The notes under the pieces were generated by a model. It made no database searches and was not told the DNA's origin. It worked only from the letters and a program-made list of their open reading frames with translations. A stretch of DNA of 40,838 nt from Methylococcaceae bacterium (GTDB lineage Bacteria; Pseudomonadota; Gammaproteobacteria; Methylococcales; Methylomonadaceae), in the NCBI GenBank assembly GCA_030627265.1, contig DAOUSK010000008.1, positions 1-40,838 on the forward strand, in the 5' to 3' direction. Both the position numbers and the translations under genes were made by a program. This document shows positions 1 through 40,838 of this stretch, in pieces; positions within the stretch are counted from its first letter, which is position 1, and each line of letters begins with the position of its first letter.

Positions 1-298
1 AAGGTTTGATGGGCTTAAGATGCATGATTATGTGGTAATGCCTAATCATTTTCATGGAATTATTGAATTAAATAGTGGCGATAAACAATTAGGGGATATT
101 GTTGGCGCTTTCAAATCACTTTCTACAAATGCGTATATTGCTGGTGTTAAGTTTGATGGTTGGACGCGGTTCAGTAAGCGCTTTTGGCATCGTAATTATT
201 TTGAACATGTGATTAGAGATGAGGCGGGGTACCTAAAAATATCTGAATATATTAAGAATAATGTTCTGAAGTGGGATTTAGATAGGTTTTATCAGTAA
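1..298 (+). CDS. REP-associated tyrosine transposase (RAYT / IS200-like Y1 HUH transposase), 5' end outside window
   Basis: ORF MHDYVVMPNHFHGIIEL... contains the HUH motif (NHFHGI) and the terminal Y..NN..KW..D region typical of RAYT/Y1_Tnp proteins. The annotated ATG at 20 is internal to the usual N-terminus. Confidence 0.85.
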   Translation, partial: RFDGLKMHDYVVMPNHFHGIIELNSGDKQLGDIVGAFKSLSTNAYIAGVKFDGWTRFSKRFWHRNYFEHVIRDEAGYLKISEYIKNNVLKWDLDRFYQ

Positions 299-335
299 GG
301 AAGGATCTTATCCTTACGGTTTTGTGTTTATTTTC

Positions 336-437
336 GTAGGGGTGCCCCTCGTGGGTACCCGCAAATCATGGCGTAAACAATACGTTGCTTATGTTTTTGT
401 GCGAATTAAGGGCAACCACGAGGGCTTGCCTGTACGG
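336..437. repeat. imperfect ~100 bp palindrome next to the RAYT gene (REP/BIME-like)
   Basis: Arm gtaggggtgcccctcgtgggtaccc pairs with the reverse complement of gggcaaccacgagggcttgcctgtac. Confidence 0.6.
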
Positions 438-502
438 TTAGGTGCGTGGGTGTTATCAATTGCATTTATAGAATGCAGAATTATTTACAAGTAAATTAAA
501 TT

Positions 503-1669
503 ATGAAAATAGCAATTGCAGGTACAGGGTATGTGGGGCTTTCTAACGCTATGTTATTGGCACAGCATAATGAGGTTGTGGCGTTAGATATTATCAAGGA
601 AAAAGTAGAGGGGCTTAATAATAAGCAGTCACCGATTATTGATACGGAAATTGAGGATTTTTTACAGAATAAAAAGCTTAATTTTAGTGCAACTTTAGAT
701 AAGGAGCTTGCTTATACGGGGGCGGCTTTTGTTATTATCGCAACGCCTACCGATTATGATGCTGAGACGAATTATTTTAATACTAGCTCGATTGAGTCGG
801 TTATTAAGGACGTTTTAGAGATTAATCCGCAGGCGGTTATGGTGATTAAATCAACCGTTCCTGTGGGCTACACCGCTAAAATCCGTCAAGATTTCGCAAC
901 GAATAATATTATTTTTTCGCCTGAGTTTTTAAGGGAAGGGCGAGCGCTGCATGATAATTTACATCCTTCTCGAATTATTATCGGTGAGGAATCTGCAAGG
1001 GCTAAGCAGTTTGCTGATTTATTAGTAGAAGGCGCAGTTAAAGAAAATATTGACGTGTTGTTTACGGATTCTACGGAAGCGGAAGCGGTTAAGTTGTTTT
1101 CTAATACGTATTTGGCAATGCGAGTTGCTTATTTTAATGAATTAGATAGCTATGCTGAAGCACATGGTTTAAATAGTAAGCAGATTATTCAAGGTGTAGG
1201 CTTAGATCCGCGTATTGGTAGTCATTATAATAACCCTTCTTTTGGTTACGGTGGTTATTGTTTGCCTAAGGATACTAAGCAGCTTAGGGCTAATTATGAA
1301 AGTGTGCCTAATAGTTTGATTGCGGCGATTGTGGATGCAAATAGTACGCGTAAAGATTTTATTGCCGATGCGATAATCAAACGAAATCCAACGGTGGTGG
1401 GTATTTATCGTTTGGTGATGAAAAGTGGTTCAGATAATTTTCGTTCTTCTGCGATACAAGGAGTGATGAAGCGGATAAAAGCAAAAGGAATTGAGGTTGT
1501 TATTTATGAACCTGCTTTAAAAGAGTCTGAGTTTTTTCGATCTAAAGTGATTTCTGATTTAAGTGAGTTTAAGCAGCTGGCTGATGTAATTATTGCGAAT
1601 CGTTTATCAGACGATATTGTTGATGTAAAAAATAAGGTTTATACACGTGATTTATTTGGTAATGATTAA
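503..1669 (+). CDS. ugd: UDP-glucose 6-dehydrogenase
   Basis: [21 protein letters not shown] Rossmann start, [23 protein letters not shown], and [14 protein letters not shown] catalytic Cys motif. Confidence 0.95.
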
Positions 1670-1715
1670 GGTATGCGGATTAATTATTACCTGAAAGCTG
1701 GATGCTAATGTAACA

Positions 1716-1831
1716 GTAGGGTACGCATTGCGTACCTTTCGGTCTCATGTAGCCTGATGGAGTATTACGGAATACAAGGATGTACGGTGCATTCACTTTC
1801 CCGTATTCCGCAAGCTGCATACAGGCTACAT
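1716..1831. repeat. composite palindromic intergenic repeat (family B): gtagggtacgcattgcgtacc plus a long inverted repeat
   Basis: gtacgcattgcgtac palindrome, then atgtagcctgatggagtattacggaatac / gtattccgcaagctgcatacaggctacat inverted arms. Related unit at 38400. Confidence 0.7.
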
Positions 1832-1952
1832 GGGTTTTTTATGATGTTATAAAGATGTTAAGATGCTATCTATAATAAATAGGAAATTTCGACAGCCTAG
1901 GGCACGTCTCAATCTATTAGGGTTAATGTTAATAACTAGGAAATTATAAGCT

Positions 1953-3176
1953 GTGAAAATTGCGTACTTAGCACCTGAAATCCCCGCCTTATCGGCAACT
2001 TTTGTTTATAAAGAAATTTTGGCATTGCAGCAGCTAGAATTTGATGTTGCATGCTTTTCGGTGCACCGCCCTAATCCAATTGCTACCGATGCAGGGCTGG
2101 ATACCCTTAAACAGGGTATTCATTTTCTTTATGAAAGCTCTAAGTGGGGGATTATAAAATCACATATCAAATTGTTATTCAAATCACCTATTCGGTATTT
2201 TTGTACGGCTTATCAGTTAATCAGTGATATTTTTTCTGTCGGATTATTGTCTAGAAATGCACTAGGGCTGGTTTTTAGGTTTTTTTATGCGGGGCGATTA
2301 GCTGATCAGTTACTTAAACAGCAATGCCAGCATTTACATATTCATTTTGCGCATGTCCCGACAGATATCGGTATGTATGCGGCCTCTTTCATTGATATTC
2401 CTTTTAGTGTGACAGCGCATGCGAATGATATTTTTGAACGCGGGTGGCTGTTAAAGCAGAAGGTTGCACGCTGTGCTTTTTTTGCAACGATTTCTGAGTT
2501 TAATCGGCGTTATTTGTTAGGTTTAGGTGTTGATGCGGATAAGCTAAAAATTGTACGTTGTGGTGTGGATGCTAAGCAATTTTCTACACGTAAAAATTTT
2601 GTTTCGGCTGAGCGTGTGAAAATTGGCACAGTAGGGCGTTTGGTTGAGAAAAAAGGCATTGATACTTTAATAGGGGCGATGGCTTTAATTAAGCAACAAG
2701 GTTTGCCGTGTGATTTGTTAATTGCAGGCTCTGGCCCTTTGGATGAAGAGTTAAGACAATTAGTAAAAGAGCAGCAATTGAATTCTACAGAGGTGCATTT
2801 TTTAGGTGCAATAGCGCATACTGAAGTCGCTGAGTTTATTACATCACTCGATGTTTTTGTATTGCCATGTAAGCAAGATAAAAATGGGGATATGGACGGT
2901 GTGCCGGTTGTGTTAATGGAAGCGATGTTATCTGGCGTGCCTGTTATATCCACTGAATTATCGGGTATTCCTGAATTAATCTTAAATCAACAAACGGGGC
3001 TTCTAGTTAAGCCCGGTGATGCTAATGCTTTGGCAGAAGCAATCATACAAATTTTATCTGATGATGTGTTGAGAGCAAAAATGTTAATACAAGCGGCGGC
3101 TAAAGTGAATGATGAATTCTCTTTGCTGGGCAATGCTGAAAAATTGAAGCATCTTTTTGTGAAATCCATCCAATAA
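1953..3176 (+). CDS. glycosyltransferase family 4 (GT-B)
   Basis: GTVGRLVEKKGIDTLI and GVPVVLMEAMLSGVPVISTELSGIPELI motifs; GTG start. Confidence 0.9.
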   Translation: MKIAYLAPEIPALSATFVYKEILALQQLEFDVACFSVHRPNPIATDAGLDTLKQGIHFLYESSKWGIIKSHIKLLFKSPIRYFCTAYQLISDIFSVGLLSRNALGLVFRFFYAGRLADQLLKQQCQHLHIHFAHVPTDIGMYAASFIDIPFSVTAHANDIFERGWLLKQKVARCAFFATISEFNRRYLLGLGVDADKLKIVRCGVDAKQFSTRKNFVSAERVKIGTVGRLVEKKGIDTLIGAMALIKQQGLPCDLLIAGSGPLDEELRQLVKEQQLNSTEVHFLGAIAHTEVAEFITSLDVFVLPCKQDKNGDMDGVPVVLMEAMLSGVPVISTELSGIPELILNQQTGLLVKPGDANALAEAIIQILSDDVLRAKMLIQAAAKVNDEFSLLGNAEKLKHLFVKSIQ

Positions 3177-3367
3177 GTCTGGGTATGAGTCAACAGTATC
3201 GAATTAAAGGAGATAGAAAGTATGTTTTAGCCTCTCCTTGGTAAACATAGCTATCTACACATCTTTGTCACCTTATAAAAACAAAAAATTACAATCTTAG
3301 TTTAGTAGACAATTGGTCTTTTATAGCAATCCCCTGTATTAAAATCGGATAACTCTTATTTAAAATA

Positions 3368-4501
3368 ATGCAAAATTCAAAAAAACAAGGTAATCAAAAA
3401 TCGTACTCTAGAGAAGTCTATTCTATCTTAGGCTTGCCTTTTGATGCGCTCACGCAACAGCAGGCAATAGGGGCAATTGTTTTTGCTATTGAAAATAAAC
3501 AGCGCTGCTTTTTAACGACTCCAAACCTTAATTTCTTAATTACCGCTCAGCGAGATGCTGCTTTTTATCAATCTGTTATTGATAGTGATTTGAATGTTGC
3601 AGATGGTATGCCTATTGTGTGGGTTGCTAAATTATTAGGCATTCCTATCAAAGAGCGCGTGGCAGGGTCTGATTTATTTGCAGGTTTATCCAAACTAAAA
3701 GGACGAGATAAAAAAATCTCTGTGTTTTTCTTTGGAGGCCAAGAAGGAGTGGCGGCTAAAGCCAGTACGCAATTAAATATAAGCAGTGAAGGTATGGTTT
3801 GTTGTGGCTACCATGATCCAGGCTTTGTATCTGTTGATGCGATGAGTTCAAAAGCCATTATTGAAAAAATCAATCAAGCTAAACCAGATTTTTTAGTGGT
3901 CGCATTAGGTGCTGCTAAAGGGCAAGAATGGATTCAGCAGAATAAAGAACAACTAAATGTCCCAGTTATTAGTCACTTAGGCGCTGTCATTAATTTTGTG
4001 GCTGGAAATGTTGAGCGCGCACCTGTGTTCTGGCAGAAAATAGGCTTGGAATGGGTGTGGCGTATCAAACAAGAACCGCAATTATGGAAGCGATATTTTT
4101 TTGATGGTATTCATTTTATAAAGTTACTTGGCCTTAATGTGTTGCCTCTTATGCTTCATCAGCGCTTAACAAGGCCAAAAAGTACGTCTAATTTTGAAAT
4201 AATTGTTTCAGACAATGAAAAGGAAATTAATATTAAATTATTGGGTCGGGCTGTTGGGCGATATTCAAAAAAATTAGAAAGTAGCCTTGAAGATGCTTTA
4301 CAGGGTGACTCTCATAAAGATGTCTGTTTAGAGTGCGCAAAGTTAATAGATATAGATGCAAGGTCAGTGAGTTTATTGTTATTGTTGCAAAAATCACTTT
4401 GCGCTCAAAAAAGAGAACTTTATTTAAAGGGTGTTTCTTCTCATGTTAAATATTTATTAAACTTACATAATGTGGGTCAGCGCTTTCAATTGATAGGATA
4501 A
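3368..4501 (+). CDS. WecG/TagA/CpsF family glycosyltransferase with C-terminal STAS-like domain
   Basis: TTPNLNFLITAQRD...NVADGMPIVWVAKLLGIPIKERVAGSDLF and VALGAAKGQEWI...GAVINFVAGNVERAP are WecG/TagA. The last ~100 aa (LLGRAVGRYSKKLESSLEDAL...LIDIDARSVSLLLLLQKSLCAQKRELYLKGVSSHVKYLLNLHNVGQRFQLIG) follow the STAS pattern. Confidence 0.85.
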   Translation: MQNSKKQGNQKSYSREVYSILGLPFDALTQQQAIGAIVFAIENKQRCFLTTPNLNFLITAQRDAAFYQSVIDSDLNVADGMPIVWVAKLLGIPIKERVAGSDLFAGLSKLKGRDKKISVFFFGGQEGVAAKASTQLNISSEGMVCCGYHDPGFVSVDAMSSKAIIEKINQAKPDFLVVALGAAKGQEWIQQNKEQLNVPVISHLGAVINFVAGNVERAPVFWQKIGLEWVWRIKQEPQLWKRYFFDGIHFIKLLGLNVLPLMLHQRLTRPKSTSNFEIIVSDNEKEINIKLLGRAVGRYSKKLESSLEDALQGDSHKDVCLECAKLIDIDARSVSLLLLLQKSLCAQKRELYLKGVSSHVKYLLNLHNVGQRFQLIG

Positions 4502-4520
4502 CCCATTTATTTCACTTTTC

Positions 4521-4630
4521 CGTAGGATGAGTAGAATGTAACACCTGCACTTTTTAAGTGCGCAGTGAACCCCGTTAACTCCACATAAAAACGATGGGTT
4601 TCGCAAAAAAATGCTCTACTCATCCTGCGC
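4521..4630. repeat. ~110 bp palindromic repeat, family A copy 1 (inverted relative to the other copies)
   Basis: cgtaggatgagtagaatgtaacacctgcac ... gatgggtttcgcaaaaaaatgctctactcatcctgcg; shares core gcgaaacccatc and the outer aggatg.gtaga arms with copies at 8006, 12331 and 17203. Confidence 0.8.
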
Positions 4631-4813
4631 GATACCTGTATTAGAAGGCTGCGTGCGTTGTACTTTAGTACAATGTTTTAATGGTCAGTTTTTAGGTATC
4701 ATCAAAGCATATTTAAAAATTATTGTGAATGTGCTTGCGCATAATTTAAAAGTGGATGGTTTGCTTTTTAACGATAAGAGCAACAGAACTTATTTAAAGG
4801 GTGGAGAAAGATT

Positions 4814-6652
4814 ATGAAAAAAATATTAATTTTATCAAGTAGTTTGGTTTTGATGGCGGGTTGTGCAACAACAGATAAGCCGGATATTGTAAGTTTAATG
4901 AATCAAGAGCTTGAAAATTCGCCCACTGCAGCTGGTGGAGTCGCGGGTGAAAATTGGGCGCGTGGCTATATTTTAGTGCAGCCTCGTGCTGGATTATCCG
5001 GTGAACAGTTTGACGAAATTGTTCGTGGTAAAGGTGGGCGATCTTTAGGTCGTTTATCTAGTTTACCTGTGCATAAAATTGCAGTACCTGAAAATGCAGA
5101 AGATGCGGTTGTGCGTGCATTATCAAAAAATCCAAGTATTAAATTTGCTGAAAAAGATATGTTGGTAGCTGCGGATGAATTTATCCCGAATGATCCTAGG
5201 TATTCAGAGGCATGGCATTTGGCAAAAATTCAAGCGCCTGCAGCGTGGGATTTAGCTCAAGGAGGCGGTATTGTCATTGCTGTTTTGGATACAGGGGTTT
5301 TTGGGGGGCACCCAGACCTAAGTTCTAAAATGGTAGCAGGTTGGAATATTCCAAGTGGTAATACAGATACTGCTGATATTAATGGGCATGGTACGGCTGT
5401 AGCAGGTTTTGTTGGTGCGGCAACAAATAACTTAGTAGGTATTAGTTCAGCTGGTTTTAACACTAAAATCATGCCTATTAGAGTTACAAATAGTGCTGAT
5501 GGTTATACATATTTCAGTGATATTGCTCAAGGAATTACTTGGGCGGCAGATCATGGCGCCCAAGTCGCTAATGCTAGTTTTAGAATTTTTCAGAGTTCGA
5601 CAGCGACCACAGCAGCTCAGTATATGCGCAGTAAAGGTGGGCTAGTCGTTAGTTCGGCAGGAAATGATAGTAAGGACTGGGGAAACGCAGATAATGCTGC
5701 AATGATAACAGTGGCTGCGACAACAAGTGCTGATGTGAAAGCTGGTTTTTCTAATTATGGTAATTATGTTGATGTAACGGCACCAGGGGCTTCTGTTTTA
5801 ACGACCAATAGAGGTGGTGGTTACAGTAAATGGAATGGGACTTCTTTTTCTTCTCCATTAACGGCAAGTGTTGTTGGCTTGATTATGTCAGCTAACCCTA
5901 ATTTAAACCCTGATCAAGTTGAATCAGTACTAGAAGCGTCGGCTGATGATTTAATCGATGGCGTAGATTGGCATATGTATTATGGGCATGGCCGAATTAA
6001 TGCAGCAGCAGCAGTACAAATGGCTTTGAATACCTCCGCAGAAGATAACCAAGCGCCAGTAGTAACGGTTTTTGCACCTGGGGAAAATGCACTTGTCAGT
6101 GGAAATGTGTCAGTTGAAGTGAGTGCCACTGATAATACGGGTGTTAATGAAGTTTCTTTATATGCGAATGGTGTTTTGGTAGCAACAGATATAACCACGC
6201 CTTATCAATTTAGCTGGGATTCAATGCAAGAATCCGATGGGGTGGTGGTGTTAAGTGCTACAGCCATTGACGCATCATTAAATGAAGGCGCCTCCAGTGA
6301 CTTAACTGTCGAAGTTCAAAATACTGTGCCAGTCGAGGATGTAACTGCGCCAACGGTAGTTATTAGTAACCCTGTTGATGGGGCAACTGTTAAAAGAACC
6401 GTTTCTATTGTTGTTGACGCGCTAGATGACGTGCAAGTTGCTGAAATTCAATTAATGATTAATGGGCAAGTAGTGAGTTCTGGTACTGCAAGTAGTATAA
6501 GTTATAGTTGGAATACGCGAAAAGTAGCAAGTGGTGTGCATGTGATTTCTGCAGTAGCAACCGATACAAGTGGTAATGTGTCTCAGCTAGCAGCCGTTAG
6601 TGTAACAATTGGCGGAGATTCAACAAGCACAAAAAGAAAAGGTAGGAAATAA
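4814..6652 (+). CDS. S8 family serine peptidase (subtilisin-like) lipoprotein with propeptide-like N-domain and two C-terminal Ig-like domains
   Basis: Lipobox LMAGCA; VIAVLDTGV (Asp), NGHGTAVAGFVG (His), NGTSFSSPLTASVVGLI (Ser); repeated APxVxxxxPxxGAxVxxxVxVxVxAxD Ig-like modules. Confidence 0.93.
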   Translation: MKKILILSSSLVLMAGCATTDKPDIVSLMNQELENSPTAAGGVAGENWARGYILVQPRAGLSGEQFDEIVRGKGGRSLGRLSSLPVHKIAVPENAEDAVVRALSKNPSIKFAEKDMLVAADEFIPNDPRYSEAWHLAKIQAPAAWDLAQGGGIVIAVLDTGVFGGHPDLSSKMVAGWNIPSGNTDTADINGHGTAVAGFVGAATNNLVGISSAGFNTKIMPIRVTNSADGYTYFSDIAQGITWAADHGAQVANASFRIFQSSTATTAAQYMRSKGGLVVSSAGNDSKDWGNADNAAMITVAATTSADVKAGFSNYGNYVDVTAPGASVLTTNRGGGYSKWNGTSFSSPLTASVVGLIMSANPNLNPDQVESVLEASADDLIDGVDWHMYYGHGRINAAAAVQMALNTSAEDNQAPVVTVFAPGENALVSGNVSVEVSATDNTGVNEVSLYANGVLVATDITTPYQFSWDSMQESDGVVVLSATAIDASLNEGASSDLTVEVQNTVPVEDVTAPTVVISNPVDGATVKRTVSIVVDALDDVQVAEIQLMINGQVVSSGTASSISYSWNTRKVASGVHVISAVATDTSGNVSQLAAVSVTIGGDSTSTKRKGRK

Positions 6653-6699
6653 AAATCCTCAGTTTTGGCGGTAATGGTCTTGTGGGAGAGAGATTTAAT

Positions 6700-6815
6700 C
6701 TCTCCGCAGCTATTTGGTTCTGCTTTATTAAGGTTGTAGCTTTTGGATCTAAAAAAAGCGGCTTAATTGATTTTTTTCAAGTGATAATAAGAAAGAGGCT
6801 TTTTAGCCTCTTTTT
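6700..6815 (+). pseudogene. decayed 3' end of a VPLPA/PEP-CTERM gene with its terminator
   Basis: gcagctatttggtt..tgctttatta..gtagcttttggatctaaaaaa..agcggcttaattgatttttt..aagaaagaggctttttagcctcttttttt aligns with the tail and terminator of the intact gene at 7805-7927, with small indels. Confidence 0.75.
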
Positions 6816-6818
6816 TTT
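6793..6818 (+). terminator. rho-independent terminator
   Basis: aagaggc tttttagcctctt followed by a T-run; same hairpin at 7901-7926. Confidence 0.75.
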
Positions 6819-6842
6819 GTTTTTTTATTGTGGATAAGGTGG

Positions 6843-6913
6843 GTAATACCAATAATTTATGCTTAAACTCATATTTTAAAAAAAACCGTTATTCCTGCAT
6901 GCTCTTAGCAGGA
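6843..6913 (-). repeat. short intergenic repeat family E, reverse-oriented copy
   Basis: Reverse complement ends ...attattggtattac and contains a ggaataacg hairpin, matching copies at 12464 and 13936. Confidence 0.45.
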
Positions 6914-6960
6914 ACCCATCATAGTCACCTCGATTTCCGGTTAAAGAGATGGGGGGGCGA

Positions 6961-7050
6961 CTGTTATAACAATCGGTAGCACTTCAACAACTACAAAAAC
7001 AAAAATAAAAAGGTAGAAAGTAAAAGCTCATAGTTTTGATGGTAAGTTGA
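6961..7050 (+). pseudogene. duplicated remnant of the S8 peptidase 3' end
   Basis: gttataacaatcggtagcacttcaacaactacaaaaacaaaaataaaaaggtagaaagtaaaagctcatagttttgatggtaa aligns with gtgtaacaattggcggagattcaacaagcacaaaaagaaaa...ggtaggaaataaaaatcctcagttttggcggtaa (6599-6674). Confidence 0.7.
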
Positions 7051-7186
7051 AGATAGGAGTTTTTTTATGAATATCCTAGTTTTAGGGATATTTTGAAAAA
7101 CTGCCCTTGAGGACAGTTGTTAATCTTTAAAAAAATGATAACATGATCACAGTTTTAATTTATTAGGTTTAATTTATTAGGAGAGT

Positions 7187-7876
7187 GTGATGAGAATTTT
7201 AAAAAGTGTTTCAATGGGTTTTATGGTAGGTATGTTGAGTGTTTCTAGTGTTCAGGCTTATACATATAATACAGTGGATACAGTGGATACTGCTCCTTTG
7301 TATAATGGAGGGAGTGGTAGTACACTAACAACATATACTGCAGCAGGTATTGAAACTGTCGGCGGCAATACTTATATGAGTTATAATTCAGCAAACTTTC
7401 AAGGTAGTAATACTGGGGATAATTTGCTAGCTAGTACACACATGGCTAATTCAGGTGATGGTGCTGAAAAGAGCTTTATTGCTGATGTTTTGGGTGTAGG
7501 TATCAACGATCTTGACTTTACTCAGACTAACTTGAAGGCTAACGTTGCAGAATCAAGTACTGGTCTTTCTACACTAACAGGTGGCGTAGAGTCTGGGTAT
7601 TTTTTATTGAAATTTGGTGGCGGTCCGGATAAGGAAGTTAATTGGTTGTTTGATAATTCTACATCTACCAGCAATTTTACTTGGTTAACTATGATTGCGC
7701 CTACAAATAAGAATGCTGTACCACTTCCATTAAGTCATGTTAGTTTTGCTTCTTGTAAGGATGGCGTAGAATGTGGTACTCCTGGCAGTGAGGTTCCAAT
7801 TCCTGCAGCCATTTGGTTGTTTGGCTCTGCTTTATTAGGATTCACAGCTTTTGGATCTAAAAAGAAAGCGGCTTAA
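7187..7876 (+). CDS. VPLPA-CTERM/PEP-CTERM sorting-domain protein (exosortase substrate)
   Basis: Signal peptide MMRILKSVSMGFMVGMLSVSSVQA; C-terminus EVPIPAAIWLFGSALLGFTAFGSKKKAA has the motif, TM segment and basic tail. Confidence 0.93.
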   Translation: MMRILKSVSMGFMVGMLSVSSVQAYTYNTVDTVDTAPLYNGGSGSTLTTYTAAGIETVGGNTYMSYNSANFQGSNTGDNLLASTHMANSGDGAEKSFIADVLGVGINDLDFTQTNLKANVAESSTGLSTLTGGVESGYFLLKFGGGPDKEVNWLFDNSTSTSNFTWLTMIAPTNKNAVPLPLSHVSFASCKDGVECGTPGSEVPIPAAIWLFGSALLGFTAFGSKKKAA

Positions 7877-7900
7877 TTAATTTTTTAAGTAACAATAAGA

Positions 7901-7926
7901 AAGAGGCTTTTTAGCCTCTTTTTTTT
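7901..7926 (+). terminator. rho-independent terminator after the VPLPA-CTERM gene
   Basis: aagaggctttttagcctctttttttt. Confidence 0.85.
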
Positions 7927-8005
7927 GGGTGAATATAATGAGCAACCCCAATATATAAACAATTAAATCCTGTTACACGATTATTTTAATCTTTTTGTCA
8001 GGTTT

Positions 8006-8115
8006 CGCGTAGGATGGGGTAGAGCGTCTTTTTGCGAAACCCATCGTTTTGGCATGGGATTGATGGGTTTCATTACGCACCAAAAAGCTGGTGCTGCACT
8101 CTCCCCATCCTGCGA
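8006..8115. repeat. palindromic repeat family A copy 2
   Basis: cgtaggatggggtagagcgtctttttgcgaaacccatcg ... gatgggtttcattacgcacc...gctgcactctccccatcctgcg. Confidence 0.85.
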
Positions 8116-8282
8116 AAAATTGAAATAAAATTAGTATTACAAAGGCTTATAACGGCCTGTAGTTGTTGGAGTTGGTATAATGGACATCGTTAGCCTCTAT
8201 AACACAAGTTAAAAACATACTAGCAGCGAAATAGAAAAATAAGGATTTATTTTATGTCCTTCATCAATACAGGTACAAACTT

Positions 8283-9824
8283 ATGAAGACTATTTGGAAA
8301 ATGGGTGAAAAAAACTGGGGCTTACTGGTTACTGCCCTTGTATTATTGCTAGCTATCTATTGGGATGGCCTGAGTAATTTAATTGTTCGGTGGGATAGGC
8401 AAGAAGAATATAGTCATGGTTATATGTTGCCAGTACTAACGTTATATTTCATCTGGCAAAAGAAAAATGAGATTATTCAATCAACCTTTAAACCCTCTTG
8501 GCTGGGTTTTTGGCTTGCATTACCGGCACTAAGTATTTTTTTAATGGGTGAGGTGAGTGCCTTATTTATTTTAATTCATTACTCATTTGTCGCTGTCTTA
8601 TTAGCGATGGCGTTATCTATAATGGGCTGGCCAGCCATAAAACCAGTATTCGTTCCTTTGTTATTACTTGTTTTTGCTATCCCTATTCCTTATTTCTTAG
8701 AAGCGAGTTTATCGGCTAACTTACAATTATTATCTTCTAAATTAGGAGTTGCCTTTATACGCTGGTGCAGTATCCCTGTTTATTTAGAAGGTAATGTGAT
8801 TGATTTAGGTAGCTATCAATTACAAGTTGTTGAGGCTTGTAGTGGTTTGCGTTATTTATTTCCACTAATGAGTTTGGGCTTCATTTGTGCTTATTTGTTT
8901 GAGGCAGCATTTTGGAAGCGTGCAGTTCTCTTCTTATCAACTATTCCCATTACTTTAATAATGAATAGTTTCCGAATTGGTGCAATCGGGGTGTTAGTGA
9001 ATAGCTGGGGCATAGAAGCCGCAGATGGTTTTCTACATGATTTTGAAGGTTGGGTTGTCTTTATGGCCTGCATGGCCCTGCTGTTTTTAGAAATGATGCT
9101 ATTAACCCAGTTGGCTGTGAAGAAAGCTAGGCCTTTAAAAGAGGTCTTTGGCTTGGTGGCGGAAGCAGAGTTACCTGAGGGGGAATCAAAAGTTAGAGCG
9201 ATTAGTTCTCCATTTATAGCGATTATTGTATTAGTTGCTATTATGGGCGCTATTGTTAGCACGGTAGATACCAGGAACGAGGTATTTCCTGAGCGAAAAA
9301 GCTTTCCTGAATTTCCAGATAACCTCGCAGATTGGCAGGGTAAGCAAACCACAATGAAGTCAAATGTGATTAAGACTTTAGGGCTCTCTGATTATATTAT
9401 GACTAATTACGCTAAGCCTAATAGCATGTCGATTAACTTTTATGTGGCGTATTATAAATCACAGAGAAAGGGTGTGTCGCCACATTCACCGCGTGTTTGT
9501 ATTCCTGGAGGGGGATGGCAAATTTCTGAAATTAGCCGTATTGATGTCAATAATTCGCCTGTTAATAGAATTGTGATTAAAAAAGGCGAAAGTGTGCAGC
9601 TAGTGTATTATTGGTTTCAACAGCGAGGGAGAATTTTGGCTAATGAATACTTAATGAAGTGGTATTTATTTAAAGATGCTGTTTTTCTAAATCGCACCGA
9701 TGGCGCTTTAGTCAGAATTACGACAGCCGTTAATTCTATGGAGAGTATTGCAGATGCTGACCGACGCTTAGCTGGGTTTTATCAGCAGGTCGCACCTGTA
9801 TTACCTGAGTATATCCCTAATTAA
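8283..9824 (+). CDS. xrtD: exosortase D-like (VPLPA-CTERM-specific) fused to EpsI domain
   Basis: Exosortase triad motifs VVEACSGLRYLFPL (Cys), IMNSFRIGAIGVLV (Arg), GFLHDFEGWVVF (His); C-terminal EpsI-like VAYYKSQRKGVSPHSPRVCIPGGGW. The neighbouring substrate has a VPLPA-type motif. Confidence 0.92.
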   Translation: MKTIWKMGEKNWGLLVTALVLLLAIYWDGLSNLIVRWDRQEEYSHGYMLPVLTLYFIWQKKNEIIQSTFKPSWLGFWLALPALSIFLMGEVSALFILIHYSFVAVLLAMALSIMGWPAIKPVFVPLLLLVFAIPIPYFLEASLSANLQLLSSKLGVAFIRWCSIPVYLEGNVIDLGSYQLQVVEACSGLRYLFPLMSLGFICAYLFEAAFWKRAVLFLSTIPITLIMNSFRIGAIGVLVNSWGIEAADGFLHDFEGWVVFMACMALLFLEMMLLTQLAVKKARPLKEVFGLVAEAELPEGESKVRAISSPFIAIIVLVAIMGAIVSTVDTRNEVFPERKSFPEFPDNLADWQGKQTTMKSNVIKTLGLSDYIMTNYAKPNSMSINFYVAYYKSQRKGVSPHSPRVCIPGGGWQISEISRIDVNNSPVNRIVIKKGESVQLVYYWFQQRGRILANEYLMKWYLFKDAVFLNRTDGALVRITTAVNSMESIADADRRLAGFYQQVAPVLPEYIPN

Positions 9825-9848
9825 GTTTTCTGAATTTCTAAAGGTATT

Positions 9849-12254
9849 TTGATGAAAAAAATAATGACTATTTTGGCTTGTTCTGTTGCTTTATCTGGAT
9901 GTGCTGACCCAGCAGAGCGTTCTGTAGAATATTTGGAAAGTGGTAAAACGCTTTACGAGCAAGAGAAGCTTAAAAAGGCTAAGCTTGAATTTAGAAACGC
10001 TTTGCAAATTGATAATAAATTATCGGATGCTTATTATCATTTAGGTCTGATTGCAGAAAAAAATAAAAATTGGGAAGGAATGTATAAAAACCTTTCTAGA
10101 GTGGTTAACTTAACGCCAGAAAATAGTGAGGCACGGTTAAAATTAGCGAAGCTTTATTTATTATCTAGCGAGGATGATAAGGCTTCAACTGAAATTGAAT
10201 TTGTGCTTAAACAGGCACCCGGTAATGTTGACGCTATTGCTCTAAAAGGAGCTGTGTTATTAAAGAGAAATAATCTTAACGACGCTTTGGCGGAGGCTGA
10301 TAAGGCTTTATTACTTAATCCTAAACATATAGATGCAATTAGTTTAAAAGTTATTATTTATATGTCTAAGGAGGAAATGGGGGCAGCGAGTTCATTTATT
10401 GAACAAGCGATAAGCGCACAACCTGATAAGTTAGAATTGCAGTTATTGCAGTTACAAGTTTATATAAAAAGCGATAATAAGCAGGCTATTGAAAGTGGCT
10501 ATAAGGCGTTAATTAAAAATTTCGCTGATCAACCTGATTTCTCTTATGCGCTGGCGCAATTTTATAATAGTCAATCACAGGATGCTGAAGCGCGATCTGT
10601 ATTACAAGAGTTAGCCAATAAGAGTTCTGAATTAGCTCCTAAGTTAGTCTTGTTAGATTATTTAACAAAAAAAGATAAAGCGGAGGCAAAACTTTTTTTA
10701 GCAAAATTGATTGAGGAAATGCCTGAAGAGGTGAAGCTTTATTTAAGGCAAGCTAACATGTTTGTTTCTGAGGAAAATTTTGATGAAGCAAAAAAATCTT
10801 TATTGTGGGTGGTAAAACATCATGAAAACAAAAAAGAAGGATTGCAAGCTAAAGTGGTATTGGCTAAGTTAGCAGTAGCACAAGATAAAGATAATGCTGC
10901 AGCACGCACGATGGTAGAAGAGGTGTTGGCTGTCGATGTAAGACATTATGAAGCTTTGCTGTTAAAAGCACGTCTTGATTTAATTGATGGGCATTATGAT
11001 CAGGCTATTGCGGATTTAAGGGGGGTTTTAAGGGACTATTCTAAATCAGATGAAGCACTGGTTTTAATGGCACAGGCGTATCTTAAAAAAGAAGCGCCTG
11101 AATTAGCGGAAGAAAATTTTAGAAAAGCACTGGATATAAACCCAGGTAATTTTTCTGCGCTTATGCCGGTTGTTTCACGTATGGTGAAAAGTAAAGATTT
11201 ATTACGTGCTGATGAAGTATTAAAAAAAGCCTTAGTAATTAACCCTGATCATGCGGGTGCTTTGCAAGCATTAGCGCAGGTTCGTTTGTTAAATAAAGAT
11301 TGGCAAGGTACGAAAAAAGTTGCTGATTTAATTTCGACTAAACCAAAGGGCGAAGGTTTTTCTTTCTATTTGGATGGGAAGGTTTTACAAGGGCAGAAAT
11401 CATACCAAGAAGCGATTGATAAATATAAACAGGCGTTAGAAATTAGACCGAGTTTAACGGACGCTTTAAATAACATGTCGGTGTGTTATCAGGCACTTAA
11501 TCAGCGTCCTGCTTTATTTGCTTATTTTGATGTATTTATGTTGAAAAATCCTAATAATTTTCAACCTATTTTGCTAAAAACAAGAATCTATGGAGTAGAG
11601 AAAGATTGGTCTAATGCGCTAGCTACCATTGATAAGGGCTTACAAACGTGGCCTAAAGTTCCTCAGCTTTATTCGCTTATGGCTGGAATTTATGATGCGC
11701 AAAAAAATCGAGCGAAGGTAATTGAGAGTTATAAAACAGGAGTAGCTAATATTCCTAATAATTATCAATTAATGCTATTGCTGGCTTCGGCTTATGAAGC
11801 GGATAAAGACTACCCTAAAGCGATAGAAGCTTATGAAGACTTAATTGCTAAAAAACCTGAGGTTGATATTGCGGTTAATAATTTAGTTTCTTTATTGCTA
11901 GATTATGCGCCAAGTGCAGAGAATGTTCAGAAGGGTTTAGTTTTGGCTGAGCGATTTTCTGAATCTAAACAGGCATACTTTTTAGATACTTATGGCTGGG
12001 CGCTTTTAAAGAATGATAAATTGAAGGAGGCTATTGTTGTTTTTAAAGAAGTTAATACAATGATGCCAAGTACTGCTGTTTTTCAGTATCATTTAGGACT
12101 CGCACATTTTAAAGAGAATAATTTTGTTGAATCAGAAAAGGTGTTAAAGTTAGGACTCAAAAGTTCTGATATGCAGAAAACTGAGTTTTTAGAAAAAGAT
12201 AAGGTAACTTCTTTATTGGCAGAGTTGAAAATTAAGCTCGCGACTAAGAAATAG
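9849..12254 (+). CDS. prsT: PEP-CTERM system TPR-repeat lipoprotein (PrsT-like)
   Basis: Lipobox LSGCADPAE; many TPR repeats; start SVEYLESGKTLYEQEKLKKAKLEFRNALQIDNKLSDAYYHLGLIAEK typical of TPR_PEP lipoproteins; 24 bp after xrtD. Confidence 0.88.
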   Translation: MMKKIMTILACSVALSGCADPAERSVEYLESGKTLYEQEKLKKAKLEFRNALQIDNKLSDAYYHLGLIAEKNKNWEGMYKNLSRVVNLTPENSEARLKLAKLYLLSSEDDKASTEIEFVLKQAPGNVDAIALKGAVLLKRNNLNDALAEADKALLLNPKHIDAISLKVIIYMSKEEMGAASSFIEQAISAQPDKLELQLLQLQVYIKSDNKQAIESGYKALIKNFADQPDFSYALAQFYNSQSQDAEARSVLQELANKSSELAPKLVLLDYLTKKDKAEAKLFLAKLIEEMPEEVKLYLRQANMFVSEENFDEAKKSLLWVVKHHENKKEGLQAKVVLAKLAVAQDKDNAAARTMVEEVLAVDVRHYEALLLKARLDLIDGHYDQAIADLRGVLRDYSKSDEALVLMAQAYLKKEAPELAEENFRKALDINPGNFSALMPVVSRMVKSKDLLRADEVLKKALVINPDHAGALQALAQVRLLNKDWQGTKKVADLISTKPKGEGFSFYLDGKVLQGQKSYQEAIDKYKQALEIRPSLTDALNNMSVCYQALNQRPALFAYFDVFMLKNPNNFQPILLKTRIYGVEKDWSNALATIDKGLQTWPKVPQLYSLMAGIYDAQKNRAKVIESYKTGVANIPNNYQLMLLLASAYEADKDYPKAIEAYEDLIAKKPEVDIAVNNLVSLLLDYAPSAENVQKGLVLAERFSESKQAYFLDTYGWALLKNDKLKEAIVVFKEVNTMMPSTAVFQYHLGLAHFKENNFVESEKVLKLGLKSSDMQKTEFLEKDKVTSLLAELKIKLATKK

Positions 12255-12330
12255 TCTGTTGCAAAATAAACTAGGTCAACCTTAATAGGGTTACACTTAA
12301 ACCCTGATGCATATATTTGTGTAAGGTTTC

Positions 12331-12440
12331 GCGTAGGATGGGTAGAGCATTTTTTGCGAAACCCATCATTTTACGTAGAGTTGGTGGGTTTCCTGCGCAG
12401 CTAAAAAGACAGGTGTTACGTTCTATCCTTTCTACAGGAA
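12331..12440. repeat. palindromic repeat family A copy 3
   Basis: gcgtaggatgggtagagcattttttgcgaaacccatcatt ... ggtgggtttcctgcgcagctaaaaagacaggtgttacgttctatcc. Confidence 0.8.
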
Positions 12441-12463
12441 AGGTAAATTTATAGTGAATGTAT

Positions 12464-12529
12464 GGATTCCCGATTAAATACTTCGGGAATGACGACTTAC
12501 AATTGTTATTTATTGGGATTGGTATTAGA
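12464..12529 (+). repeat. intergenic repeat family E
   Basis: ggattcccgattaaatacttcgggaatgacgac...tattgggattggtattag; close copy at 13936-13978. Confidence 0.6.
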
Positions 12530-12558
12530 CCTATTGTTGGTTTTTAGAGAAGGTTGAT

Positions 12559-12960
12559 ATGAAGACAATAGTACACGTAATTACAGGGGAATCGTTTGAC
12601 TTTGATGTCTCTAATGATATTGAGATATTGGGTATAGCGGATAATACGACTGACGCACTATACGAAGTATCTGAGCTTCAGCCAGCGATTATATTTCTTG
12701 ATTATGAAATAGAGAAAGTCAATACTGAAGTTTTTATTAAAACTTTATTAATAGAATCTCCAAAGAGTAAGCTTATTTTATTAGGTAGCCAGTTAGAAGA
12801 TGATACTGTTGTGAAGTGTCTTTTTTTAGGTGTATTTGGTTATTTAGATTGGGCGGACAAAGATCGATTTTTTAATAAGGTTATTTTGGCGGTTGGGAAA
12901 AGTGAGGCTTGGTTCAGTCGACGAATTGTAGGGCTTGCATTGAAAAACATTCATGCTTAA
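12559..12960 (+). CDS. stand-alone receiver-like domain protein (atypical)
   Basis: CheY-like layout: IIFLDYE (Asp), KLILLGS, LFLGVFGYLDW; no output domain. Confidence 0.65.
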   Translation: MKTIVHVITGESFDFDVSNDIEILGIADNTTDALYEVSELQPAIIFLDYEIEKVNTEVFIKTLLIESPKSKLILLGSQLEDDTVVKCLFLGVFGYLDWADKDRFFNKVILAVGKSEAWFSRRIVGLALKNIHA

Positions 12961-13654
12961 CTTAATTGTTGTTTCAAAAAAACGGGATAATATACGTCGC
13001 TGGAGTGACGCCTTAGGCGAACTGTATCCGGTTTTTTGTTTTACGAGTATAGAATCACTTTTAGCGCAAACAGATAAGAGTGATACGCTTTCGTTGTTAG
13101 TAATTGATGCTTCATTAGTAAAAGAAATGAACCAAGTGTCTGGCTTATGCAGTAAATTCTGTAAAATTATTGTTTTTGGGGAAAACCTAACTTCAACCAA
13201 AAAAATTCAATTTATTCACGAAGGCGCTTGTGGTTATTCGGATATATTGATTGATGAACAAATGATTGTACGTGCGGTAGCAAGTGTTATTAATAATGAA
13301 ATTTGGCTAGAGCGGCAGTTAATCCCTGAAATGCTAAGAGGGAGCATTGTAAAAAGAAAACAGTATTTAGAGAATGAAGAAGAGCTAAATAAAGTAGTTT
13401 TAAAAAATTTACCTTGCTTAACTAAACGTGAAACATCAGTTGTTGAGTTGGTTTATCGAGGTGAAGATAATGAATCAATTGCAGGTAAATTAAACATTAG
13501 CGTGCGAACAGTTAAAGCGCATTTAAGTGCTGTTTACCATAAATTTGAAACTCCTAATCGTTTCCAATTAGTTGTTTTATTAAAAAATTTACATGTGAAA
13601 TTTCTATCAACTGAAAATGATGGAGAATTTCATTTCCAAAAAGAAGTTCATTAA
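12953..13654 (+). CDS. LuxR/NarL-family response regulator with degenerate receiver domain
   Basis: C-terminal HTH LTKRETSVVELVYRGEDNESIAGKLNISVRTVKAHLSAVYHKFETPNRFQLVVLL; N-terminal receiver-like fold; overlaps the previous ORF by 8 bp. Confidence 0.85.
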   Translation: MLNLIVVSKKRDNIRRWSDALGELYPVFCFTSIESLLAQTDKSDTLSLLVIDASLVKEMNQVSGLCSKFCKIIVFGENLTSTKKIQFIHEGACGYSDILIDEQMIVRAVASVINNEIWLERQLIPEMLRGSIVKRKQYLENEEELNKVVLKNLPCLTKRETSVVELVYRGEDNESIAGKLNISVRTVKAHLSAVYHKFETPNRFQLVVLLKNLHVKFLSTENDGEFHFQKEVH

Positions 13655-13685
13655 ATAAACGTCTACGTATATATCCCACAATTCC

Positions 13686-13725
13686 CGCAGGATGAGTAGA
13701 TCGTCACTTTTGCGAAACTCATCAA
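13686..13725. repeat. family A repeat, truncated half-copy 4
   Basis: cgcaggatgagtagatcgtcacttttgcgaaactcatc. Confidence 0.65.
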
Positions 13726-13815
13726 AGCAGTCACGGTATAAGTCATTAATATTGAAGCATTCCTCGTTCCCAAGCAGGAGAGCTTTAGTGGCATTGAGTT
13801 AAGAATAATACAAAG

Positions 13816-13873
13816 TGGAGCGCAGGTCTTTAGCCTGCATTTATACAAGAGTAGGCTAAAGACCTGCGCTCCA
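13816..13873. repeat. perfect 21-bp inverted repeat (family D)
   Basis: tggagcgcaggtctttagcct ... aggctaaagacctgcgctcca, exact reverse complements. Confidence 0.85.
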
Positions 13874-13935
13874 ATGAAGCCAGCGCCCCGTGGTGTGCTA
13901 TTCTTAGTTTAATGGTAGTGACGCTTGACTGTGTA

Positions 13936-15867
<1,932 letters not shown>

Positions 15868-15942
15868 CTAATAATTATTATGTTAATTTTCATATATAAT
15901 GCGTAAGTTAACACATCGTATCATTTTAATTATTTTATCGAC

Positions 15943-16176
15943 ATGGCCAGACGAAAAAGCGCGACATTATTTGAGGATTCTTTAAAGGACTTAGAGGGTA
16001 TTGTTGAACAACTCGAACAAGGCGATATTTCCTTGGAAGAGTCGTTGAAGTCATTTGAACAAGGTGTGAAATTAACTCGAATTTGCCAAACAGCTTTGCA
16101 AGGTGCAGAGCAGAAAGTACAAATCTTATTAGAAAAAAACGGTCAACAAACTTTGGAGTCATTTACCGATGAGTAA
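15943..16176 (+). CDS. xseB: exodeoxyribonuclease VII small subunit
   Basis: [53 protein letters not shown]. Confidence 0.95.
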
Positions 16177-17065
16177 CGCTTTAAAAGAATATTTAACGCT
16201 AAGCCAAGAGCGGGTAGAAGTTGCATTAGATAAACGCTTACCTGCCAATACAGTTTTACCTAAAATGTTACATGATGCCATGCGTTACAGTACGCTGGAC
16301 GGCGGAAAGCGTATGCGTCCGATGCTAACTTATAGTGTGGGTAAAGCCTTAGGTATTGATCCAGAAACTTTAGATGGCGCAGCTTGTGCGGTAGAAATGA
16401 TTCATGTTTATTCATTGATTCATGATGATTTACCGGCAATGGATGATGATGATTTACGCCGCGGTAAAGCAACATCGCATAAACAGTATGATGAAGCGAC
16501 TGCTATTTTAGCGGGCGATGGTCTACAAACATTAGCTTTTCAGATTTTAGCGGGCGATAAAACCATGCAAGCGAGTGCTGAAACACGCTTGAATATGATT
16601 ACAGCCTTAGCGAAAGCGAGTGGTTCACAAGGTATGGTTGGCGGACAAGCGATTGATTTAGAGTCGGTCGGTAAAAAACTGACATTGCCTGAACTCGAAA
16701 ATATGCATATTCATAAGACCGGTGCATTAATTCGCGTAGCTGTACAGTTAGCAACGCTATCAAAACCTGATTTAGATCCGGTAGTAGCCTCTAAATTAGA
16801 TCATTATGCAAAATGTATCGGGCTTTCTTTTCAAGTAAAAGATGATATTTTAGATGAAGAAAGTGATACAGCTACCTTAGGAAAAACTCAAGGTAAAGAT
16901 CAAGAAAATGATAAGCCAACTTATCCTGCATTATTGGGTTTAGCGGGCGCTAAAGAAAAAGCACAAAATCTACATGAGCAAGCCTTAGAAAGTTTGGCTG
17001 ATTTTGGGGATGAAGCGGATGTACTGCGTGATTTATCTTTATATATTATTCAACGTGATCACTAA
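16169..17065 (+). CDS. ispA: farnesyl diphosphate synthase
   Basis: [38 protein letters not shown] and [13 protein letters not shown] aspartate-rich motifs; overlaps xseB. Confidence 0.95.
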
Positions 17066-17090
17066 GCTGCTCTAGTTTTTAAATACTTTA

Positions 17091-17128
17091 AAAGTCTCCG
17101 CTAGATTCTGTTTAGTTGAGACTTTTTT
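17091..17128 (+). terminator. putative terminator after ispA
   Basis: aaagtctc ... gagactttttta hairpin plus T-run. Confidence 0.55.
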
Positions 17129-17202
17129 ATATGTGTTAAGGCACTAAAACAACACATTTAATTTTTCTGGCTACCATTTTAAGACGGGACAACATTATAA
17201 AA

Positions 17203-17312
17203 TGTAGAATGGGTAGAGCGTCTTTTTGCGAAACCCATCACACTACACGTTGCATTGATGATGGGTTTCACTACGCACCTAAATAACAGGTGCTACGTTC
17301 TACCCATCCTAC
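17203..17312. repeat. palindromic repeat family A copy 5
   Basis: gtagaatgggtagagcgtctttttgcgaaacccatcaca ... gatgggtttcactacgcacc...ggtgctacgttctacccatcctac; shares gtagagcgtctttttgcgaaacccatc exactly with copy 2. Confidence 0.87.
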
Positions 17313-17375
17313 TTCTGTCTCGTCTTAAATGTGTGTAGCCTGAATGATGCCTAAGTACTTACAAGGAAACCAGTT

Positions 17376-18413
17376 TTGATAGAAACGGATAGAGTCATCA
17401 CTGCCAGCGGGCAAGGGGATGAAGAGCGACAAGATCGCGCCATTCGCCCTAAAACCCTAAAGGATTATACGGGGCAAGATGCCCTGTGTGAGCAAATGGA
17501 AATCTTCATAAAAGCCTCTGTGCAGCGTAAAGAAGCGCTGGATCATGTTTTGATTTTTGGCCCCCCCGGTTTAGGTAAGACAACTTTAGCGCATATTATT
17601 GCTGCTGAAATGAATGTTAATTTGCGCCAAACTTCAGGCCCTATTTTAGATAAAGCAGGTGATTTAGCTGCTTTATTAACGAATTTAGAAGCGCATGATG
17701 TGCTTTTTATTGATGAAATTCATCGATTAAGTCCAGCGGTTGAAGAAATTCTTTACCCAGCGATGGAAGACTATCAAATTGATATTATGATAGGCGAAGG
17801 TCCCGCGGCGAGATCCATTAAATTGGACTTACCGCCTTTTACCTTAGTCGGGGCAACAACACGCGCAGGCTTGTTAACCTCGCCCTTACGTGATCGCTTT
17901 GGTATTATTCAGCGCTTAGAATTTTATACGGTAGAAGAGTTAGCTTTTATTGTGACTCGCTCTGCGGGTTTGTTAAAAATACAAATTGATGTAAAGGGGG
18001 CTGCTGAAATTGCAAAACGATCTCGCGGTACTCCTCGAATTGCTAATCGGCTTTTAAGGCGTGTGCGGGATTATGCCGAAGTAAAAGGTGATGGCTCTAT
18101 TGATAAAGATACAGCAGAGCAAGCGTTAGCGATGTTAAAAGTGGATCATTGTGGTTTTGATCAGCTTGATAGGCGCTTATTGCAAATCATTATTGAAAAT
18201 TTTGAAGGGGGCCCAGTAGGTTTGGATACTTTGGCGGCAGCAATTAGTGAAGAGCGGGGCACGATTGAAGATGTGTTAGAGCCTTACTTAATTCAACAAG
18301 GGTTTATTATGCGCACACCCAGAGGGCGAGTGGTTACCCATAAAACCTATCAACATTTTGGATTAAAAGCACCTAAACGAGACATTGAGCAAGATGGTGG
18401 GTTTGATGGATAA
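17376..18413 (+). CDS. ruvB: Holliday junction branch migration DNA helicase RuvB
   Basis: [66 protein letters not shown]. Confidence 0.97.
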
Positions 18414-18810
18414 TGATTTTCAATGGCCGGTACGCGTGTATTATGAAGATACGGATGCGGGCGGTGTGGTTTTTTATGCGAATTACTTGAAATTTTATGA
18501 GCGCGCACGCACAGAAATGTTACGTGATATGGGTTTTGAGCAAGACCAATTAATTAAACAAGACGCGGTTATTTTTGTGGTACGCTCTGTGCAAGTTGAT
18601 TATTTAAAGCCGGCTAAATTTAATGATTTAATTTCAGTGACAGCCGGATTGAGCTTAGTGAAAAGTGCGAGCTTAAATTTTGAGCAAACCATTACTCGTG
18701 GCGATGACTTATTAAGCAAAGCCAAAATTCGTATTGCCTGCTTAGATGCGAATAGTATGCGACCTAAGCATATCCCAGAACAATTAAAAAGAGCCTTAAA
18801 TTATGAATAA
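18406..18810 (+). CDS. ybgC: tol-pal system-associated acyl-CoA thioesterase
   Basis: [32 protein letters not shown] hot-dog thioesterase motif; ATG at 18406 preferred over the ORF-track start at 18385. Confidence 0.95.
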
Positions 18811-19477
18811 TGATATGTCTATTTTCTCCTTAATTGTTGAAGCGAGTTTTGTCGTGCAATTGGTGATGTTAGTATTATTAGCTGCTTCAGTGATGTCATG
18901 GACCTTTATATTGGCTAAACGTAAAGAGTTAAAAGTAGCGATGGAAGTGACCGAGCAGTTTGAACAGCTATTTTGGACAAGTAAGGATTTAGGTGAGTTA
19001 TATCAGCGTACCCATAATAAAGGCGCTAATATGCAAGCCATAGAGACTATTTTTGCTGCAGGGTATAAAGAATTTTCGCGGATGAATAGTATTGCTGATA
19101 TGGCGCCAGCCAGTAAAGTGGAAAATGCCGAAAGGGCAATGCGCATTGTTTTAGCACGAGAAGCGGCTGAGCTAGATGAGAGTTTGCCTTTTTTAGCAAC
19201 GGTAGGCTCAACTAGCCCTTATGTGGGTTTATTTGGAACCGTTTGGGGGATTATGAATTCATTTCGGGCATTATCAACTGTAAAACAAGCCACATTAGCG
19301 CAAGTGGCACCAGGTATTGCCGAGGCTTTAATTGCGACCGCGATTGGTTTGTTTGCCGCGATTCCTGCTGTGGTGGCTTATAACCGTTTTAATACCGGTA
19401 TCGAGCAATTAACCAATCGTTATGAGCTATTTATAGAAGAATTTATCGTTTTATTGCAGCGTCAGGCGCATAGCTAA
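18803..19477 (+). CDS. tolQ: Tol-Pal system protein TolQ
   Basis: PFLATVGSTSPYVGLFGTVWGIMNSFRAL ... PGIAEALIATAIGLFAAIPAVVAYNRF. Confidence 0.96.
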   Translation: MNNDMSIFSLIVEASFVVQLVMLVLLAASVMSWTFILAKRKELKVAMEVTEQFEQLFWTSKDLGELYQRTHNKGANMQAIETIFAAGYKEFSRMNSIADMAPASKVENAERAMRIVLAREAAELDESLPFLATVGSTSPYVGLFGTVWGIMNSFRALSTVKQATLAQVAPGIAEALIATAIGLFAAIPAVVAYNRFNTGIEQLTNRYELFIEEFIVLLQRQAHS

Positions 19478-19902
19478 TGTTAAAGCGAAAATCACGTAAA
19501 AAACCGATGGCAGAAATCAATGTGGTCCCTTATATTGATGTCACACTGGTGCTATTAATTATTTTTATGATTACAGCGCCTTTAATTCAGTCAGGTGTCG
19601 ATGTTGATTTACCACAAGCGAATACTAGCCCCATTGAGGATGATGATAAGCCAGCGCCTATTATTATCAGTATTAATAAAGCAGGACAGTACTTTATTGA
19701 TTTAGGATTAGGGGAAGAAGAAACGGCGGTTAGTCCAGGAGAAATTTTATTACTTACGGCTGCTGTGCGTAAAAATAAGCCTGAAACGGCAGTTTATATT
19801 CGGGGCGATAAACAAGTGGAATATGGTTTGGTGGTTACCGTCATGGCTGCATTAAAAAATGCAGGTATTGAAAATGTTGGTTTAATGACGGAAAATTTTT
19901 AA
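19477..19902 (+). CDS. tolR: Tol-Pal system protein TolR
   Basis: KKPMAEINVVPYIDVTLVLLIIFMITAPLIQSGVDVDLPQA. Confidence 0.96.
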   Translation: MLKRKSRKKPMAEINVVPYIDVTLVLLIIFMITAPLIQSGVDVDLPQANTSPIEDDDKPAPIIISINKAGQYFIDLGLGEEETAVSPGEILLLTAAVRKNKPETAVYIRGDKQVEYGLVVTVMAALKNAGIENVGLMTENF

Positions 19903-20949
19903 ATGCAAAACATGAATAAATACCGTCTTTTTTTTCTATTCGCTTTAGCCGGACATCTAAGTGTTTTAGGGCTGTTTGGCATTAACTATAGTAGTGATGA
20001 AACACTGGAAGTTAAAATAAAACAAGAAGTCCCTGAAATTATTAAAGCTTCTTTGTTAGATGAAACGCGCGTTACACAAAAAGCGAAAGAATTAAAGCAA
20101 GCGCAAGAGACTAAAAAACGATTACAGCAGAAGCAAAAAAGTCGCATCGCAGAGCAAATTAAAAATGAGCGAAAGCTTTTGCAGGCGGCGAAAGCTAAGC
20201 GTAAAAAGGTGGAACAAAAGGCAAAAAAAGCACAGCAAGCAGAGCAAAGTCGTTTAGCCAGTCTTAAAAAAACTGTGGCTTTAGAAAAGAAAAAACAAGA
20301 AAAAATTAAGCAGCAAGGTATTGCGGCAGAAAAAAAGCGTAAAGTAGCTGAAAAACGATTAAAAGAGCAACAGGAAAAAGCAGCAGCAAGCAAAAAAGCA
20401 GCGGCTAAACAGAAAAAAATCGCAGCAGAAAAAAAACGAGCTGCAGAAGTAGAAACTCTAAGATTACAAAAAATAGTAGCTGAAAAAAAACGCGCTGCAG
20501 AAGTAGAAACGCTAAGATTACAAAAAATAGCGACTGAAAAAAAACGTATCGCAGAAGTAGAAACGCTAAGGTTACAAAAAATAGCGACTGAAAAAAAACG
20601 TATCGCAGATGCCAAAGCAGCTAAAGAACGCCGCGTGTTACAAGCTAAAAATGCTAAAATTGCCAAGCAAGCGGTTGCGAGTGCCGCGGCTGCAATCGAC
20701 AGAAAAGTAACCCAAGCATGGAATCGCCCTAGTAATTTAACGGCTAAGTTATCTTGTTTGGTTAAAGTAGATTTATTACCGAGTGGCGATGTTATGTCGG
20801 TGCGTATAGAAAGAAGTAGTGGCAATGCGATTTTTGATTCTTCGGCAGAGAGAGCAGTGCAAAAAGCATCTCCTTTGCCAATACCCAAAGATGCGGCTAT
20901 TTTTGAAAGGAATTTTAGAAGTTTTAGGTTTAATTTTGCGCCTAAATAA
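19903..20949 (+). CDS. tolA: cell envelope integrity protein TolA
   Basis: N-terminal TM, long Lys/Ala coiled coil, C-terminal TonB-like domain; position between tolR and tolB. Confidence 0.94.
   Translation: MQNMNKYRLFFLFALAGHLSVLGLFGINYSSDETLEVKIKQEVPEIIKASLLDETRVTQKAKELKQAQETKKRLQQKQKSRIAEQIKNERKLLQAAKAKRKKVEQKAKKAQQAEQSRLASLKKTVALEKKKQEKIKQQGIAAEKKRKVAEKRLKEQQEKAAASKKAAAKQKKIAAEKKRAAEVETLRLQKIVAEKKRAAEVETLRLQKIATEKKRIAEVETLRLQKIATEKKRIADAKAAKERRVLQAKNAKIAKQAVASAAAAIDRKVTQAWNRPSNLTAKLSCLVKVDLLPSGDVMSVRIERSSGNAIFDSSAERAVQKASPLPIPKDAAIFERNFRSFRFNFAPK
20428..20611 (+). repeat. 54-bp in-frame tandem repeat in tolA (EKKR[AI]AEVETLRLQKI[VA][AT])
   Basis: Three consecutive 18-aa units plus a partial fourth; the last units are nearly identical in DNA. 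Confidence 0.9.
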
Positions 20950-20971
20950 AGTATTTAGAGATATTAATGTG

Positions 20972-22279
20972 ATGAGTCTATTCAAAAAAACAGTTTATTT
21001 GGTCGTCTTTTTATTAAGCGTGACCAGCCATGTTGTGCATGCGGAATTAATTATAGATATTACTGAAGGGATACAAAGTCAGCAGAAAATAGCGATTGTT
21101 CCTTTTGCGGTACATTCTGCTTCAGCTAAAAAAGAAACAGAAGAAATTAGCCGTATTATTAGTGCGGATTTAAGTGGTAGTGGTGATTTTTCTGTTTTAG
21201 CCAAAGAGTCTATGTTATCGAGCCCAACAAAAGTAGAGCAAGTTAAGTATCGGCATTGGGCGGTTGCAGGGCAAGATTATTTAGTGATAGGCTCTATATT
21301 AAAAGAAGGTAAGGCTTATAAGATAAAAGTTTCCTTGCTGGATGTTGTTAAAAAACAGATGGTTACTGAGTTTCGACTGAGTGCGACTACTGGCTCAATA
21401 CGCAAAGCAGCACACTATTTAAGTGATGCAATTTATAAATCGATTATGGGCATAGATGGCGTTTTTAGTAGCCGAATTGCTTATATCACCACAGAAAATA
21501 CCAGCAAAAAACAAAAGCAATATAGTTTGTTTATTGCTGATTATGATGGGCATAATGCTGTGGCAATTACTAAATCGAAAGAGCCTTTAATGTCACCAGC
21601 ATGGTCACCTAATGGGCAACATATTGCTTATGTTTCTTTTGAAAATAAAGTGTCCGAAATTTTTGTGCAAACACTGGCAACTGGTGATAGGCGTAGTGTT
21701 GCAAAACATAAAGGTATTAATGGCTCACCTGCTTGGTCGCCAGATGGAAAGAAATTGGCGATTACCTTGTCTAAATCAGGTAATTCAGATATTTATGTCT
21801 TAAACCTAGCAAATGCGTCTTTAAAAAAATTAACAAAATCATGGGCGATTGATACGGAAGCTTCATGGTCGCCGGATGGGGGGAGTATTTTATTTACTTC
21901 CAGTAGAGGGCAGGGCGCTCAGTTATATATCATGTCAGCTCAAGGTAGAACGGCTGCAGAACGACTCACGTTTGAGGGTGATTATAATGCGCGAGGTAGT
22001 TTTTCTAAGGATGGTAAGCGGATTGTTATGATTCAAGCAGTCAAAGGTAATTATAGAGTGGCGGTTTTAGATAGGGAGAGTGGACAAACCACTATTTTAA
22101 GTCATGGGCGGGGAGATGAATCGCCTAGTTTCTCTCCTAATGGACAAGTAGTTATCTATGCTCGTCGTAAAGCAGGAAAAGAAATCCTATCGCTGGTTAG
22201 TATTGATGGCTTAAAAAAACAAGATATAAAACATACATCAGGTTCAGTGAGAGAACCTGTGTGGGCACCCAAAAAATAA
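20972..22279 (+). CDS. tolB: Tol-Pal system beta propeller repeat protein TolB
   Basis: Signal peptide MSLFKKTVYLVVFLLSVTSHVVHA; repeated SPAWSPDGKKLAITLSKSGNSDIYVLNL propeller blades. Start at 20972 rather than 20819. Confidence 0.95.
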   Translation: MSLFKKTVYLVVFLLSVTSHVVHAELIIDITEGIQSQQKIAIVPFAVHSASAKKETEEISRIISADLSGSGDFSVLAKESMLSSPTKVEQVKYRHWAVAGQDYLVIGSILKEGKAYKIKVSLLDVVKKQMVTEFRLSATTGSIRKAAHYLSDAIYKSIMGIDGVFSSRIAYITTENTSKKQKQYSLFIADYDGHNAVAITKSKEPLMSPAWSPNGQHIAYVSFENKVSEIFVQTLATGDRRSVAKHKGINGSPAWSPDGKKLAITLSKSGNSDIYVLNLANASLKKLTKSWAIDTEASWSPDGGSILFTSSRGQGAQLYIMSAQGRTAAERLTFEGDYNARGSFSKDGKRIVMIQAVKGNYRVAVLDRESGQTTILSHGRGDESPSFSPNGQVVIYARRKAGKEILSLVSIDGLKKQDIKHTSGSVREPVWAPKK

Positions 22280-22315
22280 ATAAAATAAACGAATTTAAAA
22301 TAAGAGGCTAATTTA

Positions 22316-22879
22316 ATGACACTATATAAAAAAGTGGTAGCAATAATAATGATGGCGTTATTTTTGTCAGCATGTTCGGATGATGTACTTAAAGACAAAC
22401 TAGGTACTGAAGATGAATCTAATGTGCAAAATATAGGTTATAAGGATGGTGATGGTTTAGACGTAGAGACTGTCTCGATTGGAGAGGGTGAAAGTGGTTA
22501 TATTACTGAGTTAATGCAATCAGAAACTTTTAGTGACCCAAGTAGCCCCTTATCAAAGCGTATTATTTATTTTGAATATGATAGTAGTACGGTAAAACAA
22601 GAGTTTATTCCAGTGATTGAGGCACATGCTAATTATTTGACTAATAATCCGAATCAAACGATTAATTTAGTAGGGCATTCGGATGAGCGGGGGACGCGTG
22701 AATATAATATTGCTCTTGCTGAGCAGCGCGCACAATCTGTTTATAAAATGTTGCAAGTGCTTGGGGTGATGAGCCATCAAATGAATGTTATTAGTTATGG
22801 TGAGGAAAAACCAGAATCATTAGGTCAGACTGCAGAGGATTTTAGTTTGAATCGTCGTGTAGAGGTGGTGTACCAATAA
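22316..22879 (+). CDS. pal: peptidoglycan-associated lipoprotein Pal
   Basis: Lipobox LSACSDD; IIYFEYDSSTVKQE, NLVGHSDERGTREYNIALAEQRAQSVYKML OmpA-like domain. Confidence 0.95.
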   Translation: MTLYKKVVAIIMMALFLSACSDDVLKDKLGTEDESNVQNIGYKDGDGLDVETVSIGEGESGYITELMQSETFSDPSSPLSKRIIYFEYDSSTVKQEFIPVIEAHANYLTNNPNQTINLVGHSDERGTREYNIALAEQRAQSVYKMLQVLGVMSHQMNVISYGEEKPESLGQTAEDFSLNRRVEVVYQ

Positions 22880-23682
22880 TGAGGAAATTAATTTTAATAT
22901 CAGGGTTATGTCTGACCAGTTTAAGTCAGGCAGAGCCTAGGCCTTTACCACCTATTATTGATCATTCAACGTACGTGCAAAATTCAGCTTATACAATGCA
23001 AGGGTCAGCTAACCAAGCTACCTTGAGTATGTTGACGCAAATTAATAGCTTACAAACTGAAATACAACAGTTGCGCGGTTTAGTTGAGCAGCAAAAGCAT
23101 GAGTTATCTAATTTGAAAAAACGACAACAAAGTATTTATGCGGATATGAATAGTCGTTTTCAAAAACTCTCACCAAGTGGGGGCTCTACTTCAAGCCATA
23201 ATCTAACCGAGGGTGATTTGGCTATTCCTGTTGCGGATCGTCGTGCAGCTGTACCTGCAGGATCATTTGTAAAACAAGCCGCACCTAAAAAAGTAACCAC
23301 AACTTTATCAGAAAAAATAGCGTTTGATGCGGCTTACGCGAATGTAAGAGATAACCATTATAAACAAGCGGTTGTGCAGTTTAAGCAGTTTTTGATTGAT
23401 TATCCCGCAGGTGAATATAGTGACAATGCACAGTTTTGGTTAGCTTCTGTTTATAAGGTGACTAAGGATATGTCGGCTGCAAAGGCGAGTTTTAAGGCAG
23501 TTGCAGTCAATTATCCTAAAAGTGAAAAGGCATCGGTTGCCTTATTTAAATTAGCGGGTATTTATAGTGATGAAAATAATAAATCGGAAGCTAAGAAACT
23601 TTATAACCAATTAACTAAGCAATATGCTGGGTCAACTTCAGCGAAAATGGCAGTGAAGAAATTACGAGAAATGGGAATTTAG
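22879..23682 (+). CDS. cpoB: cell division coordinator CpoB (YbgF)
   Basis: Coiled coil plus C-terminal TPR (AFDAAYANVRDNHYKQAVVQFKQFLIDYPAGEYSDNAQFWLASVY), after pal. Confidence 0.93.
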   Translation: MRKLILISGLCLTSLSQAEPRPLPPIIDHSTYVQNSAYTMQGSANQATLSMLTQINSLQTEIQQLRGLVEQQKHELSNLKKRQQSIYADMNSRFQKLSPSGGSTSSHNLTEGDLAIPVADRRAAVPAGSFVKQAAPKKVTTTLSEKIAFDAAYANVRDNHYKQAVVQFKQFLIDYPAGEYSDNAQFWLASVYKVTKDMSAAKASFKAVAVNYPKSEKASVALFKLAGIYSDENNKSEAKKLYNQLTKQYAGSTSAKMAVKKLREMGI

Positions 23683-24329
23683 TGAGCACACAAACATTAC
23701 GCATTAGTGAAATATTTTATTCGCTACAGGGAGAGTCAAAAACAGTTGGATTACCGACGGTTTTTATTCGTTTAACGGGCTGTCCTTTACGTTGCCAATA
23801 TTGTGATACTAGCTATGCTTTTTCGGGCGGAAAAATGACTGAAATAGCTGATATTATTGAGCAAGCTGAAGGTTACCAAACGAAATATATAACAGTGACC
23901 GGTGGAGAGCCGCTTGCACAGCCTGAGTGTCTTAGTTTATTGAAGCAACTAGCTGATAAGGGTTATGAGGTTTCACTAGAAACGAGTGGTGCGTTGGATG
24001 TTTCCAAGGTCGATGTGCGCATCTCAAAAGTGATGGATTTAAAAACACCTGCTTCGGCGGAAGAGTCACGTAATTTATATGCCAATATTCAGCACTTAAC
24101 TGCAAAAGATCAAGTCAAATTTGTTATTTGTAATCGAGAAGACTATGAATGGTCTAAGCAAAAAGTAGCGGAATACACGTTAGATAAAAAATGTGAATTA
24201 TTGTTTTCTCCTGCCATGGGTCAGCAAGATCCGACTGAATTGGCTGAGTGGATTCTGGAAGATCACTTGCTGGTGCGATTTCAGCTGCAATTGCATAAAA
24301 TCTTATGGGGTAATAAGGCAGGTAAATGA
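23682..24329 (+). CDS. queE: 7-carboxy-7-deazaguanine synthase QueE
   Basis: ISEIFYSLQGESKTVGLPTVFIRLTGCPLRCQYCDTSYAFSGG radical SAM CxxxCxxC; GTG start. Confidence 0.94.
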   Translation: MSTQTLRISEIFYSLQGESKTVGLPTVFIRLTGCPLRCQYCDTSYAFSGGKMTEIADIIEQAEGYQTKYITVTGGEPLAQPECLSLLKQLADKGYEVSLETSGALDVSKVDVRISKVMDLKTPASAEESRNLYANIQHLTAKDQVKFVICNREDYEWSKQKVAEYTLDKKCELLFSPAMGQQDPTELAEWILEDHLLVRFQLQLHKILWGNKAGK

Positions 24330-24403
24330 CGATGGCTTTTTAGTTCCTTATTTCTATTAAGTATTGAGGCATGATTACCTTGAAATTATTGTGTAAGGTT
24401 TCG

Positions 24404-24455
24404 GGTAGGATGGGTAGAGCTTCTTTTTGCGAAACCCATCATTCTACTCATAGGT
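24404..24455. repeat. family A repeat, half-copy 6
   Basis: ggtaggatgggtagagcttctttttgcgaaacccatcattctac. Confidence 0.75.
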
Positions 24456-24508
24456 ATCTACACAAGTATTACAATAAATAAAGGAATAACAAATAACGAT
24501 GTTATATC

Positions 24509-24627
24509 GTAGGCTGGATGAGCTTATCTAGCGTAGCGACGATAACGAAATCCGGCATTTTCGATATAATGATATGTCGGATTTCGTTTTTTAATGCTTC
24601 GCAATAAAAAATCTCATCCAACCTACG
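24509..24627. repeat. ~119 bp palindromic repeat, family C
   Basis: cgtaggctggatgagctt...cgaaatccggcattttcgatataatgatatgtcggatttcg...aaatctcatccaacctacg. Confidence 0.8.
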
Positions 24628-24640
24628 TATAATACTGTCA

Positions 24641-24668
24641 TGGTCTCTGAAGACCTGCGCCCCAAGCG
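24641..24668. repeat. family D half-copy
   Basis: gaagacctgcgccccaag resembles the arm aaagacctgcgctccaat at 13859. Confidence 0.4.
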
Positions 24669-24685
24669 GGTAATTATCAATTATT

Positions 24686-25354
24686 TCATGAGCGCTGCTT
24701 AGCGAGAATAGATTCTCTATTTGCCTGCATTTTACTTTTTAGCGCATCCCATTTAGTTAAGTAACTAGATTGACTGATTTTTTTATGAATACCTTGGGGG
24801 CTGGTAATCCATAAGTCATTGTTATTAAATGAAAAAAGTGAGGTTAAGTCACTGCGTTGGCTTGCTGGCTTTATTTCAGGAATAAGATTATCTAAAAAAA
24901 GTGGGCTGGCACCTGGGTAAGCAAGATAAGATAAAACCATATGTGCTGTTTCCAGTTTCGCAACTTTTACATAGGTAATGCGTAATTTATCTGCTCCTAT
25001 ACCTAGCTTTAATAGGGCAAAGTATTTGGCAATGGAATAGTCTTCACAATCGCCTGCTCCAGTCATTAATGTTTCTTCAGGTGTTGCCCAATAATCAATG
25101 GTATTCCATTGGTTAATGTCAGTAACAAAGCTTATATTTTGGTTGAAAAAATCATTAACCTGCTTTAATTTTTGATGATCTGTATCGAATGCTGCACCGG
25201 TTATTAAGGCTTGCCATTGCTCGGCTCTTATTAATGATGCTTCATTGGAATAACTGGGTGAGGTTATATCGTTACTTGCTAAAGCGTTGGAAGCATTTAA
25301 TAAGTAAATGAAAAATAAAAAAAGGAGGGTTAACTTATTGTTGGTTAGGATCAT
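24686..25354 (-). CDS. transglutaminase-like cysteine peptidase (LapG/BTLCP family)
   Basis: Signal peptide; ATPEETLMTGAGDCEDYSIAKYFALLKLGI (Cys), LETAHMVLSYL (His), LFLDNLIPEI (Asp). Confidence 0.9.
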   Translation of the reverse strand: MILTNNKLTLLFLFFIYLLNASNALASNDITSPSYSNEASLIRAEQWQALITGAAFDTDHQKLKQVNDFFNQNISFVTDINQWNTIDYWATPEETLMTGAGDCEDYSIAKYFALLKLGIGADKLRITYVKVAKLETAHMVLSYLAYPGASPLFLDNLIPEIKPASQRSDLTSLFSFNNNDLWITSPQGIHKKISQSSYLTKWDALKSKMQANRESILAKQRS

Positions 25355-25371
25355 GGTTTGGTATAGTTTCG

Positions 25372-25432
25372 ATGTAGAATGAGCAAGGTGATGGAGTGCC
25401 CATCATACGCATATTTCGGTTGATGGGCACGT
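25372..25432. repeat. divergent family A-like repeat
   Basis: atgtagaatgagcaaggtgatggagtgcccatcatacgc...ttgatgggcacg. Confidence 0.5.
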
Positions 25433-25472
25433 TTGAAGCTTAATTTTTAGCTAGCTTAAAATTAATTAACGG

Positions 25473-26906
25473 CTAAAGCCTCAACTTGTCTTGTAATATT
25501 TTATTCACTTCGCCAGGGTTGGCTTTGCCTTGCGAGGCTTTCATTGTTTGCCCAACAAAAAAACCAAAGACTTTATCTTTACCACTCAGGTATTGCTCTA
25601 CTTGCCCTGGGTTATTAGCAATGATTTTATCGATAATCGCTTCAATTGCACCGCTATCGGTAATTTGCTTAAGACCTTGGGCTTCAATAATGGTATCAGC
25701 AGAATCCTGGCTAGACCACATTGCTTCAAACACTTGCTTGGCAATTTTTCCAGAAATTGTGTTATCCGCAATACGCTGTAATAGTTGTGCTAAACGATCA
25801 GAATCAATGGGTGATTGGCTGATGCTTAGATTTTGTTTATTCAGTGCGCCGGATAATTCAACACAAACCCAGTTGCTACATATTTTAGCGGCACAGCCTG
25901 AGGATTTTACTAAAGCTTCAAAATAATCCGCTAAAGGTCTAGAGCTGGCTAAATTATTGGCAGTTTCTGCTTCTAATTTATAGTCTGTGACGAAGCGTTG
26001 TTTTTTTGCTTCTGGTAACTCAGGCAAATCTGCTTTGACTTGGGCACGGAGTTCAGGGCTGATAAACACAGGTAATAAATCAGGGTCAGGGAAGTAGCGG
26101 TAATCATTTGCCTCTTCTTTGCTGCGCATAGAGCGTGTTTCATCTTTATCAGCATCATAAAGGCGTGTTTCCTGGGTGATGCTGCCGCCTGCTTCAAGAA
26201 TTTCTTTTTGGCGCTCAACTTCGGTATAAATCGCTTTTTCAACAAACTTAAAGGAGTTGATGTTTTTTAATTCGGCACGTGTCCCATATTCTTCTTGGCC
26301 TTTAGGGCGTAGTGAAATATTCACATCGCAGCGAAAAGAGCCTTCCTGCATATTGCCGTCACTGATGTCTAAATACTGCACCAGCTCATGAATTTTGCGC
26401 ATATAAGCAACAGCTTCTTTTGCTGAGCGCATATCTGGCTCGGAAACGATTTCTAATAAGGGTGTGCCTGCTCGATTTAAATCCACCCCTGTCGAGCCGT
26501 GAAAGGATTCATGTAAAGATTTTCCTGCATCCTCTTCTAAATGCGCGCGCGTCACGCCAATACGTTTAGTTTGGCCTTCGACTTCAATATCTAAATGTCC
26601 TACACCCACGATAGGATGATCCATTTGGCTGATTTGGTAGCCTTTGGGTAAATCAGGGTAGAAATAGTTTTTACGCGCAAAGACTGAGTAATCTGCTATT
26701 TCTGCTTCAATTGCCATACCGAATTTAACCGCCATGCGCACAGCTTCTTGGTTTAGTACGGGTAATACACCCGGTAAACCTAAGTCGACGGCGCATGCCT
26801 GAGTATTAGGTTCTGCGCCATAAGCTGTAGAGGCTGCTGAAAATATTTTTGTTTTTGTTGAAAGTTGAGCGTGAATTTCTAGCCCAATCACTGTTTCCCA
26901 TTGCAT
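25473..26906 (-). CDS. gatB: Asp-tRNA(Asn)/Glu-tRNA(Gln) amidotransferase subunit GatB
   Basis: [23 protein letters not shown]...[16 protein letters not shown]...[10 protein letters not shown]-like motif; start at 26906 (canonical N-terminus, aaggaa 6 nt upstream) preferred over 26981. Confidence 0.96.
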
Positions 26907-26916
26907 AGTCATTTCC

Positions 26917-28374
26917 TTATTCAAAGCCTTGAGGCATTTGTTGATGCCAATTGGTGACTTGTTGATATTGGTGTGCAACATTTAATAATTTGGCTTCGGC
27001 AAAGTAATTACCGATAATTTGTAAGCCAACTGGCTTATTATCAATAAAACCAGCGGGCACTGACATTGCAGGTAAGCCTGCCAAGTTAACGGCGATGGTA
27101 TAAATATCGGCGAGGTACATTTCAATTGGGTCAGCAGTTTTTTCGCCAATATCAAAAGCAGGGGTAGGTGTAACCGGCCCCATAATGACATCAACAGTTT
27201 CTAGTGCTTTGGTGAAATCTTCAGTAATTAAGCGACGAATTTTTTGCGCTTTAATATAATAAGCATCGTAATAGCCAGCACTTAACGCGTAGGTTCCGAC
27301 TAAAATACGGCGTTTCACTTCCGGGCCAAAACCTTCACCGCGTGAACGTATATACAAGTCGTTTAAGTCTTCAGGATTATCACAGCGATGACCAAAACGC
27401 ACGCCATCCATACGTTGTAAATTTGCCGAACATTCAGCGGGTGCAATCACATAATAAGCAGCAGTCGCGAGCTTTAAATTTGGCATGGATACTTCAATAA
27501 TTTCAGCGCCCATTTTTTTGTATTCATTAACAGCTGTTTCAATTGCTGCCGCCATTTCGTTATTAAGGCCTTCATCAAAGAATTCTTTGGGTAGCCCTAT
27601 TTTTAAGCCTTTTAAGCTATCATTTAAGCTGGCACTGTAATCGGGTACCGCTTGTTCTGAGCTGGTTGAATCTTTGGCATCAAAACCGGCCATCGTTTGT
27701 AGCATTAAGGCGGCATCTTCTGCCGTTTGTGCCATAGGGCCGCCTTGATCTAAGCTAGAGGCGTAGGCAATCATGCCGTAGCGTGAAACACGGCCGTAAG
27801 TAGGTTTTAAACCGGTAATGCCGCAAAAGGCGGCTGGTTGGCGAATAGAGCCGCCGGTATCTGTTCCTGTTGCCGCTGGAATCAAGCGTGCTGCGACCGC
27901 TGCAGCAGATCCGCCTGAAGAGCCACCTGGAACCGTGTTATCTGCCCACGGATTATAGGCTGGACCATAAAAACTGGTTTCATTAGATGAGCCCATGGCA
28001 AACTCATCCATATTGAGCTTACCTAGAGAGATCATGCCTGCCGCATTGAACTTATCGACGACAGTAGCGTTATAAGGGGCGATAAAATTATCCAGCATTT
28101 TTGAACCACAGCTGGTTTTAACCCCTTGGGTACAAAAAATATCTTTATGCGCCATTGGAATACCCGTTAATAAGGAGGCATTCCCGGCTGTTAGTAGAGC
28201 GTCGGCTTGTTTTGCTGATGCAATTGCCTGTGTTTCTGTGACACTAATAAAGCTATTTAAGGCGCTGTGTTGTTGGATGCGGGTTAAATAAACTTGAGTT
28301 AATTCTTGGCTAGAATACTCGCCTGCTTGTAAGTCTTGGCTAAGCTGTTTTAGGGTTTTAGTATGTATAGTCAT
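26917..28374 (-). CDS. gatA: Asp-tRNA(Asn)/Glu-tRNA(Gln) amidotransferase subunit GatA
   Basis: Amidase signature [51 protein letters not shown]. Confidence 0.97.
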
Positions 28375-28376
28375 TT

Positions 28377-28664
28377 TTAATCTAATACCTTAGGGACAAG
28401 GTAAAGTCCTTCTTCGACTTGAGGTGCGATGGCCTGAAAATTGTCGCGCTGATTGCCTTCTGTGATTTGGTCAGGGCGTAAGCGTTGAGTCGTATCAAAA
28501 GGGTGCGCCATGGGTGCAACATTATCAGTATTAACTGAACTCATTTCTGCGACTAAATTCAGCATGTTTGATAAGTTGGCAGTATAAGACTCGGTATCTT
28601 GCGCGTTAATACCTAATCGCGCTAGATAGGCGATTTTATTAACATCATCAGTTGTTAACGACAT
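28377..28664 (-). CDS. gatC: Asp-tRNA(Asn)/Glu-tRNA(Gln) amidotransferase subunit GatC
   Basis: [19 protein letters not shown]...[23 protein letters not shown]. Confidence 0.95.
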
Positions 28665-28832
28665 TTGCACTCCGTATGATCAATGGGTTTTGTGTAATTA
28701 AATGCTTTTTTGTGAGTTGTTTTATTACTTATAATAAAGCGATTATTGGCGGCTATGATACGTTATATCTTGCCCAAATACCTTAATGATTGATAAAGTA
28801 GCGATAATTTTGTAGGTTTTCAAGGCTAGTAG

Positions 28833-29879
<1,047 letters not shown>

Positions 29880-30043
29880 ATTAAAATGATCGATTAAGTA
29901 GCGAGAGTTTAATAATAGCGATAAGTCAGACTTGAATATTATTGAATTCTTGTTCCTATGCCCTATATTTAATAACCAAGTATAATAGAGCACTTCACTT
30001 TGCATTTAGACAGAAATAACCACTGGATTTTAGGAGCCTAGCC

Positions 30044-30913
30044 ATAAACTTTTTATTTGCCACTGGTTCTTCGATCAATGCCCGTTTTTTTATTGTCTTG
30101 CTTTTATCTTTAGGGCTGATTTTTGCAGATCAATATAGCGATAAGTTAAGCCCTGTGCGCGCATTCCTTTCTGTGCTTGTTTACCCAGTAGAATATGTTG
30201 CTGATGTACCGAGTCAATTACTTAATAGCCTTGCAGATGATTTAGATAGTTATCAGCAGTTATTCAATAAAAATAAAAAATTAAAAAATAAAGAGCTTAT
30301 TAATAATGTGAAGTTATTAAAATTTTCTGCTTTAGAAGCAGAAAATATTCGTTTACGTTCTTTATTAGATAGCTCCTTTAAATTGGGTGAGCAATTTTTA
30401 ATTACAGAGTTGATGTCCGTCAGCCTTGCACCTTATGAGCATGTTGTAACGGTTAATAAAGGCAGCCGATTTGGTGTGCATGATGGCCAAGCTGTATTGG
30501 ATGCTAAAGGAATAGTAGGGCAAGTCAAACAAGCATTACCCTTAAATTCACAAATCATTCTCATTACCGATCCTAACCATGCCATACCTGTACAGTTGAA
30601 TCGTAACGGTTTACAAACCATTGCATTAGGCACAGGACAGTTAAATCAATTAAACCTACCTTTTTTACCAAATAATACGGATATAAAAAAAGGTGATTTA
30701 TTAATTACTTCAGGCTTAGGTGGAGTTTTTCCTCAAGGCTATCCTGTTGCCGTAGTGGAATCAGTTGTTGAACAGCCCAGTAAACCATTTGCCATTATAA
30801 AAGCTAAACCAACGGCGGTTTTGAATGCCAGTCGAGAATTTCTTATTGTGTGGAATAGCGAGCAAGTTGTTCCTTTGCAGCCTTTAGAGAGTAAGAAAGA
30901 TGCCCCAAAATAA
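30044..30913 (+). CDS. mreC: rod shape-determining protein MreC; start apparently ATA at 30044 (ORF track gives TTG at 30098)
   Basis: MreC coiled coil and beta domains (ALEAENIRLRSLLDSSF, VTVNKGSRFGVHDGQAVLDAKGIVGQV). Extending upstream gives INFLFATGSSINARFFIVLLLSLGLIFADQYS, with aggag 7 nt before ATA. Confidence 0.92.
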   Translation: MNFLFATGSSINARFFIVLLLSLGLIFADQYSDKLSPVRAFLSVLVYPVEYVADVPSQLLNSLADDLDSYQQLFNKNKKLKNKELINNVKLLKFSALEAENIRLRSLLDSSFKLGEQFLITELMSVSLAPYEHVVTVNKGSRFGVHDGQAVLDAKGIVGQVKQALPLNSQIILITDPNHAIPVQLNRNGLQTIALGTGQLNQLNLPFLPNNTDIKKGDLLITSGLGGVFPQGYPVAVVESVVEQPSKPFAIIKAKPTAVLNASREFLIVWNSEQVVPLQPLESKKDAPK

Positions 30914-31373
30914 TTTGCCATTAAGTTTGTATTATTGGGTTTCGGTATTTGTTGCCATGCTCTTAAGTGTTGTTTATGTGCCTGAGCTGATAAAAATTAT
31001 GATGCCTGATTGGGTGTTAATTGTTTTAATTTATTGGACTTGCATCGCGCATTTTCAGGTAAGTGTCGGGTGGGCATGGATTGTTGGTTTATTAATGGAT
31101 GCACTAACAGGGCAGTTATTAGGCCAGTATGCGCTTGCTTATGCGGCTAGTATTTATTTAACAGAAAAACAATATAAACGTATAAAAGCAGTTCCTATCG
31201 CACAACAAAGTTTGTTTATTGCGGGTATTCTATTGTTAGCAAAGGTTTTATTTTTTTTGGTAGAACGTATCGAATACCAAAACCTGCCTAGTTATTTTTG
31301 GGTTCCTATTTTGACAGGCGCTTTAGTTTGGCCTGTCATTATTATTTTATTTAGTAAAATAAAGTTGTCATAA
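30900..31373 (+). CDS. mreD: rod shape-determining protein MreD
   Basis: Multi-TM; DWVLIVLIYWTCIAHFQVSVGWAWIVGLLMDALTGQLLGQYAL; overlaps mreC. Confidence 0.95.
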   Translation: MPQNNLPLSLYYWVSVFVAMLLSVVYVPELIKIMMPDWVLIVLIYWTCIAHFQVSVGWAWIVGLLMDALTGQLLGQYALAYAASIYLTEKQYKRIKAVPIAQQSLFIAGILLLAKVLFFLVERIEYQNLPSYFWVPILTGALVWPVIIILFSKIKLS

Positions 31374-31382
31374 AGCACTATC

Positions 31383-33221
31383 ATGCGCCGTCACCAAGTT
31401 ATTAAAGATGTTTTTCTGGAAAATAGAATTTTCTTGAGCCGAACCGTTGTTATGTTTGTGCTTATGCTATTTTTAATTGTTGGGCTTATTACTCGGCTCG
31501 TGTATTTACAAGTTTCAGGGCATGATAAATACCATAGCATGGCAACAAATAATCGTATTAAGGTGTCCTCTATTCCACCAACTCGGGGCATTATTTATGA
31601 TAAAAAAGGCCGAGTTCTGGCAGAAAACTTACCCTCGTATAGTTTGGAAGTTATTCCTGAGCAAGTGAAGGATATGCCAAATACTTTGCTTAGGTTGCAA
31701 CAAATATTAAATATTTCTGAAGAAAAAATCACTTATTTTCAGAAACATAGCAATCGGTATAAGCGTTTTGATAGTATTCCACTACTGTTAAAAATGAGTG
31801 CAGAGGAGGTCGCTAAATTTGCAGTAGTACGGCATACTTTCCCTGGGGTAGATATTCATGCACGACTCATTAGGCATTACCCCTACAAAGAATTAACTGC
31901 CCATGCTGTGGGCTATCTGGGTAGAATTAATAGTAGAGAATTAAAACGCGTTTCAGCAACAGAATATAGGGGGATACACTTTATCGGTAAAACCGGATTA
32001 GAATCTGCGTATGAAGATACTTTGCGTGGTTATACTGGGTATGCAGAGATAGAAACGAATGCGCAAGGGAAGCCAATTAAAACATTGGCTAATATTATGC
32101 CGACTCCTGGCGCAGATCTTTATTTATCTTTGGATATAGATTTGCAAAAAATTGCTTATGATGCGCTTGCTGAATATAACGGCGCAGTTGTTGCGCTAGA
32201 CTTAGAGTCTGGTGGTATTATTGTCCAAGTTAGTAAAGCAAGTTTTGATCCCAATTTATTTGTCTCAGGTATTAGTCATGCGGATTATAAGCGTATTAAC
32301 CATTCCAGAGATATGCCTTTATTTGACCGTGTTTTACGAGGTCTGTACCCACCGGGGTCAACTTTAAAACCTTTTGTTGGTTTAGCTGGACTTGAGCATA
32401 AAGTGGTACAGAAGCAGCAAAAACTGTTTTGTCCAGGGTATTACCAATTACCTCATAAAGCTCATAAGTATAGAGACTGGAAAAAACGTGGGCATGGAAT
32501 GGTTAATTTAGAAAAAGCAATTGTAGAGTCATGTGATGTTTATTTTTATGATATGGCACTTACTTTAGGAATAGATAAGTTATCTAGCTTTTTAAATGAC
32601 TTTGGATTTGGTAAAAGGTCAGGAGTAGACCTTAATGGTGAAAGCGCAGGGTTATTACCATCAAGAGAATGGAAGCGAATCCATAAAAATACTATTTGGT
32701 ATCCTGGGGAAACATTAATTACCGGCATTGGGCAAGGGTTTACACAGGTAACACCGTTGCAACTTGCTTATGCAACAGGCATATTGGCAAATAATGGCAA
32801 ATCAATCGCACCTTTTTTAGTTGAGCGTAAAGTTTATGTGGATAGGGTTGATAAAGTTAAGCACCCACAAGTTAAAAAAGTAAACTTAAAGGCTGATAAT
32901 TTGGCCGTTATTAGAAAGGGAATGGTGAATGTTGTTCATTCAGCACGAGGAACGGCTCGCTTAATTGCAGGGAAACGAACGTATCAAATTGCGGGAAAAA
33001 CAGGAACAGCACAAGTTTATAGTATTAAGCAAGATGAAGAATATGATGAAGAGGAAATTGCTTTTAATATGCGAGATCATGCTCTATTTATTGCTTATGC
33101 CCCTGCTGATAATCCTAAAATTGTCGTTGCTGTGATTGCCGAGCATGGTAGTCATGGTAGTTCTACCGCGGCTCCTATTGCTTCGGCAGTGATTACAGAA
33201 TATTTGAAAGAAGGTGAATAA
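31383..33221 (+). CDS. mrdA: penicillin-binding protein 2 (MrdA)
   Basis: YPPGSTLKPFVGLAGLE (SxxK), YQIAGKTGTAQVY (KTG), ESCDVYFYDMAL. Confidence 0.97.
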   Translation: MRRHQVIKDVFLENRIFLSRTVVMFVLMLFLIVGLITRLVYLQVSGHDKYHSMATNNRIKVSSIPPTRGIIYDKKGRVLAENLPSYSLEVIPEQVKDMPNTLLRLQQILNISEEKITYFQKHSNRYKRFDSIPLLLKMSAEEVAKFAVVRHTFPGVDIHARLIRHYPYKELTAHAVGYLGRINSRELKRVSATEYRGIHFIGKTGLESAYEDTLRGYTGYAEIETNAQGKPIKTLANIMPTPGADLYLSLDIDLQKIAYDALAEYNGAVVALDLESGGIIVQVSKASFDPNLFVSGISHADYKRINHSRDMPLFDRVLRGLYPPGSTLKPFVGLAGLEHKVVQKQQKLFCPGYYQLPHKAHKYRDWKKRGHGMVNLEKAIVESCDVYFYDMALTLGIDKLSSFLNDFGFGKRSGVDLNGESAGLLPSREWKRIHKNTIWYPGETLITGIGQGFTQVTPLQLAYATGILANNGKSIAPFLVERKVYVDRVDKVKHPQVKKVNLKADNLAVIRKGMVNVVHSARGTARLIAGKRTYQIAGKTGTAQVYSIKQDEEYDEEEIAFNMRDHALFIAYAPADNPKIVVAVIAEHGSHGSSTAAPIASAVITEYLKEGE

Positions 33222-34355
33222 GTGATGCACGTTGAGTTAAGGGCCGAGCAATTTCATAAACACTCATTAATGGGAGATTTGTTAAGAAAGTTACATATTG
33301 ATATTCCCTTGTTGTGTGCATTACTGATTTTATTGGTACTTAGTTTTATGATGCTTTATAGCGTAGGTGGTCAAGACTGGGGGCTTTTGATGCGTCAGGC
33401 ATCGCGCATGGGGGTTTCATGTGTGTTAATGATCTTTTTAGCACAGTTAGAGCCGCGACAATTTCAGCGATATTCCATTCCTTTTTATATATTGGGTATC
33501 ATTTTATTGATTGCAGTATTAGCTGCTGGCGAGGTCGGTAAAGGTGCGCAGCGCTGGTTGAATATTGGTTTTCGTTTTCAACCCTCAGAAATGTTGAAAA
33601 TTTCTACGCCGATGATGGTTGCATGGTATTTAGCGGGACATGAAATTCCACCAAAATGGAAACATATCGTCATCGTATTAGTCTTGATTATGGTACCTAC
33701 GCTATTAATCGTACGCCAGCCTGACCTTGGGACTTCTTTATTGGTCGCTAGTTCTGGTTTGTCTGTTTTATATTTTGCAGGTTTGTCGTGGCGCTACCTT
33801 GTTTCTGCAGTGATAGGAATAAGTGCTTTTACGCCTATTTATTGGCATTATTTTATGCGTAGCTATCAAAAGGATCGAGTGACTACCTTTCTAAACCCAG
33901 AGTCTGATCCCATGGGAAAAGGGTATCATATTATTCAATCTAAAATTGCGATTGGTTCAGGGGGGGTATCAGGCAAAGGCTGGCAAGAAAACACACAATC
34001 CCAATTAGATTTTTTACCTGAAAGTTCGACTGATTTTATTTTTGCGGTCTTTGCTGAAGAGTTTGGTTTGCTGGGCTGCTTGGCTTTGTTGTTGGTGTAT
34101 TTATTTATTATCGCCAGAGGTTTATATATTGCAGTACAAGCGCAGGATACCTATAGCAGATTACTGGCTGGTAGCTTGATCTGCACGTTCTTTATTTATG
34201 TTTTTGTTAATATAAGTATGGTGGTTGGGATTTTGCCTGTTGTGGGTATTCCACTGCCATTAATCAGTTATGGCGGGACATCAATGGTCACTTTACTTGC
34301 TGGTTTTGGTATTTTGATGTCAATTCATACCCATAAAAAAGTATTGCCATCTTAA
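33222..34355 (+). CDS. rodA: rod shape-determining protein RodA (MrdB)
   Basis: SEDS motifs; RWLNIGFRFQPSEMLKI, FLPESSTDFIFAVFAEEFGLLG, PLPLISYGGTSMV. Confidence 0.97.
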   Translation: MMHVELRAEQFHKHSLMGDLLRKLHIDIPLLCALLILLVLSFMMLYSVGGQDWGLLMRQASRMGVSCVLMIFLAQLEPRQFQRYSIPFYILGIILLIAVLAAGEVGKGAQRWLNIGFRFQPSEMLKISTPMMVAWYLAGHEIPPKWKHIVIVLVLIMVPTLLIVRQPDLGTSLLVASSGLSVLYFAGLSWRYLVSAVIGISAFTPIYWHYFMRSYQKDRVTTFLNPESDPMGKGYHIIQSKIAIGSGGVSGKGWQENTQSQLDFLPESSTDFIFAVFAEEFGLLGCLALLLVYLFIIARGLYIAVQAQDTYSRLLAGSLICTFFIYVFVNISMVVGILPVVGIPLPLISYGGTSMVTLLAGFGILMSIHTHKKVLPS

Positions 34356-34409
34356 AATAGTTCTGCACCCCATTGTGCTGAAGTTATTGCGTGCATGTTT
34401 CTTAGTATT

Positions 34410-35105
34410 TTATGTCGAGCTATCTGGGCTAATTTTTTGCAATAAGAAATTCACCACAAAAGCAATGCAAAGTAAGGCGATTCCTAACGCTAAGCCCATT
34501 TCAAAAGCCCCCTTACTGGTTTCTAAAGCAATGGCAGTTGTTAAAGTTCGGGTGGAACCATGAATATTGCCCCCTAGCATCATAGCTGCACCTACTTCGC
34601 CAATGGCACGCCCGAATGCGGTAATAATAATGGCTAAAAAAATAAATTTTAGCTCTCTCAATAAAGGTAGGAGCATTTGTGACTGACTCGCTCCTATTGT
34701 TTTAAGGGTTGTTAATAAACGCGGATCGGTCGTTTGAATGGCTGTCAGAGTCATGTTGATAATAATCGGTAGAATTAAGCAGATCTCTCCTAAAATAATA
34801 GCATTTTCAGTATAGAGAAGTGCATAGTCGCCGAATACCCCTTTCCGGCTGAGTAATCCATAAAGAATAAGGCCAATCATGACCGTCGGCATGGCCATTA
34901 AAGTATTAAGTAGTTGTTGTATCAGTTTCTTGGCAAAAAATTGATTGATGGCGATTATCATGCCTAAGGGGATTGCAATCAATGATGCAAAAAACGTGGC
35001 AATCAACGATATTTTCAGGGATGTCCAAATAATAAAATAGATATTTGGGTCAAATTGAAAAAGTAAATTAATCGCCGCAATAAGAGATTGAGAAAAGTAA
35101 TCCAT
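34410..35105 (-). CDS. tupB: ABC transporter permease, tungstate TupB-like
   Basis: TSLKISLIATFFASLIAIPLGMII, LLNTLMAMPTVMIGLILYGLLSRKG, AFGRAIGEVGAAMMLGGNIHGSTRTLTTAIALETSKG. Confidence 0.85.
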   Translation of the reverse strand: MDYFSQSLIAAINLLFQFDPNIYFIIWTSLKISLIATFFASLIAIPLGMIIAINQFFAKKLIQQLLNTLMAMPTVMIGLILYGLLSRKGVFGDYALLYTENAIILGEICLILPIIINMTLTAIQTTDPRLLTTLKTIGASQSQMLLPLLRELKFIFLAIIITAFGRAIGEVGAAMMLGGNIHGSTRTLTTAIALETSKGAFEMGLALGIALLCIAFVVNFLLQKISPDSST

Positions 35106-35584
35106 TAATTAGGGTTCTTCCAATGCCCAGATTTTCCACCGGATTTTTCTAATACTTGCACGTTTTGGATGCGCATTCCTCGGTCAACCGCTTTACACAT
35201 ATCGTAAATCGTTAATAAGGTGATTTGAGTGGCTGTTAAAGCTTCCATTTCAACCCCTGTTTGCCCTGTTGTTTTAACGGTTGTTTCGCAGCTTACTCTA
35301 TTATTTTCTGCATCAGTCACGAGGTTTATTTCAACGTGGCTGATAGGTAGGGGGTGGCAGAGAGGAATTAAATCAGCAGTACGTTTACTGGCCATAATGC
35401 CAGCAATACGAGCGATGGAAAGTACATCGCCTTTTTTGTGTTCGCCGCTTTCAATTAATGCTAAGGTACTCGCTTTCATTTCGATATAACCAGCAGTAAT
35501 GGCTGTGCGTTGAGTGCTAGGTTTGTCTCCCACATCGACCATGTGAGCTTCACCTGCAGTATTGAAATGAGTTAATTTTGTCAT
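35105..35584 (-). CDS. moaC: cyclic pyranopterin monophosphate synthase MoaC
   Basis: [68 protein letters not shown]. Confidence 0.97.
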
Positions 35585-35649
35585 GGTATGGCCAGTTTTA
35601 TAAAAGAGAATTGACCATTATCCGTTTTTTAGCCTGTGAGTGAAACATT

Positions 35650-35883
35650 GTGTCGATAAAAGTACGTTATTTTGCGAGTTTAAAAGAATTAATTGGTCAG
35701 GCTGGAGATGATTGTGAATTTGTCTCAGGGATGACTGTGTTAGATGTTTGGCAGGCGTTATTGCCAGAAAAAGCAATGCCGACTAATGTTTTAGCAGCCA
35801 TCAATATGGAGTACGTTAGTTTAGACAGCATTTTAAAGGATGAAGATGAGTTAGCTTTTTTTCCACCCGTGACAGGAGGGTAA
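35650..35883 (+). CDS. moaD: molybdopterin synthase sulfur carrier subunit MoaD
   Basis: Ubiquitin-like, C-terminal DELAFFPPVTGG. Confidence 0.95.
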   Translation: MSIKVRYFASLKELIGQAGDDCEFVSGMTVLDVWQALLPEKAMPTNVLAAINMEYVSLDSILKDEDELAFFPPVTGG

Positions 35884-35886
35884 AAA

Positions 35887-36342
35887 ATGATAAAAATTTG
35901 CACGTCAGAACTTGAGCCTTATAAAGAAATAGAAGCCTATCAAATACAACAAAAAAAGGTATTATTAGGCAAGCAAGGCGCTGCTAATATTTTTATTGGC
36001 ACAATGCGAGATTTTAATGAGGGAGAAGAGGTCAAAGGCATGACTTTGGAACATTACCCAGGGATGACAGAGAAACAGTTGGAGCATGTTGTAGCGGAAA
36101 CTGAAGCGCAATGGTCATTGCTAGATACATTAGTGATACACCGTGTGGGCGATGTTTTTCCAGATGATGTCTTAGTTTTGGTTGTCGTTTGGTCAGTCCA
36201 TAGAGGGACTGCTTTTGATGCCTGCCGGTTTATTATGGAAGCGTTGAAATCAAAAGTACCTTTTTGGAAAAAAGAGATTTTAAGTGATGGCTCGCGCCGT
36301 TGGGTCGATAAAAACACCGATGGCTATGTTGAGCTAAGTTAA
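35887..36342 (+). CDS. moaE: molybdopterin synthase catalytic subunit MoaE
   Basis: GAANIFIGTMRDFNEGEEVKGMTLEHYPGM ... HRVGDVFPDDVLVLVVVWSVHRGTAFDACRFIMEALKSKVPFWKKE. Confidence 0.96.
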   Translation: MIKICTSELEPYKEIEAYQIQQKKVLLGKQGAANIFIGTMRDFNEGEEVKGMTLEHYPGMTEKQLEHVVAETEAQWSLLDTLVIHRVGDVFPDDVLVLVVVWSVHRGTAFDACRFIMEALKSKVPFWKKEILSDGSRRWVDKNTDGYVELS

Positions 36343-36343
36343 A

Positions 36344-36377
36344 ATTTGCGCGTTAAGCTTTTGTTTAACGCGCAAAT
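36344..36377. terminator. bidirectional terminator between convergent moaE and ppa
   Basis: Perfect 13-bp stem atttgcgcgttaa-gcttttg-tttaacgcgcaaat flanked by A- and T-rich sequence. Confidence 0.8.
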
Positions 36378-36387
36378 CTCATTTTAT

Positions 36388-36915
36388 TTACTTCTGGTAA
36401 CGAGCAATGCTTTCAGTGATTTCTAATTCAGCTTCTTTAATACCAAACCAGCCTTCAACTTTAACCCATTTGCCTTTTTCTAAGTCTTTGTAATGCTCAA
36501 AAAAGTGTTTCATTTTAGCTAAGTCAATTTCTGGGAAATCTAAATAGCTTTCAATCTTATCGTAGTAAGTGGTTAATTTTTGCACAGGAACTGCAAGAAT
36601 TTTTGCATCTTCACCAGCTTCATCAGACATTTTCAATACGCCAACAGGGCGGCAACGAATAACGCTACCCGCTAAAATAGGTGCAGGTGTCATCACAAGA
36701 ACATCGACCGGATCACCATCATCAGATAAAGTATGAGGAATATAACCATAGTTAGCTGGGTACTGCATAGCGGTGCCCATGAAACGGTCAACTGTTAAAG
36801 CGCCGGTATCTTTATCAACTTCATATTTTACTGGATCACTGTAAGCAGGGATTTCAATGATCACGTTAATATCGCTAGGAACGTCTTTTCCTGGTGTAAC
36901 ATTTTCAAATGACAT
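36388..36915 (-). CDS. ppa: inorganic diphosphatase
   Basis: [74 protein letters not shown]; start at 36915 rather than 37047. Confidence 0.97.
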
Positions 36916-37027
36916 AATTTTCTCGTAATTAAAATTAAAAAATACTCGCTCATTATACGCAATTTGTACTGGTGTGAAGCGTATAATATGCTCATTGAAA
37001 AATTCACTAAAAAGGTTAATTAAGACG

Positions 37028-37843
37028 ATGCAAGGAATATTGCGCAAAATGGAAACGGAGCTTTTAGATCCGGTTAAGTATGTATTGCCATTAGGTGATC
37101 AGAAAGTTGAACTGAATCAATTTATTGGCAAACCGATTAAGCTCACATTTACAGGAAATATTTCATGTATTCATTGTCAGCGCAAGATAAAGAAGAGCTT
37201 TAGCCAAGGGTATTGTTACCCCTGTTTTAGCTCATTAGCACAATGTGATCTTTGTATTATGAAACCTGAAACTTGCCATTATGAAGCCGGTACATGTCGT
37301 GAGCCAGAATGGGGGGAGCAGTTCTGTTTTCAGCCTCATTATGTTTATTTGGCTAATTCATCGGGTGTTAAAGTGGGTATTACAAGACATACTCAAGTGC
37401 CGACTCGTTGGATAGATCAAGGTGCAGTACAAGCACTGCCTATTTTAAAGGTCAAATCACGCTATATTTCTGGTTTAGCAGAGGTTGCTATTGCTGAGTA
37501 TGTGAGTGATAAAACGAGCTGGCAGCGTATGTTGAAAAACCTGCAAGAACCAGTCGATTTGCCAGCAAAAAGGGATGAATTATTATCTTTATGCCATACT
37601 AAATTAGATGAGATTACGGAAAAATTTGGTGATGATGCGATTGTTTATTTAGATGACGCTGAGGTTGTTGATATCCATTACCCTGCAGAGTCTTATCCTG
37701 AAAAAGTGAAATCATTTAATTTTGATAAAGTAGCAGAAGTATCAGGGGTGTTACAGGGGATAAAAGGCCAGTATTTGTTATTAGATACTGGCGTTATTAA
37801 TATCCGCAAATTTACCGGTTATGACGTTGAGTTTATAGGCTAA
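37028..37843 (+). CDS. DUF2797 domain-containing protein (Cys-rich, GIY-YIG-like segment)
   Basis: [50 protein letters not shown] and [30 protein letters not shown] are characteristic of DUF2797. Confidence 0.88.
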
Positions 37844-38367
37844 TGACGATTCGAGAGATTGCGCAGTTAGGGAATGATATTTTGCGAATAGTGGCAAAAC
37901 CGGTTGATGATGTTAATTCACCTGTGATTCAGCAGGTCATTAATGATTTAATCTGCACGCTGGAAAGTACTAGTGGTGTGGGTATCGCTGCACCGCAAAT
38001 TTCTGAATCTTGGCAAATTATCGTGCTGGCATCAAAACCAACAAAGCGTTACCCCGATGCACCCAGTATGCCGAGTACTATCATGCTCAACCCTAGCTTT
38101 ATTGCCATAGGAGATGAAACAGAAAAAGATTGGGAAGGGTGTTTGAGTATTCCCGGTATTAGGGCAAAAGTGCCACGTTATAAGCGGATTAAGATTAGCT
38201 ATACAGATCAGAATGGTTTATTGGAAATTTATGAGTTAGAGGGCTTTATAGCGCGCGTATTTCAGCATGAAATTGACCATTTAAACGGCGTAGTTTATTT
38301 GGATCGTGTTGAGGATAATCAGGATATTTTTTCAGAGATGGAATATTTGAAGTTGATAGCTTCCTAA
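37843..38367 (+). CDS. def: peptide deformylase
   Basis: GVGIAAPQI, EGCLSIPG, QHEIDHLNG motifs. Confidence 0.96.
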   Translation: MTIREIAQLGNDILRIVAKPVDDVNSPVIQQVINDLICTLESTSGVGIAAPQISESWQIIVLASKPTKRYPDAPSMPSTIMLNPSFIAIGDETEKDWEGCLSIPGIRAKVPRYKRIKISYTDQNGLLEIYELEGFIARVFQHEIDHLNGVVYLDRVEDNQDIFSEMEYLKLIAS

Positions 38368-38399
38368 ATAAATACCTGAATGGATACTTTTATTTGTCT

Positions 38400-38454
38400 G
38401 TAGGGTACGCATTGCGTACCTTTCGGATCATAGGGTATGCAATGCATACCCTAC
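38400..38454. repeat. palindromic repeat family B, short copy
   Basis: tagggtacgcattgcgtacctttcggatcatagggtatgcaatgcataccctaca; shares gtagggtacgcattgcgtacctttcgg with 1716. Confidence 0.8.
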
Positions 38455-38531
38455 ACAAATATGCCCCGTCTTAAAATGGTATCCGAAACCTTAATACAAC
38501 TTAGATTTAATTAGGGATTTTAAACGACTAT

Positions 38532-39482
38532 TTATTTAGACATATGCAGTTTTAGTTCTTTAGGCAAAGTAAAAACAACTTTTTCTTCAATACCTTTGAT
38601 CTCAACAGCGCTTTTACCGCCCCAGTCTTGTAACTGGTTAATCACTTCTTGCACGAGTATTTCAGGCGCTGATGCGCCTGCCGTCACGCCAACAGTATCA
38701 ATGCCATCAAACCATTCTTTTTTCAGGTCAGCAGCCGTATCAATTAAGAAAGCAGGTTTGCCAATTTGTTCTGCAATTTCACGTAAACGATTTGAGTTAG
38801 AGCTATTAGGTGAGCCTACCACAAGAATGAGGTCGGCTGTTTCAGCTAAATCATGGACCGCATCTTGACGATTTTGTGTGGCGTAACAAATATCATCTTT
38901 CTTCTGTTCTTGAATAGCTGGGAAGTATTCATGCAAAGCATCAACCATAATTCGAGTATCTGTCATAGATAGCGTCGTTTGGGTGACATAAGCAAGGTTT
39001 TTAGGGTTATTTACCTTGATGGTTTTAACATCTTCAGGTGTTTCAACAAGGTAAATGGCACCATTTTTCGTGCTTTTTTCATATTGCCCCATCGTGCCTT
39101 CAACTTCTGGATGTCCTTCGTGGCCAATAAGGAAAACTTCACGGTCTTCTTTTGCATGTTTAGCAACTTGAATATGTACTTTAGTCACTAAAGGGCAGGT
39201 CGCATCAAATACCGTTAACTTTCTATCGATGGCTTCTTGTTGTACTTTTTTAGAAACTCCGTGGGCGCTAAAAATTAAATAAGAGCCGTCAGGTACATCT
39301 TTTAATTCTTCGATAAAAATAGCGCCTTTTTCTCTTAGGCCTTCTACGACAGTACGGTTATGTACTACCTCATGACGAACATAAATGGGTGCGCCAAAAG
39401 CTTCAATGGCCGTATCGACGATTTCAATAGCACGATCAACACCGGCACAAAAACCACGAGGGTTAGCTAATTCAATTTTCAT
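38532..39482 (-). CDS. ispH: 4-hydroxy-3-methylbut-2-enyl diphosphate reductase
   Basis: [37 protein letters not shown] ... [12 protein letters not shown] ... [11 protein letters not shown]. Confidence 0.97.
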
Positions 39483-39501
39483 AATGATTTTTTAATTTAG
39501 A

Positions 39502-40838
39502 TTAATAATAGCGAGAAAGTAAGCCTAGCTTATTTTCGAAATTAGGTAGGGGTATTTTTACTTGGTAGCCACCACCAGAGGCTTCTTGCATTGCATTGCC
39601 ATGCAGGTCTTCCATGCGTTCCACAATAATATCACGATTGCCAGCGGGGTGTATGAACTCTAGCTTATCACCCACAGAGAATTTGTTTTTTACCGCAATC
39701 TCAGCAAGCCCTGTTGCCTCATCATAGTTAACTATTTCACCGCAAAATTGTTGCCGATGACATTGTGAATATCCCGTTATATAGTTCTGGTGTTCATGGG
39801 TGTGATGACGTTGATAAAAGCCATCGGTATAGCCCCTATTGGCGAGGTTTTCTAAGACACCAATCAATTCAGGCTGAAATGGCCTACCTGCTAGTGCATC
39901 GTCAATAGCTTGGCGATACGTTTGGGCGGTACGCGCAACATAATAATGGGATTTTGTACGGCCTTCAATTTTTAGACAATCAACACCAATATCCACTAAA
40001 CGCTGCACATGCTCAATCGCACGGAGGTCTTTAGAGTTCATAATATAAGTACCATGCTCATCTTCAGTGATGGGCATTAGCTCGCCAGGGCGGCCTTCTT
40101 CTTCTAAGAAGTAAGTTTTATCTGCGAGAGGGTGACGATCAGCGCCACCGCAACTGGCGGTGCTTGGATTTAAAATATCCATTGAAAGGGTATTATCTCC
40201 TGAGACTAAATCACCCTCGGCATTTTCATGTGCAGGTTGGGTATCATATTTCCAGCGACAAGAATTTGTACAGGTGCCTTGGTTAGGATCGCGATGATTA
40301 AAATATCCTGACAATAAACAGCGTCCAGAATAAGCAATACAAAGTGCGCCGTGGACAAAAACTTCAAGTTCTATATCCGGACATTCTTGACGAATTTCAG
40401 CAATTTCATCTAAAGAAAGCTCGCGCGATAAAATAATTCGTTCTACGCCCATAGATTCCCAGAATTTCACGGTTGCAAAGTTGACAGTATTTGCTTGGAC
40501 TGAGAGATGAATTGGCATCTCAGGCCATTTTTCTCGTGTCATCATGATTAAACCGGGGTCAGCCATGATGACCGCATCAGGTTTCATTGCGATGACTGGT
40601 GCCATATCTGCAATAAAGCTCTTTACTTTAGTATTGTGGGGGATGACATTGGTTGCTAAAAAGAATTTTTTATTTAAGGCGTGCGCCTCTGCAATCCCTT
40701 TAGCAAGATTCTCGTCTAAAAAATCATTATTTCTAACGCGTAAGCTATAACGAGGTTGCCCTGCGTAGACAGCATCTGCACCATAAGCAAAAGCATGACG
40801 CATATTTTTTAAAGTGCCAGCCGGCGAGAGAAGTTCGA
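39502..40838 (-). CDS. trhP: tRNA 5-hydroxyuridine modification protein TrhP / peptidase U32 family (YegQ); 5' end beyond window
   Basis: ELLSPAGTLKNMRHAFAYGADAVYAGQPRYSLRVRNNDF (frame open through the window edge); FVHGALCIAYSGRCLLSGYFNHRDPNQGTCTNSCRW. Confidence 0.93.
   Translation of the reverse strand, partial: ELLSPAGTLKNMRHAFAYGADAVYAGQPRYSLRVRNNDFLDENLAKGIAEAHALNKKFFLATNVIPHNTKVKSFIADMAPVIAMKPDAVIMADPGLIMMTREKWPEMPIHLSVQANTVNFATVKFWESMGVERIILSRELSLDEIAEIRQECPDIELEVFVHGALCIAYSGRCLLSGYFNHRDPNQGTCTNSCRWKYDTQPAHENAEGDLVSGDNTLSMDILNPSTASCGGADRHPLADKTYFLEEEGRPGELMPITEDEHGTYIMNSKDLRAIEHVQRLVDIGVDCLKIEGRTKSHYYVARTAQTYRQAIDDALAGRPFQPELIGVLENLANRGYTDGFYQRHHTHEHQNYITGYSQCHRQQFCGEIVNYDEATGLAEIAVKNKFSVGDKLEFIHPAGNRDIIVERMEDLHGNAMQEASGGGYQVKIPLPNFENKLGLLSRYY

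Follow-up and report, generated by a model that had tools for sequence, protein, structure and literature searches.

What left two degraded gene ends between an intact S8 protease gene and an intact gene for a VPLPA-CTERM protein? We addressed this question in a 40,838-nucleotide stretch of a Methylococcaceae bacterium genome (contig DAOUSK010000008.1), hereafter the window, whose features at this locus are listed in Table 1. The S8 gene, the CTERM gene and the gene for exosortase XrtD share one common strand across the window. The CTERM gene end reads VPIPAAIWLFGSALLGFTAFGSKKKAA, and direct reading of the sequence revealed the C-terminal motif, the hydrophobic stretch and the basic end in its product, which no NCBIfam or Pfam model matched above threshold. 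A search of the source genome for TIGR02595 matches returned none. We also observed a second copy of the segment encoding XrtD and a TPR protein (8286-12097) in the same assembly (L074, G000:C153:6-3818), with 86% DNA identity over 3.8 kb and preceded by a different VPLPA-CTERM gene; no second copy exists for the remainder of 8.2-20 kb. This segment may represent a genuine second locus, or the bin may include a foreign contig.

Table 1 Features of the S8/VPLPA-CTERM/XrtD locus (window positions) and loci of the S8 subfamily with PEP-CTERM genes.
Feature	Position	Strand	Remarks
S8 subtilase gene	4814-6652	+	lipoprotein-type signal; Peptidase_S8 and Big_7 domains; tail KRKGRK
A1, 3' end of S8 plus the first 22 bases after its stop	6610-6674	+	source of A2
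Hairpin GGAGAGA..TCTCTCC	6685-6705	+	no T-run; ~33 nt 3' of S8 stop; -11.5 kcal/mol
B1, decayed copy of the CTERM gene's last ~23 codons, stop and post-stop DNA	6706-6783	+	indels break frame
B1 terminator, intrinsic (predicted)	6784-6827	+	copied from CTERM gene; 35/36 identical
R1, dispersed inverted-repeat element	6844 to ~6973	+	left end present, right terminal repeat missing
A2, decayed copy of S8 3' end and post-stop DNA	6976-7045	+	reads TVITIGSTSTTTKTKIKR, then stop; from 6967 if bases common to R1 are counted
Intact VPLPA-CTERM protein gene	7190-7876	+	end and terminator are B2, 7805-7927
Terminator of CTERM gene	7892-7927	+	source of B1 terminator
R2, second inverted-repeat element, related to R1	about 7935-8182	+	directly 3' of CTERM terminator
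Exosortase XrtD gene, VPLPA-CTERM-specific	8283-9824	+	TIGR04152, 569 bits (cut-off 400)
Loci, S8 subfamily/PEP-CTERM	window 4814-7876; L069, L070, L072, L073, L115, L116, L119, L122, L126, L128, L130, L131, L135

Decayed copies of both gene ends lie between the intact genes

We observed that positions 6706-6819 align to the end of the CTERM gene and its terminator (B2), interrupted only by small indels of 8, 1, 2 and 1-2 nt. The local score of 79 far exceeded the maximum of 24 reached among 2000 dinucleotide-preserving shuffles. Identity was 68 of 76 columns (~90%) outside the terminator, and near-complete identity within it included a run of 34 identical bases at 6786-6819. The coding capacity of B1 is gone, its reading being spread over several frames by the indels, and its likeness to B2 runs on through the post-stop DNA and terminator of the CTERM gene. 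The original prediction, which had placed a degraded copy of the CTERM 3' end at 6700-6815, is thus confirmed as to the copy itself, although the similarity at 6675-6700 is weak and does not clearly belong to it.

A second remnant, A2, repeats the 3' end of the S8 gene. It had been proposed at 6961-7050 and is borne out within the narrower limits given in Table 1, at a weaker level than B1: 47 of 65 columns are identical to A1 (72%), with one 7-nt indel that shifts the reading frame. Untrimmed, the alignment of 6603-6674 with 6967-7045 scored 27 against a shuffle maximum of 18. The first bases of A2 (ATAACA) fit the adjoining repeat element R1 as well; when they were trimmed off (6619-6674 against 6983-7045), the score was still 26, and none of 11,934 control tiles (3198 from the window and 8736 from the same genome) exceeded 17. 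Both remnants therefore score above every shuffle and control tile, and on these grounds we reject chance AT-rich similarity as their source. A2 contains no more of S8 than its last ~15 codons, and nothing from further upstream remains; a stop stands near the position equivalent to the S8 stop and is followed by homologous post-stop DNA.

We then asked how specific the remnants are to this locus. No further copy of B1 or A2 was found by searching the source genome, and neither was found at the DNA level in the 236 further family genomes; across all 237 genomes searched, matches were confined to the repeat and to short pieces that were terminator-like or AT-rich. On this DNA search of the family we reject the idea that the remnants are independent conserved elements. 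Relatives likewise yielded no intact or intermediate duplicated state in the same 236 genomes.

The S8 protease probably ended at its present stop before the duplication

B1 follows closely on the S8 stop but in a different frame, and the original prediction accordingly offered an alternative in which the S8 protease originally carried a VPLPA-CTERM tail of its own, lost by frameshift, with B1 as that lost tail. We consider this extremely unlikely. None of 28 aligned S8 proteins (the window's own and 27 homologs, including that of sister G008a) carries a PEP- or VPLPA-CTERM tail, and lysine-rich ends resembling KRKGRK occur in G008b, G149, G147a, G147b and Seongchinamella. Sorting-like tails appeared in distant homologs only (G382, G412), and these by resemblance are nearer to GlyGly-CTERM than to VPLPA-CTERM. 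Moreover, the B1 similarity extends past the neighbouring gene's stop into its terminator, and A2 duplicates the S8 end together with its stop and post-stop DNA. The homolog tails and the duplicated stop lead us to reject a lost tail. Since the duplicated S8 end has both a stop and homologous post-stop DNA, S8 probably ended there already when it was duplicated.

A truncated repeat element separates the two remnants

The DNA between B1 and A2, overlooked in the earlier reading, is not a featureless spacer but a truncated copy of R1, a short element with 34 matches dispersed through the 2.3-Mb source genome and bounded by terminal inverted repeats. More complete copies have the ends ATACCAAT.. 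and ..ATTGGTAT, and they end in ATTTATTGGGATTGGTATTA or similar; at this locus S8-like sequence starts there instead, where a few bases (ATAACA/GTAACA) are common to both. The boundary with A2 resembles an illegitimate join within R1, and it is compatible with a deletion of the R1 end and an S8 body or with a duplication that had R1 and the S8 end as its breakpoints. Behind the second copy there is no R1 but the other element, R2, so R1 must have been lost there if it was part of the duplicated segment. This absence mildly favours deletion, and the absence of further S8 sequence leaves room for a shorter duplication. The hairpin ahead of B1 lies near the presumed point at which the deletion joined B1 to the DNA behind the S8 stop.

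Short dispersed inverted-repeat elements are dense between genes of this genome (6844-6973, 7935-8182, 4502-4650, 12313-12437 and 17204-17312 in the window), and the S8-CTERM pair has R2-type elements in opposite orientation on its flanks.

Gene order and divergence point to a tandem duplication

The four segments follow the order A1-B1-A2-B2, all on the same strand, which is the order of the intact genes. Because the order is of the form A-B-A'-B', both copies are specific to the locus and no other source was found in the genome, these data support a tandem duplication. S8 genes of this subfamily have also undergone separate tandem duplications in G147, G164 and the ancestor of G161/G162/G169/G171. 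The A pair has diverged more than the B pair (72% against 89.5% identity; Fisher p=0.015). This gap is roughly what a single duplication would predict if the B2 branch is under coding constraint and the S8 tail is little constrained; two separate events could also produce it.

The unequal divergence, together with the shortness and AT-richness of A2, would suit a different origin, in which B1 is an independently copied terminator or sorting-tail cassette, unrelated to A2, and A2 is a chance match or the product of a separate event. We regard this as improbable, since the A2 score is beyond every control tile, both pieces derive from two adjacent genes with their order kept, and other CTERM genes of the source genome match B1 in its tail-coding part alone and not in its terminator.

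How much of the locus was duplicated is a narrower matter. The original prediction of a duplicated unit of S8 and CTERM gene with large internal deletions stands as far as the tandem duplication is concerned; the whole S8 gene may have been included, but because the second copy holds only its last ~15 codons and is abutted by the truncated repeat, a shorter duplication that began within S8 is equally compatible. In the full version, an array S8a-CTERMa-S8b-CTERMb would have arisen, R1 would have inserted upstream of or in S8b, and the right end of R1 with almost all of S8b, as well as CTERMa, would have been deleted. The truncation of R1 at the start of A2 is what would remain after a deletion that began within R1 and reached the 3' end of S8b, and tandem S8 duplications recur in the family. 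However, no S8 sequence upstream of those codons is left, one deletion more is needed than for a short duplication, and the tandem S8 genes of relatives have no CTERM gene between them. We therefore hold this sub-case of a tandem duplication to be plausible, with the balance tilting slightly against it.

The remnant terminator probably serves the S8 gene

The B1 hairpin has a predicted stability of -15.3 kcal/mol (z -4.5) and starts 137 nt 3' of the S8 stop. It is the only terminator-like site that we found on the + strand between S8 and the CTERM gene, and it probably ends S8 transcription at present. Its conservation did not differ significantly from that of the rest of B1 (p=0.15); compared with all fossil columns together, p was 0.012. 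The B1 terminator is a likely case of a pseudogene terminator kept in use.

S8 genes of this subfamily lie beside PEP-CTERM genes in most genomes tested

In 11 of 15 genomes tested, a PEP-CTERM model match (TIGR02595) lies at most 1.3 kb from the S8 gene, where chance alone would give 0.13. Because the 15 genomes are related, the independent cases are fewer than the very small nominal probability of this count implies. The orientation of the pair varies between convergent, divergent and in line. Within the genus (n=18 genomes), S8 homologs at E<=1e-60 were found, besides the window's own, in G008 only, where they lie far from XrtD and the CTERM gene is divergent. One scan of public genomes gave Seongchinamella sediminis only, and a literature search found nothing on the S8/PEP-CTERM pairing.

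Several of these loci have further features. The pair of S. sediminis adjoins genes like those for a sensor kinase and a sigma-54-type regulator (PrsK/PrsR-like). In G147 (L130 2232-3290) and G057 (L072 5234-6817), a gene whose product looks, by eye, like an isoprenylcysteine-carboxyl-methyltransferase-type enzyme stands beside the PEP-CTERM gene near S8, and in G192 (L120 1983-2714) the PEP-CTERM gene next to S8 is broken into two ORFs and may be a pseudogene.

The body of the window's CTERM protein found its best match in the CTERM gene beside the S8 gene of G149 (E about 1e-9 among 19 proteins compared). This match and the XrtD locus of G009, which has no S8 gene, suggest that S8 and its CTERM partner may have entered the XrtD locus together. 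On a broader reading, S8 and its PEP/VPLPA-CTERM neighbour would form a conserved functional pair that arrived at the XrtD locus as a cassette and then underwent duplication in place, with the fossil as a trace of the pair's expansion; the protease might, for example, mature or release the surface protein, or be held by it. We regard this reading as rather doubtful. If functional, the pairing would suggest that exosortase-sorted proteins have a protease partner dedicated to them. Its frequency far above chance makes it a lead of wider interest than the fossil, which documents one small duplication and its decay.

Discussion

In conclusion, the remnants between the S8 and CTERM genes are an ordinary decayed tandem duplication, a product of ordinary genome wear. 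Very likely, a single duplication that took in the S8 3' end, the CTERM gene and its terminator was followed by deletion of the first CTERM body and rearrangement at R1, with the remnant terminator probably ending S8 transcription. The ancestral segment would have comprised at least the last S8 codons, the whole VPLPA-CTERM gene and its terminator. A deletion starting right after S8 and reaching about codon 206 would then have removed the CTERM body of the first copy, so that the frame-broken tail and terminator that we see as B1 were left. Of S8, the second copy would have retained only the 3' end, A2, joined to R1 where the right end of the element was presumably lost at a microhomology junction, and the intact CTERM gene would belong to this second copy. 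This history rests on one locus.

The events proposed here have parallels in known systems. R1 and R2 resemble MITE-like elements in being short, dispersed and non-coding, with inverted ends ATACCAATCCCAATAA. Like other decayed tandem gene duplications that leave pseudogene fragments in bacteria, the locus has partial copies beside their intact sources, indels, stops and repeat elements nearby; it differs in that gene ends alone remain and that one remnant has a terminator predicted to work. With PEP-CTERM/exosortase loci that combine XrtD (TIGR04152) and VPLPA-CTERM proteins, it shares an XrtD gene scoring above the curated cut-off directly downstream of the CTERM gene. It differs from the XrtD locus of G009, which is arranged WecG-CTERM-XrtD, in having an S8 gene and another CTERM gene.
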